A DNA stretch of 64,000 nt, taken from assembly GCA_903828565.1 (NCBI GenBank), contig CAIKMQ010000032.1, forward strand, positions 62,001 to 126,000, read 5' to 3'. This document shows, piece by piece, positions 1 to 64,000 of the stretch; position 1 is the stretch's first letter; each line of letters opens with the position of its first letter. Source of the DNA: an uncultured Leptolinea sp. Lineage in GTDB: Bacteria; Chloroflexota; Anaerolineae; Anaerolineales; Anaerolineaceae. The notes under the pieces were generated by a model. The model was not told the origin of the DNA, made no database searches, and saw only the letters and a program-made list of their open reading frames with translations. The position numbers were made by a program, and so were the translations under genes.

Positions 1-2517
1 ACTTCAGGAGCGCCTGAATACCATTCTGTAGCTGCGATTGCTTTATCATCTTGCCCATCCGTCAGGCTCAAAAATGATCAACACCGCTCGAGCGCATCGG
101 TAATTGATAAGCAGATCGATCTGATCAATACCCTCTACCAGCCAATCAACGATACAACTTATGCAATCAGGTATATTGCTTTACCCGATCCGCATTCCCC
201 CATGGGCGGAAAGATAAAGACTTGCATATTCTGCAAAGTAACGGATACCTCCTCCAGCCGAGTGGAGACACGTATCATTGATCAAATTGAGGAGTTGTTC
301 ATTCAGTTATGCAGCACTTTCCCGGATTATTACTGGTCCCCGGTGTGCACTGAAGAGGAATTTTCTTCTTTATGGAAACCCCTCGATTGGGATCAGGCCA
401 ATCTGATAGATATTCGGAGGAGAGAAGAAAGGATAAACCTGGACTTGCCCCGGTATGGCCGGAGTTTAGGTTTCGATATCCAAAACAAGAAAAAAGACGA
501 AAAGGCTGGCCGATCGGTATACTTTGTCCATCCATTCCTACCCCATCGGGGACAGTTAGAGCGTTTGCTTCTTGTTTTACTACTTGAACAAAAACTTATT
601 GTTTATACGATGCTATTAAAACCGGAGTACTTAACCCGAAATGAAGTTGATCTTTTCCAGAAGGAGATATCAATCAGTGAAGGGTTTAATACTGGGGAAC
701 AAGGGGCAAACTTGTTACGGGTACAGGAACATCGAGCTTACATGATTACGCAAGGCTTGGTCGAACAATCACTTAGTTTACAAGATGCGCCTTTTAAGGT
801 GACTGTCACACTGGCAGCCCAATCAAAAATCCCGCCATCTCTGGCAGAAGCAGCCGGCGTCGCGATCACAGGGCCGATAGGGGAAGGTGCAAACCCGCTT
901 TATTCCGAGAAGTCGTTTTTACAGATGGGTGGATATGATGTTGTTATTCCAGAAAATAATACAGAAACTTCTCTGGCTCGTAGTAATGCGGCATTTCTAT
1001 CTCAACATCCCTGGGGAAAAACGATAGCCAGTCAAGGTCTGGAAAGATTGAGATATCTCATGCCTGGTCAGGAAGCGGTCAATGCATTTCACTTTCCCGA
1101 AGATACCGGTGAGGGTATCCCCGGAATCGAGTTGCACTCACAGAGAAGCCGAAAACTACCAGTTGAATTAGGCCCAGCAGCAATAAATGGAATGGATGGA
1201 CTGCTACTAGGCGAAAATAATTACCTGGGAATTGCCCAAGATGTATATCTTCCAATGCAAGATAGATTTACTCACATGTACCTGGTGGGGCAAACAGGTA
1301 CCGGAAAATCCACGTTGATGAAGACTATGCTGTTATCCGATATCTATGCCGGTCATGGGTGCGCATTGATCGACCCGCATGGAGATTTATTTGAGGAAAT
1401 TATCAGTTATATTCCTGAAAATCGGATCGACGATGTAATGATCATCAATCCTGCGGATATGGAATATCCTGTCGGTTTGAATCTGATGGAAGTACAAAAT
1501 ACAGATGAGAAGCATTTCATTGTTCGGGAAATGCAAGCCATCATGAAACGAATGCTAGAGGATACATATGGTACGACAGCTAATGACTATACGGGTCCGT
1601 CTTTCTACCGGCATATGCAAATGAATATGCTTCTAGCAATGTCTGACTCAGATAACCCGGGAACTCTCCTACAATTTTATGAAATATTTCAAACCCCAGG
1701 CTATTGGAGAAGGTGGGAAGCAACAGCCGGGAGTATTCCAGAGTTAAAAACTTGGATGGATAATGTCTTAAGGGGTAATAATTATTTTACCCAATCATCT
1801 GATGGAAGGATCTCACTAGCTGATTATTATAGTAGCAAATTCACAGATTTTGTTTTTGATCCTTACCTAAGATATATTTTTGGGCAACGGCGGTCAACAA
1901 TCAATTTTGAAGAGGCTATGAACAATAAAAAGATCATACTTATCAATCTTGCTAAAGGATTGATAGGGGAAGCGAACTCGCGATTTTTGGGGTTGGTCTT
2001 AATGGCTAAAATTCAGGTAGCGGCTATGCGCCGGGCAAAAACACCAGTTGAAAAGAGAGAACCCTTCTTCATTTTTGTTGATGAATTCCAGAATCTGGCA
2101 ACAGAGAACTTTACTGTTTTACTTTCAGAAGCAAGGAAATATAAAATTGGATTGATACTAGCGAATCAATTCATGTCACAAATTAAAGATCAACGAATCA
2201 CGGATAGTATTCTGGGAAATGTTGGCGCCCTGCTAACATTCCGGTTGGGTCATTCAGATGCTGGCATAATGGAATCTCAGTTCTTGCCTTACTTTGATGC
2301 AGTAGATCTAGTAAACTTACCGAACTGGCATTGCGCTGCCAGATTAACCCATCAAGGGAAGGGATTGTTGCCATTTACCATCCGGACTACGTTACCAGCG
2401 ATTCAGGCAAATGAGCAAATCTCTCGAAAAATAATAGAGCGATCAAGGGAACGCTATGGAAAAGCAAAAAGCATTGTTACCCAGGATATTGCATACGATC
2501 AGAAATTGCCTAAGTGA
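1..2517 (+). CDS. VirD4/TraG-like type IV secretion coupling ATPase, 5' truncated by window edge
   Basis: Walker A GQTGTGKST, Walker B-like FIFVDEFQN, IDPHGDLFE motif. Frame 1 has no stop from base 1 to the ATG at 202, so the track start at 202 is internal. Confidence 0.8.
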   Translation, partial: TSGAPEYHSVAAIALSSCPSVRLKNDQHRSSASVIDKQIDLINTLYQPINDTTYAIRYIALPDPHSPMGGKIKTCIFCKVTDTSSSRVETRIIDQIEELFIQLCSTFPDYYWSPVCTEEEFSSLWKPLDWDQANLIDIRRREERINLDLPRYGRSLGFDIQNKKKDEKAGRSVYFVHPFLPHRGQLERLLLVLLLEQKLIVYTMLLKPEYLTRNEVDLFQKEISISEGFNTGEQGANLLRVQEHRAYMITQGLVEQSLSLQDAPFKVTVTLAAQSKIPPSLAEAAGVAITGPIGEGANPLYSEKSFLQMGGYDVVIPENNTETSLARSNAAFLSQHPWGKTIASQGLERLRYLMPGQEAVNAFHFPEDTGEGIPGIELHSQRSRKLPVELGPAAINGMDGLLLGENNYLGIAQDVYLPMQDRFTHMYLVGQTGTGKSTLMKTMLLSDIYAGHGCALIDPHGDLFEEIISYIPENRIDDVMIINPADMEYPVGLNLMEVQNTDEKHFIVREMQAIMKRMLEDTYGTTANDYTGPSFYRHMQMNMLLAMSDSDNPGTLLQFYEIFQTPGYWRRWEATAGSIPELKTWMDNVLRGNNYFTQSSDGRISLADYYSSKFTDFVFDPYLRYIFGQRRSTINFEEAMNNKKIILINLAKGLIGEANSRFLGLVLMAKIQVAAMRRAKTPVEKREPFFIFVDEFQNLATENFTVLLSEARKYKIGLILANQFMSQIKDQRITDSILGNVGALLTFRLGHSDAGIMESQFLPYFDAVDLVNLPNWHCAARLTHQGKGLLPFTIRTTLPAIQANEQISRKIIERSRERYGKAKSIVTQDIAYDQKLPK

Positions 2518-2671
2518 TTGGCTGTAGAGAAGTATAAACACATCTAGCCACCTGGGTGGGATAATTTAGGATAAGATTATGCTAGGTGACTTGAGAGGTA
2601 AAGAACCACAAAAGAACATGTGGCAATCAAGTAATAATCAGTATTATGGATACAATAAGGAGGATTACGAT

Positions 2672-2821
2672 ATGGCACAAAAATGGTTCTGGTGCAAGCA
2701 CTGCTGGAAGGACACCATTTTCGAATGGATTTATAAGTCACATGGTTTGATGGGTGGACATAACGACTGGCATTGCACGAATTGTGGGGGACATGATTAC
2801 GATATAGCCAGAAATCATTGA
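2672..2821 (+). CDS. Small zinc-ribbon-like protein (49 aa)
   Basis: Two CxxC pairs (CKHC, CTNC). AAGGAGG at 2657-2663 points to the ATG at 2672 rather than the track start 2579. Confidence 0.6.
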   Translation: MAQKWFWCKHCWKDTIFEWIYKSHGLMGGHNDWHCTNCGGHDYDIARNH

Positions 2822-2826
2822 TCTAT

Positions 2827-2852
2827 AAAACCAGCCGGAGGATTCTTCGGCT
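2827..2852 (-). terminator. Candidate intrinsic terminator for the minus-strand zinc protein
   Basis: Stem AGCCGGAG/CTTCGGCT (one G-U), loop GATT; minus-strand reading is followed by GGTTTTAT. Confidence 0.45.
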
Positions 2853-2859
2853 GCATTGA

Positions 2860-3156
2860 TTACGGGTATAGGGTTTCCAGGTAGGGTTCGTAGTAACAGC
2901 GGCAGCCTTCCGCATGGGAGCAGCCGGGGTGCGGAAGATGCGGGACATGATCCTTTTCATAGGTGCCCTGCTTGGAGTGGCACTCCGGGCATGAATCCTG
3001 GTAGACGCTCACACGGATCATTTTGACCCGCGGATTGTCCTTTAGTTCTTTCAATGCGACAGACGTATTGGAATAATCGCGCAGATCGCTCTGGCAGCCT
3101 GAACAAAAGATAGCATGGTCGGGTGACTGGGTGTAACAACGGGAACAGGTTTGCAC
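2860..3156 (-). CDS. Double zinc-ribbon hypothetical protein
   Basis: CxxC...CxxC N-terminal ribbon plus CPEC...PHPGCSHAEGCRC C-terminal cysteine cluster. Confidence 0.65.
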   Translation of the reverse strand: MQTCSRCYTQSPDHAIFCSGCQSDLRDYSNTSVALKELKDNPRVKMIRVSVYQDSCPECHSKQGTYEKDHVPHLPHPGCSHAEGCRCYYEPYLETLYP

Positions 3157-3232
3157 GGTATTCTCCCAAAAGAGACTGATGAAGCCGAATTTCAGTTATT
3201 CTACCTTATATATGAAAAATCCCCAACCCATC

Positions 3233-3625
3233 TCAGAATCTTGATATTTTCAGACTTGCCAACCAGTTTTCTGCAGCGGCTCGATCTGTAAAGATGCGAA
3301 AAGCATTACCCCGATTGGTTTCAAGCACGAATTCGTAAAACTTACCGGTTGGGAGCTCTTCAGTTGGGCAGATCAGGGCAGCCGGCACCCGGTACATAGA
3401 TAACTTCAGCAGAATCTCACCGGCTAATCGGGTGGATAGTTGGAAAAAATCCGACGTAAAACTACCCTTCTCGAATAAGATCCGATCGCATATAAATTCG
3501 CTACAAGCAGATACGACATCAAGCAATTGGGTTTCGCTGCCAATTGCTTGGATGCCCGGTGATACCAGCAAGATAGCTGACGATTGATGGTCGATTCTTG
3601 AGTATTTCATATTCTCGTATTCCAT
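3233..3625 (-). CDS. DUF4180-like protein
   Basis: Recognisable pattern ILFEKGSFTSDFFQLSTRLAGEILLKLSMYRVPAALI ... ETNRGNAFRIFTDRAAAENWL. Confidence 0.65.
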   Translation of the reverse strand: MEYENMKYSRIDHQSSAILLVSPGIQAIGSETQLLDVVSACSEFICDRILFEKGSFTSDFFQLSTRLAGEILLKLSMYRVPAALICPTEELPTGKFYEFVLETNRGNAFRIFTDRAAAENWLASLKISRF

Positions 3626-3635
3626 CTTCCGGTGG

Positions 3636-3665
3636 TTGTTATCGGACTGTTGGAGTTGTTATAAT
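3636..3665 (+). promoter_or_regulatory. Candidate sigma70-type promoter for DUF3048 lipoprotein
   Basis: TTGTTA (3636-3641), 18 nt spacer, TATAAT (3660-3665), 24 nt before ATG 3690. Confidence 0.5.
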
Positions 3666-3689
3666 CTGATTATACCGAATGGAGCATAA

Positions 3690-4835
3690 ATGCGAAGAAT
3701 CATTGTGACATTACTTCTCATCACCCTGGCAGGTTGTACATATCGATCGCCCTCAGTCGTGGAGGATATTCCGCTTTCAACTCAGACTGCTGATCAGACA
3801 GAGAATGTTACCGGGAGGAGCATTTCAACGGATGAACCAGGCGCATCCGCCACAACAACCACCGAAATAAACATCCTGCCTTCACTGACCATCGAACCTA
3901 CCGCAACATTCACACCTGCGGTAGTGGTTAATGAGATCAACCCCCTTACAGGGTTACCAGCTGATAACCCGGCTTTGTTGACATACGCACCTGCTTTAGT
4001 ATCCGTATCTAATTTCCCGATTTCAGTCAGGCCCCAGAGCGGACTTTCATTTGCTCCCCATGTATATGAGTTGGCTATCGGTGATGGTGAAACCCGCTTC
4101 CTGGCAGTGTTTTACGGGAATTATGGGCCGCAGGACGCGCAGGCCGTGCGACTGGGATCCATCCGATCCGGGCGATTACCCTTCGAAGAGCTTCGCACTA
4201 TGTATGACGGGTTCATCATTATGGCTGGGGCTGCTCCGGAAGTTTACTCCCAGCTCACTGCCACAACCTTTCAAGATAAGCTGAGTTTTAGCATTATTCA
4301 GGATCTGGCTGAGGAGCGGACAGCGCATAAAGGTCTACCAGAATTTGGCCCAATGACATTTGATCCTGCGATCCAACCACAGGGCGTGGAGGGTGAAGCA
4401 CTGGAGATTCAATGGAATTACCTGAACAGGGTCCGTTGGACATACGATCCGGCTAAGGGATGTTACCTGAGAGAGCAAGATCACGCGGATGGATCCGGTA
4501 AATTTTACCCGGCAACAGATAAGTTGACCGGTGAACAGTTATGCTTTGAGAATGTAGTGATGCTGGCAGCTGAGCACGATTACGTTGAAAAGTACATCAT
4601 TGAGATGAACCTGCTGTATGTGATCAGAGAACCGGCAGTATTCTTCAGGGATGGGCAGGCTTACAGGGTCAATTGGACGAGCCTGTCACCCCCGGGACCT
4701 ATCCGCTTCATGTATGAGGATGGCTCGGCTTTTGCGTATAAACCAGGGCAGGTGTTCTATGAGATTATCGATTCCATCTATGAGGTACAACAAAAAGAGG
4801 ATGGAACTTGGTTTGTTCGGTTCATCAATCCGTGA
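3690..4835 (+). CDS. DUF3048 domain lipoprotein (YerB-like)
   Basis: Lipobox LAGC near N-terminus; NPLTGLPADNPALLTYAPALVSVSN... and GETRFLAVFYG motifs. Confidence 0.8.
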   Translation: MRRIIVTLLLITLAGCTYRSPSVVEDIPLSTQTADQTENVTGRSISTDEPGASATTTTEINILPSLTIEPTATFTPAVVVNEINPLTGLPADNPALLTYAPALVSVSNFPISVRPQSGLSFAPHVYELAIGDGETRFLAVFYGNYGPQDAQAVRLGSIRSGRLPFEELRTMYDGFIIMAGAAPEVYSQLTATTFQDKLSFSIIQDLAEERTAHKGLPEFGPMTFDPAIQPQGVEGEALEIQWNYLNRVRWTYDPAKGCYLREQDHADGSGKFYPATDKLTGEQLCFENVVMLAAEHDYVEKYIIEMNLLYVIREPAVFFRDGQAYRVNWTSLSPPGPIRFMYEDGSAFAYKPGQVFYEIIDSIYEVQQKEDGTWFVRFINP

Positions 4836-4858
4836 TACCGGATGTTCGGGTACAATGG

Positions 4859-4886
4859 GATGGTTGGCTCGCCAACCATCTTTTTT
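4859..4886 (+). terminator. Intrinsic terminator
   Basis: GATGGTTGGC-TC-GCCAACCATC followed immediately by TTTTTT. Confidence 0.85.
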
Positions 4887-4902
4887 AATAATGGGACTCT
4901 CA

Positions 4903-6579
4903 ATGAACGATAAGCAGGTAATCTTTTCTATGGTGCGGGTGGGGCGTGTCTTTCCGCCCGGGAATAAACAGGTGTTGCGTGATATTTCTCTGGGTTTTTA
5001 TTTTGGCGCGAAGATCGGTGTTCTTGGTTTGAATGGAGCCGGAAAAAGCACGCTCCTCAAGATCATTGCAGGGATGGATGACGGTTATACTGGAGAGGTG
5101 GTGTTTTCACCCGGTTATAGTGTAGGGTTGCTAGAACAGGAACCACATTTAGATGACTTGAAAACGGTACAGCAAGTGGTGGAAGAAGCAGTTCAGCCTC
5201 TGGTGGATATGCTGAAAAGATATGACCAGGTCAATGAAAAATTCAGTGAACCGGATGCAGATTTTGATGAGCTACTGATAGAGCAGGCAAAATTGCAGGA
5301 TGAGCTGGACCGGCGGGATGCATGGACATTGAGCAACCGCCTGGATCTGGCAATGGATGCCTTACGCTGTCCGCCGGGTGGTACGCCGGTAAAAAACCTT
5401 TCAGGCGGAGAACGGAGGCGTGTTGCCCTAACGCGGCTATTGTTGACCGAACCGGACATTTTATTGTTGGATGAACCAACCAATCACCTGGATGCTGAAT
5501 CGGTTGCCTGGTTGGAGAAGCACCTTCAGCAGTATCGCGGTACTGTCATTGCCGTAACACATGACCGTTATTTCCTCGACAATGTAGCGGGTTGGATATT
5601 GGAATTGGATCGAGGATATGGCATCCCCTGGCAGGGTAATTATTCATCCTGGCTTGAGCAGAAACAGGAACGTATCCGGCAGGAAGAGCGGGGTGAGAGC
5701 AAGCGCTTGAAGACTCTTGAACGAGAGTTGGAGTGGATCCGGATGTCGCCGCGCGCCAGGCAATCCAAGGGAAAAGCGCGATACACAGCATATGAGGATC
5801 TGCTGACACAGGAAACCGAAAAAAGGCGGGAAGAACTCGAGATCTATGTTCCACCGGGTCCACGACTGGGTGATAAAGTACTAGTCTTCAAGGATGTAAG
5901 CAAAGCTTACGGAGATCGCCTGCTGCTTGAACATGTATACCTGGATATTCCGCACGGCAGTATCGTTGGGGTGATCGGCCCGAATGGCGCCGGAAAAACG
6001 ACTCTGCTGAGGTTGATCACCGGGCAAGAAAACCCGGATTCAGGGAGTATTGAAAAAGGTGAGTCGGTTAAACTAACATACTTGGACCAAAGCCGCGCAG
6101 CGCTTGATCCAGAGAATACCGTGTGGAAGGAGATTAGCGGAGGTGAGGACACTCTTGACCTTGGCGGCATTAAAAGAAATTCCCGGGCTTATGTCAGCGC
6201 TTTTAATTTTCAGAATGCTGATCAGCAGAAGCAGGTGGGTGTTCTTTCCGGCGGTGAACGCAATCGGGTTCACCTGGCAAAAATGCTGCGAAATCAGGGT
6301 AATGTAATCCTCTTGGACGAACCGACGAATGATCTGGATGTGAATACTTTGCGGGCATTGGAAGAAGCCCTGGAAGCGTATGCCGGCTGCGCCATTGTGG
6401 TCAGCCATGACCGCTGGTTCCTGGACAGGATCTGTACACATATTTTGGCTTTCGAAGGGGAGAGCCAGGTTTGGTGGCAACCGGGCAACTGGACAGATTA
6501 CGAGGTTGACAGGAAGAAACGCCTGGGTATCGCCGCGGAAACACCACACCGGGTGAAATACCGCAGCCTGACGCGATAA
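4903..6579 (+). CDS. ettA: ABC-F ATPase, EttA (energy-dependent translational throttle)
   Basis: Two ABC domains with GLNGAGKST / GPNGAGKTT and LSGGER signatures; EttA-like length. The track start 4651 lies inside the preceding CDS and upstream of the terminator. Confidence 0.88.
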   Translation: MNDKQVIFSMVRVGRVFPPGNKQVLRDISLGFYFGAKIGVLGLNGAGKSTLLKIIAGMDDGYTGEVVFSPGYSVGLLEQEPHLDDLKTVQQVVEEAVQPLVDMLKRYDQVNEKFSEPDADFDELLIEQAKLQDELDRRDAWTLSNRLDLAMDALRCPPGGTPVKNLSGGERRRVALTRLLLTEPDILLLDEPTNHLDAESVAWLEKHLQQYRGTVIAVTHDRYFLDNVAGWILELDRGYGIPWQGNYSSWLEQKQERIRQEERGESKRLKTLERELEWIRMSPRARQSKGKARYTAYEDLLTQETEKRREELEIYVPPGPRLGDKVLVFKDVSKAYGDRLLLEHVYLDIPHGSIVGVIGPNGAGKTTLLRLITGQENPDSGSIEKGESVKLTYLDQSRAALDPENTVWKEISGGEDTLDLGGIKRNSRAYVSAFNFQNADQQKQVGVLSGGERNRVHLAKMLRNQGNVILLDEPTNDLDVNTLRALEEALEAYAGCAIVVSHDRWFLDRICTHILAFEGESQVWWQPGNWTDYEVDRKKRLGIAAETPHRVKYRSLTR

Positions 6580-6608
6580 CGAATAGGATGCTTTTGCGCC
6601 CTGTGGCT

Positions 6609-7073
6609 TTATTTATCTGGAAGGATGGCTTTTACCGAAGAAACCACTTTCTTCAAATCAGCGGTATGTGTTTTTAGCGCATTGATATCACCGGCGACCA
6701 GCCCGGTTTCAACCGAATTTGATATTTTCTGCGCGTTTTGAGCAGTTGCCAGGAATTTATCTGCGAAGGTATTCAGATCCTTGAGGAACTGCTGCGTCTT
6801 CAGCGGAAGAATAGGTAACTTCTCGATGATGGGCAGGATACTATCCAGGATGGTATTGACCAAATTAGCATACTTCAAAACACTGGCAGAGAGAACGCCA
6901 ACAGTTTGGGCGAGGTTGATCCCTAGTTCTTGAACTGCATCCATGGTGGCCTTATTCTGATCGATCGTACGGGATACATCCTGAAGAGACTTGGTCAGTT
7001 GATCCGAAAATGGCGTAAAAGATTTAGAAGATCTTGCTGCAGGAACTACCCTGGCAGATGTGGATGTTGACAT
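6609..7073 (-). CDS. Hypothetical helical protein, possibly phasin/apolipophorin-like
   Basis: 154 aa of predicted amphipathic helix; SD AGGAGGT just upstream of the start. Confidence 0.55.
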   Translation of the reverse strand: MSTSTSARVVPAARSSKSFTPFSDQLTKSLQDVSRTIDQNKATMDAVQELGINLAQTVGVLSASVLKYANLVNTILDSILPIIEKLPILPLKTQQFLKDLNTFADKFLATAQNAQKISNSVETGLVAGDINALKTHTADLKKVVSSVKAILPDK

Positions 7074-7104
7074 AGATACCTCCTATAGTTCCATGAACCC
7101 GGAA

Positions 7105-9648
7105 TCAGCACTCGCTGAAGCCACAGGCATAACATTTACGGCAGCCTTCTTCGTTCACTACAGCCGCCTGCCCGCATTCGGGGCAGAGATCACCGATCTT
7201 CAGCATGATTTGCTCAACAGGCATGGGTACCAGGTCTACTTCAGTATATTCAACCTCCGAAGCCTGCCCGCGCTCATTCAGGTAATCATTCAGGGCTCTG
7301 GCAACTCCATCAGGCAAAGAACGAACCCGGTTGGGGCCAAACCCCAGTGACCTTCCCCCGCCGATACCAGCCAATTGTTCGTACACTTCTTTCAGGCGAT
7401 CAACAGCTTCCACAGGGGAAGCCAGGCGCAAGGTATAAGAGATCAACCTGCCAATCGCCTCGGAGACAGCGGCAGTATCAGAGCCGGCTTTGGCAGTATT
7501 GACAAATACTTCAAAGGGTTGAGAACCACCATTCTCGTTGATGGTAATAAAAGCTTTTCCAAGTGGTGTTTCAATGGAGTACGTTGACCCGTGAAGGGAA
7601 CGTGGACGTGGTTTCTTTGATTCCTGCCATAGATCTGGTTGCAGGGTAAGCTCAATGGAATTATTTTTCGAGCTGGCTGTGGAGGCTGTCTCAAGAACTT
7701 CTTTTTCACGGCTACCGGTCACATAGACGGTGATCCCTTTACATCCAAGTTTCCAAGCCAGGGTGTAAGCATGGGCAATATCATCTGGCGTGGATCCTGC
7801 GGGGAAATTAATGGTCTTGGAAAGGCTATTATCTACAAAACGTTGTAGTGATGCCTGCATATAAACATGTTCTTCCGCGGAGATATCTGCGCTCACCACA
7901 AAGACATCCCTGATATTTTCAGGCAGTTGTTCAATGTTCTGACAGGTGCCTTCACGCATCACCTGAGCGATCACATCCTGGCGGGCTTCACTGGTAAGGT
8001 CGCAGGATTGCAGCGCTTTTTCAAAAGCCGGGCTGGCATATGCCAGAGTCAGGTCATTCCCGTTGTCATTCACATGGCGGATATATGCCAAAGCAAACAC
8101 CGGCTCGCAACCATACCCTTCGCATCCGGCAACAGTAGCGATCGTACCCGTAGGTGCGATCGTTGTTTGAGCGGCATTGCGAATACCGGTGGAGCGGATG
8201 CCAGCGGTGATCATCTGCCAATCTAAAGCAGGTCGATCGAAATCTCGCGTGTACGGTGATAATGGAGCAGGCGCCTGCCAGGAAAAAGCTTCAGGATCAT
8301 AGATGCTTCCCTGAATGGCGGGAAAGGCTCCCCGGGAGCGGGCCAGTTCGATGCTGGTAGCCATACAGTGGTAGCGGATGAATTCCATTACTTGCGCGCC
8401 AAATTCCATGCCAACATCGCTGCCATAGCGGATATTGGCATGGTACATCAAATCTCCCAACCCCATGATACCCAGGCCAATACGCCGGGCATTATGAGCT
8501 GCCAGCTGTAATTGTGGTACTGCGGGTACATAGGCATTAGCTTCTACCACATCATCCAGGAAAATTGTGGCGCTAACAACGCTTTGCCGCAGGCTTTCCC
8601 AATCCACTGTTCCTTCCGGACCGCAATGTTCTGCCAGATTCACTGATCCCAGGCAGCAGTTTTCATACGGGCCCAGCCATTGCTCCCCGCAGGGATTCGT
8701 GGCTTCCAATGGGTAGAGGTGTGGAACGGGATTGGACTGGTTGGCAGCATCCAAAAAGAGCATACCGGGCTCGCCATTGTGGTGAGCCTGGATAACTATT
8801 TGCTTGAATAACTCTCGTGCCCGAACGGTTCTGTAGGTCTTCAGGGGAACGCCCAATTGCTTCAGCTTTTCAGTAGAACCTTTCTGTTTTTTATATCCCT
8901 CATGCCCTACGTCTGGGAAAACAAGGTTCCAATCCCCATCCGCTTCAACTGCCCGCATGAATTCATCCGTGATCCCGACCGAGATGTTAAAGTTCGTGAT
9001 CTGATTCTCATTGGTCTTGCAATTGACAAAATCCTCAATATCCGGATGATCCACCCGAAGGACAGCCATATTGGCTCCGCGACGGGTACCACCCTGGGCG
9101 ATCTCGCCAAAAGCGTGATCATAAACACGCAGGAAACCGACCGGGCCGGTTGCCTGACCGGCGGAGCTTTTTACCAGCGCACCTTTTGGGCGTAACCGTG
9201 AGAAAGAAAATCCATTTCCACCCCCGGTCTGTTGGATGAGGGCAGCATCACGCAGTGTTTGGAAAATGCCATCAGTGGCTTTTCCCATGTCATCACTGAT
9301 GGGGAGCACAAAACAGGCAGCCAGCTGTCCGAGAGGTGTGCCAGCGCCGGTGAATGTAGGTGAGTTAGGAAAGAACTTCTTGCTCGTCAATAATCGGAAA
9401 AATTCCACCGCCCGGAGTTCAATATCTCCGTTCCAGGCGGATTCTACTTTGGCAACATGATAGGCAATACGCCAGAACATTTCTTCTACAGATTCAACCG
9501 GGCTGCCATCTGCTCCTCTTCGAACATAGCGTTTCACCAATACCTGGCGGGCATTCTCCGAGAAGTTCACCTCAGGTACCTCAAGCGGCATGGGTGGGGT
9601 CGGTAACAAACCGTTTTGGGTGATCGTGGAATCCTTATCTGTGCTCAT
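7105..9648 (-). CDS. nrdJ: Adenosylcobalamin-dependent (class II) ribonucleotide reductase
   Basis: [47 protein letters not shown]-terminal CPECG...CYACGFSEC. Confidence 0.95.
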
Positions 9649-10100
9649 TCTGTTCCTTCCAATAATTCATCAATCTCATCGCGAATGGCTCGTAAATCTC
9701 CCAGTTTCAGATAGACTGAGGCATAGCGGATGTAGGCGATCAAATCCAGTTGTTTCAGTCGATTGATGACGCGGTCCCCGATGACCCTTGAAGGTACCTC
9801 GGGTTTACCCAAGTTCTCAAGATAGCTCTCCACCTCGCCTGCGATATGGTCCATATCATCAGCGGAAACTGGTCGTTTCGCGCAGGCGATCTTAATCCCT
9901 CTCAACAACTTCTCCCGATTGAATTCTTCCCGGCTGCCATCTTGCTTAATGATCAGCGGGATGGAATCCAAAGCCCGTTCAAGGGTGGAAAAACGTAGGT
10001 GGCAACTATCACATTCACGCCGGCGGCGTACTTCACCACGAGCGTCGTGAGAAGTATCCAAAACCCGGGATTCAGCATAACCGCAAAATGGACAACGCAC
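9645..10100 (-). CDS. nrdR: Transcriptional repressor NrdR (GTG start)
   Basis: [42 protein letters not shown] zinc ribbon plus ATP-cone. Confidence 0.97.
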
Positions 10101-10120
10101 GGTTTTCTCCTGTTACCTGT

Positions 10121-10140
10121 TACCCCTATATATAGGGGTA
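10121..10140. promoter_or_regulatory. NrdR box 1
   Basis: Perfect 20-nt palindrome TACCCCTATATATAGGGGTA, 21 nt upstream of nrdR. Confidence 0.85.
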
Positions 10141-10152
10141 GTAATACTGAAC

Positions 10153-10168
10153 CCCCTTTATATAGGCA
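10153..10168. promoter_or_regulatory. NrdR box 2
   Basis: CCCCTTTATATAGGCA, 13/16 identical to box 1 core; centres 30 bp apart. Confidence 0.8.
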
Positions 10169-10180
10169 TCGTTAGAATTC

Positions 10181-10209
10181 ATTCTAACATGCCAGATTGT
10201 GCTTTACAA
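10181..10209 (-). promoter_or_regulatory. Candidate nrdR-nrdJ promoter
   Basis: Minus strand TTGTAA (10209-10204), 17 nt spacer, TAGAAT (10186-10181). Confidence 0.6.
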
Positions 10210-10262
10210 CTCCTTTATCTTAAAGATTTATTACAGTATTGAATTATTTAAGGTGGACCTAG

Positions 10263-10293
10263 AAAAAAGCCGTACGGATTTTCCGTACGGCTT
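10263..10293 (-). terminator. Intrinsic terminator after ftsZ
   Basis: AAGCCGTACGG / CCGTACGGCTT perfect 11-bp stem, T-run on the minus strand. Confidence 0.9.
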
Positions 10294-10314
10294 GGAATAA
10301 CCTACAGCTTGAGA

Positions 10315-11478
10315 TTAGCGGTTGTTATTCTGACCCTGTTTTTCACGACGGCGAATGAAAGCCGGCACATCGGTGTCATCTGTATTCATGGTGCGCGGTG
10401 TGTATTCCATTGCCGCCTGGATCGGACGATCCAGAGTAACGGGTTTATCTGCTGACAGTGCCTGCTGTACAGTCGCAAGGATAGCAGGCTTCTCTTCTCT
10501 CCGCGGGAAACTAAGGGTACCGGCGTTATCAAAACCTGTGGCGATGACAGTGATGCGCAGGTCGTCACGCATCTCCTTGTCGATCACGGCACCGAAGATC
10601 AGGTTCACGTCAGGGTGGGCAGTTTCTCGGATGATGGCCGCAGCCTGATCGACTTCGTAGAGGGTCAGCCCGGGACCACCGGTAATATTGAAGAGGATAC
10701 CACGGGCACCATTGATGGTGATATCCAGGAGTTCGCTGGCAATGGCTTGCTCAGCAGCCACACGAGCCCGATCCTCACCGGATGCCATGCCTACAGCCAT
10801 GAGGGCTGCTCCACCTTCTGACATAATGGTGCGGACATCTGCGAAGTCCAGGTTGATCAAACCAGGAACCGTGATTACTTCGGATATCCCTTTGACACCC
10901 TGTCGTAAGACATCATCAGCTTTGGTGAAAGCTTCGGTCATACTGACACGCTTGTCGACAATGCTGAGAAGGCGGTCATTGGGAATGACTATCAGGGTAT
11001 CGGCATGCTCTTTCAGGCGATTGATGCCTTCTTCAGCGCGTTTTGTCCGGGGTGATCCTTCCCAGCCGAATGGGCGGGTGACCACGCCGATGGTGAGGGC
11101 ACCACATTCATGAGCTATCTGGGCAATGATCGGGGCAGCGCCAGTTCCTGAGCCACCACCCATCCCAGCTGTGATGAAGACCATGTCTGTGCCTTTTAGG
11201 ACTTCATACAGTTCTTCTGCGGATTCTTCTGCGGCCTTTCGGCCAATTTCAGGGTTACCGCCAGAGCCTAAACCGCGGGTGGTCTTGTCACCAATGCGGA
11301 CTCGCTGGGGTGCCTTCGACATGGAGAGTGCCTGAGCATCCGTGTTGACTGCCACGAATTCGATGCCTTGCATGCCTTCTTCCAGCATGCGGTCAACTGC
11401 ATTGCAGCCGCCGCCACCGACTCCTACTACTTTGATACGTGCAAAGGATTCCTGTGATGATTGAGCGTGAGCGTCCAT
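10315..11478 (-). CDS. ftsZ: Cell division protein FtsZ
   Basis: [24 protein letters not shown] tubulin signature. Start set to ATG 11478 with GAGGAG upstream instead of track start 11640, which overlaps ftsA. Confidence 0.97.
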
Positions 11479-11531
11479 TTTATTCTCCTCTTTTTCCTTG
11501 TTAAACACATTTGTAAATCCGATACCACCTT

Positions 11532-12764
11532 TTATGGAAGCAGGCGTTTCAGCAATTCCATCAACTTTTTCCACACAGGTCCATGAGTGAGCGGTCCATG
11601 GCTGGGAGGAAGGACGGTATCGGACATCAACAATGCCCAAAACAGCAAGCCAACACTGGTGGAAAATGCGGGAGTGAGAAGCTGGTCGGAAAGCCCCAGC
11701 AGGTTTTCAGGTCTTGCCACTCTCACAGGTACTCCCATGACCTGGGTAGCGAGGGTGCGGATCCCTGGCAGATTGCTTGTTCCTCCGGTGAGCACCATCC
11801 CGGCAGGAAGCAGTCCATCAAACCCTGAACGTTTGATCTCTTGCAGTAATAAGGTAAAAATCTCTTCAACTCGGGCTTCAATGATCTCTGTCAATTCAAG
11901 TTTAGATCGTGTAACCGGCGCATCTTCACCGAAAGCGCGGATGGTGAAATTTTCCTCTGGGCTGACCTCAGCCATCACGCTGAACCCGTGCTGCAATTTG
12001 ATCTCTTCCGCTTCTGCCAGCGGAACTTTCAAACCATGGGCGATATCATTGGTAATATTGTTGCCACCCAGGGGTAAAACCATGGTATGCCAGACATCTC
12101 CGTCAACATAGACGGCAATACTGGTAGTGCCTGCACCAATATCGCAGACCACCGCTCCCATCTGGCGTTCGGTTTCGGAGAGCACTACTTCCCCGGCTGC
12201 CAGAGGATTTAGAACGAACTGAGCGGGAATTACACCGGCAGAGTGAACCGCCTGGCGGATGTTTTCAACCGTGGCTGAAGCTGCAGTGATGATATGCGCT
12301 TCCACTTCCAACCTGAAGCCATGCATTCCAATCGGCATATGGATGCCGTCCTGGCCGTCCACAGTAAAACTGCGTTGGATGACATGTATAATCTCGCGGT
12401 TATGCGGAATGGCAACAGCTTGCGCTGCTTCGAGAGCGCGGGCGATATCCGCGCGATCGATCACTCTTCCTGCAATTCCGACCACGCCGCGGCTGTTGAT
12501 AGAAGAAATATGCGACCCGGAAAGGCTGACGATTGCGGATGTGATCTCTAAACCAGATGAACGTTCAGCTTTTTGTATGGATCTGGTGATAGATTGGGTC
12601 GCGGCCGTTATATCAATGACCGTCCCGCGTTTGATCCCCAGGGAAGGTTCAATCCCTGTCCCCAGAATGCGCAATGATTTTTCTCCTTCAACCCGTGCCA
12701 CCAGGGTACAGATCTTGGAGGTGCCAATATCTAATCCCACTACAATTTGTTCTTCCATACTCAC
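11532..12764 (-). CDS. ftsA: Cell division protein FtsA
   Basis: [16 protein letters not shown] actin-like fold, gene order. Confidence 0.95.
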
Positions 12765-13804
12765 TCCATCCGAAAATACGGTGCGTAGATGTTTTCCATG
12801 GAGATCAAATCGGGGTGAATACCTCTCCTGGATAATTCCTCTACAACTACCGCATAAGCTGCAAGTTTTTCTGACATTTCAGCCGGTGTCAGCCCAAAAT
12901 ACACTTCCCAGCCATTGGGATCTGCCCAGCCGATGCCATAGGTGGGATCATAGATCAGTGAAACACCAGCAGGCGCCTGGTTTGCCATACCTTGAATAGC
13001 AGGGATCAGGTTGGGGTCGATGAATTTTGGCGTCGGTGCTTCTTCTACCTGAAGAGAAGGAGCCAGGCTGGATGGCACCAGTAAACTGGCCAGTGGTTTG
13101 CTGCTTTCCTGTCTGACCAGGCTCAGGTTATAGCCACCTGAGGGAGGGTTTCCATTCGCGAATATGGTCGTTAATCCCTCTGCTTCACCCTTCGGTTCAA
13201 ATGCTACGCCATCTGCCGATATCCAGCGTAGATCGCTATCCTGTTCCCAGATAAGAACCGGAACACGTTCTGTGATGCGAACAGAAACTGTCGCAGGGAA
13301 ACCGATGGAAACATTGGCTTTTTCAACTACCGGATAAGTGTTTTTTACGATATTTTCCAGTGAGTTCGGGCTGAGCGTCAATACATTCTTCCCTGTGACA
13401 GCCAGAATGCTTTCCATTTCTTCATTCGTAATCCGGTCCCCGCCCCGCAAGGAGACCTTGCTGACATTGAAGAATGGTGATGAAAGGAAAGTGTAGATTA
13501 GGAAAGCGGAGACAATAAAGATAGAAGCAGAGACCACTCGCCAACCCGGATTGAAAATCGGGATGGAGGGTAGGCGAAATTCCTTCCCATTGGCAGAGCG
13601 GAAGAATATCCGGCGGCGGGTACGCTGGCGAGGTTTCTGAATGATGGGCAGCATGGTGTCGCCTGTGCGGGATTGAATGGCGGGTTGATATTCAGCCGGG
13701 CGTTTTACAATATCTGTGGCTGTCGTGACCCGCTGATCCATCTCATGCAGGCGCCTTGCGCGGACTTGCTCGGCGCGCGACATATATCTTCTCTCAGGGC
13801 TCAT
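12761..13804 (-). CDS. ftsQ: Cell division protein FtsQ/DivIB
   Basis: Single TM followed by POTRA-like FFNVSKVSLRGGDRITNEEMESI; position between ddl and ftsA. Confidence 0.88.
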   Translation of the reverse strand: MSPERRYMSRAEQVRARRLHEMDQRVTTATDIVKRPAEYQPAIQSRTGDTMLPIIQKPRQRTRRRIFFRSANGKEFRLPSIPIFNPGWRVVSASIFIVSAFLIYTFLSSPFFNVSKVSLRGGDRITNEEMESILAVTGKNVLTLSPNSLENIVKNTYPVVEKANVSIGFPATVSVRITERVPVLIWEQDSDLRWISADGVAFEPKGEAEGLTTIFANGNPPSGGYNLSLVRQESSKPLASLLVPSSLAPSLQVEEAPTPKFIDPNLIPAIQGMANQAPAGVSLIYDPTYGIGWADPNGWEVYFGLTPAEMSEKLAAYAVVVEELSRRGIHPDLISMENIYAPYFRME

Positions 13805-14919
13805 GATCCCCTCCCATAGGTGCGCACCGTACGGTCGCGCTCGGCTTTGCGATCCATGCCCAGTTCGATCAATCGGTCCACCAGCCGGGGGTAAGTAAGC
13901 CCAGAGGCTTCCCAGAGTTTTGGGTACATGGAGATGCTGGTAAAGCCAGGGATCGTATTGATCTCATTCAGGTAGATCTCCCCGGTGTCATTGTCCAGGA
14001 AAAAGTCTGCCCGCGCCATACCGGCGCAATCAGCAGCCTGGTAGGCTTTGATTGCCAGCTGTTGGATCCGGGCTGTTTGATCGGAGGAAATGGCAGCGGG
14101 GATCAGCAAGTCCGATTTGTCATCCAAATACTTGGCAGCATAGGAATAGAAATCAGCATTTGGATTGATCTCACCGGGAACTGAAGCTTGAGGGCGATCA
14201 TTCCCCAGCACACTTACTTCGATCTCACGCGCATTTACGCCCATTTCGATCAGGATACGGCGATCGTAGCGTGCGGCATCGATTAAACCTTCCTGCAGGT
14301 CGGATCTGTTCCGGCATTTACTGACACCCACGGATGATCCCATGTTCGCGGGCTTGACGAATAACGGATAGCGGGAGAGCTTCTCCGCGGCTTTGATGAT
14401 GGCAGGCAGGTCATTTTCGACCTCCACACGAGTGGCAAGGATGTAAGGAACCATCGGAATGCCATTGGCACGCAGGACATCTTTGAACAAGGCTTTATCC
14501 ATAGCAGCGGAAGAGCCTAACACGCCAGCCCCGACATAAGCGACATCTGCCATTTCTAGAAGCCCCTGAAGTGTGCCGTCCTCTCCGTATGTGCCATGCA
14601 GGACGGGAAAAACAACATCCATCTTGGTAATCCATGTGAGCTTCTCCCCATCCGGGGATGAAGTTACCTGGAAGAGGCCGGGACGCGAAGGATCACCTAA
14701 GATGGCAGCACCGGGAAGGTGGGATATATCGTTTTGCTCAAGGGCTTCGAGCACATTCGCCCCTGTCACCCAGCGACCGGAACTTGTAATGCCGACCTGG
14801 TGGATATTGTAACGGGTAGTATCTATGACACTCAGCACGGATCGCGCTGAGCGTAAAGAGACTGCATGTTCGCCGCTTCTGCCACCAAATATCACTACCA
14901 GATCAATTTTGCTTGCCAT
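13801..14919 (-). CDS. ddl: D-alanine--D-alanine ligase
   Basis: VIFGGRSGEHAVSLRSA, FPVLHGTYGEDGTLQGLLE, EINTIPGFTSISMYPKL. Confidence 0.96.
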   Translation of the reverse strand: MASKIDLVVIFGGRSGEHAVSLRSARSVLSVIDTTRYNIHQVGITSSGRWVTGANVLEALEQNDISHLPGAAILGDPSRPGLFQVTSSPDGEKLTWITKMDVVFPVLHGTYGEDGTLQGLLEMADVAYVGAGVLGSSAAMDKALFKDVLRANGIPMVPYILATRVEVENDLPAIIKAAEKLSRYPLFVKPANMGSSVGVSKCRNRSDLQEGLIDAARYDRRILIEMGVNAREIEVSVLGNDRPQASVPGEINPNADFYSYAAKYLDDKSDLLIPAAISSDQTARIQQLAIKAYQAADCAGMARADFFLDNDTGEIYLNEINTIPGFTSISMYPKLWEASGLTYPRLVDRLIELGMDRKAERDRTVRTYGRGS

Positions 14920-15847
14920 GATGATTCTCCTGCGAAAAATTACCGATCATTTCAATTTCTGTTTCCAATGCGATGCCAAACTGACGAAGGACTTCTGTTT
15001 GGACATGGCAGATGAGGTGGTAATAATCATCTGCCGAGGCATTCTGCGCGTTGATAAAGAAATTCGCGTGTTTCTCACTGACAGCAGCACCACCAATGGT
15101 GAAACCTTTCAAACCTGCGGCTTCTACCAACCTGCCGGCATGATCTCCCACCGGGTTCTTGAAGATCGAACCCAGGTTGGCTCCCGGGGGCTGGGTTGCT
15201 TTTCGACGGTTGTTGAAGGTCGTCATAAGCGCGCGAATCTCCTCTTCCGGTTTCCTTTCCAGACGGAGGGTCGCCTGAAGGACCACCTCCGGTTCGGTGG
15301 ATCGTTTCAGGATACTGGTGCGATACCCATACTCAAAACGTGGGCATGGCCAGGATTCCGTTTTTCCATTTTGGTGCAATATGCTTGCCGATTCAAGAAC
15401 GGAAGCCATTTCAGCGCCATGAGCACCGGCATTTCCATATACAGCACCGCCCAATGTGCCGGGGATCCCGCCCGCCCATTCGAAACCACCCAGTTCATGT
15501 TCAGCCAGAAGACGTGCGAGTTTGACCAGATTGAACCCCGAATCAGCGATGACCAGAGGTATCTGACCATCCAGATGGTATTCGATCTCGCAGGTTTTAT
15601 TCACTATGATCAAGCCCTGGAAGCCAGAATCGCTGATCAATAAATTCGATCCTTCACCGATGAGGTGATAGGGTGTATTTGTGGACCATACTGCCAGCAG
15701 CGCCTGAAACAGTGCCTGGCGGGTATCAGCAATGAAAAGCGCTTCTGCCGGGCCGCCGATGCGAGCTGTTGTGTAGCGTGCCAGACTGACAGAACGCAGC
15801 AAACGGCCGCCTAGCATTTCATTCAGGGGCGCCATGCGATCAGTCAT
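14903..15847 (-). CDS. murB: UDP-N-acetylenolpyruvoylglucosamine reductase
   Basis: LARYTTARIGGPAEALF, GGFEWAGGIPGTLGGAVYGNAGAHG, NLGSIFKNP. Confidence 0.95.
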   Translation of the reverse strand: MTDRMAPLNEMLGGRLLRSVSLARYTTARIGGPAEALFIADTRQALFQALLAVWSTNTPYHLIGEGSNLLISDSGFQGLIIVNKTCEIEYHLDGQIPLVIADSGFNLVKLARLLAEHELGGFEWAGGIPGTLGGAVYGNAGAHGAEMASVLESASILHQNGKTESWPCPRFEYGYRTSILKRSTEPEVVLQATLRLERKPEEEIRALMTTFNNRRKATQPPGANLGSIFKNPVGDHAGRLVEAAGLKGFTIGGAAVSEKHANFFINAQNASADDYYHLICHVQTEVLRQFGIALETEIEMIGNFSQENHHGKQN

Positions 15848-17231
15848 TCTGCGATCCCTTCAAATCGGCTGCCAGGGCGGGGTTAATCTCCACAGCATCA
15901 CCTGCGGAAAGCACGATCACAACATCGCCCGGCTGTAATTCCTGTTTCAGAAGGGGAACCACTTCCATGTATCCGTGAATGAAGCGGGTTCGGGCGGAAT
16001 CCATCTGATCTACCAGTTCTTTCGATGAGAATGCTTCCTTTGGTTCGCGAGAGGCATAGATCTCCGTTATGAATACCTGGTCGGCATCGGAAAAAGCATG
16101 GGTGAATTCTGAGCGGAGCAGTCGGGTGCGGGAGTAGGTATGAGGCTGCCAGATGGCATAAATGCGAGCCTGCTGAAAGCGGGAACGGACAGCAGCGAGG
16201 GTGGTTCGGATCTCGGTGGGGTGATGCGCATAGTCATCGATCAAAGTGATGCCGTGCACAACCTCTGTAATTTCGAAACGCCGACCAGTACCGGTAAAAG
16301 AGGCGACGTGATGTGCAGCCGATTGAATATCCAGGTCTAATATGTGTGCTGCTGCCAGGGCAGCCAGCGCGTTCTGAATATTGTGCTTGCCGGGTAGGGC
16401 AAGGGTGATGTTTTGTGAGAGTATATGGCTTTCAGCACCTACCCGCTGCCAGACATCCAGAGTAAAGTAACCATCTGCTGAAAGTCGGATATTTCGGGCT
16501 TGATAATCATTCCAGGATTCCAATCCATAGGTTTGGCAGGGAATATTGGCCGCTAATAGGTCTTTTGAGAATTTGAGCAGATCAGGTTGATCTCCACACA
16601 CGAGAACAGTTCCGCCAACGCGGATGGAGGAGGCAAATTCGAAGAACGCCTGCCGGTACTCCTGGAAGGTCGGGTAAATATCGGGATGATCAAGTTCGAG
16701 ATAGGTGATCACAGCGATGTTGGGGTTGAGACCGAGGAACATGCGGTCGTATTCATCCGCTTCGATCACGAAGAAACCACCCTTGCCGGCATGTGCATTG
16801 GTTCCCAACTGCTGGACAGTACCGCCGACAATAAACGAAGGGTCTAGCTCCATCTGATGGAGCATATAAGAGATCATACCGGTGGTCGTCGTTTTCCCGT
16901 GGGTACCGGCAATGGCGATGGATACCTTATCTTGCATGAACTGACCGAGGAAATCCGAACGCTTGAGAACGGGAATACCTGCGGTGTAGGCTGCCTGAAC
17001 CTCAGGGTTATCATCCCCAATCGCTGAAGAACGAACGACAATGTCCGCACCTGCGATATTTTCTGCCTGATGACCGATGTAAACTTGGATACCATCCCTG
17101 ACGAGAGCATCTGCCAGCGGGCCCTGTGTCTGGTCGGATCCGGAAACCATATAGTCGCTTTCGTGCAACAGGCGGGCGATGGCCGACAACCCTGTGCCAC
17201 CAATACCAATGAGGTGTATGTGTTGTTTCAT
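15840..17231 (-). CDS. murC: UDP-N-acetylmuramate--L-alanine ligase
   Basis: HLIGIGGTGLSAIARLL, AGTHGKTTTTGMI. Start corrected from 17300 to ATG 17231. Confidence 0.95.
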   Translation of the reverse strand: MKQHIHLIGIGGTGLSAIARLLHESDYMVSGSDQTQGPLADALVRDGIQVYIGHQAENIAGADIVVRSSAIGDDNPEVQAAYTAGIPVLKRSDFLGQFMQDKVSIAIAGTHGKTTTTGMISYMLHQMELDPSFIVGGTVQQLGTNAHAGKGGFFVIEADEYDRMFLGLNPNIAVITYLELDHPDIYPTFQEYRQAFFEFASSIRVGGTVLVCGDQPDLLKFSKDLLAANIPCQTYGLESWNDYQARNIRLSADGYFTLDVWQRVGAESHILSQNITLALPGKHNIQNALAALAAAHILDLDIQSAAHHVASFTGTGRRFEITEVVHGITLIDDYAHHPTEIRTTLAAVRSRFQQARIYAIWQPHTYSRTRLLRSEFTHAFSDADQVFITEIYASREPKEAFSSKELVDQMDSARTRFIHGYMEVVPLLKQELQPGDVVIVLSAGDAVEINPALAADLKGSQND

Positions 17232-17767
17232 AGGAACACCACGATCAGGCCAATGAGACCTACGGCCGAAACGAAATAAACCAACGGTGCTCCCAACCAT
17301 ACGGGAGGTAGGATGGTCAGTAAACGCAGGGCGGCATCACCGGCAGCGCTGCCTGAATCTGGTGAGAGGATGGATTGGAAGGGATAGTCCGCGTGGTGCA
17401 TGTAGAACCACAAGGATCCGAATAGCAGAAATCCATTCAATGCGCCGAGTGTCAGGCCGACCAAGCGATCCGCGAACGATCCACGAATGAGGCGGGGAGA
17501 GGTGGAAACTCGCGGCAGGTTAGGAGTGCGGTATCCCAGGAAGGCGGCCAGTGCCAGTAGGGCAGAACGGAGGATGACGTTTCCGCCGTGCAGCAGGTCC
17601 GTTACCAGATCATCGACAGCCGGGAGGAATTCCTGCATCAGGGTGACCATGCAAATTCCAATTACCAGGCTGAATGCCAGTAAAAGCTCCCTAGCCCAAC
17701 CGCGGTTCATACCGATGATGGCGAACAAAAGGATAAAGCACCAGAAGAGGAAGGACAGGCTGACCAT
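17228..17767 (-). CDS. CvpA-like multi-TM membrane protein
   Basis: Hydrophobic helices and GLTLGALNGFLLFG, CvpA-like; SD GGAGGA before ATG 17767; overlaps murC start by 4 nt. Confidence 0.6.
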   Translation of the reverse strand: MVSLSFLFWCFILLFAIIGMNRGWARELLLAFSLVIGICMVTLMQEFLPAVDDLVTDLLHGGNVILRSALLALAAFLGYRTPNLPRVSTSPRLIRGSFADRLVGLTLGALNGFLLFGSLWFYMHHADYPFQSILSPDSGSAAGDAALRLLTILPPVWLGAPLVYFVSAVGLIGLIVVFL

Positions 17768-17768
17768 A

Positions 17769-18881
17769 TTACCCGGTCCTCCTTCCCGCGGATGCCACTG
17801 CGAATGCGAAATCGGCGATCTCACGTGCCGCCTGTGGGTGGGCTAGCGCTGAAGCTGCCTGCCGCATGGAGGACAAGCGCTGCGGGTCTGATATCAGTGA
17901 AGTGACCACAGGCAGCAAATCGGTGGATAAAGTAGAGTTTTCGATGATTATTGCCGCACCATGACTGACCAGGTAATCTGCATTTGTCTTCTGGTATCGC
18001 CAGGCGTAGGGGTATGGAACGAGGATGGAAGGTAATCCGAACAGCGGATACTCACCGAGCACTGATGCCCCGCCGCGTGATACCACAAGATCCGCTGCAG
18101 CCAGGGCAGCTCCCATCTCATGCAGGTAGGGGAGGAGGTGATAGCGGTTTTGTAGCTCAACCGGGAACGATGCCTGGATCCCCTGCAGCTCCGCATGATC
18201 AGCTGGACCGGAAATATGGATCACTTCAACTGACCCTGGTAGTGAAGGCAGGATACTGGCCAGAGCCTGATTGATGGAATGTGCGCCTTTGCTGCCGCCA
18301 AAAACCAGTAGCACCTGTGAATTCTTCTGGATGCCAAAGAATTCACGTCCTTTAGCACGATCCCAACGATTGAGTCCAGAACGGGTGGGGTAGCCTGTCA
18401 CTTTTACTTGCCTGGCACGGGAGAAAAAAGTCGCAGAATTCGCGGTTGTGACGGCAATCGCATCTGCAAAGCGCGCGATCGCCTGTAGAGCCAGCCCGGG
18501 TTCGATATCTGGCACATACAACAGGGATGGGATCTTGATACCGGCAAATGCCATGGGAACTGCTACATAGCCACCGGTGAAGAACAACAGATCTGGCTTG
18601 AAACTTCGCAAGATCCGCACTGATCGAATGTACCCGCGGAATAACCGCAGCAGATTGCCGGGAAGGTTTCTCAAGTTGATACCATGCAAGCCGGCAGCAG
18701 GGATGGTTTCAAATGCGATTCCCTCGCGTTTGACCATCTCCCCTTCCATGCCGCCTTCTCCGCCTACCCAGAGGACTTGTTCAGTCCTGCTGTTCAGGTT
18801 CTGGAGAACTGACAGCGCGGGGTACACGCCCCCGCCCGTTCCACCTGCGCAGATCAACAACCGCACTGAAGACGCTCCCAT
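17769..18881 (-). CDS. murG: UDP-GlcNAc--lipid I transferase MurG
   Basis: ICAGGTGGGVYPALSVL, FGGSKGAHSINQAL, SRGGASVLGE. Start uncertain: 18893, 18881 or GTG 18866. Confidence 0.93.
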   Translation of the reverse strand: MGASSVRLLICAGGTGGGVYPALSVLQNLNSRTEQVLWVGGEGGMEGEMVKREGIAFETIPAAGLHGINLRNLPGNLLRLFRGYIRSVRILRSFKPDLLFFTGGYVAVPMAFAGIKIPSLLYVPDIEPGLALQAIARFADAIAVTTANSATFFSRARQVKVTGYPTRSGLNRWDRAKGREFFGIQKNSQVLLVFGGSKGAHSINQALASILPSLPGSVEVIHISGPADHAELQGIQASFPVELQNRYHLLPYLHEMGAALAAADLVVSRGGASVLGEYPLFGLPSILVPYPYAWRYQKTNADYLVSHGAAIIIENSTLSTDLLPVVTSLISDPQRLSSMRQAASALAHPQAAREIADFAFAVASAGRRTG

Positions 18882-20034
18882 CTTTGGCTTCATTTGCCAT
18901 ATTGGTTCGGGAAATGTTCATCAGAACACCAATCCCGATTAGTGTGATCACCAGGTTCGACCCGCCAGAGCTAAAGAATGGCAGGGCGTTCCCGGCGAAC
19001 GGAAATAGGCCGATGATCACGGCCATATTCAGCATGGCTTCCAAAAGGATCCAAAACGTGATACCGGAAGCCAGTAATGAACCTATTTTATCTGGCGCAT
19101 TTCGGGCAATAGAGATACCTCTCCAGAGGAGCAGGCTGAATAGCGCAATCACAACCGTTGCACCAAGCAGCCCGGTTTCTTCCACGACGATGGCATAGAT
19201 GCTATCGGTGTGAGGGACGGGCAGGCCGGTGAATTTGACGCTGGATTGACCGATACCCACCCCAAACCATCCACCGCGGATAACAGCTTCCATCGCGCGC
19301 ATCACATGGTAATTAGACTTGGTAAGATCAGCCAGACCGGCCAGATAAGATGCCAGGCGGGCAGCGCCGGTGGTATAGACTTTGAGGAATAACCAGCCGA
19401 TTACTCCGAGGCCGGCAATCGCCAATGTGATCTGACGCCAGTCTGCTCCAGCGAGGAAGTAAAGAATGCTGCCGATCACAACAACGGTCGCGGCGGCGCT
19501 CAAGTCCGGCTGTGCAAAGATCAGCACGAAGAAAACTGCCAGAATAGCCACGACAGGGAAGAAGCCAAACCCAAAAGTGCGGATCTGTTCTTTTTTCGAG
19601 TCCAGCCAGAAGGACATGTACAAGATAATGGTGAGCTTGGCGAGCTCAGACGGCTGGATGGATCCCTTGAATAAGCCACGGGCCGGGGTGTCTGCGTCTG
19701 CACGGCCGAAAATGAGCACCAGGATGAGCAGGAAGACGGTAAATCCGACGATGAGCAGGATCAGTTTGCGGTAGTAGTGATAATCGATCATTGAAACGAT
19801 ACCTGCAAGCACCAGCCCAACCACTGCCCAGAGCAGCTGACGCAGGAAAATAGAACTGGCAGCCATTTCTCTGACAACCGCATAATCCCAACTGGCGCTG
19901 TAAAGCATCATCAATCCATAGGAAAGCAGGGAGATGACGATCAACAGCAGTGGTACATCGATATGGATGCGCCGGTGACCGTGGTTACCCGGGGTACGGG
20001 GCGTTGAGGACTTTACGAAAGTAGTTGTACCCAT
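18781..20034 (-). CDS. ftsW: Lipid II polymerase FtsW (SEDS)
   Basis: Multi-TM; GIGQSSVKFTGLPVPHTDSIYAIVVEETGLLG, FFSSGGSNLVITLIGIGVLMNISR. Confidence 0.94.
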   Translation of the reverse strand: MGTTTFVKSSTPRTPGNHGHRRIHIDVPLLLIVISLLSYGLMMLYSASWDYAVVREMAASSIFLRQLLWAVVGLVLAGIVSMIDYHYYRKLILLIVGFTVFLLILVLIFGRADADTPARGLFKGSIQPSELAKLTIILYMSFWLDSKKEQIRTFGFGFFPVVAILAVFFVLIFAQPDLSAAATVVVIGSILYFLAGADWRQITLAIAGLGVIGWLFLKVYTTGAARLASYLAGLADLTKSNYHVMRAMEAVIRGGWFGVGIGQSSVKFTGLPVPHTDSIYAIVVEETGLLGATVVIALFSLLLWRGISIARNAPDKIGSLLASGITFWILLEAMLNMAVIIGLFPFAGNALPFFSSGGSNLVITLIGIGVLMNISRTNMANEAKDGSVFSAVVDLRRWNGRGRVPRAVSSPEPEQQD

Positions 20035-21395
20035 TTTGTAAACGCCTCTCCACGTTTTTCGAAATCCAGGAATTCATCAAAACTGGTGCCTCCCGGCGAT
20101 AGTAAGACCACATACCCGGGGCGGGCATATCCAGCAGCTTTTTCCACTGCCTGAGCAAGTCCAGAGCAAACATCCAGGGTCTGAGTGTTGGATCCGACAT
20201 TGCAGCTATCCAGCGCGGTTTTGATCTTTGGCGCGGCTTCACCGAACAGGATCATATGGGTGACCCGTTCATGAGCCAATCGGGCAAAATCTTGCCAGGG
20301 AAGGTCTTTATCGCGTCCACCGGCGAGCAGGATGATCGGTTCGGAGAATGAACGGATAGCTGCCATGGATCGCTCTGGGGCAGTGGCAATTGAATCGTTG
20401 TACCATTTCGCACCGCGGAAATCACGGACGAATTGAAGGCGGTGAGGTACTCCCGTGAAATCCACTATGCCTTCGCGAATGGCAGATTGGTCCCAACCGG
20501 CAGCCATAGCAATACAGCAGGCCGCGAGGACATTCATTAAATTGTGATTACCGCGTAACTGGATATCTGCGATATCCAATAATGAAATGGCCGCTTTCTG
20601 GTCGGAATAAAAAACCCTGTGATTGCTGATGAAGGTCTGCCCGCCCAGCCCGGCGGCTTGCTGCATCCCAAAGGAAAGGATGCGACCTTTGCAGGCAGGA
20701 GCCAGTGCAAAGGAGCCGGCATCATCCCGATTAAGGATGGCGACATCATTGGATGATTGGAACTGCAGGATGCGCGCCTTGGCGGCGGTGTATGCATCCA
20801 TCGTGCCATGCCTGTCCAGGTGATTGGGGGTGATATTCAAAACCGCCCCGATCGCAGGGGAGATCGTCATTTGTTCCAGCTGGAAGCTGGAGACTTCCAG
20901 AACAACCAGATCGGAAGCCTGGATCCTGGAAACATCGGCAATCAGGGGGTTTCCGATATTCCCACCGATCCATGCGGACCTGGTCGTACCGGCAGCAGCT
21001 TTTGCCATGCGGCCGACCAATGTAGTGGTGGTTGTTTTTCCGGCAGAGCCAGTAATACCGATCACAGGCGCGGGGACTGTTTCCATGAATACCTGAGTAT
21101 CATTTGAGACGGGTATACCTGTCTCAAGCGCATGTTTGACGATGGGATTTTCTACCGGCACTCCGCCAGAAAGGAAGACTTGATCGATACCTTCAAGCGC
21201 TGTCAGGGGATGCCCACCAGTGATCCAGGTGATGGGTAGATTAGCCAACGAAGACTTGGTACGTTCCAACTGTTCATCGGTCTGTCGGTCATTCAGTGAT
21301 ACTTGCGCACCTTGTTCAGACAGATAGCGAGCAAGGGCCAACCCTTGTCGGGCGGCTCCCAGTATCAGAACGTGCAATCCATGCCAATTATTCAT
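20013..21395 (-). CDS. murD: UDP-N-acetylmuramoylalanine--D-glutamate ligase
   Basis: ITGSAGKTTTTTLVG, EVSSFQLEQM, LSPGGTSFDEF. Start moved from 21416 to ATG 21395. Confidence 0.95.
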   Translation of the reverse strand: MNNWHGLHVLILGAARQGLALARYLSEQGAQVSLNDRQTDEQLERTKSSLANLPITWITGGHPLTALEGIDQVFLSGGVPVENPIVKHALETGIPVSNDTQVFMETVPAPVIGITGSAGKTTTTTLVGRMAKAAAGTTRSAWIGGNIGNPLIADVSRIQASDLVVLEVSSFQLEQMTISPAIGAVLNITPNHLDRHGTMDAYTAAKARILQFQSSNDVAILNRDDAGSFALAPACKGRILSFGMQQAAGLGGQTFISNHRVFYSDQKAAISLLDIADIQLRGNHNLMNVLAACCIAMAAGWDQSAIREGIVDFTGVPHRLQFVRDFRGAKWYNDSIATAPERSMAAIRSFSEPIILLAGGRDKDLPWQDFARLAHERVTHMILFGEAAPKIKTALDSCNVGSNTQTLDVCSGLAQAVEKAAGYARPGYVVLLSPGGTSFDEFLDFEKRGEAFTKWVQLLS

Positions 21396-21396
21396 A

Positions 21397-22389
21397 TCAC
21401 ACCATCGTAAAGGCAATGCCGATCATGGCACCCATCAGGCTAACCAGCCAAAATCTCTGAACGATCTGCGTTTCACTCCACCCCAAAAGTTCATAATGCA
21501 GGTGAAGCGGTGCCATTTTGAACAGCCGTTTTCCTTTGGTCATTCTGTAATAGAAAATCTGCAGCACATCGCTGACCGCTTCGCTCAACGGGATAATTGC
21601 TATGAGCGGTAATGCCAACCACTGACCGGTCATGAGTGCCACATACGCCAGTGTGGCACCGATGGCGAGCGACCCGGTATCGCCCATAAACAACTGGGCT
21701 GGGTGAACATTGAACCAGAGAAAGCCAAAAAGTGCTCCCACGATGGTGAAGCAGAAGCGCGCCAAAAATACTTGCCCGGCCATCAGCGCAATCACACCAT
21801 ATGCTGCAAAACAGGTAGCTGAAATCAAACCAGCCAATCCATCCAGGCCGTCGGTGAAGTTCACTGCATTCGACATGGCTACAATGATGAAAGCGGCAAT
21901 GGGGATGTACCAGTATCCGAGTTCCAACGGGTGTTTGGCAGCCGGCCAGTGCAAGTCAGGAGCATTCAGCATGAATTGCAGCGTGCAGGCTGCACCGATC
22001 GCCAGAACAGTCTGCAGCAGTAATTTCGTGCGCATGCGCATCCCATCACCGCGCCGTACACCACGAATACCTTCCCAATCATCGCGTGCGCCGAGGAGGG
22101 CGAACGTGACCATGACCACAATGGGCAGGATCACGGACCTTCCATACAGATTCAAGCCGACGAGCGAAGCGGCATTCAGCAGGATGGTCACGAAAAGAAC
22201 CGGGATGACGATTAGCACACCGCCCATGGTAGGGGTACCCATCTTGGTGGAATGGGCATTCGGCTCTTCAACGCGGATGACCTTGCCGATCTTGAAAAAG
22301 CGTAAAGTACGCAGCAGCGGTCCGCCCCAGATGACTGCAATAATAAAGGTGAAGGCGCTCAGTGTAAGTGCTACAGAGGTCTCATTCAT
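21397..22389 (-). CDS. mraY: Phospho-N-acetylmuramoyl-pentapeptide transferase
   Basis: HSTKMGTPTMGGVLI, NAVNFTDGLDGLAGL, FMGDTGSLAIG, APLHLHYELLGWSE. Confidence 0.96.
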   Translation of the reverse strand: MNETSVALTLSAFTFIIAVIWGGPLLRTLRFFKIGKVIRVEEPNAHSTKMGTPTMGGVLIVIPVLFVTILLNAASLVGLNLYGRSVILPIVVMVTFALLGARDDWEGIRGVRRGDGMRMRTKLLLQTVLAIGAACTLQFMLNAPDLHWPAAKHPLELGYWYIPIAAFIIVAMSNAVNFTDGLDGLAGLISATCFAAYGVIALMAGQVFLARFCFTIVGALFGFLWFNVHPAQLFMGDTGSLAIGATLAYVALMTGQWLALPLIAIIPLSEAVSDVLQIFYYRMTKGKRLFKMAPLHLHYELLGWSETQIVQRFWLVSLMGAMIGIAFTMV

Positions 22390-23806
22390 TTTGCTTCTCC
22401 AGTGCGTTGACGATTAGGTCCATGCGCATGCTATGGGAGCCTTTTACAAGGAGCACATCACCTTTTTTCAATGTTTTGCGTAAATACTCCACTGAGTCTG
22501 CTGCTGTATCGAAAGAATGGATATTGCCGTCAGACATTCCTGCTTCGTGGGCGGCGCGGGCGATTATTCGGCCGCGGGTTCCGATGGTAACCAGTTCTGC
22601 AGCGAATTGCGCAGCACGGGCCCCGACCAGTTCGTGACCTTCCTGTTCATATTGACCCAGTTCCAGCATATCGCCTAAGGCAGCTATCTTGCGGCCGTCC
22701 AATTCCTCCAACAAATTTAATGCAGCCAGTGTGGATTCGGGCGAGGCATTGTAGGTATCATCCAAAACCAGTGCGCCAACTTCGGTGTACACAGCAACCA
22801 GGCGGAGTTGGGTATGGCTGTGTCGTAATGCGATAATGATCTCATCCCATGACATACCTTCTGTGAAGGCGACTGCAGCTGCCCGCAGGGCGGTATGCAC
22901 AGAATGCTGTCCGATAAGAGGTACGCGTAGTGGATATTCCTCTCCGTGATGGTGGAGGGTAAAGCGAATGCCTTCAAGACCTTCCCCTTCCACATGATCA
23001 GCCCAGATATCAGCTTTCGGATTCAGACCATAGGTCAATACGCGCGCTGTGGTTTTTTCTTTCATCCACATGACACGCGGATCATCGAAGTTGAGTATGG
23101 CTGTTCCGTCTGGCGCAGAAGGTAACGATTGTACCAGTTCAGATTTGCCAAGGGCGATCACATCCTGACTGCCAGCACGTTCCGCATGCACAGTGCCAAT
23201 GTTGGTCACAACACCCACCTGGGGACGGGCGATTTCACATAGTAGGGCGATCTCTCCGGGAACGTAGAACCCCATTTCCAGCACTGCACGCTCATAACCG
23301 GGGCCTAAGCGAAGGATAGATAATGGCAGGCCAATTTCGTTGTTCAGGTTGCCGGGGTTTTTTAATGTGCGATATTTATAGGAAAGGACATCCGTCACAA
23401 GTTCCTTGGTGGTGGATTTCCCCACGCTGCCGGTGATTCCGATCACCCGCAGATCCATCTTGCTGCGCCAGAAGCGCGCAATTTTCTGCAGGGCAAGGAC
23501 CGTATTCTCTATCTGGATACAGAAAGGCAAGGCAGGAAGATCGGCTGCTGAAAGAACCATACCGGATGAAACTTTAACAGTGGGGTACTGGGAGTTCAGC
23601 TCTTGCTGGACGAGTGCCACCACAGCGCCTTTCTGGAATGCAGCACCAACAAACTGATGGCCATCTGTCCGCTCGCCGGGGATGGCAATGAACATGGAAC
23701 CAGGGATGCAGAGGCGTGAATCGATGAAGGATTCGGTCAGTAGAGAATTAACGCCTGCCGGTCTCGTTCCGGTTAATGCTTCGATAACATCTGCCAGATT
23801 TAGCAC
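22382..23806 (-). CDS. murF: UDP-N-acetylmuramoyl-tripeptide--D-alanyl-D-alanine ligase
   Basis: DSRLCIPGSMFIAIPGERTDGHQF, ITGSVGKSTTKEL, DTYNASPES. Confidence 0.94.
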   Translation of the reverse strand: MLNLADVIEALTGTRPAGVNSLLTESFIDSRLCIPGSMFIAIPGERTDGHQFVGAAFQKGAVVALVQQELNSQYPTVKVSSGMVLSAADLPALPFCIQIENTVLALQKIARFWRSKMDLRVIGITGSVGKSTTKELVTDVLSYKYRTLKNPGNLNNEIGLPLSILRLGPGYERAVLEMGFYVPGEIALLCEIARPQVGVVTNIGTVHAERAGSQDVIALGKSELVQSLPSAPDGTAILNFDDPRVMWMKEKTTARVLTYGLNPKADIWADHVEGEGLEGIRFTLHHHGEEYPLRVPLIGQHSVHTALRAAAVAFTEGMSWDEIIIALRHSHTQLRLVAVYTEVGALVLDDTYNASPESTLAALNLLEELDGRKIAALGDMLELGQYEQEGHELVGARAAQFAAELVTIGTRGRIIARAAHEAGMSDGNIHSFDTAADSVEYLRKTLKKGDVLLVKGSHSMRMDLIVNALEKQNE

Positions 23807-23814
23807 GGTTTCTC

Positions 23815-25623
23815 CTACTTGACCAAATTTGCCCGGACATCATCCGGAGGAATATTCATGAGAACTACCAGCTCTTTCACCGCATCGCGAAATACCGGAG
23901 CAGCGATCACTGAACCCCAGATGGAAGCGGAGGGTTTCTCGAGCCAGACATAAACCAAGAATTTGGGATCATCCACTGGCCCCCAGCCGACGAAAGATGC
24001 ATTAGTGACACCCAGTGAATACCCGTATTCTGTTGGAATTTCCGCAGTGCCTGTCTTCCCTGCCACACGATATCCTTCCACCAAAGCATCGGACGATTCG
24101 GATTCGAGAGAAATGGCAAGCATGTCCGTCAGGGTATGGGCTGTTTCCGCAGAGATCGGGTTGGACAAGACCTGGGGGGTTGTGTTGTACTGCCGTCCGT
24201 TGCTAACCATGGACTTTAATACATGGGGTGCCATAATGACACCATCATTAGCCACCGCGCTGATCGCGCTTGCCAGCTGAATCGGAGTGACAGCCAGGCC
24301 CTGGCCAAAAGAGTGGGTAGCCAGATCCACATCAGACCAGACACCATCTTCCGGGGTACGCAATGGGAAAGTCGCTTCATTTGCCAGGTCGATACCGGTT
24401 GTATGGCCAATACCAAAGCGGTTCAGGTACTCGTAGAAAGCTTTCGGCCCCAGTTGAGAGGCGACCCAGGAGAGGCAAACATTGAGCGAGTGCTGCATGC
24501 AACCGACCATGGTCTGATCACCCCAGGCATTGCCGTCCCAGTTGTAAATTGTGTAGCCGCCGACTTCCCAAACCCCGGTATCCCGGAATATTGTGTCGGG
24601 GGTGACCACCCCGGCATCCAAAGCGCTGGCCATGGTAATGACTTTGAAGATGGATCCCGGTTCATAAGTGGAGGATACCGCGCGGTTGTAGTTTACTGAA
24701 CTGAGGAACTTCTTGTCCTGATCCCAATAATGACTTGGATCAAGGCGGGGGGAATTCGCCATGGCCAATACTTCACCAGTTTCAGGATTGAGGACGATCA
24801 AAGTTCCGGATTCTGCACCAGAACTTTTAACGTGTTTATCCAGCACAGTTTCCATGCTGGATTGGATCTCACGGTCAATTGTGAGGACGAGGTCGCTGCC
24901 GGGGGGTAGATCAGGGATCTCATCCACCAGGTTGGGATTGACCGGTGCGCGGATATCGATCGGATTACCGGCAAGCAGATCATTGTAATTCTGTTCCACG
25001 CCGTAATAGCCATTCCCAACCCGGATCTCATGACGGTCCGCTGTTGTGCTTGTCTGGCTGATTTGCAGTGTATAGAAACCCAGGATATTGGATGCCAGCG
25101 AGCCTTCAGGATAACTACGCTGCAGATGGGGAGTGAGCAGGACACCATCCAGGTTGGGAGCTGGTTGATTGGCATACTTGGGGTCTTTCGCCATATCACT
25201 GTAGGTGTCCATCAGATCCAGTATCTGGCCTGCCTGGCTGGCGGGGATGAAGTCAGTCAGAACAACATATGCCGCATCCGCCGATGCTTTGGTTTTGACC
25301 TTCTCCAGGGTATCTTCGTAATTCAATCCAACCACCGATTCAAGGACGCGTGCGATCGTTTCAGGATCGTCGACATCCACCAGGTTAATGCCTATCTCAT
25401 AAAGCTTCTGGTTGCCAACCAGTAAATTTCCCTGTCGGTCGAAGATCTTCCCGCGTTCAGGGAAGATGGTCATCGGGACATACGACCAGGTTTCGCCGTA
25501 ATCCGTAACGATCTCAGCTTTAGCGCTAGTTTGAATATGGATCATTTGCGCAAAGATTAATACGCCTGCGAGGGTCAGGATGATCCCAATGGCGAGGTAG
25601 CGGCGGTAATGAGGTAAGGTCAT
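23815..25623 (-). CDS. Penicillin-binding transpeptidase (FtsI/PBP2 class B)
   Basis: Class B PBP: N-terminal TM, STYEPGSIFKV (SxxK), SLN, KTGTAEIP. Confidence 0.92.
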   Translation of the reverse strand: MTLPHYRRYLAIGIILTLAGVLIFAQMIHIQTSAKAEIVTDYGETWSYVPMTIFPERGKIFDRQGNLLVGNQKLYEIGINLVDVDDPETIARVLESVVGLNYEDTLEKVKTKASADAAYVVLTDFIPASQAGQILDLMDTYSDMAKDPKYANQPAPNLDGVLLTPHLQRSYPEGSLASNILGFYTLQISQTSTTADRHEIRVGNGYYGVEQNYNDLLAGNPIDIRAPVNPNLVDEIPDLPPGSDLVLTIDREIQSSMETVLDKHVKSSGAESGTLIVLNPETGEVLAMANSPRLDPSHYWDQDKKFLSSVNYNRAVSSTYEPGSIFKVITMASALDAGVVTPDTIFRDTGVWEVGGYTIYNWDGNAWGDQTMVGCMQHSLNVCLSWVASQLGPKAFYEYLNRFGIGHTTGIDLANEATFPLRTPEDGVWSDVDLATHSFGQGLAVTPIQLASAISAVANDGVIMAPHVLKSMVSNGRQYNTTPQVLSNPISAETAHTLTDMLAISLESESSDALVEGYRVAGKTGTAEIPTEYGYSLGVTNASFVGWGPVDDPKFLVYVWLEKPSASIWGSVIAAPVFRDAVKELVVLMNIPPDDVRANLVK

Positions 25624-25632
25624 CGGGGTCCT

Positions 25633-26112
25633 CTACTCACCATAAGCCGGTTGAACGAAGCTGCTGTACATCCAATCCCAGATGGATTGGGTGTAGGCAG
25701 TTTTAATGATCGGTGGGGGAACCATATCCGCAGTGTGAGGTGAAAGATCAGCGGACGGACGGCCGGCATAGCCCGGGACGATAATATAAGTAAAATCCTG
25801 TGGTGCAATGGAGGCAAACCCAAGTTTCTTTGCGCGCTGGCGCATTTCAGTGGAGGATGTGACACGAGCCAGGTCTGTTTCAAGCTGGGCAATGGATTCG
25901 ATCGTATCTGATTTCTCGCGCTGCTGAACCTGAAGCCCACGACCAGCAATACCTGCCTGCGATGAGATGCTGAGGTATATGGATGCGATTAGGATAATGG
26001 TGAGCAAGGCAGCAGCCATAATACCGAGCCACTGAAGCTGGCCGCGCCATGGAACAATCTTATATGCCTGAGTCCAATTTTTCTTGATCATCGCAACACG
26101 TATGCCTTGCAA
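25633..26112 (-). CDS. FtsL/DivIC-like bitopic protein
   Basis: One TM followed by short coiled coil; lies between rsmH and the PBP where ftsL usually sits. Confidence 0.6.
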   Translation of the reverse strand: MQGIRVAMIKKNWTQAYKIVPWRGQLQWLGIMAAALLTIILIASIYLSISSQAGIAGRGLQVQQREKSDTIESIAQLETDLARVTSSTEMRQRAKKLGFASIAPQDFTYIIVPGYAGRPSADLSPHTADMVPPPIIKTAYTQSIWDWMYSSFVQPAYGE

Positions 26113-26115
26113 ACC

Positions 26116-27072
26116 TTATGCCAACAACTTTTCAGCAACCCGCAGCCGGGCGCTGCGTGAACGTGGGTTGCTGTTTACTTCCTCATCCGAGGCGGTAATC
26201 GACGATGGCTTACGGATAGTAATGCTTGCTTTATGCCCGCAGGAGCAAACAGGTATGGATGGCGGACAAATGCAGCCTTTGCTCTCTCGCTGGAAGAAAT
26301 GTTTAACGATCCTGTCTTCCAGTGAATGAAAGGTGATTATGGCCAACCTACCTCCGGGTGTAAGAAGGTCCAAAGCTTGTGGTAAGACCGAAGCCACATT
26401 CTCGAGTTCACCGTTCACTGCAATGCGCAGTGCTTGAAAAACGCGAGTGGCAGGATGGATGCCAGATTTTGACCGCCCGATGGATTGCTCACACAGATCA
26501 GCGAGCTGTAGGGTGGTTTTGACGGGGCGGTGAGCCAGGATGGACTTAACCAGCCTGCGGGCATGAGGTTCTTCCCCATATTCCCAGAAGATGCGCAGAA
26601 GTTCATCTTCATCGGAGTTATTTAGTATTTCCGCGGCTGTAGAGCCGGCATGTTGGTTAAAGCGCATATCGAGAGGGGCGTCACCGCGGAAGGAAAACCC
26701 GCGAGCGGGATCATCCAGTTGCATAGAAGATAGTCCGAGGTCCAGCAGGATGCCGTTCACCCGGCCAACCCAACCCAGTCTGGCAGCATGTTCTACCATG
26801 CCAGTATAAGAGGATTGGGTGATCTCAATCCTCGAGGTAAAGTCATGCAAATTCAATCGGGCGAGATCGAGGGCGACCAAATCCATATCCAGGCCGAGCA
26901 AAAGCCCGCCGGGAGAGCTGAGTTCAAGGATACCTGCCGCATGTCCACCCGCTCCGAGAGTACCATCGATATAGAGCCCATTCGCAATCGGGGCGAGCGC
27001 CAGCAATACTTCCTGGAAAAGTACCGGTTGGTGCGAAAGGCGGGGTGAGCGGGACGCCTTCGCGGTGATCAT
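26116..27072 (-). CDS. rsmH: 16S rRNA (cytosine1402-N4)-methyltransferase
   Basis: HQPVLFQEVLLAL...DGTLGAGGHAAGIL, NGILLDLGLSSMQLDDPARGFSF. Confidence 0.96.
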   Translation of the reverse strand: MITAKASRSPRLSHQPVLFQEVLLALAPIANGLYIDGTLGAGGHAAGILELSSPGGLLLGLDMDLVALDLARLNLHDFTSRIEITQSSYTGMVEHAARLGWVGRVNGILLDLGLSSMQLDDPARGFSFRGDAPLDMRFNQHAGSTAAEILNNSDEDELLRIFWEYGEEPHARRLVKSILAHRPVKTTLQLADLCEQSIGRSKSGIHPATRVFQALRIAVNGELENVASVLPQALDLLTPGGRLAIITFHSLEDRIVKHFFQRESKGCICPPSIPVCSCGHKASITIRKPSSITASDEEVNSNPRSRSARLRVAEKLLA

Positions 27073-27509
27073 TACTTCACCTTTAGCGAGAAAGCCATGA
27101 ATTGCTGGGCTGTCTTCTCGCTGTCTTTCATCATGAGATGCTGGTTTCGCCAGCGGTCTTCAGACCAGATTTCAAAGAATCCCCCGACGCCGGCAATAAC
27201 GACATTCGTCTGAATATCCACCATTTCACGCAGGAATTGCGGCAGACCCAGCCGGCCCAACTTATCAAATTCCACCTGAACCGCGTTTGAGTAGAGCAGC
27301 CGGATCATCATGCGCGAATCTTGATCGGTCACGCTGAGGTCATTTGCTTGCATGGTTAGATCGGTGAAGGAGGATGTGGAGAGAACCATCAAGTTGTGGT
27401 CAAAGCCCTTGGTCAGAAATCCACCGTCAGCCAGCAGATCACGATACCGGATGGGGATCGTCAGTCGGCCTTTCTCGTCAACGGTGTGGGTGTATTGACC
27501 AAGGAACAT
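27072..27509 (-). CDS. mraZ: Transcriptional regulator MraZ
   Basis: MFLGQYTHTVDEKGRLTIPIRYRDLL; first gene of dcw cluster. Confidence 0.96.
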   Translation of the reverse strand: MFLGQYTHTVDEKGRLTIPIRYRDLLADGGFLTKGFDHNLMVLSTSSFTDLTMQANDLSVTDQDSRMMIRLLYSNAVQVEFDKLGRLGLPQFLREMVDIQTNVVIAGVGGFFEIWSEDRWRNQHLMMKDSEKTAQQFMAFSLKVK

Positions 27510-27533
27510 ATGTTCTATCTTCCTATTTATGAC

Positions 27534-27557
27534 GGAACGCCGGAGGGCCGGCGTTCC
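27534..27557. promoter_or_regulatory. Perfect hairpin in mraZ leader
   Basis: GGAACGCCGG-AGGG-CCGGCGTTCC, 10-bp stem, no T-run. Confidence 0.65.
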
Positions 27558-27580
27558 ACTTTAATCCACTTATTTCCACT
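27555..27580 (-). promoter_or_regulatory. Three MraZ boxes
   Basis: TCCACT at 27555, 27565 and 27575; minus strand AGTGGA repeated with exact 10-bp period. Confidence 0.85.
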
Positions 27581-27738
27581 TACAGCTATATTATACGCTA
27601 TAAAAATGAAAATACAAGTGTTTTTATAAGAAAAATCGTATATGTTGCATATTTTGTTTGCGAATTTCCCTGGTAGTTTTTGATTGACGGTGGCACAACT
27701 GGATATATACTCAGAGATATCATCGAACTGGAGGAACA

Positions 27739-28161
27739 ATGAAACCTGAGATCTATGCTTTACTGACTGCTGCAGCCTGGGGTATTGGTGGGTATTTTGA
27801 AAAAAAGGGGCTGCATCTGGGCAATCTTTCACCACAGATGGGCATTACCTTAAGGACAGCGACTGCGTTATTGATTCTGGGGGTAGTAAGTTTTCCGCAA
27901 TGGAAACTGGTACCACAGGCGGGAAGTAAAGCTTTGCTGTATATGATCATCGGTGGCGGCATTGTTGCAGGTGCAGCCGGTATGCTGTGCTTTTATACAG
28001 CGCTGAAAGGTGCTCCCTTGACCCGTGTCATGCCGATAGCCTTCACTTCTCCGCTATTTGGCGCGTTGATGGGGATTATTTTTGCCGGAGAACCGCTCAC
28101 CTGGAAGATGGTCTCAGGTATGGTATTAACTATCTGTGGAATTATTGTGTTGACGGTTTAA
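27739..28161 (+). CDS. Single-EamA-domain transporter (half-size DMT)
   Basis: 140 aa, ~5 TM, EamA-like ending GMVLTICGIIVLTV. Confidence 0.8.
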   Translation: MKPEIYALLTAAAWGIGGYFEKKGLHLGNLSPQMGITLRTATALLILGVVSFPQWKLVPQAGSKALLYMIIGGGIVAGAAGMLCFYTALKGAPLTRVMPIAFTSPLFGALMGIIFAGEPLTWKMVSGMVLTICGIIVLTV

Positions 28162-28951
28162 TAACCAGCCTACGGGTGGATTCCCGGAGCAGATATCTGA
28201 CCAGCATAGTCATGCGCCAGAATGCTACCGATGCAAACCCGTGGGCAAGTACGGCAAATAGCGGTGGACGTTGACCTGAGTAATACGCCCAGCATTCTCG
28301 CGTGGTGCCCCAGGTTTCGAGAAAATAACCCAGGGCAGCACCGCAGAGGAATGTGAGGAGATCATACCTCTGATTGCCAGATGTCACTGTGACACCGATA
28401 ACACCTGCCAGCGCGAATATGCTGGCAGGTCGATTGAGTGTCGGTGCTGTAAAGATTAACTGATAAATAATGAAGGCTGAAAAGATTAGGATATAAATCC
28501 ATTTGACCTTGGGTATGGAAAAATTGATATTCGCTAATCGGCGGGTCATGCGCTCTATGGCCAGGGCGGCGATCGACCAGGCTGGTAAGATCCAGATTGG
28601 AGGCTGCTCACCGGTGTAATAAGTCCACAGGCGGGTATGCGTCCCCCAGCTCTCTATTAGAAATCCCCCAACAAAACCAACAATAACCAGCATGCCATCG
28701 CGGCGAAGGTCCGCGCTCCAGGCGATCTGGATGGACATGAACAGGAATATCCCGATCAGCAGCCAGTCGACCTGCTGCCAAAGAGGGATGGCAGGATCAA
28801 AGTAACGCATGTACTCCTGCACTAGGGGCCACCAGATGTAGATTACCAGGCTGATAACAGCTAGGATGGTACCCAGAATGACCATTGATGAATGGTTCCA
28901 TAGAAAGTTAGCCGTTTTTGGTAACAATGGTGATTTCATAAGTGGTGACAT
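28142..28951 (-). CDS. Conserved multi-TM membrane protein with internal repeat
   Basis: Two copies of a G-[FY]-[LF]-[IL]-E-[ST]-W-G-T...YY-[TS]-G-x-x-PP motif. Start moved from 29035 to ATG 28951. Confidence 0.65.
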   Translation of the reverse strand: MSPLMKSPLLPKTANFLWNHSSMVILGTILAVISLVIYIWWPLVQEYMRYFDPAIPLWQQVDWLLIGIFLFMSIQIAWSADLRRDGMLVIVGFVGGFLIESWGTHTRLWTYYTGEQPPIWILPAWSIAALAIERMTRRLANINFSIPKVKWIYILIFSAFIIYQLIFTAPTLNRPASIFALAGVIGVTVTSGNQRYDLLTFLCGAALGYFLETWGTTRECWAYYSGQRPPLFAVLAHGFASVAFWRMTMLVRYLLRESTRRLVIKPSTQ

Positions 28952-28955
28952 ACTA

Positions 28956-30116
28956 TCACAGGGACCTTTGCAGGCTGAGCATAGTGATGTCGTCGAATTG
29001 GCGGGTGTTGCGGGTGAAGTCTTCCAGTTCCGCACGGAGGTTCGCTATTACTCCACCCGGGAGCAATGAGCGTGCCACGATCGTTTGGAACAACCGCAGG
29101 TTCCCGAAGCGCTCTTCGCTGCTGTTGATGGCATCTGGGACACCGTCTGTGAAGGCCAACAGCAGGTCACCTCTGTTCAACTGGATACTGCTGGATGTAT
29201 ATTCCTGTCCGGGAAATACGCCAATTACAGGTCCTGTTTTTTCCAATCGTGTCAAATTTCCATTACGCAGTAGGCGGGGAGGTTCATTACCGCAGTTGGC
29301 ATAGCTGAGATTACCGGTGGAGGGATCCAATACCCCCACAAAAAGCGTGGTAAAAGTATTCGTGTCTTCGTGAGTACCGGTCACATAATCGTTGATCGAA
29401 TTGATGGTCCGTTGGATAAGCGCTGGGTGCGTATTATCCTGATCGATACCCGCAGGAGCGCCAGTGAGCACACGGATCAATGTGCGGAAGAGGGTCATAT
29501 AGAGGGCTGCGCCAACCCCCTTTCCACAAACATCCCCCAATACGCATACCAGGCTACCATCCACCAGGGTGAAAGCGTCGTAATAATCTCCTGCGACTTC
29601 GTGTGCCGCCTGAAAATATGCCGATAATTCCCACCCCTGTATCTCGGGGAGGACTTGCGGTAGGAACTCCCCCTGGATAAGGCGGGCAATCTCAAACTCA
29701 TGTTCCAGACTGTACAGGTATTGTTTCTCAATATCGCGCAAGCGCTTTTTTTCCAGACAAGATGATATCCGCGCGTGAAGGATGACTGGTTCAAATGGTT
29801 TTGGCAGGTAGTCTTCCGCGCCAAGTTGTATACCTCGAGCGACACTATCCAAACTGTTATTTGCAGAGATCACAATGACTGGTAGATCGGCTGTTACTGG
29901 GTCTTTCTTCAACTGCCTGAGGACATCAAAGCCATCCATTACAGGCATCATGATATCCAACAGAACAAGGTGAGGAGAAGCCTCGGCAACCTGTTGAAGG
30001 GCTTGTTGCCCGTCCGTAGCGGTGATCACCGAATAACCCGCATCTTCCAACTCCTGCTGCAGGTAATCCAAATTGAAAGGTTCATCATCCACAATGAGTA
30101 TACGGGCAGATTCCAT
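28956..30116 (-). CDS. Receiver domain + SpoIIE/RsbU PP2C phosphatase response regulator
   Basis: ILIVDDEPFNLDYL...LLDIMMPVMDGFDVL receiver; GDYYDAFTLVDGSLVCVLGDVCGKGVGAALYM PP2C motif. Confidence 0.92.
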   Translation of the reverse strand: MESARILIVDDEPFNLDYLQQELEDAGYSVITATDGQQALQQVAEASPHLVLLDIMMPVMDGFDVLRQLKKDPVTADLPVIVISANNSLDSVARGIQLGAEDYLPKPFEPVILHARISSCLEKKRLRDIEKQYLYSLEHEFEIARLIQGEFLPQVLPEIQGWELSAYFQAAHEVAGDYYDAFTLVDGSLVCVLGDVCGKGVGAALYMTLFRTLIRVLTGAPAGIDQDNTHPALIQRTINSINDYVTGTHEDTNTFTTLFVGVLDPSTGNLSYANCGNEPPRLLRNGNLTRLEKTGPVIGVFPGQEYTSSSIQLNRGDLLLAFTDGVPDAINSSEERFGNLRLFQTIVARSLLPGGVIANLRAELEDFTRNTRQFDDITMLSLQRSL

Positions 30117-30118
30117 CG

Positions 30119-30478
30119 CTACTCCAGGTACTTGTTCAGGCAGGCGGTCAATAGAGCTTCATCCACCGGCTTTGTCAGGTAATCGGTACACCCTGCCTGC
30201 AAGGCTTTATCTCTGTCACCTTGCATGGCATGGGCGGATAAACCGATGATCGGCATTGTACTCCCTGCTTGACGAATCGCCTGTGTTGCCTGATAGCCAT
30301 CAAGTAAGGGCAGCGAAATATCCATTAAAACCAAGTCTGGGAGCAGTGTATTCGTCATTTCGATTGCCTGGATCCCATCCCTGGCAATATGGCAGATGTA
30401 ATCATCTTCCAGTAATTGGAGGATCAGATCCAAATTCAAGTCGATATCTTCCACTATCAATATTTTCTTCATGATCAC
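30119..30478 (-). CDS. CheY-like single-domain response regulator
   Basis: ILIVEDIDLNLDLI ... LVLMDISLPLLDGYQ ... YLTKPVDEALL. Confidence 0.93.
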   Translation of the reverse strand: MIMKKILIVEDIDLNLDLILQLLEDDYICHIARDGIQAIEMTNTLLPDLVLMDISLPLLDGYQATQAIRQAGSTMPIIGLSAHAMQGDRDKALQAGCTDYLTKPVDEALLTACLNKYLE

Positions 30479-30481
30479 CTG

Positions 30482-33400
30482 TTAATTGGATTCAGAAGTA
30501 CCGGAAGCATGCGGCGTTAATGCCTGGCGTATCACTTCAATTATCTGTTCATTCTGATAACCCTGCTTCTTAAAGACTCTCAGGGCATTCCGATTAGCAT
30601 ACTCCATCTCGGAAGGTGACAATTCTTTCGCACTGATGATGATCACAGGGATACCGGAAAGGTTTTGGCTTTTGTGGAGTTCTTCCAAAAAGCCAAAACC
30701 GTCCAGATTGGGCATAATGATATCCAATAGAATGATATCCGGTTTCGTGATGCGAAGAGAAGCCAGTCCTTTGACGCCATCCTCAGCCACCTGGACGATG
30801 AATTCAGTTCCCGTCAGGACCTGGCTCATTACATCCAGAACATTTGGATCGTCATCCACCACCAGGACAGTCTTTTGTGAATGCGAAGTCTCGCCGATAG
30901 CATGGATGAGCGCCGCCCTGACCGCTGCAGGATCCAGCGGTTTCAACAGGTAATCGGTGGCACCCAGCTGGAAGCCTAGAGCTTTCTTATCCACGATCGT
31001 CAGCAAGATCACGGGGATAGCCGATGCTTCGGGGTGATGTTTCAGATCATAGAGGATCTGCCAGCCATCAGCGCCGGGCAGGAGAACATCGAGGAGGATG
31101 GCATCCGGTTGATTGTGGATCGCCAGATTGAGCCCACGACGCGCATCACTGGTGCCGATCACTTCAAAGAGATCATTCCCCAGGCTTTCCTGTACTAGGT
31201 ATACCGCATCCGGATCGTCATCAATGACTAGGACCCGTTTCTTGCCATCCTCGCGTTTTGGAGCTGTGACAGAGACATGGGAATGTTCTTCGGGCGTTCC
31301 GGCAAGAGCTGGTTCTTCGTTTGCCAGGCGGCTCTGGTAGTGAAGTGGCAGTGTCAGGGTGAAGGTTGACCCTTTACCGATCTCACTGGTGACGGTGATC
31401 TCCCCCCCAAGTAGACGTGCCAGATTGCGGCTGATAGATAGGCCAAGTCCCGTTCCCCCATACTGCCGCGTCGTGCTGGAATCCGCCTGCTGAAATTCAT
31501 TGAAGATGCGGGTGAGGGCTTCCGGGCTGATGCCAATGCCGGTGTCTTTCACATTGATACATAGAAGATCGTTGCATTTTTCAGCTGACAGGGTAATAGA
31601 TCCCTCATGGGTGAATTTGGCCGCATTGCTAAGCAGATTCAAGACAATCTGGCGGATCTTGTCTTGATCTGAAACCGCGGTCGTAAGGTTTTCGGCAACC
31701 TCTTTTAGGAAAGTGACGCCAGGCTTCACCAGTGGCTGGGTAGTGTTGTAACACAGATCGATCAAAGCCTGCACTCTGAAATTAGAAGCCAGTACATCCA
31801 TGCGACCGGCTTCGATCTTGGCAATATCCAACACAGTATTAATAAGATTGAGCAAGTGGTCCGCGCTGATTAGTACCTTGTCTAGGTTCTCCGTCTGCTT
31901 TTCCGGCAACTGACCTTCCGCCTTGCGGCGAACTATACGGGTGAAGCCGATGATGGCATTCAGTGGGGTGCGTAATTCATGGCTCATATTTGCCAGGAAT
32001 GCGCTCTTAGCCTGGTTAGCCTGTTCAGCATCAGCGCGGGCTTGCTGGGCCTGGGCGTACAATTGCGCATTGTGAAGGGCAGCCCCGACTCCTGAAGCGA
32101 TGGTGGCCAATAATCGGCCATCCGTTTCATTGAATATGCCTTCTTCAACCGTACTTTGGACACTAAGCACACCAACTGCCTGCCCGCTGACAATGATCGG
32201 GACACCGAGGTACGAAAGGGAAAATTTACCGACTACTTTACGTCCAAGCCGTTTGGTCGCGCTAGTCAAGTCATCGTTGATCAGCAACGGCTGCCCGGTT
32301 TGGATGACCGTGCTAGTTAAGCCTTCCCCATATTGGATGGGCGTGAGTTCTTCTCCATAAGTATAAGGGAAGGAGATCGTCATGCCGGATGAGTCAAGCA
32401 GTGCGACATAGGCAATATCAGCGTTGAATATCGTCCGAGTCTGCTCGCCAACCAGGTGAATCAGTGAGTCCACATCCAATTCGCTGGCAAGGGCTGAACC
32501 GACGGTATTGACAGCGGCTAGTTCCGCTGCTCGCTGCTCTGTCTCTTTCAGCAATCGTTGGGTTTCATTGAACAGGTACGCATTGGATAACGCAGCACCA
32601 AGCGAGGCAGCTATGGTGATCAGCAAATTGACCTCGGCATCCCTGAAGGCATATTCTTTATCAAAACTTTCAATACGGATGTTGCCGACCACATGGTCGC
32701 CATTGATGATGGGTATGAACGCACCGGAGCGGCTGGCATCGGTGCCATCCACCACTGGTGAGATCGAGTTCCCTTCAGCTGTCGTATTCCAGATGATCGG
32801 CTGGTGAGTTTTTAACAGGTGGGAAAAAGGTCCATTTGATAACGGGGCGTGGTCTGGAATTACCAAGCGCTCACCATGCTCATACTCATACAGGTGACGC
32901 AGCAAGCCCTCCTTCTCAAGGTACCATAGGATTCCCAGGTCGGGTGTATGAAATACCTCGCGCAGTTTATCGCCGACCAGTTCAACAATACCGGCAAAAT
33001 CCAACCGGGATGCCAGCCCTTGCTGAATGCTATTAATGAGAGCCAGCTCTGTGTTGCGGCGCTGCTCGACCTCGAACAGCCGAGCATTCTCTATTGTGGT
33101 CCCCAGGTTGGATGCAAAGGTCTGAAGCAGGCGCAGGTGATCCATCGAAAAGGCATACTGCCGAGGATCTGAAACTGCCACAAGACCGATGGTGCGGTCA
33201 TTTACTATGATCGGCACACCCAGCCAGGATTGTGAGAACATTCCCTGGCCTTTTTCGATGATCTCCGGTGGAAAATATGCGCCATTCGTAATTTCCTCTT
33301 CAAGGGTGCTGAGGAGGAGCGGTTTTCCTGTGGTGATCACTTTGGAAGAAAGACCAGTTCCGAGGGGGAATGGTTCCACATAATCCAGAAATCCGCCTTC

Positions 33401-34768
33401 ATCCTCATCATATTCATAAGGGATGTGGATGAGGTTGGTCTGGACATCCAACAGCATAATCAATAATGAACGAGTGCCCAGGCTGACACGCAGTTTATCC
33501 CCTACCGACCGGATGATCATTTGTATATCCAACGTCTTGGCCATTTCCTGACCCAGATCGTTAAGCATGGCGAGTTCAGCATTTCGTTGATGCTCCGCTT
33601 CCAGCGCGCGGATGCGGGTGATAGCCGTTGCGATGTGCTGTGCAACGAAAAGCAGCATCTCGTCATCCTGGTCTGTGTAGGTGATCCCGGCTGTGTATGA
33701 TTGTACGAAGATCGCGCCGATGGTTTTGCCTTCTACTTTGAGCGGAGCGCCTAGGACATCTACACAATCAGAACCATACAGGGAAACCTCGCCAGTTTCC
33801 ATCAGGTGAGAGATGCTCTCCCACCCATGGTGGACAGGATTCCCGCTGCGGATGATATAACTGGTAAGGCCCGGAAATTCGGATAACGGCAAGGGGGAGA
33901 TTGCTTCGTCTTTTTCGTCCACAAAGTATGGAAAGCTGAGCAATCCGGTTTGATCGTCGTACAAGGCAATGAAAAGGTTGCCGGCATACATCAGTCCGTT
34001 GATGATCTCATGTACCTGGCGGTAAAAGGTTTGCATATCTCCGGAGGAACTGGCTGCATCAGCAATACGGTACAGGGCGGACTGGGTCTTGTTGGTGCGT
34101 CTAAGCTCCTCCGTCCGGTGGGCTACTTTATCTTCCAGAGTGCGCGCATGTTCTTTTAATAGCCGCTGGGTATTTTTCAGTTCATTTTGTGCCTGCAGTT
34201 CTTTTTTGATCGTATTCTGTTGAAAACGATAGAAAAGGATCAACAGAGACATAATGATGGCCAGAAGCATAGCCAAATCAACAGTTTCCCAGATCCAATC
34301 ATCCAGCAGGTAGGAAGTGCGTTCTGTCTGAAGCCAGAGTGCGAGCATGCCATTCTGAGAGAAAATGGCAAAAGTTGCCATGGTTGCCAGGCTGAAGAAA
34401 GCCATAAGGACTGCAGAACCCGGACCGATGAGGATGAGAGCCCCAACAGGCAGGGCAAAGAGATAGATCTTTCCACTGCTGCCTAATCCGTGGCTAGCCA
34501 GGCTGATGATACCGATGATATATGGAACAATAAGGACACCCCATGCGCGCACCCGGAGGTTAATATTGCGAAAAATCGCCAGTACGATGAGCAGGACGGT
34601 GAGGATGCCGTAAAAAATGACAATCGACCAGAGTCCACTCTTTGAGCGGGCTTCAAAGATGGTTGCCACCAGCATGATCGCGGCAGCCACAGATACCACG
34701 ATTAAAAATGTATTCAGGATGGAAGTCCGCCAGGACTTCAGAGCATCTATACCTTTCTTACTTTTCAT
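30482..34768 (-). CDS. Hybrid sensor histidine kinase: TM region, ~4 GAF, HisKA, HATPase, two receivers
   Basis: [20 protein letters not shown]-box, [18 protein letters not shown], two DDD/LLDxxLP receiver modules, repeated GAF blocks ending in LGVPIIV or FIPIING. Confidence 0.93.
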
Positions 34769-34817
34769 GCTCCTCCTCGCACCGGAGCGAAATGTTCAAC
34801 CGGTATCATTTGATTAG

Positions 34818-36356
34818 CTACATCATAGCATCTCTGGGGCGGTATTGCAGCGCCTCAGCCAGATGAATTACTGAAATAGCATCCACTCCAGCGAGGTCGG
34901 CTATGGTGCGGGCAAGTTTGAGGATGCGGTGGTAAGAGCGGGCCGTTAATTGAAGTTGGTTGGTCGCGGATTTCATTAGTCCCCGCGAGACATCATCCAG
35001 CGGGCAAAAGCGGCGGACTTCACCTGTACCCATATCTGCGTTACAAAGCGAAAAACTTAGTTTCTCACCGGAGGAGAAACGCTCCCGCTGTCGTGAACGG
35101 GCTGTCTCCACCCGCTCCTGGATGGATGAACTGGGTTCACCCAGACGGTCATCGCTGAGCTTTTCAAATTCCACCCTGGGAACATGAATGTGGATATCAA
35201 TGCGATCCATCAGTGGGCCGGATACCCGCTTTTGGTATTTGGATACCGTGCTGTTGGAGCAGGTACAAGGCCGAACCGGGTCGCCGTAGTAGCCGCAGGG
35301 ACACGGATTCATGGCAGCGATCAACTGGCAGTTGGCAGGGAAGGTAAGAGAACCCTGGGCGCGGCTAATGGTCACCAGTTTGTCTTCGATCGGCTGGCGC
35401 AGTACGTCTAGCACACGGGTGCCGAACTCCGGTAGTTCATCCAGAAAAAGCACACCGCGGTGGGCCAGGGATACCTCCCCGGGGTGCGGCCAGTTGCCTC
35501 CTCCTACCAGGCCGGCATGTGAGATGGTGTGATGTGGCGCGCGGAATGGCCGGTTGCGGATGAGTGGGGTGTCAGGAGGCAGCTGATCTGCCACGGAATA
35601 GATCTGTGTCACATCGAGCGCTTCTTCGATTGTCATGTGCGGCAAGATGGCAGGAAGGGCGCGAGCGAGCAAGGTTTTACCAACACCGGGTGGGCCGATC
35701 ATTAATACATTGTGCCCCCCGGCAGCAGCCACTTCCAGAGCGCGTTTTACATGCTCCTGGCCTTTGATCTCGCGAAAATCCGTTTGCACCTGCACAGGAA
35801 GACTTTCCGGGTCGACCGGAGGAGTTGGTGCGATGGGTTTGATCTTTTTCAGGTGAAGAAAGAGGTCGCGCAGGTTGCGGACAGGGATAACTTCCATACC
35901 AGGGATCAACGCGGCTTCCGGTGCATCCACCTCCGGAACGATGACGGAGCGGTATCCCTCCCGACGGGCAACTGCAACCATCGGCAGCACACCCCGGACA
36001 TGGCGGACGCTGCCGTCCAGCGAGAGCTCACCCAGAACGACAGAGCCATCCAGGCAGCCGGGATCCAGTTCATCCCCGGAGATGAGAACTCCCAGAGCGA
36101 TCGGCAGGTCGTATGCCGGGCCTTCTTTTCGGACGGAAGCCGGGGCGAGGTTCACCGTAATGCGTTTACGCGGGTAGGAAAGGCCGGCATTCTTGATGGC
36201 AGAAAGGACACGTTCGCGGCTTTCTTGAACCGAGGCATCGGGCAGACCCACGATAACAACACCGGGCAGGCCGTTCCCTCCGCCGGTATCCACTTCCACT
36301 TCCACGATGACCCCATCAAGCCCGATCACCGCGCATGAAAATACACGAGCAAGCAT
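34818..36356 (-). CDS. comM: YifB/ComM-family Mg-chelatase-like AAA ATPase
   Basis: GVIVEVEVDTGGGNGLPGVVIVGLPDASVQESRERV, GPPGVGKTLLARALP, NPCPCGYYGD. Start moved from 36395 to ATG 36356. Confidence 0.93.
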   Translation of the reverse strand: MLARVFSCAVIGLDGVIVEVEVDTGGGNGLPGVVIVGLPDASVQESRERVLSAIKNAGLSYPRKRITVNLAPASVRKEGPAYDLPIALGVLISGDELDPGCLDGSVVLGELSLDGSVRHVRGVLPMVAVARREGYRSVIVPEVDAPEAALIPGMEVIPVRNLRDLFLHLKKIKPIAPTPPVDPESLPVQVQTDFREIKGQEHVKRALEVAAAGGHNVLMIGPPGVGKTLLARALPAILPHMTIEEALDVTQIYSVADQLPPDTPLIRNRPFRAPHHTISHAGLVGGGNWPHPGEVSLAHRGVLFLDELPEFGTRVLDVLRQPIEDKLVTISRAQGSLTFPANCQLIAAMNPCPCGYYGDPVRPCTCSNSTVSKYQKRVSGPLMDRIDIHIHVPRVEFEKLSDDRLGEPSSSIQERVETARSRQRERFSSGEKLSFSLCNADMGTGEVRRFCPLDDVSRGLMKSATNQLQLTARSYHRILKLARTIADLAGVDAISVIHLAEALQYRPRDAMM

Positions 36357-36463
36357 GCAAGTAGTGTAGATGAGGGATTTTTTCCTGTCAAGCACAATAG
36401 GGATGAATTATTGGGGAGTGAGAATGGCTGGTATAGGAATGGGTATAATAAACGGGAGGGAAT

Positions 36464-36868
36464 ATGCTGACAATCCAAGAGTTGGTGGAGCATTACCGCG
36501 GATTACCGGAAAGATATGTGGATGTCCTGGTAGAGGTTCATAATCTGGTCGCATTGGTGAACCCGCAGGCTGTGGAGGAGATGCGCCGGCAGGGGGTGGT
36601 GTATTATGATGCGCGGCGCGGCGGTCCGGTAAAGGCTGGTATCTGCCAGGTGCTCTTCAAGGATAAAGAAATCCACGTGGCGTTCATACACGGTGCGTTG
36701 CTGCCGGATCCGCAGCATTTACTTAAAGGAAATACATACCCGAAGCGTTTTGTTCACGTAGGTTCCTTTGAAAGCGCTCCGTGGGATGCGATCCGAATTT
36801 TTATTACCCTACACAATGATCTGGATGTGATGGCTATTCAAACCAGGACAAATATAAAAAAAGCCTAA
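36464..36868 (+). CDS. Conserved hypothetical protein
   Basis: 134 aa ORF, no overlap with other good ORFs. Confidence 0.55.
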   Translation: MLTIQELVEHYRGLPERYVDVLVEVHNLVALVNPQAVEEMRRQGVVYYDARRGGPVKAGICQVLFKDKEIHVAFIHGALLPDPQHLLKGNTYPKRFVHVGSFESAPWDAIRIFITLHNDLDVMAIQTRTNIKKA

Positions 36869-36901
36869 GCCATTAAAGCCGTAATGGATGCATAGCCTGC
36901 A

Positions 36902-37066
36902 TCAGCAGTTAGGTTGGCGGGGGTGTTCCCACCTGCGAGGCAGGCAGAGCAGGTATTCCATAGGACCTTCCCATGTTTGCACTTGCCATCCCAAAACACG
37001 TGAGTAAAACTCTGCTGCTCTTCGCGTGTCAACAGTGTTAATCTCGAAATGAATCACCCTTCCCAT
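36902..37066 (-). pseudogene. C-terminally truncated VOC/glyoxalase-family gene
   Basis: MGRVIHFEINTVDTRRAAEFYSRVLGWQVQTWEGPMEYLL matches a VOC N-terminal module, then unrelated tail and stop at ~54 aa; SD AGGAG precedes ATG 37066. Confidence 0.65.
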
Positions 37067-37123
37067 TTCAATCTCCTTTGCTTTAAGACCAGTATAAGAT
37101 AATGAGAAATGAGAAACAATCAA

Positions 37124-37158
37124 ACGATCAGCCAACCTGTTACAGATTGGCTGATCGT
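37124..37158 (-). terminator. Long inverted repeat, possible terminator of downstream-oriented minus gene
   Basis: ACGATCAGCCAA / TTGGCTGATCGT, 12-bp perfect stem, 11-nt loop; minus strand followed by TTGATTGTTTC. Confidence 0.5.
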
Positions 37159-37188
37159 AAATGCTTTAACAAAGAACCTGGCACTATA

Positions 37189-38025
37189 TTACTTGCTGGA
37201 GAAAGCACCTCGCACCATGCTGTCATCGAAGAAAGTGCTGCACTTGCCAGAGGAAGCAAATTGGTACACAGCTGCGGTATAGATCCCATTAAGGCAGCCG
37301 TGGGCCAGCCCAAGAAATGCAAGCAGGAGCAGTAGCACAAAGATAAGAATTATTCCCAACACAATGTACTGGGCATTGAAGGATAAATAGATAGCTGGTA
37401 CACCCAGCAGTAGAAGGATGAAGGTAGCCAGCCCAAAGATGGTGCCTAATCCGAAATTCCCGATCAGCTGTTCTCCCCAGGTCTTTTTTAGCAGGCTGAC
37501 ACTACGTTTGATCGCCTCAAGCGGATTGACACCTTCCACAGCGAGTACAGGCACCACCAGATAGGTGGCAATATTCCAGGCCGTCCCTGCCACCGAACCG
37601 ATAACGCGGTAAGCACCTTTCCGGCGGGAAAGGGCTTTCAAGAGCACCCCAACTGTTGCTGCGATCAGTGCGTATCCGAAGATAGTACCTAAGCGGCTGT
37701 TGGCAATGCGAAAGCCATCTTTGATTGTCGGGTCGCCGCCTTCCAGCCGGATCATCGCTGCGCCGACCAGAGCGGTATTTGAATAAAAGATCACCAGGTA
37801 TTGCACAAGGTAGAAGGCAAATCCAACCACGAGCCCGGCAATACCTCCTTCACGGCTGAAGATGGAATCAAAAAAACTTGACAGGAACATCGGCAGGGCA
37901 AATGTCAGGCTGACGATGATGATCCCGACAGTGGATAGGATCGGGAAGATCAGCAGTTCCCGGTCAGCAGCCAGAACTGCAACTGCAGATTTGAATAATT
38001 TCCAACTATTGGCAAAGCGATTCAA
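37189..38025 (-). CDS. DUF6159-like multi-TM membrane protein (TTG start)
   Basis: NRFANSWKLFKSAVAVLAADRELLIFPILSTVG. AGGAGGT sits 6 nt upstream of a TTG at 38025; the track start 38190 crosses the divergent gene. Confidence 0.72.
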   Translation of the reverse strand: MNRFANSWKLFKSAVAVLAADRELLIFPILSTVGIIIVSLTFALPMFLSSFFDSIFSREGGIAGLVVGFAFYLVQYLVIFYSNTALVGAAMIRLEGGDPTIKDGFRIANSRLGTIFGYALIAATVGVLLKALSRRKGAYRVIGSVAGTAWNIATYLVVPVLAVEGVNPLEAIKRSVSLLKKTWGEQLIGNFGLGTIFGLATFILLLLGVPAIYLSFNAQYIVLGIILIFVLLLLLAFLGLAHGCLNGIYTAAVYQFASSGKCSTFFDDSMVRGAFSSK

Positions 38026-38156
38026 TGTGTACCTCCTGATGATATTTATCCTAGTATATACATAAAATCCACCTGCGGGTATGGGGTGTGACACTTTGCG
38101 GCAATTGATGGTGTGGGATACAATACACCTCAATACACCAGTTAGGAAGAGCGAAT

Positions 38157-41100
38157 ATGACCATGAATGAATCCAACGGACTGCCCGCACAAACTTGGTT
38201 AGACCGTAAACTGCCTCTCCCGCTACAAAACTTCAACCTTGAAAAAGCGTTGTATACACTGCTGCTCATTCTGGCAATCGTCAGCCGCTTCACCATATTG
38301 GGTGAGCGGGTGATGAGCCATGATGAAGTCAACCATGTTCGGCCATCCTGGGAGTTATACACCGGACAAGGTTACCGGCATGATCCCATCACCCACGGGC
38401 CGCTGCAGTTCCATCTGGTAGCGTTGAGTTACACCTTGTTCGGCGATACCGACTTCACCTCCCGGCTACCGGCGGCATTGTTCTCGATCGCATCTGTGAT
38501 GATGGCATGGAAATTCCGCCGCTATCTGGGGAGATTGGGTGCCTTGCTTTCAGGTGTATTTCTGTTGATCTCCCCCTTTATGCTTTTCTATGGAAGATAC
38601 ACTCGTAATGAGGCTTTTGTTGCCTTGTGGGGTTTGTTGACGCTGTATGGATTATTAAGGTATTTTGAAGAAGGAAGTGAAAAGCACCTGTTGCTGCTTG
38701 CAGCAGTCACTGCACTGCAGTTCACTACGAAAGAGACCTCCTTCATTTATAGTGCGCAATTGTTGTTTTTCCTGCTGGTTATCTTCGTCCAGCGCCTGTT
38801 CAAACACAACTGGCAAGAACTACCGATCACTACCGTTCCAGCCCTGCTCATCGGCCTTCTGATGGGGGTGGCAGCCGGTGGATTTTTGCTGGCTGGGAAA
38901 GCCCAGACACCTACCATTGACCAGGCACTTGCCACCCAGGCCGTAGTTCCCTTCATGTATTCGAAGCTGCCTTTGATCTTGCTGGGCGGTGGAGTTCTGA
39001 TGTTGGCTTTTGGCGCAATCCAGGTGGTACGCGGAGTGAGTATGGATACCATCCGGCGTGAGCGAAGTTTCGATCTGCTGATGCTGGTTGGCACTTTCGT
39101 CTTGCCGCAGCTAGCTGCATTACCGGTCAAATTACTGGGTTTCGATCCAATGGATTATTCATCAGAAGGGATGGTACGCACCGGTATTGTACTGGGTATC
39201 ATCATCGGTATTTCGATCGTTCTGGGCATCTGGTGGCGCAGGCAAACTTGGTGGAAGGCAGCCACAATCTTTTACGGAATTTTCATCCTTTTTTACACCA
39301 CCATCTTCACCAATGGCCAGGGATTTGTTACCGGCATCATTGGTTCCCTCGGTTACTGGTTGGAGCAGCAGGGCGTCCAACGCGGCAGTCAACCGCTTTA
39401 TTATTACGCTCTGGTACAGATACCGATGTACGAGTTCCTGCCTGCGATCGGCTCCTTACTGGGTATCTCTCAACTGATCCGACTGATCAGCAAGAAAACC
39501 AGGATCGCTGAAGAAATACAACCAGGTGGGGAAGTGCGATCGGAGGGCATCACTGATTCCGCGGTTAATCATTTGCCGGGCGACCTGTCAGTGGTTATTC
39601 AAAACACACCCCGCGAAATGGTGAAGGAAGTCGAAATTCTCAAACCGGTCAATACACCTGAAGCATCCTTAAACCCGGTGGATGAAAAGTTGCAGATCAC
39701 AACCGTTTTCTTATTTAGTTTGCTGGTTTACTGGTCATTGACCGCATTACTGGCATACTCCTACGCGGGTGAACGCATGCCGTGGCTGACCGTCCATATT
39801 ACCTGGCCGATGATCTTGTTGGCTGGTTTGGCTTTTGGCCGGTCTCTGGAAGGAACGGATTGGAAAAAGGTGTTGAATCGTCAGGGAGCTCTGGCGGCCG
39901 GTGCGGTCATCCTTTTGGCCGTTGCAGGTACCCGTTTTCTCGCCGCATTTTTTCAACCTACCCCGCCATTTGCCGGAAAAGAGATCGAACAGCTTTCAGC
40001 AACCATGGCATTCATCTTTGCTACCATTTTCCTGATTAGCACCCTTTCGGGGCTGATCTATGTCGTCCGGCGCTGGCCGGAGTATCCGTACAGACGCATG
40101 GGGCTGGTCGCATTTCTTATGCTGCTGGTCGTGCTGACAGCCCATTCTGCATATCTGGCGAACTATATCAATTACGATACCGCCAAGGAATTCCTGGTAT
40201 ATGCGCATGCAGCACGCGGCCCCAAGGATGTTCTAGAGCAGGTGGAGGAGATATCACAGCGGATGGCAGGGGGAAAGAACCTGCAAGTGGCATATGACAA
40301 TTCTTCGCTTTACCCTTACTGGTGGTACCTGCGTGACTTCCCCAACCTGGATTATTTCGGTGAGAAGCCATCCAAGACTTTGCGGGATGTTCCTGTGATC
40401 ATTGTTGGCAGCCCCAATTATGGTAAGGTTGACCCGATACTGGAAAAAGAATTTTACTCTTATGAATACATGCGCCTCTGGTGGCCGAATCAGGATTACT
40501 ATAACCTGACCTGGGAGCGGATCAAGAATGCCATTATGGATCCAAAGATTCGTGCGGGAATCTTGGATATCTGGCTGAACCGCGATTACACGCTTTATGC
40601 AGAAGCTACAGGCAGCACTGCTCTGACTCTTGAAAGCTGGGAGCCGTCAGAGCGTCTGAAACTCTATATACGCAAGGATATCGCCGCGCAAATCTGGGAT
40701 TTGGGGTTGGCTCCACAACCCGTGGTGGAACAGCCGGATCCCTACGAGGCGGCCAGAATACCGCTACAGGCAGATATTGTGATTGGCGGAACAGGAACGG
40801 AAGCCGGTTTGTTCAATGCACCGCGGGCAGTCGCCGTAGCAAAAGACGGTAGCATATATGTGGCTGATTCCCGCAACCATCGCATCCAGCACCTGGGCGT
40901 GGATGGAAGTGTCTATTCCACTTGGGGATCCTTTGCTGATGCAGCACAAGGGATAGCACCGGGAGGGACATTCAATGAACCCTGGGGAATTGCCGTCGGG
41001 CCGGATGGATCGGTCTTTGTATCAGATACCTGGAATCATCGCGTCCAGAAGTTCGATGCCAATGGAAAATTTATTACCATGTGGGGCTATTTCGGGCAAG

Positions 41101-41651
41101 CAGAGAAACCGGATGCCTTCTGGGGGCCTCGCGGCATATATGTGGATGCCAGTGGTAAAGTCTTCGTTGCGGATACCGGAAATAAGCGGATCGTGGTTTT
41201 TAATAGTAATGGCGATTTCATCACCCAATTCGGTAGTTACGGCATGGAACCCGGGCAATTCGATGAGCCGGTAGGTGTTTGGGGAGATGCTGCCGGGAGC
41301 CTGTATGTTACGGATACATGGAATGTGCGCATCCAGGTGTTTGCCCCGGATCAGAGCGGTTTACTCTACGGTGTTGTGAACAGCTGGGAAGTCAGCGCCT
41401 GGGATGGCCAGTCACTGGATAACAAACCCTTCCTATCAATTGGCTCTGGCGGCCAGATCTTTGTCGTTGATCCCGAGGGATACAGGGTACTGGAGTTCAA
41501 TCCGGATGGCAGCATAGCTCGCATCTGGGGTGAGTACAGCCCGGATGTGGATGGTTTTGGGCTGGCGTCTGGCGTGGCTGTTGACCGAAATGGCGGCGTT
41601 TGGGTGAGCGACGGCGGAAATAACCGGCTGCTGCATTTCACTCTGCCATAA
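38157..41651 (+). CDS. TIGR03663-like GT39-type membrane glycosyltransferase fused to NHL repeats
   Basis: MSHDEVNHVRPSWELYTGQGYRHDPITHGPLQFHL and multiple TM; C-terminal NHL-type repeats DSRNHRIQ, DTWNHRVQKF, DTGNKRIVVF, DTWNVRIQVF. Confidence 0.8.
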   Translation: MTMNESNGLPAQTWLDRKLPLPLQNFNLEKALYTLLLILAIVSRFTILGERVMSHDEVNHVRPSWELYTGQGYRHDPITHGPLQFHLVALSYTLFGDTDFTSRLPAALFSIASVMMAWKFRRYLGRLGALLSGVFLLISPFMLFYGRYTRNEAFVALWGLLTLYGLLRYFEEGSEKHLLLLAAVTALQFTTKETSFIYSAQLLFFLLVIFVQRLFKHNWQELPITTVPALLIGLLMGVAAGGFLLAGKAQTPTIDQALATQAVVPFMYSKLPLILLGGGVLMLAFGAIQVVRGVSMDTIRRERSFDLLMLVGTFVLPQLAALPVKLLGFDPMDYSSEGMVRTGIVLGIIIGISIVLGIWWRRQTWWKAATIFYGIFILFYTTIFTNGQGFVTGIIGSLGYWLEQQGVQRGSQPLYYYALVQIPMYEFLPAIGSLLGISQLIRLISKKTRIAEEIQPGGEVRSEGITDSAVNHLPGDLSVVIQNTPREMVKEVEILKPVNTPEASLNPVDEKLQITTVFLFSLLVYWSLTALLAYSYAGERMPWLTVHITWPMILLAGLAFGRSLEGTDWKKVLNRQGALAAGAVILLAVAGTRFLAAFFQPTPPFAGKEIEQLSATMAFIFATIFLISTLSGLIYVVRRWPEYPYRRMGLVAFLMLLVVLTAHSAYLANYINYDTAKEFLVYAHAARGPKDVLEQVEEISQRMAGGKNLQVAYDNSSLYPYWWYLRDFPNLDYFGEKPSKTLRDVPVIIVGSPNYGKVDPILEKEFYSYEYMRLWWPNQDYYNLTWERIKNAIMDPKIRAGILDIWLNRDYTLYAEATGSTALTLESWEPSERLKLYIRKDIAAQIWDLGLAPQPVVEQPDPYEAARIPLQADIVIGGTGTEAGLFNAPRAVAVAKDGSIYVADSRNHRIQHLGVDGSVYSTWGSFADAAQGIAPGGTFNEPWGIAVGPDGSVFVSDTWNHRVQKFDANGKFITMWGYFGQAEKPDAFWGPRGIYVDASGKVFVADTGNKRIVVFNSNGDFITQFGSYGMEPGQFDEPVGVWGDAAGSLYVTDTWNVRIQVFAPDQSGLLYGVVNSWEVSAWDGQSLDNKPFLSIGSGGQIFVVDPEGYRVLEFNPDGSIARIWGEYSPDVDGFGLASGVAVDRNGGVWVSDGGNNRLLHFTLP

Positions 41652-41658
41652 AAAGAAT

Positions 41659-41682
41659 CCAGGCCGCTGAAAAGCGGCCTGG
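41659..41682 (-). terminator. Intrinsic terminator downstream of tRNA-Val, possibly bidirectional
   Basis: CCAGGCCGCT-GAAA-AGCGGCCTGG; minus-strand reading followed by ATTCTTTTT. Confidence 0.85.
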
Positions 41683-41691
41683 TGTACTTTG

Positions 41692-41765
41692 TGGGCGGAA
41701 CAGGACTCGAACCTGCGACCACATCGGTGTAAGCGATGTGCTCTAACCAACTGAGCTACCCGCCC
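41692..41765 (-). tRNA. tRNA-Val (anticodon UAC)
   Basis: Minus strand GGGCGGGTAGCTCAGTTGGTTAGAGCACATCGCTTACACCGATGTGGTCGCAGGTTCGAGTCCTGTTCCGCCCA; anticodon loop CTTACAC; no encoded CCA. Confidence 0.95.
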
Positions 41766-41826
41766 AACGGAGTGGAATTATAACGCAGATTTTCTTTTTT
41801 GGAATATTTCATCACAGGGAGAAGCC

Positions 41827-42591
41827 ATGAAAGTGCTCAGATTTATGACCAGAGAAGGTGGCCCGCTAACAGGCTGGCTGCAGGATGGCCAGATCGGTTT
41901 ACTGGAGGGAAACCTGTTTGAAGGATACCAACGGATGGATCCAATGATACCCCTCGAACGAGTCCAGCTCTTACCCCCTGTGCTGCCGGGGAAGATCATC
42001 TGTGTGGGACGAAATTACCCGGAACACGCCAAAGAAATGAGCGTCGAAATTCCAAAAATCCCAATATTGTTCTTGAAGCCGCCTTCAGCGGTCATCGGCT
42101 CCGGTCAACCGATCGAAATGCCACCCCAATCAACTCAGGTGGAATATGAAGGTGAACTGGCAGTCGTGATCGGAAAATCCGCGCGTCACATTCAACCGGA
42201 TGCTGCCCGCAGAATAATTTTCGGTTACACCATAGCCAATGATGTGACGGCTCGGGACTTGCAGCGGTCGGATGGACAGTGGACGCGTGCCAAGAGTTTT
42301 GATACCTTCTGCCCGCTGGGGCCTTGGATCGAGACCGACATTGACCCATATGATGTGTTATTGACCACTCACTTGAACGGGCAGCTGCGCCAAATGACTT
42401 CCACACGGGATATGGTCTTTCCAGTTTTTCAGTTGATCTCATTCATCACCTCGGTGATGACGCTGGAGGCAGGAGATGTGATCCTTACCGGTACCCCGGC
42501 AGGCGTGGGGCCTGTATCCGCGGGGGATGTGGTCAAAGTAACCATCGAAGGGATTGGAGAGTTGATCTCCCCGGTGATCGCTGGCAAGTGA
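41827..42591 (+). CDS. Fumarylacetoacetate hydrolase family protein
   Basis: KIICVGRNYPEHAKEM, FLKPPSAVIGSGQPI, EYEGELAVVIGK, GDVILTGTPAGVGPV. Confidence 0.93.
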   Translation: MKVLRFMTREGGPLTGWLQDGQIGLLEGNLFEGYQRMDPMIPLERVQLLPPVLPGKIICVGRNYPEHAKEMSVEIPKIPILFLKPPSAVIGSGQPIEMPPQSTQVEYEGELAVVIGKSARHIQPDAARRIIFGYTIANDVTARDLQRSDGQWTRAKSFDTFCPLGPWIETDIDPYDVLLTTHLNGQLRQMTSTRDMVFPVFQLISFITSVMTLEAGDVILTGTPAGVGPVSAGDVVKVTIEGIGELISPVIAGK

Positions 42592-42595
42592 CAGG

Positions 42596-43199
42596 TCAGG
42601 GATTTTCCGGTTCTGCAATGATGAATTTTCGTCCCCAGAGGGTGTTGTCCCCGCGAACGATGCAAGTTTGCCGAATGGGCATAGATCCGGATGAACAGGT
42701 CAACAGGGGAAATCATACTGCCATCAGAGGCAATGAAGTTGGTATTCGGATCAGCAGGATTTTCTGAGCGGAATTCCTGTATCTGCGAGACGGTAAAGTG
42801 GATCTTTTTGTCATCCCCGTAAATGAGCAGTAAGGATGCACCAAGAGAAAGGTTGGAGAAGTATTGGCCCGCCTGGTATACATGGGCCAATAAGGCGATC
42901 GATCCACACCCTTCTACCACAGCAGAAGTATTAACAGTGTTGGGAATCTCAGTGACACCGCCACCACTGGCAGTAGTCAGAGGAATGATACGCAACCCGA
43001 TATACCCGGGCAGCCATAAACCCGCCAGTTGGGATGGATCTCCATCCTCAACCAATGCTAAAAACTCTTCCAAAAGCCTGAAAGGTGTCGCTGGTTTATT
43101 AGTATATGTGTCAGCGCAGCCGGTAACAGGGATGGATGGTTTGCCCCGCGTGGTGATGATTGCAGTAAGCAATAACAGGACACAGAAAAAGTGTATCAC
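42596..43199 (-). pseudogene. Hypothetical secreted protein with apparent single-base frameshift
   Basis: Track frame is coherent to ...PVDLFIRIY; shifting one base near 42677-42683 gives PIRQTCIVRGDNTLWGRKFIIAEPENP* with stop at 42596-42598, just past the convergent FAH stop. Confidence 0.65.
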
Positions 43200-43321
43200 C
43201 GGTTATCTACCGGCGTATTGCGGTTAGGTCTGTACCCTAAGATCATGGCTGCGGGGATTTAAGAAAGTCCGGGTATCAATGGTATAATACCCTCGAAAAC
43301 TACGATCTGAGGAGACTGTGC

Positions 43322-44077
43322 ATGTCTGGACATTCACACTGGGCAACAATTCGGCGGAAAAAAGGCGCTGCCGATGCAAAAAAAGGCGCTATCTTCACCC
43401 GGCTGGCACGTGAGGTTGTCATGGCTGCCCGCGAAGGCGGTGGGGATCCGGGGATGAATATCCGCCTGGCGATGGCGGTCGAGCGAGCCCGGGCTCAGAA
43501 CATGCCTAAGGACAACATAGAGCGCGCCATCAAAAAAGGCACCGGTGAAGGTAAAGACGGCGTGGCCATGGAGCAGTTATACTACGAAGGCTATGCTGGT
43601 CATGGCGTTGCTGTAATGTTGGAATGCCTGACCGATAACCGCAACCGGACCGTTGCTGAGGTAAGGCATTTGCTCTCACGCGGCGGCGGTAGTATGGCAG
43701 AAGCCGGGTCTGTGGGATGGCAGTTCAAGAAGGCGGCATTCTTCTCCTTCTCTATGGAAGGGCTGGAAGAAGATAAGGTCTTTGAGCTGGCAATCAACGG
43801 CGGCGCGGATGATGTGACATTTGATGAAGGTGTCGCCGAGATCATCGCCCCCGTCGAGCAATATAAGATCCTCAGCGATTCACTGCATGCCATTAAGATC
43901 TTTCCAGAGGAAGCCGGCATCCGGATGCTGGCAACCAATGAGGTCGAAGCTGAACCTGAGAAGGCCATGCAGGTTCTAAAGACTATTGAAGCCCTGGAAG
44001 AGCTGGATGACGTAGTCAACGTTTTCCACAATATGAAGATGTCTGATGAGGTCCTGGCTGCCTTAGAATCTGAGTAA
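43322..44077 (+). CDS. YebC/PmpR family regulator
   Basis: MSGHSHWATIRRKKGAADAKKGAIFTRLAREV. Confidence 0.96.
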   Translation: MSGHSHWATIRRKKGAADAKKGAIFTRLAREVVMAAREGGGDPGMNIRLAMAVERARAQNMPKDNIERAIKKGTGEGKDGVAMEQLYYEGYAGHGVAVMLECLTDNRNRTVAEVRHLLSRGGGSMAEAGSVGWQFKKAAFFSFSMEGLEEDKVFELAINGGADDVTFDEGVAEIIAPVEQYKILSDSLHAIKIFPEEAGIRMLATNEVEAEPEKAMQVLKTIEALEELDDVVNVFHNMKMSDEVLAALESE

Positions 44078-44078
44078 T

Positions 44079-44579
44079 ATGCGTGTCCTAGGGATTGACC
44101 CCGGAACAGCCACCACCGGCTATGGGATCGTTGAAGACGGCCCGGATGGCGAATTGCGAGTGGTGGCATACGGTACGGTGTTGACCCCATACGATATGCC
44201 TATGGCAGACCGCTTGCGGTCGATATTTGAGCAGATAAATGGAATTTTGCTTCTTCACCAACCGGATTGTGCCGCGGTGGAGAAGCTTTTCTTTTACCGT
44301 AATGTGACAACCGCTATGGCCGTGGGACAGGCGCGCGGGGTTGCATTGCTCTGCCTGTCACTGGCTGGGGTGCCGCTGGGGGAATACACTCCGATGGAAG
44401 TGAAACAGAGCGTCAGCGGATATGGCAATGCAGATAAAAAGCAGGTACAGCAGATGGTCAAAGTTTTATTGCGCATGGAAGAGACTCCCAAACCGGATGA
44501 TGCTGCGGATGCGCTGGCAGTAGCCATGTGTCATCACCGGGTTGAAGGAATGGCGCGGCTTGTTCGGAGGGCGGAATGA
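44079..44579 (+). CDS. ruvC: Crossover junction endodeoxyribonuclease RuvC
   Basis: RVLGIDPGTATTGYGIVE, AVEKLFFYRNVTTAMAVGQARGV, DAADALAVAMCH. Confidence 0.96.
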   Translation: MRVLGIDPGTATTGYGIVEDGPDGELRVVAYGTVLTPYDMPMADRLRSIFEQINGILLLHQPDCAAVEKLFFYRNVTTAMAVGQARGVALLCLSLAGVPLGEYTPMEVKQSVSGYGNADKKQVQQMVKVLLRMEETPKPDDAADALAVAMCHHRVEGMARLVRRAE

Positions 44580-45397
44580 TCGAGATCACCAGTACAGCCA
44601 ACCCGCGGATCAAGGAGATCAAAAGCCTGGTAAGCCGCAAGGAGCGGGAAGCGAGTGGAAAAGCCTTCATCGAAGGATTGCGCATAGCCATAGAGGCTGT
44701 CGATGAACAGGTGGAGATCGATACACTGATTTTTTGCGAGACACTGTTGACAAGCCAGCCCGGCCGGGATGCGCTCAACAGGTTCACAACCCGCCATCCA
44801 GAAAGAGTGATGGCGGTCAGTGAGTTCGTTTTCCGCGCTCTGTCCGGAAAGGATGGGCCGCAGGGGTTGGCAGCAGTTGTTCAGCAGCGCTGGCACAGCC
44901 TGGGAGACATCCACCCGCAATCTGGCGAAGTCATCCTCGCGCTGGATGAGCCGGCTGATCCGGGAAACCTTGGAACGATCCTGCGAACAGCAGATTCCGC
45001 GGGAGTACACTATGTGATTCTGCTGGATCACAGCACAGACCCATACGACCCCACAGCCATCCGCGCAAGCATGGGGGCAATTTTCAATCTGCATCTTACC
45101 AAATGCTCACTGGCAGATTTTCTGCAGTGGACGCAAAAAGAAGGTGTCCACCTGGCGGGTGCTGCGGGTGGTGAAGGTGTTGATTATCATCTCGCCAATT
45201 ATCCCGCGCCACTGGTCTTATTGATGGGCAGTGAACGCGAAGGGTTATCTAAAGACCATAAGGCAGCTTGTGACCAGCTGGTATCCATCCCGATGGTTGG
45301 CCGCAGTGATTCTTTGAATCTGGCAATGGCGACAGGTATTATCTTATATGAGATCGTCAATCACTGGCGAGATGGAAAGGACGGACGGGATTCATGA
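44576..45397 (+). CDS. SpoU/TrmH-family RNA methyltransferase
   Basis: LDEPADPGNLGTILRTADSAGV, LLMGSEREGLSKDHKAACDQLVSIPMVGRSDSLNLAMA. Confidence 0.93.
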   Translation: MIEITSTANPRIKEIKSLVSRKEREASGKAFIEGLRIAIEAVDEQVEIDTLIFCETLLTSQPGRDALNRFTTRHPERVMAVSEFVFRALSGKDGPQGLAAVVQQRWHSLGDIHPQSGEVILALDEPADPGNLGTILRTADSAGVHYVILLDHSTDPYDPTAIRASMGAIFNLHLTKCSLADFLQWTQKEGVHLAGAAGGEGVDYHLANYPAPLVLLMGSEREGLSKDHKAACDQLVSIPMVGRSDSLNLAMATGIILYEIVNHWRDGKDGRDS

Positions 45398-45972
45398 TTG
45401 CAACCATACAGGGTGAAGTACTTGAGATCAATCAGGATAACGCTGTGATCAACCTGGGAGGATTGGGCTTGCGGATTTTCATCCCAACCCCGGTAAAGCA
45501 GGCATTGAGAATAGGGGAAGTAGCCACATTGCATACCCACCTGGTGGTGCGTGAAGATGCTCTGACCCTTTACGGCTTCGATACCAGAGAGACACGAGAT
45601 TTTTATACAGTCCTGTTGGGTGTGGATGGTATCGGTCCCCGCACCGCGCTCGCAGTCCTTTCCACGATGTCACTCAATTCCATCCGTCAGGCAGTCGCCA
45701 GTGGGCAGGTGGAAATGTTCTGTCATGTACCCGGGATTGGTAAGAAGACAGCGCAGAAAATGCTGCTGCATTTGGAAGACAAGGTCGGTGGAATCCATAC
45801 TACCTCCTTTAGCTACCCCATGCGAGATAGCGATAGCGAGATCTTGGCCGCATTGACAGCTCTCGGGTACAGTATTGTTGAATCCCAGGCGGCTGTACAA
45901 TCCATTCCGGTTGAAGTTGAAGAGGATCTGGAGGTCAGGTTGAAGGCTGCTCTGACCTATTTTTCACGATAA
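45394..45972 (+). CDS. ruvA: Holliday junction helicase subunit RuvA
   Basis: MIATIQGEVLEIN, LYGFDTRETRDFYTVLLGVDGIGPRTALAVLS, VPGIGKKTAQKMLLHL. Confidence 0.95.
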   Translation: MIATIQGEVLEINQDNAVINLGGLGLRIFIPTPVKQALRIGEVATLHTHLVVREDALTLYGFDTRETRDFYTVLLGVDGIGPRTALAVLSTMSLNSIRQAVASGQVEMFCHVPGIGKKTAQKMLLHLEDKVGGIHTTSFSYPMRDSDSEILAALTALGYSIVESQAAVQSIPVEVEEDLEVRLKAALTYFSR

Positions 45973-45984
45973 TCGCCGTAGAAC

Positions 45985-46013
45985 TAGACAAGGCATGCCG
46001 TTTCAGGTATCAT
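45985..46013 (+). promoter_or_regulatory. Candidate atpAGDC promoter
   Basis: TAGACA, 17 nt spacer, TATCAT. Confidence 0.65.
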
Positions 46014-46067
46014 ATTCAGGTATTCTTATCCTATTACTCATAAAATTTTATCGGGGTGGGAGGATCG

Positions 46068-47732
46068 ATGACGGATCTGATCAAACAGGTTACCGCTGAG
46101 CTGCAACAAAAAATCGATGGGTTTCAACCAACCATTGGTGTAAAAGAGGTTGGTTCAGTCCTTGAATGCGGTGATGGTATTGCCCGCGTTGCAGGTCTGA
46201 CCCGGGTTCGCTCGCAGGAACTGGTGCAGTTCGCCAATGGGGTTCAGGGCATTGCCTTCAACCTCGAAAAAGAAAGTGTGGGTGTGATCATCCTGGGTGA
46301 GTACCAATCAGTAAATGAGGGGATGCTGGTAAGCGCCACCGGACGGATCGCTTCGGTACCTGTAGGTGATGAGATGATCGGCCGGGTGGTCAATGCCCTC
46401 GGACAACCAATCGATGGTAAGGGACCCATTACAGCCAGCAAATTCCGCCCAATCGAGCGTATCGCCCCGGGTGTGATCGAACGCCAGGATGTGGACACTC
46501 CTGTGCAGACCGGTATCAAGGCGATCGACTCCATGATCCCGATTGGCCGCGGCCAGCGAGAGCTGATCATTGGTGACCGCCAAACCGGTAAAACTGCCCT
46601 GGCTATCGACACCATCATCAATCAGAAGGGCAGTAACCTGATCTGCATCTACGTGGCTATCGGGCAGAAGAAAGCTGCTGTCGCACGCACCATTGCCATT
46701 CTGGAACAACACGGCGCCATGGAGCATACCATTGTTGTAATGGCTTCTGCCGATGAACCAGCTGCCATGCAGTACATCGCCCCCTACGCCGGCTGTTCGA
46801 TTGGTGAAGAGTTCATGGAAACTGGGCGTGACGCACTGGTTGTCTACGATGATCTATCCAAGCATGCTTGGGCTTATCGCCAGGTATCTTTGTTACTACG
46901 TCGCCCACCGGGCCGTGAAGCCTACCCGGGCGATGTTTTCTACTTGCACTCCCGTTTATTGGAACGAGCGGCTCGCATGTCAGTGGATTATGCGATCGTG
47001 CCGGCCAACTATGCCAAAGAACAGGTTGCCGCAAGTGATGCACATGGCGGTCAGGTCTATAAAGGCCCGCTATCCCAACACCTGGCAGATGAGGTTCTTA
47101 AAGCCATGGCCGATAATAGTAAGTTCAAAGTGCTCCCGGTCTCTGGCTCGGGCGGATCACTCACAGCCCTTCCGATCATCGAAACGTTGCTGGGTGATGT
47201 TTCCGCCTATATTCCAACGAACGTCATTTCCATTACAGATGGCCAGATCTACCTGGAATCTAACCTGTTCAATGCCGGCATTCGGCCAGGCATCAATGTA
47301 GGTATCTCAGTTTCACGCGTCGGTAGCAGTGCTCAGACCAAAGCGATCAAACAGGTGGCGGCCCGTCTGCGTATGGATATGGCTTCTTACCGTGAGTTGG
47401 CAGCTTTTGCGCAGTTTGGTTCGGACCTGGACAAAGTCACCCAATCACAATTGAGCCGCGGCCAGCGCTTGCAGGAGATCCTGAAGCAGGGACAGTATGC
47501 CCCAATGACATTGGCCAACCAGGTTGTCTCCCTCTTCGCCGCTACGAATGGTTATGCTGATACCATCCCGGTAGAGAAGGTGCGTGTCTGGGAAAGTGCT
47601 ATGCTGAAGTATATCGAAACCTCGTACCCGGATATTACCCGGGACATCACAAGCAAGAAGCAGATCACGCCTGAGACTTCCGAGAAGCTTAAGCAAGCTC
47701 TGCAGACTTTCAACTCATCCTGGGTAGCGTAA
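46068..47732 (+). CDS. atpA: F1 ATP synthase subunit alpha
   Basis: [24 protein letters not shown], canonical alpha sequence; GGGAGG before ATG 46068 (track start GTG 46056). Confidence 0.97.
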
Positions 47733-47742
47733 AAGGTATCCT

Positions 47743-48636
47743 ATGCCTTCCGCTCGAGAAATGCGGCTCCGCATCCGGAGCGTAAAGAATATCTCTCAGG
47801 TAACACGTGCCTTGCAGGCTGTATCAGCCAGCAAAGTGCGTAAAGCTGTACAGGCTGTGACCGCGACCCGTGCTTATGCAGAACAAGCCTGGAAGGTCTT
47901 GATCCACCTGTACGAACAGCCGGGTCACAATTCTTTGCACCCATTATTGCGGGAGCGGGAGAATCCACGAAACATACTCGTGGTGATTATCACTGGCGAC
48001 CGCGGGCTGGCGGGTGCATATAATACCAATATCCTGAAGCACACCCTGCAATTCTTCAAAGATAAGACCCAACAGGTGAGTTACATTGCTGTGGGGCGTA
48101 AGGGACGAGATCTGCTGCTGCGGCGGCGTAAGGATGTGGTGGCAGACTTTAGCAATCTGCCGGCTGCCCCGGCATTTAGCGATGTATCGGCCATCGGCAA
48201 GTTGGCGGTGGATGATTTTCTGGCCGGGAAGTACGATGAAGTTTACCTGGCATACACAGATTTTGTGAATATGATCTCGCAAAAGCCTGTCATCCGGCGG
48301 TTGCTGCCGTTTGAGTTGGATAGCGATAAGCAGGTGATGCAAGGTCTGGGTCAGAGCCGGATCCACGCGGCATTTACATACGAACCTGAAATGGAAGAAT
48401 TGCTTGGGTATGTTATTCCGCGGTTCACCGCATTGCAGGTATATCAGGCGATCATGGAATCCATTGCCAGCGAACATGCCGCGCGTATGGTTGCCATGCG
48501 TAATGCAACCGACAATGCTGTGGAACTAAGCGGTTTGCTTCAACTGGAATACAACAAGGTGCGTCAGCAAAGCATCACCAATGATATGTTGGATATCGCT
48601 GGCGGCGCCGAGGCTTTAGCAAAATCAGCAGGTTAA
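47743..48636 (+). CDS. atpG: F1 ATP synthase subunit gamma
   Basis: REMRLRIRSVKNISQVTRALQAVSASKVRKA; ITGDRGLAGAYNTNI. Confidence 0.96.
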   Translation: MPSAREMRLRIRSVKNISQVTRALQAVSASKVRKAVQAVTATRAYAEQAWKVLIHLYEQPGHNSLHPLLRERENPRNILVVIITGDRGLAGAYNTNILKHTLQFFKDKTQQVSYIAVGRKGRDLLLRRRKDVVADFSNLPAAPAFSDVSAIGKLAVDDFLAGKYDEVYLAYTDFVNMISQKPVIRRLLPFELDSDKQVMQGLGQSRIHAAFTYEPEMEELLGYVIPRFTALQVYQAIMESIASEHAARMVAMRNATDNAVELSGLLQLEYNKVRQQSITNDMLDIAGGAEALAKSAG

Positions 48637-50058
<1,422 letters not shown>

Positions 50059-50069
50059 AGAGGACCTGG

Positions 50070-50489
50070 ATGACAATACGCGTAGTCATCACCTCACAAG
50101 ACCGCCCGGTATATTCCGGAGATGCGGATATTGTGGTTGTCCCAGGAACATTGGGCGAGATGGGCATATTACCCAATCACTCACCGCTTTTATCCACCAT
50201 GAAGTTTGGTGTGATTAAAGTACGGCATAAAGATGAAGAGCTTGTTTTCACTGTAGCGGGTGGGGTGGTGGAAGTACAGCCTGACCAGGTTACCATCCTG
50301 GCAGATGCCGCGGAGAATGTGGATGAGATCGACATTGCCCGGGCTGACGCCGCGCGAAAACGCGCTGAAGAGCTGCTGGCAAAAGGCTTGCCGCAGGATT
50401 CCGATGCTTACCTTACATTACAGGCAGCGCTGCAGCGTTCGAATTTGCGATTGGACTCCGTCCGAAGGTACCGTAAATCGAGGATATAA
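50070..50489 (+). CDS. atpC: F1 ATP synthase subunit epsilon
   Basis: VPGTLGEMGILPNHSPLLSTMKFGVI; position after atpD. Confidence 0.95.
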   Translation: MTIRVVITSQDRPVYSGDADIVVVPGTLGEMGILPNHSPLLSTMKFGVIKVRHKDEELVFTVAGGVVEVQPDQVTILADAAENVDEIDIARADAARKRAEELLAKGLPQDSDAYLTLQAALQRSNLRLDSVRRYRKSRI

Positions 50490-50502
50490 CAGATCAATAA
50501 CT

Positions 50503-50537
50503 GGCGGGCAAAGACGAAGGTCTTGCCCGCCTTTTTT
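50503..50537 (+). terminator. Intrinsic terminator after atpC
   Basis: GGCGGGCAAAGAC-GAAG-GTCTTGCCCGCC with one bulge, then TTTTTT. Confidence 0.9.
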
Positions 50538-50615
50538 CATGTAATGGTAAACTTCCCGTTATAAGAAAATACCGACGCGTTCGCATGTATAATTGATACG
50601 AAAGGTAATTTAACT

Positions 50616-51623
50616 ATGGCATTTTTCTCAAGGGATATCGGTGTTGACCTGGGCACCATCAATACTCAGGTTATTGAAGGCAATCAGATCCTGCTGCAAG
50701 AACCGACGATCGTTGCCATTTTGGTAGAAGAAATGAAAATGGTGGAATGGGGCAGAGCAGCTGCGGATATGTATGGGCGGGTCCCTGAGAGTATTGAGGT
50801 TTTCCGGCCGCTGCAGAACGGCGTGATCGCAGATTTTGAGGTAACCGAGAATTTGCTGCGAGATATGCTCAGGCGGGTATCCGGCCCGATGGGTTTGATT
50901 AAACCACGGGTAATGGTGACAGTGCCTTATGGTGTGACCAGCGTCGAACTGCGCGCAGTCCATGAGGCCTGCCTGGGAGCCGGAGCCAGAGAAGTTATGA
51001 TCATCTGGGCACCGTTATCCGCTGCGCTGGGAGTGGACTTGCCAATCAATACGCCGTCAGGAAATATGATCATCTCTCTTGGCGGTGGTACCACGCAATC
51101 TGCGATACTGGCTATGAATGGTATTGTGTGCGCTGAAACACTGCGCGGCGGCGGTTTGGCGTTGGATGAGGCCATCATATCTTTCATTAAACGCAAATAT
51201 GGCCTGCTGATCGGCCAGCCATCTGCTGAACAACTGAAGATCCGCATCGGCAGCGCTATCCCCAATAGCCGCATCGGGACACTTGAGATCCAAGGCCAGG
51301 ACCAGGTGACCGGATTACCCAAACCACTTGAAGTAAACAATGATGACATTGTAGAAGCATTGGACGCGCCTTTGAAGGACATGGTGGCCAGCATTCGCCG
51401 GGTACTTGAAAAGACTCCCCCTGAATTACTGTCCGATATCATTGATCGCGGTGCCGCACTTTGTGGAGGTGGTGCTTTACTTCGCGGCATTGACAAGTAC
51501 CTGACCAAATCGTTGGGTATCCCGGCATACTTGGTAGATAATCCGGCTACCTGCACATTAGAAGGTACCATAAAGGGCATGGCGGCGTATCCGCAGTTGC
51601 GCAGGAACCTTCCTCCCGTATAA
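50616..51623 (+). CDS. MreB-like actin homologue
   Basis: DIGVDLGTINTQVIEGNQILLQEPTIVAI, IISLGGGTTQSAIL, LCGGGALLRGIDKYL. Confidence 0.88.
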   Translation: MAFFSRDIGVDLGTINTQVIEGNQILLQEPTIVAILVEEMKMVEWGRAAADMYGRVPESIEVFRPLQNGVIADFEVTENLLRDMLRRVSGPMGLIKPRVMVTVPYGVTSVELRAVHEACLGAGAREVMIIWAPLSAALGVDLPINTPSGNMIISLGGGTTQSAILAMNGIVCAETLRGGGLALDEAIISFIKRKYGLLIGQPSAEQLKIRIGSAIPNSRIGTLEIQGQDQVTGLPKPLEVNNDDIVEALDAPLKDMVASIRRVLEKTPPELLSDIIDRGAALCGGGALLRGIDKYLTKSLGIPAYLVDNPATCTLEGTIKGMAAYPQLRRNLPPV

Positions 51624-51631
51624 GAGGGTAG

Positions 51632-52387
51632 ATGCCATCAAGACGGACGCAACAAGGCAGAGAGTTCATTTCCAAACCCCGCTGGATCGCGTGGTTTTGC
51701 TTTCTTGCCAGCCTTTTGGGATTACTAGTCGACCTAATGTATGGTTACTACGATATCCTTTATGAATTGCTGACTCATGGAGTTGCGCGCGGTATCTCCA
51801 GTGCTTTCTTTTACGGTGCCACTGCGGCCTTATTGCTGGCAATAAGCGCTGGTTTCCTGATATCTCTTCTGACCCAGAAGCGAACACGGGTAATGGTTAC
51901 AACCGAGCAGATCCGCGTTGGCCGCGGGAATGAGATACACACCCTCATTTTGGATGCCATAACACAATTAGATCTGCAGCAGCAGGTAACCTATTATCTG
52001 TTTGCTCCGGTTCAACGGCAACTTATCCGCATTTCCACATCAAAACAGAGTATTATGCTGTATTCCAGCATGGGGAAATTTCACCAACTGGTCGATGTAT
52101 TGAGCGAGGGCATTTATCCACGCATCTTTTCCCGAACCATGCAGGCGATCCATAGTGGCCAATCCGTGACATTCGGTGAGATCACAATTTCCCGGGATGG
52201 GATCATCCATCGACGCCGGTTATACCTGTGGGGTGAGCTAAAAGGCAGCATGTTAATCAAAGAAGAGTTGCATATTCAAATGGCAGGGATAAAAGAGGAG
52301 AACATTCGAATACCCATTTGTGAAATACCGAATTTTCCGGTAGTGATCCGTATTCTGAACGATTTTACCCAGCAAATCCTTAAATGA
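51632..52387 (+). CDS. Hypothetical membrane protein downstream of mreB-like gene
   Basis: 251 aa, two N-terminal TM helices, soluble PH-like C-terminal half (inference). Confidence 0.6.
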   Translation: MPSRRTQQGREFISKPRWIAWFCFLASLLGLLVDLMYGYYDILYELLTHGVARGISSAFFYGATAALLLAISAGFLISLLTQKRTRVMVTTEQIRVGRGNEIHTLILDAITQLDLQQQVTYYLFAPVQRQLIRISTSKQSIMLYSSMGKFHQLVDVLSEGIYPRIFSRTMQAIHSGQSVTFGEITISRDGIIHRRRLYLWGELKGSMLIKEELHIQMAGIKEENIRIPICEIPNFPVVIRILNDFTQQILK

Positions 52388-52391
52388 AAAG

Positions 52392-52463
52392 TGCCCCTGC
52401 GGCGACTCGAACGCCGGTTTTCACCTCCGGAGGGTGACGCCTTATCCACTAGGCTACAGGGGC
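52392..52463 (-). tRNA. tRNA-Arg (anticodon CCG)
   Basis: Minus strand GCCCCTGTAGCCTAGTGGATAAGGCGTCACCCTCCGGAGGTGAAAACCGGCGTTCGAGTCGCCGCAGGGGCA; anticodon loop CTCCGGA; no encoded CCA. Confidence 0.94.
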
Positions 52464-52697
52464 ATTGCAGGGCATATTTTACCACGGTTTAGCCAGCCAT
52501 ATTTTATTTGACGATATCATATTTCATTGAAGCACAGAAAACCCTGCAGGGTTATACAGCATAGGTAGGCTTTTCCCGTATACTTAGTTTTATGTTGCAC
52601 ATTTGATCTCGAAAAGCTTAAGCGGAAATATGATATTTGTGATAAAGTATGTGACAATACTGGTGAGCAGCATTGATATTAAGGAAAAGAGGTAACA

Positions 52698-53912
52698 GTG
52701 AAAAAGATTCTGGTTACAGGGTTGAGTATTCTCGTTGTCCTGATTGTGATATTTTTCGTATTCACCAGCGCCGGGTTTGCCAGTGCGGGAGACACGTTCT
52801 TTCCTTTTCAGAGCGGGGCTGAACAACTTCGACTCCAGCTCACATTCATTCCCTCAGCCAGATCCTCTTATGCTGAACGTCTTTTTCTAAACAGTATCGC
52901 TGATCTGGAAGGTTCCTCTGCACCGCTCGACATGAAGGTAAATGCCGCGGATCAGGCGTTCGATGTTCTGGTAGCCACGCTCCCGGACAAGACGTTAAAT
53001 ACTCCCCAACAGGAAGCATTGCGGAGATTTTACGAAAAAGCGGACAGATCTATACAGACTTGCTGCATGGGTTCAGAGAGCGAAGAATTACAGCAGCTAA
53101 GAAAGAAGTGGAAAGGTTTCGATCTACTGATCGATCTAACTGCGGAGCAGATTGTTGATTGGAACATCCTCAGTGGGGAGGAACTTTCACCCGCAGCCAG
53201 GGCATTACTTGCTGGTAAAAATACCGGGGAAGTTGCTGCAGGTGAGTTTACGCATGCCTGGTTCCCCCTGACAGGCATGCACCAGGCTTTGGGATGTGAC
53301 AGCTGCCACAGCGCGCAGGTCACCGTAAAAGGCACGATCTGCTCCGCCTGCCATGCTGGAACACAACCCGCCAATCATTTCCCGATGGAATGCTCTACCT
53401 GCCACACGACTGCCGGATGGCAAGGCGCTCTTTTCGATCATGCACTGGCAAGCGGACAGCTCTGCGCCACCTGCCATGCAGGTGACAAGCCTGAAAACCA
53501 TTATGGATTGGATTGCAGCAGCTGTCATACGCCGGGGAGCTGGGCTGGTGCCAGGTTCAGCCATCCAGCTGAGTTGGTAGCTAATTGCCTTAACTGTCAC
53601 AGTCCTCGTGCCGGTCATTTCTCCATCAATTGCGCCACCTGCCACCAACCCGGCAGCTGGAATCAGGTATCGATCAACCATGGCGTCTTGACATCCTGTT
53701 CAGACTGTCACAACCGGCCGGGGAATCATGTGGGTGGGCAATGCTCCTCCTGCCATGCTTATCCGTCCTGGAACCGGGGTCATCCGTGGTTTCAGATCAA
53801 CCATAACGGGGCTGGCGGAAACTGCAGTACCTGCCACCCTGGAGGCAATGCGTACGCTACGGACTGCCAGACTTGTCACGATGCGAATGGTGAAGGCGGA
53901 CATGATGATTAA
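52698..53912 (+). CDS. Multiheme c-type cytochrome-like protein, 11 CxxCH, N-terminal DUF5667-like region
   Basis: 11 CxxCH motifs counted; N-terminal TM then SAGDTFFPFQSGAEQLRLQLTFIPSARSSYAERLF. Confidence 0.82.
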   Translation: MKKILVTGLSILVVLIVIFFVFTSAGFASAGDTFFPFQSGAEQLRLQLTFIPSARSSYAERLFLNSIADLEGSSAPLDMKVNAADQAFDVLVATLPDKTLNTPQQEALRRFYEKADRSIQTCCMGSESEELQQLRKKWKGFDLLIDLTAEQIVDWNILSGEELSPAARALLAGKNTGEVAAGEFTHAWFPLTGMHQALGCDSCHSAQVTVKGTICSACHAGTQPANHFPMECSTCHTTAGWQGALFDHALASGQLCATCHAGDKPENHYGLDCSSCHTPGSWAGARFSHPAELVANCLNCHSPRAGHFSINCATCHQPGSWNQVSINHGVLTSCSDCHNRPGNHVGGQCSSCHAYPSWNRGHPWFQINHNGAGGNCSTCHPGGNAYATDCQTCHDANGEGGHDD

Positions 53913-53920
53913 GGCGATCG

Positions 53921-54814
53921 GTGGATCATAGAATCAGGGCAAAAGCCGACCTGACGCTTCTATTCGTCGCATGTATCTGGGGATTGAGTTTTGTCGCTCA
54001 ACGGCAGTCCGCTCAGGCAATACCAGCCCTGCTATTCAATGCCGCCCGCTGGCTGCTAGGCGGATTTCTGATCCTGCCGTTTATTCGATTTCGGCTCGAT
54101 CTTAAAAGAGATTCGCTCTTCTGGATGCTGGCAGGAGGAGGGTTGTTGTTCGTAGCCAGCTTTCTACAGCAAGCCGGACTGAAATACACCACCGCGGGGA
54201 ATGCTGGGTTTGTTACCGGGACATATGTGGTCTTAATTCCCCTTCTACTAGCCTTGATCTGGAAACAACGCATTCATTGGACGGGATGGCTGGCAGCAAT
54301 GGCGACGGGAGTTGGATTATTCCTGCTCAGCCATGCAGGATTGGCTAAACTTAATTTCGGCGATGCGCTGGAACTGGCGGGGGCATTTATGTGGGCGTTT
54401 CACGTAATCCTGACCGGCCTGGCGGTTAAGAAACTATCCATAGGACAGTTCGCCGCCGGCCAATACCTGGTTTGCGGCTTATTAAACCTGATCCTGGGCA
54501 TGGTATTCCATCCTAAAGAAGTCAGCTTACTTTACCCGCAGTGGATGAATATCCTTTATCTGGGCATCGCTGCAACAGCAATAGGGTTTTCTCTTCAGGC
54601 ACTGGGGCAGCGCCATGCTCCTCCGGTGGATGCTGCGGTTATCCTCAGTATGGAGACAGTATTTGCCGCATTCTTTGGTTGGCTGTTGCTCGGGGAGGAT
54701 CTGACCGCGGTACAGCTCGCCGGATGCGGAATCATCCTTCTGGCAATCCTTATGCCTCAGGTTTTCCGCAGGCCGGGTGAGTTGATCTCGCCGAATACAT
54801 CCGGGGCAAATTAG
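53921..54814 (+). CDS. EamA/DMT family transporter (10 TM)
   Basis: LLFVACIWGLSFVAQRQS ... PALLFNAARWLLGG ... VILSMETVFAAFFGWLLLGE. Confidence 0.92.
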   Translation: MDHRIRAKADLTLLFVACIWGLSFVAQRQSAQAIPALLFNAARWLLGGFLILPFIRFRLDLKRDSLFWMLAGGGLLFVASFLQQAGLKYTTAGNAGFVTGTYVVLIPLLLALIWKQRIHWTGWLAAMATGVGLFLLSHAGLAKLNFGDALELAGAFMWAFHVILTGLAVKKLSIGQFAAGQYLVCGLLNLILGMVFHPKEVSLLYPQWMNILYLGIAATAIGFSLQALGQRHAPPVDAAVILSMETVFAAFFGWLLLGEDLTAVQLAGCGIILLAILMPQVFRRPGELISPNTSGAN

Positions 54815-55431
54815 AAGATCAGGCGAGTTCTTTCAACCAGGCATTCGGCAGGATTCACGCCCAGAGCGGATAGTACCTCATCCGGACGACCGGTTGCTGA
54901 TTCCTGAGCACTCAGGTGCATCATTAAAACCATTCCAGATTCGGATCTCTGTAATTGAATCTCATGGATCAAAGGGCGGATATTGATGGATTTTCCACGC
55001 CGCTCTGCAATACTTTCGGTGGTAGCCATTAAGGTGTCTATCCGTTGTTGTAGATCAGATGTCAGAGTGTTCTGATGTAATTCGACGCGATATTCCTGAC
55101 TTCGCAGCGCTACCTGGACTTTCGGTGCGGTAAGGTCGACCACTTCAGTATTCACCAACCTGATACCGGGGGGAAGAACCGGTTGAAGGCAAAGATCCAT
55201 CTCTGCGGGGATCCAATCCTTTTCTGTCCAGATATCCATGATCTCTGCGGCACCGGTGCAACCCAGTGGTAGTGCTGATGCCAGCTGGACTTTAGGAAGG
55301 GGGTGGAACCCCTGGCTGTGCTCCAGAGCGATACCTGCGCGGCGGAGTGCGCGCATCCAGGTGTGTTGCAGGTCCAGGTGTCCGGTAAAGCGCATGGCTT
55401 GTGTTTTTTGAAAGGTCAAACGGAATCTCAT
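54811..55431 (-). CDS. DUF2344 / TIGR03936-type protein
   Basis: MRFRLTFQKTQAMRFTGHLDLQHTWMRALRRAGIALEHSQGFHPLPKVQLASALPLG. Start moved from 55470 to ATG 55431 (4-nt overlap with upstream gene). Confidence 0.9.
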   Translation of the reverse strand: MRFRLTFQKTQAMRFTGHLDLQHTWMRALRRAGIALEHSQGFHPLPKVQLASALPLGCTGAAEIMDIWTEKDWIPAEMDLCLQPVLPPGIRLVNTEVVDLTAPKVQVALRSQEYRVELHQNTLTSDLQQRIDTLMATTESIAERRGKSINIRPLIHEIQLQRSESGMVLMMHLSAQESATGRPDEVLSALGVNPAECLVERTRLIF

Positions 55432-57308
55432 ATCTGCACCTCCCGGTTGGCTGGAAGCGGGCAGAACCAATCCTCAGCTGCCTGATCATTGAAAAGAGGA
55501 ACAATTCCACAGGCATGGCACTGTTGGCGGCAATCTTCGCGGAAGGCACCGAGGAGAGAGTTGCTGTATTCAGCCAGAAGGTAACTCTTACGAACACCTG
55601 AATGGATGTGATCCCAAGGAAGAACTTCATCCAGCGTGCGTGCGCGAAATGCATAAAATGCCGGATCGAGGTCGATTTCCTCAAATGCTTTCAGCCAGGT
55701 ATCATGGTGGTGCTGGTCTTGCCAAGCATCGAACTTGGCGCCTGATCTCCAGGCTTGCAGGATGACCTCAGACAAGCGGCGATCTCCACGTGATAACCAG
55801 GCTTCCATCTGGGTGTCTTTCGTATCCGTCCAGGATAGTTTGATGTTCGGATTGCGCAGTTGTGACCGAAGCATATCCTGTTTCTTACGAACCGAATCGG
55901 GGTCATCACAGGCAGTCCACTGGAATGGGGTGTGAGCCTTGGGCACAAAGGTGGATACACCGGCATGTACTTTTACGCGGCCTCCAGCCACCTCGCGACC
56001 GACCCGGTATACCTGCTGACACAGATCAATGATCGCTTGAACATCTTCGAGAGTTTCAGAGGGGTGGCCGATCATGAAGTAGAGTTTGATTGTTGTCCAG
56101 CCGCGTGAATAAATGGCCCGGGCTGTATCCATCAACTGCTGTGTACTTACAGGTTTGTTGATGATCCCCCGCATTCGGTCGGTGGCAGCTTCCGGAGCCA
56201 GGGTAAACCCACCCAGGCGGGAACCTTTCAGTTTATCCATGATCTGAACAGAGAAAGATTCGATCCGCAGGGAGGGCAGGGAGATAACGATATGCTCTGT
56301 GGCATACCGCTTTGCCAGTCCATCAACCAATTCTTCTATACGGGTGTAGTCAGAAGAAGAGAGGGAAAGCAAAGCGACCTCCTGGTGACCGGTTGCCTGC
56401 AAGGCAGCATCCACCGCCGCGAGGATCTCCGCTACCGGGCGTTCCCTCACCGGGCGGTTGATCATGCCTGCGTGGCAGAAACGGCAGCCGCGCGTACATC
56501 CGCGCATGATCTCGATGGCAACCCGGTCATGGACGATCTCAATATACGGCACAATAAAGTTGGTCACAGGGGGGGGGAGCTTCCCGACGATGCGCTTTTG
56601 GATTGGCAGGGAGCCAGCAGGATGGTTCGGCTTGAGGGTGGAGATCCGGCCATCCAGTTGGTAATCCACCGAGTAGAAAGACGGGATATATACACCCGGA
56701 ATACCAGCAAGGGCGGTCAGTAAGTCGATTCGCAAGCCGCCACCCTCCTTCCATTGCTGATAGGTGTTGACGATCTCTTCTATAACTTCTTCCCCTTCGC
56801 CGATGACGAATGCGTCGATGAATGCATGCATTGGTTCTGGGTTATAAGCTGCATGTCCACCGGCGATCACGAGGGGTTGGTCTTTGCCTCGATCCGCGGA
56901 GAGAAGCGGGAGGCCGGCGAGGTCCAGGGTATTAAGCACATTCGTGTAGAGAGATTCATACGGTAGGGAGAACCCGATGATGTCAAAATCGGTCAGCGGA
57001 TGCCTGGTCTCCAGTGAGTAAAGGGGAATTCCATTCTGGCGCATCAGCGCTTCCATGTCCACCCAGGGAGCATAGCAGCGCTCTGCAAGTACATCCGCAC
57101 GTTTATTGAGCAGGTCATAAAGAATTGCCATGCCGAGATTGGGTAAACCGATATCGTAGATGTCCGGGAATAAAAGCGCGACCCGAGTGTGTACTTCCTG
57201 CCAATCTTTCACCACGGAGTTCAGTTCCCCACCTGTATAACGTCCGGGTTTTTGAACGAGCGGTAGGATTTGATCGATCTTTTGTGAGAGGGTTAATGTT
57301 GTAGGCAT
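55428..57308 (-). CDS. TIGR03960-type B12-binding radical SAM protein
   Basis: EIMRGCTRGCRFCHAGMINRPVRER radical SAM CxxxCxxC; FPDIYDIGLPNLGMAILYDLLN. Confidence 0.93.
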   Translation of the reverse strand: MPTTLTLSQKIDQILPLVQKPGRYTGGELNSVVKDWQEVHTRVALLFPDIYDIGLPNLGMAILYDLLNKRADVLAERCYAPWVDMEALMRQNGIPLYSLETRHPLTDFDIIGFSLPYESLYTNVLNTLDLAGLPLLSADRGKDQPLVIAGGHAAYNPEPMHAFIDAFVIGEGEEVIEEIVNTYQQWKEGGGLRIDLLTALAGIPGVYIPSFYSVDYQLDGRISTLKPNHPAGSLPIQKRIVGKLPPPVTNFIVPYIEIVHDRVAIEIMRGCTRGCRFCHAGMINRPVRERPVAEILAAVDAALQATGHQEVALLSLSSSDYTRIEELVDGLAKRYATEHIVISLPSLRIESFSVQIMDKLKGSRLGGFTLAPEAATDRMRGIINKPVSTQQLMDTARAIYSRGWTTIKLYFMIGHPSETLEDVQAIIDLCQQVYRVGREVAGGRVKVHAGVSTFVPKAHTPFQWTACDDPDSVRKKQDMLRSQLRNPNIKLSWTDTKDTQMEAWLSRGDRRLSEVILQAWRSGAKFDAWQDQHHHDTWLKAFEEIDLDPAFYAFRARTLDEVLPWDHIHSGVRKSYLLAEYSNSLLGAFREDCRQQCHACGIVPLFNDQAAEDWFCPLPANREVQI

Positions 57309-57311
57309 GGG

Positions 57312-58097
57312 TTACAGTAATCCTTTAACCATACCGCCATCGACGGACAACATCGCTCCGGTAAGATAGCTGGCTGCCGGAGAAAGCAGAAAAACAGCAA
57401 CGTTGGCAAATTCCTGCGGAGTGGCAATCCGTTTTAGGGCGGAAGCATCGATCTGTTTGAGTTTTTCCTCTTCGATACTGGTATTGTTTTTCTTCGCACG
57501 GTCAGCCAGCAGGCTGTCGGCGCGTTCGGTCAATGTAAAACCGGGCAGGATGGAGTTCACCCGAATGCCTTCGCTGCCAAGCTCGAGCGCCAGTGATTTC
57601 GTTAAGCCGAGAACCCCGGCTCGCAGGCTATTGGATAAGATCAGATCGGGGATGGGTTGTTTTGCTGAAATGGAGGTGATCGTCAAGATGGATGGGGCTG
57701 CCGATGCGCGCAGGTAAGGTAATGCTGCATGGATAAGGCGTGCATGGCTCAAGAAGGTCAGTTGAAACGCTTGCTGCCAGTCGTCCACCGAGAAGGTTTC
57801 GAACCTCCCAGTTCTCGGGCCGCCGGAATTAGTAACCAGCAAGTCCAGACCCTGCAATTGCCTGGCAGCTGTGTGGACAACCTCTTCTGCCGCCGCAGGA
57901 ACAGATACATCTCCCCGGGCAGTAAAAACAGGGCCGAAGGGTGATAGATCTTTTAGCGCTGCCTCAACATGCGCCTCGTCACGAGAATTAATGGCGATAG
58001 ATACCCCTTCTGTTAGCAAAGTTTGGGCAACAGCGTATCCGAGGCCGCGCGTCCCGCCTGTTATCAGGGCTTTCTTACCAGTTAGTTGCAAGTCCAT
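57312..58097 (-). CDS. SDR-family oxidoreductase
   Basis: KKALITGGTRGLGYAVAQTL, NSGGPRTG, C-terminal SYLTGAMLSVDGGMVKGLL. Confidence 0.93.
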   Translation of the reverse strand: MDLQLTGKKALITGGTRGLGYAVAQTLLTEGVSIAINSRDEAHVEAALKDLSPFGPVFTARGDVSVPAAAEEVVHTAARQLQGLDLLVTNSGGPRTGRFETFSVDDWQQAFQLTFLSHARLIHAALPYLRASAAPSILTITSISAKQPIPDLILSNSLRAGVLGLTKSLALELGSEGIRVNSILPGFTLTERADSLLADRAKKNNTSIEEEKLKQIDASALKRIATPQEFANVAVFLLSPAASYLTGAMLSVDGGMVKGLL

Positions 58098-58101
58098 GAG
58101 T

Positions 58102-58392
58102 CTAAATGATCTCCAAATGTTGTGAAAGGATAGGCAGTTCCGGAAAATGACTTTCGCACCAGTTTAGAAAAGAAGAAAAATCCGCCTGGATTACTTTGAC
58201 ATCATCACACGCCCGTACAAAGGTGAATTCTGTCTGACGTGGAGAATCTTGATGGCCAGTTTCAGCGATAGAAAAATTATATGCCTGTCGGGAGCGTATG
58301 CTGAATGGCTTAATCAGGCTTCGTTTTTCTTTGAGCGTACTGGCGGTTCCGCATTCCAGGGTGAGGGTAAGGATACCTATTCGGGCGGTCAT
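58102..58392 (-). CDS. DUF503 (YlxP-like) protein
   Basis: GILTLTLECGTASTLKEKRSLIKPF...FSIAETGHQDSPRQTEFTFV. Confidence 0.85.
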   Translation of the reverse strand: MTARIGILTLTLECGTASTLKEKRSLIKPFSIRSRQAYNFSIAETGHQDSPRQTEFTFVRACDDVKVIQADFSSFLNWCESHFPELPILSQHLEII

Positions 58393-58469
58393 GTTCGTAC
58401 TGATTATATCCTGAAGGCATAGATAGCGCAGGTTTCTATAGAATCAGCAGGTTTATGCTGCGATGTTGC

Positions 58470-58498
58470 TTGCAAAACAGGCAGGCGGGCATTACAAT
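58470..58498 (+). promoter_or_regulatory. Candidate folC-lon promoter
   Basis: TTGCAA, 17 nt spacer, TACAAT. Confidence 0.6.
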
Positions 58499-58526
58499 GC
58501 TTTCCATCACCTGAAGAGAGGTACCT

Positions 58527-59882
58527 TTGCAGATAGAGCCCGGTTACCAGGCGACCCTGGATTACCTGTATACATTTGTCGATTATAGCCTGACCAAGCA
58601 ATTGAGTTTCTCGCCGGAGAAATTCAACCTGGATAGGATGAGGAAACTGCTGGATCTGATGGGAAATCCGCAGCAGGCATATCGCATTATCCATGTTGCT
58701 GGAACCAAAGGAAAGGGATCCACCTGCGCGCTAATTGCCAGCGCATTGCAAGCTTGCGGAATGCGTACCGGGCTTTATACATCACCGCACCTGATCGATT
58801 ATGCCGAGCGAATACAGGTGGATGCACTAGCAATCACCCATGACCGCCTAGTGCGAATGGTGGAGGACTTGAAACCGCTGCTGGCAAATGTGCCAGATAT
58901 CACAACATTTGAGATCACCACGGCCCTGGCTTTTGAGTATTTCAACCAGCAGCAGGTGGATTATGCTGTGGTCGAGGTTGGGCTGGGTGGCCGGTTGGAT
59001 GCCACCAATGTGGTAGATCCGCTGGTATCGGTGATCACGTCGGTTTCTTATGATCATCAGGCGATCCTGGGGAATACTCTCGCAGAGATTGCAGGAGAAA
59101 AAGCAGGGATTATCAAACCTAACCGCCCCGTTGTTTCCAGCCAGCAACAGCCAGAAGCTATGGCTGTGATAACTCAGGTGGCACATCGTAGTAATTGCGT
59201 TCTTGCTGTTTCGGGTGTGGATGCCAACTCTCGTTCCATTTCATATGATCTAGATGGGCAAGTATTTGAGATCCATTTTCCTGCTGGAAAGGTCCAACCT
59301 GATCCCGTAGCGGCTATGCGTTTCACCATACCCTTGCTGGGAAATCATCAGCTGGAGAACGCTGTCACCGCATTCCTGACTCTACAGGTCATACAGGCAC
59401 AAGATGCGAGAGTCACACTGCCTGGTATTCAACAGGGATTTAGCCGGGTAGCCTGGCCTTGCCGGTTCGAACTGCTGCAGAAAGATCCAATTGTGATACT
59501 GGATTCAGCCCACAACCGGGATTCCGCAATGAAGCTTCGGCGTACGGTGGAACGTTACCTACCTGGTAAAAAAGTGGTATTGTTATTTGGAGCATCCGAA
59601 GACAAGGATCTCACAGGCATGTTGGAAGAATTGCAACCTGTGACCCGTCTCGTTGTGGCAACTCAATCAATTCATCCACGAGCCAAGGCAGCGGAAGAGA
59701 TTGCTGCACTGGCACGCGGGTTGGGTATGGATGCAACGACCGGGTTACCTATTGAGCGAGGTGTTCGTTCTGCAATATCCTATTTGAGGGCGGATGAAGT
59801 ATTGCTGGCTACCGGGAGCATTTTTATTGCCGCAGCCGTTAAAGAGCTCTGGAACAATGAACTAAAGGAAAGTCAGGAGTAA
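58527..59882 (+). CDS. folC: Folylpolyglutamate/dihydrofolate synthase (TTG start)
   Basis: HVAGTKGKGSTCALIASAL, LGGRLDATNVVDPLVSVITS, LDSAHNRDS. Confidence 0.94.
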   Translation: MQIEPGYQATLDYLYTFVDYSLTKQLSFSPEKFNLDRMRKLLDLMGNPQQAYRIIHVAGTKGKGSTCALIASALQACGMRTGLYTSPHLIDYAERIQVDALAITHDRLVRMVEDLKPLLANVPDITTFEITTALAFEYFNQQQVDYAVVEVGLGGRLDATNVVDPLVSVITSVSYDHQAILGNTLAEIAGEKAGIIKPNRPVVSSQQQPEAMAVITQVAHRSNCVLAVSGVDANSRSISYDLDGQVFEIHFPAGKVQPDPVAAMRFTIPLLGNHQLENAVTAFLTLQVIQAQDARVTLPGIQQGFSRVAWPCRFELLQKDPIVILDSAHNRDSAMKLRRTVERYLPGKKVVLLFGASEDKDLTGMLEELQPVTRLVVATQSIHPRAKAAEEIAALARGLGMDATTGLPIERGVRSAISYLRADEVLLATGSIFIAAAVKELWNNELKESQE

Positions 59883-59883
59883 T

Positions 59884-62388
59884 ATGAGAAATGATGACTG
59901 GCAGGGGAATAAAGATGAAGAGTTGGATTACTCAGCAGCCATCCACCAGCGCACTGAGGAACTATACCGTATAAAGAATGCTGAATTAGACTCGGAAGGC
60001 TGTGTAACATTACCGGTAATTCCGCTGCGGGAGCTGGTTGTCTTTCCACATATGGTCTCCCCGATCTTTGTGCAGCTGGCATCCATTGTCACAGCGATAC
60101 AGGTGGCACAGAAGAATGACCAGACCATGATTGGCCTGGTGCAGTTGGAGGCGGAACCAGCCGCCCAAAGCAAGTTAGATTATCTGCCGGTTGGTGTGGA
60201 AATGGCGGTGGGACGTTTATTAACCATGCCCGACGGTAATAGTTCAACTCTGGTACAAGGCCGGCGGCGGCTTGAGGTTTTGGATGTCTATCAGGGGAAT
60301 CAATGCCTGATGGCACGAGCCCGGATCATCGACGAGGAAGTCAAAGTCGATAAAAAGACGGATGCATTGATGCGGACGACCAGGGATCTTTTTGAAAGGG
60401 TCATTCAGCTGGATCGTTCGTTGCCCGATGAGGCACATCTTTTTGCCATGAATATCAACGAACCTGGTTGGCTGGCGGATATGGTGGCCACCACCCTGTC
60501 GCTGGAATTGAAGGATCGCTGGAACCTGTTGCTGAATACAGATCCGAAGGACAGATTAAGACAGATCAACCATATCCTGGCGGATGAATTGGATGTATTA
60601 ACACTGGAGGATGAGATCCAGAGCAAGGTCCAATCTGAAGTGGATCGCAGCCAGCGTGAGTTTTACTTGCGGGAACAGATGAAGGCCATCCAGACAGAGC
60701 TGGGTGAAGGCGACATCTGGACACGGGAGATCACAGAATTGCGGAAGAAGATCTCTGAAAGTCACCTGCCCGCAGAAGTGGAAACGCAGGCGAACAAAGA
60801 GATCGAGCGGCTGCTGCAAATGCCTCCAATGGCGCCTGAAGTGGGGATCATCCGTACCTACCTGGATTGGATCATCGATCTCCCCTGGGAGAAGGTCACC
60901 AGCGACAACCTGGATGTCAAACATGCCGCAGCTACCCTGGAGAATTACCATTACGGGTTATCCAAAGCCAAGGATCGCATCTTGGAATATATTGCTGTGC
61001 GATCCCTGATGCCAAAAAAACTGAAACAACCCATTCTTTGCTTCATTGGCCCTCCCGGAACAGGCAAGACCTCACTGGGAAGGTCGATTGCGGAAGCGTT
61101 GGGACGGAATTTTGTCCGCCTTTCGCTCGGAGGTGTGCGGGATGAAGCTGAGATTCGCGGGCATCGCCGTACTTATATTGGTGCCATGCCGGGGCGGATC
61201 CTGCAGACCATGCGCAGGGCCGGTTCGCTCAATCCGTTGTTCATGCTGGATGAGATCGATAAACTCGGAGCGGATTTTCGCGGAGATCCGGCTGCGGCAT
61301 TGCTGGAAGTCCTTGACCCAGAACAGAACAATGCTTTTTCTGATCATTACCTGGAGCTTTCTTACGATCTATCCAAGGTCATGTTCATCACTACAGCCAA
61401 CTCTGCCGGCAGTATTCCGCCAGCATTGCTGGACCGGATGGAAGTGATCGAGTTCCCCGGGTATATTGAAGAGGATAAACTGGAGATCTGCCACCGTTTT
61501 CTGCTGAGAAGACAGCAGGAGGAGAGCGGTATCGAAGAAGGTGAGGTTCAGATCCCGGATGCAGCCCTAAGCAAGGTCATCCGCGAGTATACCTACGAGG
61601 CGGGCGTGCGTAATCTGGAACGCGAGATCGGCCGTCTATTCCGCAAGGTTGCCCGCCTGAAATCTGAGAAGAAAGTGTTTCCACGAAAAGTTACACCAGC
61701 CCTGGTGGAAAAATTCCTTGGACCGCCGCAATTCTTTGCCACTGAGGCTGAGAAAAAAGATGAGGTGGGCATTGCCACAGCCATGGCCTGGACAGAAGCG
61801 GGCGGGGATATTATGACCATTGAAGTGCTCGCGTTTGATGGCAAAGGCGGTTTACAGGTTACCGGCCAGATCGGCGAGGTGATGCAGGAATCTGCCCAGG
61901 CTGCGTTATCCTATATGAAATCACGCGCGAAAGTACTGGCCATCAACCCGCGGATCTTTGAACGGGCTGACATCCACATTCATATACCGGAAGGCGCCAT
62001 TCCGAAGGACGGCCCATCTGCAGGCATCACACTGGCTTTGGCCATGATCTCGCTCTTTACAGGCCGTGAAGTCTATAAGGATGTGGCCATGACCGGGGAG
62101 ATTACCCTGAGAGGCCGGGTGCTGCCGGTAGGTGGTGTGCGTGAGAAGGTACTGGCTGCCCACCGTGCAGAGATCAAGCGGGTAATCCTGCCGCAGAGGA
62201 ATGTGAATGACCTGGTGGATGTACCGCGGCGAATTCGCACAGACCTGCAGATCATCCCTGTGACTACGATGGAAGAGGTGATCACGGCAGCGCTGCATCC
62301 GGCGAAACCTGTGGTGAAGAAAACCCGAGCTCCCCGAAAAGTAAAAACTGTTGAAACGGGCACTGTAACAACTTCATCAGGGCAATAA
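59884..62388 (+). CDS. lon: Endopeptidase La (Lon)
   Basis: GPPGTGKTSLGRSIA, FMLDEIDKLGADFRGDPAAALLEVLDPEQN, PKDGPSAGITLALAM. Confidence 0.97.
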   Translation: MRNDDWQGNKDEELDYSAAIHQRTEELYRIKNAELDSEGCVTLPVIPLRELVVFPHMVSPIFVQLASIVTAIQVAQKNDQTMIGLVQLEAEPAAQSKLDYLPVGVEMAVGRLLTMPDGNSSTLVQGRRRLEVLDVYQGNQCLMARARIIDEEVKVDKKTDALMRTTRDLFERVIQLDRSLPDEAHLFAMNINEPGWLADMVATTLSLELKDRWNLLLNTDPKDRLRQINHILADELDVLTLEDEIQSKVQSEVDRSQREFYLREQMKAIQTELGEGDIWTREITELRKKISESHLPAEVETQANKEIERLLQMPPMAPEVGIIRTYLDWIIDLPWEKVTSDNLDVKHAAATLENYHYGLSKAKDRILEYIAVRSLMPKKLKQPILCFIGPPGTGKTSLGRSIAEALGRNFVRLSLGGVRDEAEIRGHRRTYIGAMPGRILQTMRRAGSLNPLFMLDEIDKLGADFRGDPAAALLEVLDPEQNNAFSDHYLELSYDLSKVMFITTANSAGSIPPALLDRMEVIEFPGYIEEDKLEICHRFLLRRQQEESGIEEGEVQIPDAALSKVIREYTYEAGVRNLEREIGRLFRKVARLKSEKKVFPRKVTPALVEKFLGPPQFFATEAEKKDEVGIATAMAWTEAGGDIMTIEVLAFDGKGGLQVTGQIGEVMQESAQAALSYMKSRAKVLAINPRIFERADIHIHIPEGAIPKDGPSAGITLALAMISLFTGREVYKDVAMTGEITLRGRVLPVGGVREKVLAAHRAEIKRVILPQRNVNDLVDVPRRIRTDLQIIPVTTMEEVITAALHPAKPVVKKTRAPRKVKTVETGTVTTSSGQ

Positions 62389-62394
62389 AAAAAC

Positions 62395-62417
62395 AATACC
62401 GGTTTTGCGCCGGTATT
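62395..62417. terminator. Convergent-gene terminator hairpin
   Basis: AATACCGG / CCGGTATT; A-run on plus side provides the T-run for the minus strand. Confidence 0.7.
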
Positions 62418-62438
62418 TGATTCATGTTTCGATAAATG

Positions 62439-62909
62439 CTATTCAATCCGTGGAGGGGGCGGACGATGTTCCGCCTGGATCGAGCGAATGCCATTTCGTA
62501 CCTGGGTGAGGGATTTTTCGATCTCCATCTCCAGATGGGTGAGAGCTTCCACAACGTATTCATCGGCGTCCCGCTTTGCCTGTTCAGCTTCTTTACGCGC
62601 TTCGGCGATGATCTTTTCTGCTTTCACACGCGCGGCCTCGCTGATGACATCTCTGGATGTCAACTTATCGGCATCATCTCTGGCAACCGCCAACGTACGA
62701 GAAGCACTCTCCTGGGCTTGGGCAAGGATGCGGTCTTTTTGAGCCATGATTTGCTGTGCTTTCTTCACTTCATCCGGCACAGAAACCCGCATCTGATCGA
62801 TAATATCCAGAAAGAGCTCTTCATCCATGGCAATGCTATGGGTCAAGGGGATCTGTTTACTGTTATTGAACAGTTCCTCCAGACGGTCGATCAGATGTTG
62901 AATATCCAT
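62439..62909 (-). CDS. Coiled-coil hypothetical protein (V-ATPase/DivIVA-like helix)
   Basis: Long heptad-rich ARVKAEKIIAEARKEAEQAKRDADEYVVEALTHLE. Confidence 0.65.
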   Translation of the reverse strand: MDIQHLIDRLEELFNNSKQIPLTHSIAMDEELFLDIIDQMRVSVPDEVKKAQQIMAQKDRILAQAQESASRTLAVARDDADKLTSRDVISEAARVKAEKIIAEARKEAEQAKRDADEYVVEALTHLEMEIEKSLTQVRNGIRSIQAEHRPPPPRIE

Positions 62910-62949
62910 GAGCCCTCCATCAGTAGGTTCGGTGCAATAATCACGCCAT

Positions 62950-63474
62950 TTAATCCCGAAGAGATGTCATTGATACCGGGTTGTGATCCGGGTTCATGCC
63001 TTCGAATTTTCTGGTTAGTGCCTCTTTGACATGGGCTGGTACCATGCTGGTGACATCCCCGCCCAGGGCAGCGATCTCACGCACTGTGGTCGATGAGAGG
63101 AAAGTGTGTTCCTCAGCGGTGATTAGGGCAACAACATCCACCTGTGGCGCGAGCCGATTATTCGCCAGAGCCATTTTAAATTCATGCTCAAAATCAGAAA
63201 AGACGCGCAATCCACGCACTATCACCTGGGCATCGATCTGACGGCAGTAGTCCACTGTCAAACCACTGTACCCGGTCACCCGGATCTTGGGTTCGTTCGC
63301 AAAACTGATGCGGACATATTCCAACCGCTCCTCCGGGCTGAAGAGCAAATTCTTCAAAGGCCGGTCATAAACTGCCACCACCAGTTCATCGAACAGGCGG
63401 GCTCCACGGCGTGCTATATCTATATGTCCATAATGGATTGGGTCAAACGTACCTGGAAATACTCCGCGAACCAT
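62950..63474 (-). CDS. coaD: Phosphopantetheine adenylyltransferase
   Basis: GVFPGTFDPIHYGHIDIARRGARLFDELVVAVYD, VRGLRVFSDFEHEFKMALANNRL, FLSSTTVREIAALGGDV. Confidence 0.96.
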   Translation of the reverse strand: MVRGVFPGTFDPIHYGHIDIARRGARLFDELVVAVYDRPLKNLLFSPEERLEYVRISFANEPKIRVTGYSGLTVDYCRQIDAQVIVRGLRVFSDFEHEFKMALANNRLAPQVDVVALITAEEHTFLSSTTVREIAALGGDVTSMVPAHVKEALTRKFEGMNPDHNPVSMTSLRD

Positions 63475-64000
63475 TAGCTGATATCTCCTTTTGCCTTGTC
63501 CCAGAAATGGCGCATGGTGTTGGCCAGGTATTCATTCTGAGGCAGGCTTAGTTCTGGGTCTTCCTCGAAGAGCTTTTGGGCTGCTTTACGGGCGATTTCT
63601 ATCATTCTAACATCAGTCAAGCTTGCCATGCGTAGATCCGAGAAACCTGCTTGCCTTTTTCCCAGGAAATCACCGGGACCGCGCTGCTCCAGGTCTTTTT
63701 CAGCCAGGACGAAGCCATCATCTGTCTCCACCATAGCTTGCAACCTTTGGTTATCTGCCGCGGATTCATTCTCAGGGATGAGGAAACAGAAAGACTTATG
63801 GGCTCCACGCCCGACTCGCCCGCGAAATTGATGTAATTGCGAGAGGCCAAAGCGATTTGCGCCTTCAATGAGCATGATGGTCGCATTGGGAATATCGACA
63901 CCCACTTCCACCACGGAGGTGGATACGAGGATATCCAGTTCGCGATTCCGAAAAGCCTGCATCACCTGATCTTTTTCATCCTGTTTCAGACGGCCGTGAA
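63474..64000 (-). CDS. recG: ATP-dependent DNA helicase RecG, truncated by right window edge
   Basis: HGRLKQDEKDQVMQAFRNRELDILVSTSVVEVGVDIPNATIM; frame open to base 64000, so track start 63965 is internal. Confidence 0.93.
   Translation of the reverse strand, partial: HGRLKQDEKDQVMQAFRNRELDILVSTSVVEVGVDIPNATIMLIEGANRFGLSQLHQFRGRVGRGAHKSFCFLIPENESAADNQRLQAMVETDDGFVLAEKDLEQRGPGDFLGKRQAGFSDLRMASLTDVRMIEIARKAAQKLFEEDPELSLPQNEYLANTMRHFWDKAKGDIS

Follow-up and report, generated by a model that had tools for sequence, protein, structure and literature searches.

Two palindromic boxes in front of nrdR, with a probability that we put at about 90%, are the operator of the nrdR-nrdJ operon, through which NrdR would repress its own synthesis under the control of dATP, and both the DNA-reading loop of this repressor and its boxes have changed in the clade to which the genome belongs. 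NrdR is a near-universal bacterial repressor, and its DNA-reading residues, D15 and R17, have been taken as conserved. Autoregulation of a class II RNR operon by NrdR is an ordinary, known kind of switch, and its assignment to this locus is very likely right; the clade-wide change of loop and boxes is what is new at an otherwise known promoter type. The original prediction, made from the letters alone, was incomplete in this respect, having missed the replaced Arg17 in the recognition loop as well as matching boxes upstream of dnaA. Below, the window denotes the whole 64,000-nucleotide stretch of DNA that was analysed, which belongs to a Chloroflexota genome of the Anaerolineaceae type.

The nrdR-nrdJ operon and its promoter

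The features of the locus are as follows.

7105 to 9648, minus strand: nrdJ, 847 aa, class II RNR without an ATP-cone, overlapping nrdR by 4 bp
9645 to 10100, minus strand: nrdR, GTG start, 151 aa, Zn-ribbon and ATP-cone repressor with D15-T16-S17-H18-D19 and not D15-S-R17
10107 to 10111, minus strand: AGGAG ribosome-binding site of nrdR, read from the sequence
10123 to 10138: predicted proximal NrdR box (16-mer), inside the perfect 20-nt palindrome TACCCCTATATATAGGGGTA at 10121 to 10140; PWM score 23.1, pairs kept in relatives
10153 to 10168: predicted distal (promoter-side) NrdR box, CCCCTTTATATAGGCA (minus strand TGCCTATATAAAGGGG); imperfect, PWM score 11.9
10181 to 10189, minus strand: extended -10 TGTTAGAAT of the nrdR-nrdJ promoter, conserved in relatives
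10204 to 10209, minus strand: -35-like hexamer TTGTAA, 17 nt from the -10, a single consensus match
10267 to 10293, minus strand: intrinsic terminator after the upstream ftsZ, separating ftsZ from the nrdR promoter

Read along the minus strand, ftsZ is followed by the terminator, the promoter, the distal box, the proximal box, the ribosome-binding site, nrdR and nrdJ. The predicted identities of both genes were confirmed by profile searches. Residues 1-146 of the 151 in NrdR match TIGR00244 at 164.1 bits (curated equivalog cut-off, 124.65), with an N-terminal Zn-ribbon (PF22811, 55.9 bits; cut-off 27.2) and a C-terminal ATP-cone (PF03477, 68 bits; cut-off 25.8). The protein also matches solved NrdR structures (E 3e-33 and 4e-27), its nucleotide-site residues I50, K52, E58, K64 and Y130 correspond to E. 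coli V51, K53, E59, K65 and Y131, and the RRRR motif is retained. NrdJ is a class II RNR by TIGR02504 (632.3 bits; cut-off 399.95), with a barrel domain scoring 434.8 bits against PF02867.

An N-terminal ATP-cone is present only in some class II RNRs and is not required for membership. As predicted, NrdJ appears to lack one, giving no match to PF03477 in the profile search, and NrdR is the only ATP-cone (PF03477) protein found in the 99%-complete genome, a result that also argues against a typical NrdA or NrdD there. The proposal that NrdR may be the only nucleotide sensor is overstated, as class II RNRs normally retain a separate dNTP-binding specificity site, which NrdJ should still have. 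No leader RNA or cobalamin riboswitch was found in the window, which yielded two tRNAs only.

A conserved pair of boxes in the initially transcribed region

The two boxes, centred at 10130.5 and 10160.5, are 30 bp apart, and the second departs from the 16-mer of the first at three positions. Both are located downstream of the -10, within the initially transcribed region. The sequence features of the original prediction were borne out: a perfect 20-nt palindrome (10121-10140) with a second copy (10153-10168) at a centre distance of 30 bp, and a TTGTAA-17-TAGAAT promoter, which is on the minus strand. The boxes do precede nrdR, although the palindrome ends 20 nt, not 21 nt, from the GTG. Within the window, the 16-mer of the first box occurs three times at up to three mismatches, compared to 0.20 expected in shuffles, and two of these occurrences are the boxes described here. 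Pattern searches of the whole 2.2-Mb genome found the 20-mer to be unique at up to three mismatches. When the paired core was sought at 30-bp spacing, the nrdR locus matched with one mismatch and 10 other places with three (6 for a control pattern), leaving nrdR as the sole locus with fewer than three; the suggested genome scan for paired boxes, run at this spacing, singled out the nrdR pair as the only near-perfect one. A PWM built from nrdR promoters across the order, among them that of the window, scores the nrdR pair at 35.0 and the best pair elsewhere in the window at 8.6.

The classical NrdR box is written as ACACTATATATAGTGT. Compared with the consensus acaCwATATaTwGtgt, the box matches at C4 and the ATATAT core and has C, not A, at positions 1 and 3, in agreement with the earlier remark that the GC-flanked core differs from the classical ends.

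This arrangement is conserved. Of the 81 genomes from this order, NrdR was detected in 77, and when box pairs were sought at spacings of 26-45 bp, the best pair had a centre spacing of 29-32 bp at 76 of 80 Anaerolineales loci (31 bp in 49, 30 bp in 21, 32 bp in 5 and 29 bp in 1). Lack of conservation of the boxes upstream of nrdR in relatives had been named as grounds for abandoning the original prediction; with pairs at these 76 loci, this check does not refute it. An extended -10 (TGnTAnRAT) precedes the distal box by 1-15 nt at 71 of the 80 loci, and these make up almost all of the 73 motifs of this form in the 28 kb. Together, the pair spacing and the -10 conservation define a common layout, with the promoter followed by a distal box near the transcription start and a proximal box 30-31 bp beyond. 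TTTAAG/CTTAAA motifs also recur in the regions upstream of nrdR and dnaA in Anaerolineales (for example L280, L289, L045 and L060); relative to the box upstream of dnaA, they are at about +111 to +117 in most genomes.

Alternatively, the palindromes could act as RNA, pairing in the 5´ leader to form a hairpin that attenuates or stabilizes the nrdR-nrdJ mRNA. In the predicted fold of the leader (-21.4 kcal/mol; z = -2.1 relative to shuffles), the two boxes do pair, but such a fold is expected, since two copies of one palindrome must pair, and the leader matches no Rfam family. Moreover, the boxes remain mostly 30-31 bp apart in relatives while the start codon is anywhere from 4 to >150 nt away, and this spacing, together with the conserved AT core, fits a protein on DNA better. 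We rejected the hairpin on these spacing grounds and regard it as extremely unlikely.

Predicted autorepression by NrdR

For S. coelicolor NrdR, an ATP/dATP-loaded tetramer was found on box pairs, with a kink of ~90 degrees per box (PMC9110341). Four NrdRs bind best when the boxes are three helical turns apart and then again at four (PMC12051234), and three-turn box spacing is required by NrdR tetramers (PMC12051234; PMC9110341). From work on the S. coelicolor, E. coli, Listeria and Streptococcus proteins, we infer NrdR binding, repression and dATP control for the operon studied here. In this model, abundant dATP would lead a NrdR tetramer loaded with ATP and dATP to bind both boxes simultaneously, about three helical turns apart, to kink the initially transcribed DNA immediately past the extended -10 promoter, and so to repress nrdR itself together with the class II RNR. 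When dATP falls, NrdR would leave and the operon would be expressed.

The S. coelicolor nrdRJ operon likewise consists of nrdR followed by a class II nrdJ, with two 16-bp boxes approximately three turns apart, and encodes a repressor of the same Zn-ribbon and ATP-cone type, with D15 and RRRR in common (PMC9110341). The systems differ in that both boxes are downstream of the -10 here, the boxes read CCCCyATA here and ACACwATA there, and Ser stands in place of Arg17 (in most relatives Thr does), followed by a basic residue 18.

A clade-wide change in the recognition loop and the boxes

The specificity of S. coelicolor NrdR comes from D15 and R17, which read a conserved C-G pair, and the R17A substitution abolishes DNA binding (PMC9110341). 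D15 is present in the window NrdR, where residue 17 is Ser; with this residue in place of Arg17, the protein might bind weakly or differently. Arg is absent from position 17 throughout the sampled order, where Thr, Ser or some other residue is present, and the GC-flanked box, CCCCyATATATrGGGG, is a clade-wide variant. In an alignment of Chloroflexota loops anchored at D15, positions 17 and 19 separate 115 R17 NrdRs from 96 non-R17 NrdRs almost completely. Residue 18 of the latter is usually basic (His in 73, Lys in 9 and Arg in 8 of the 96) and residue 19 is Asp or Glu in 93. Loop lengths differ after residue 19, so that H18 may substitute for R17.

The boxes vary in parallel. With a search motif left free at positions 1-3 and 5, A3 was found in 73% of the half-sites from 63 R17 loci and 16% of those from 74 non-R17 loci, while C5 was found in 16% and 57%, respectively. 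In this Anaerolineae clade, the change is from D15-x-R17 to D15-T-(T/S)17-(H/K/R)18-(D/E)19 in the loop, and from CACwATAT to CCCyATAT in the boxes. In a NrdR tree built without the loop columns, a single branch (SH-aLRT 97) separates all the non-R17 proteins from the others, giving one change. The loop-box association therefore has one origin and no independent repeats. There are exceptions to the association: a Dehalococcoidia genome with R17 (L228) pairs one classical with one GC-flanked box, and GC-flanked boxes are present upstream of nrdA in three Gammaproteobacteria (L173, L206 and L218).

Two further groups of NrdRs were observed. In one family of the class (f77; L329, L331, L336 and L339), NrdR carries A/S15 and D17, yet paired boxes of the C5 type are present; the D15A variant of S. 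coelicolor NrdR binds promiscuously. At six other Chloroflexota loci (L138, L139, L142, L143, L144 and L152), there are two NrdR matches per genome in frames of ~210-340 aa, where a divergent Zn-ribbon-like segment appears after a normal NrdR Zn-ribbon start, a possible tandem-ribbon NrdR.

Matching boxes upstream of dnaA

Searching GTDB genomes for ACCCCYATATATRGGGGT yielded 107 stretches, mostly from Anaerolineales among the matches listed. Among the 80 listed of the 107, 26 are located at nrdR, another three directly at nrdJ, and others upstream of dnaA. The nrdR-trained matrix gave a box scoring at least 14.8 in 23 of 31 dnaA upstream regions, whereas 621 similarly sized control blocks taken from relatives gave none (Fisher p = 6e-36, which is indicative, since the blocks and genomes are related). 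Best-scoring partners of the dnaA box, sought from -70 to +70 bp, are at offsets of -39, -41, +32, +31, +33, -40, +30 and -30 bp, corresponding to three and about four helical turns. The position relative to the promoter is also constrained: in 22 of 25 genomes, the box is followed by the start of the dnaA -10 at a distance of 170-187 bp, and in 20 of these at 174-179 bp. In the genome studied here, two NrdR-like boxes, one strong and one weak, are spaced 30 bp apart upstream of dnaA (G000:C25:6166-6181 and 6196-6211; L440:2667 and 2697), at distances of approximately 146 and 176 bp to the -10 of this gene and at positions conserved in relatives.

Significant dnaA boxes were found in 0 of 21 Chloroflexota outside Anaerolineae (taken as R17), which gave a few weaker matches, and so are not a phylum-wide trait. 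Within the class, they were found in 4 of 14 R17 genomes and 26 of 46 non-R17 genomes, and the non-R17 dnaA boxes have the same C3/C5 composition. At out-of-phase spacings, 12 of the 46 non-R17 genomes were significant, driven by the single strong box. These sequence patterns indicate that dnaA is probably a NrdR target in Anaerolineae.

Integer-turn spacing is shared with the NrdR sites of Listeria and Streptococcus, which have three- or four-turn spacing, with three boxes at S. pneumoniae nrdHEF (PMC12051234); the dnaA partner offsets are 30-33 and 39-41 bp. The 39-bp offset is ~1 bp under the four-turn range that was tested (24-27 bp spacers, 40-43 bp between centres; PMC12051234), and the boxes here precede dnaA rather than an RNR operon. 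An NrdR-type box at a DNA-replication-related gene outside RNR operons has a precedent in P. aeruginosa topA, for which one box and activation were shown (PMC4409342), whereas at dnaA here there are often several, located ~176 bp before the -10. Our literature search, which did not include the 2005 Rodionov and Gelfand survey or RegPrecise entries, found no report of NrdR boxes at dnaA.

The perfect palindrome ACCCCYATATATRGGGGT also occurs among DnaA boxes at about 12 loci (L155, L164, L172, L177, L187, L189, L195, L212, L215, L219, L221 and L224), several of them adjoining spoVS, which look like oriC. At eight of these, it is within a longer palindrome whose outer arms vary and stay self-complementary, with A/T tails (hairpin- or terminator-like). 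In the genome studied here, a DnaA-box cluster adjoining spoVS (G000:C3:17500-18300; L435) is a candidate oriC, where a search for the palindrome gave weak NrdR-like matches only (scores 10.7 and 10.0).

Copies of the palindrome at dnaA and in putative oriC regions would also be explained if these sites were read in Anaerolineae by a regulator other than NrdR, such as LexA or a DnaA-like factor, and this reading can further draw on the differences between the palindrome and the classical NrdR box and on the replacement of R17. Against it, the core, C-ATATAT-G, is that of the NrdR box, the spacings, three turns at nrdR and three or approximately four at dnaA, agree with the ones reported for NrdR, and the box differs across the very branch on which the NrdR loop changed. 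We consider a different regulator very unlikely, and continue to favor NrdR.

A broader model, which we put forward tentatively as a possibility somewhat less probable than an even chance, is that NrdR in Anaerolineae controls not only RNR but also replication initiation, as a dATP-gated regulator that bends DNA. By binding the dnaA arrays, and perhaps the oriC palindrome, it would let the dNTP pool directly set DnaA supply or origin firing, with the loop and its sites having changed together once.

A clade in which NrdR lacks R17 and the boxes have shifted amounts to a natural experiment on the recognition of kinked DNA. The link between dNTPs and initiation has so far been known mainly in reverse, with DnaA acting on nrd promoters. 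If the broader model is true, the dnaA boxes would represent a direct route from dNTP level to replication initiation.
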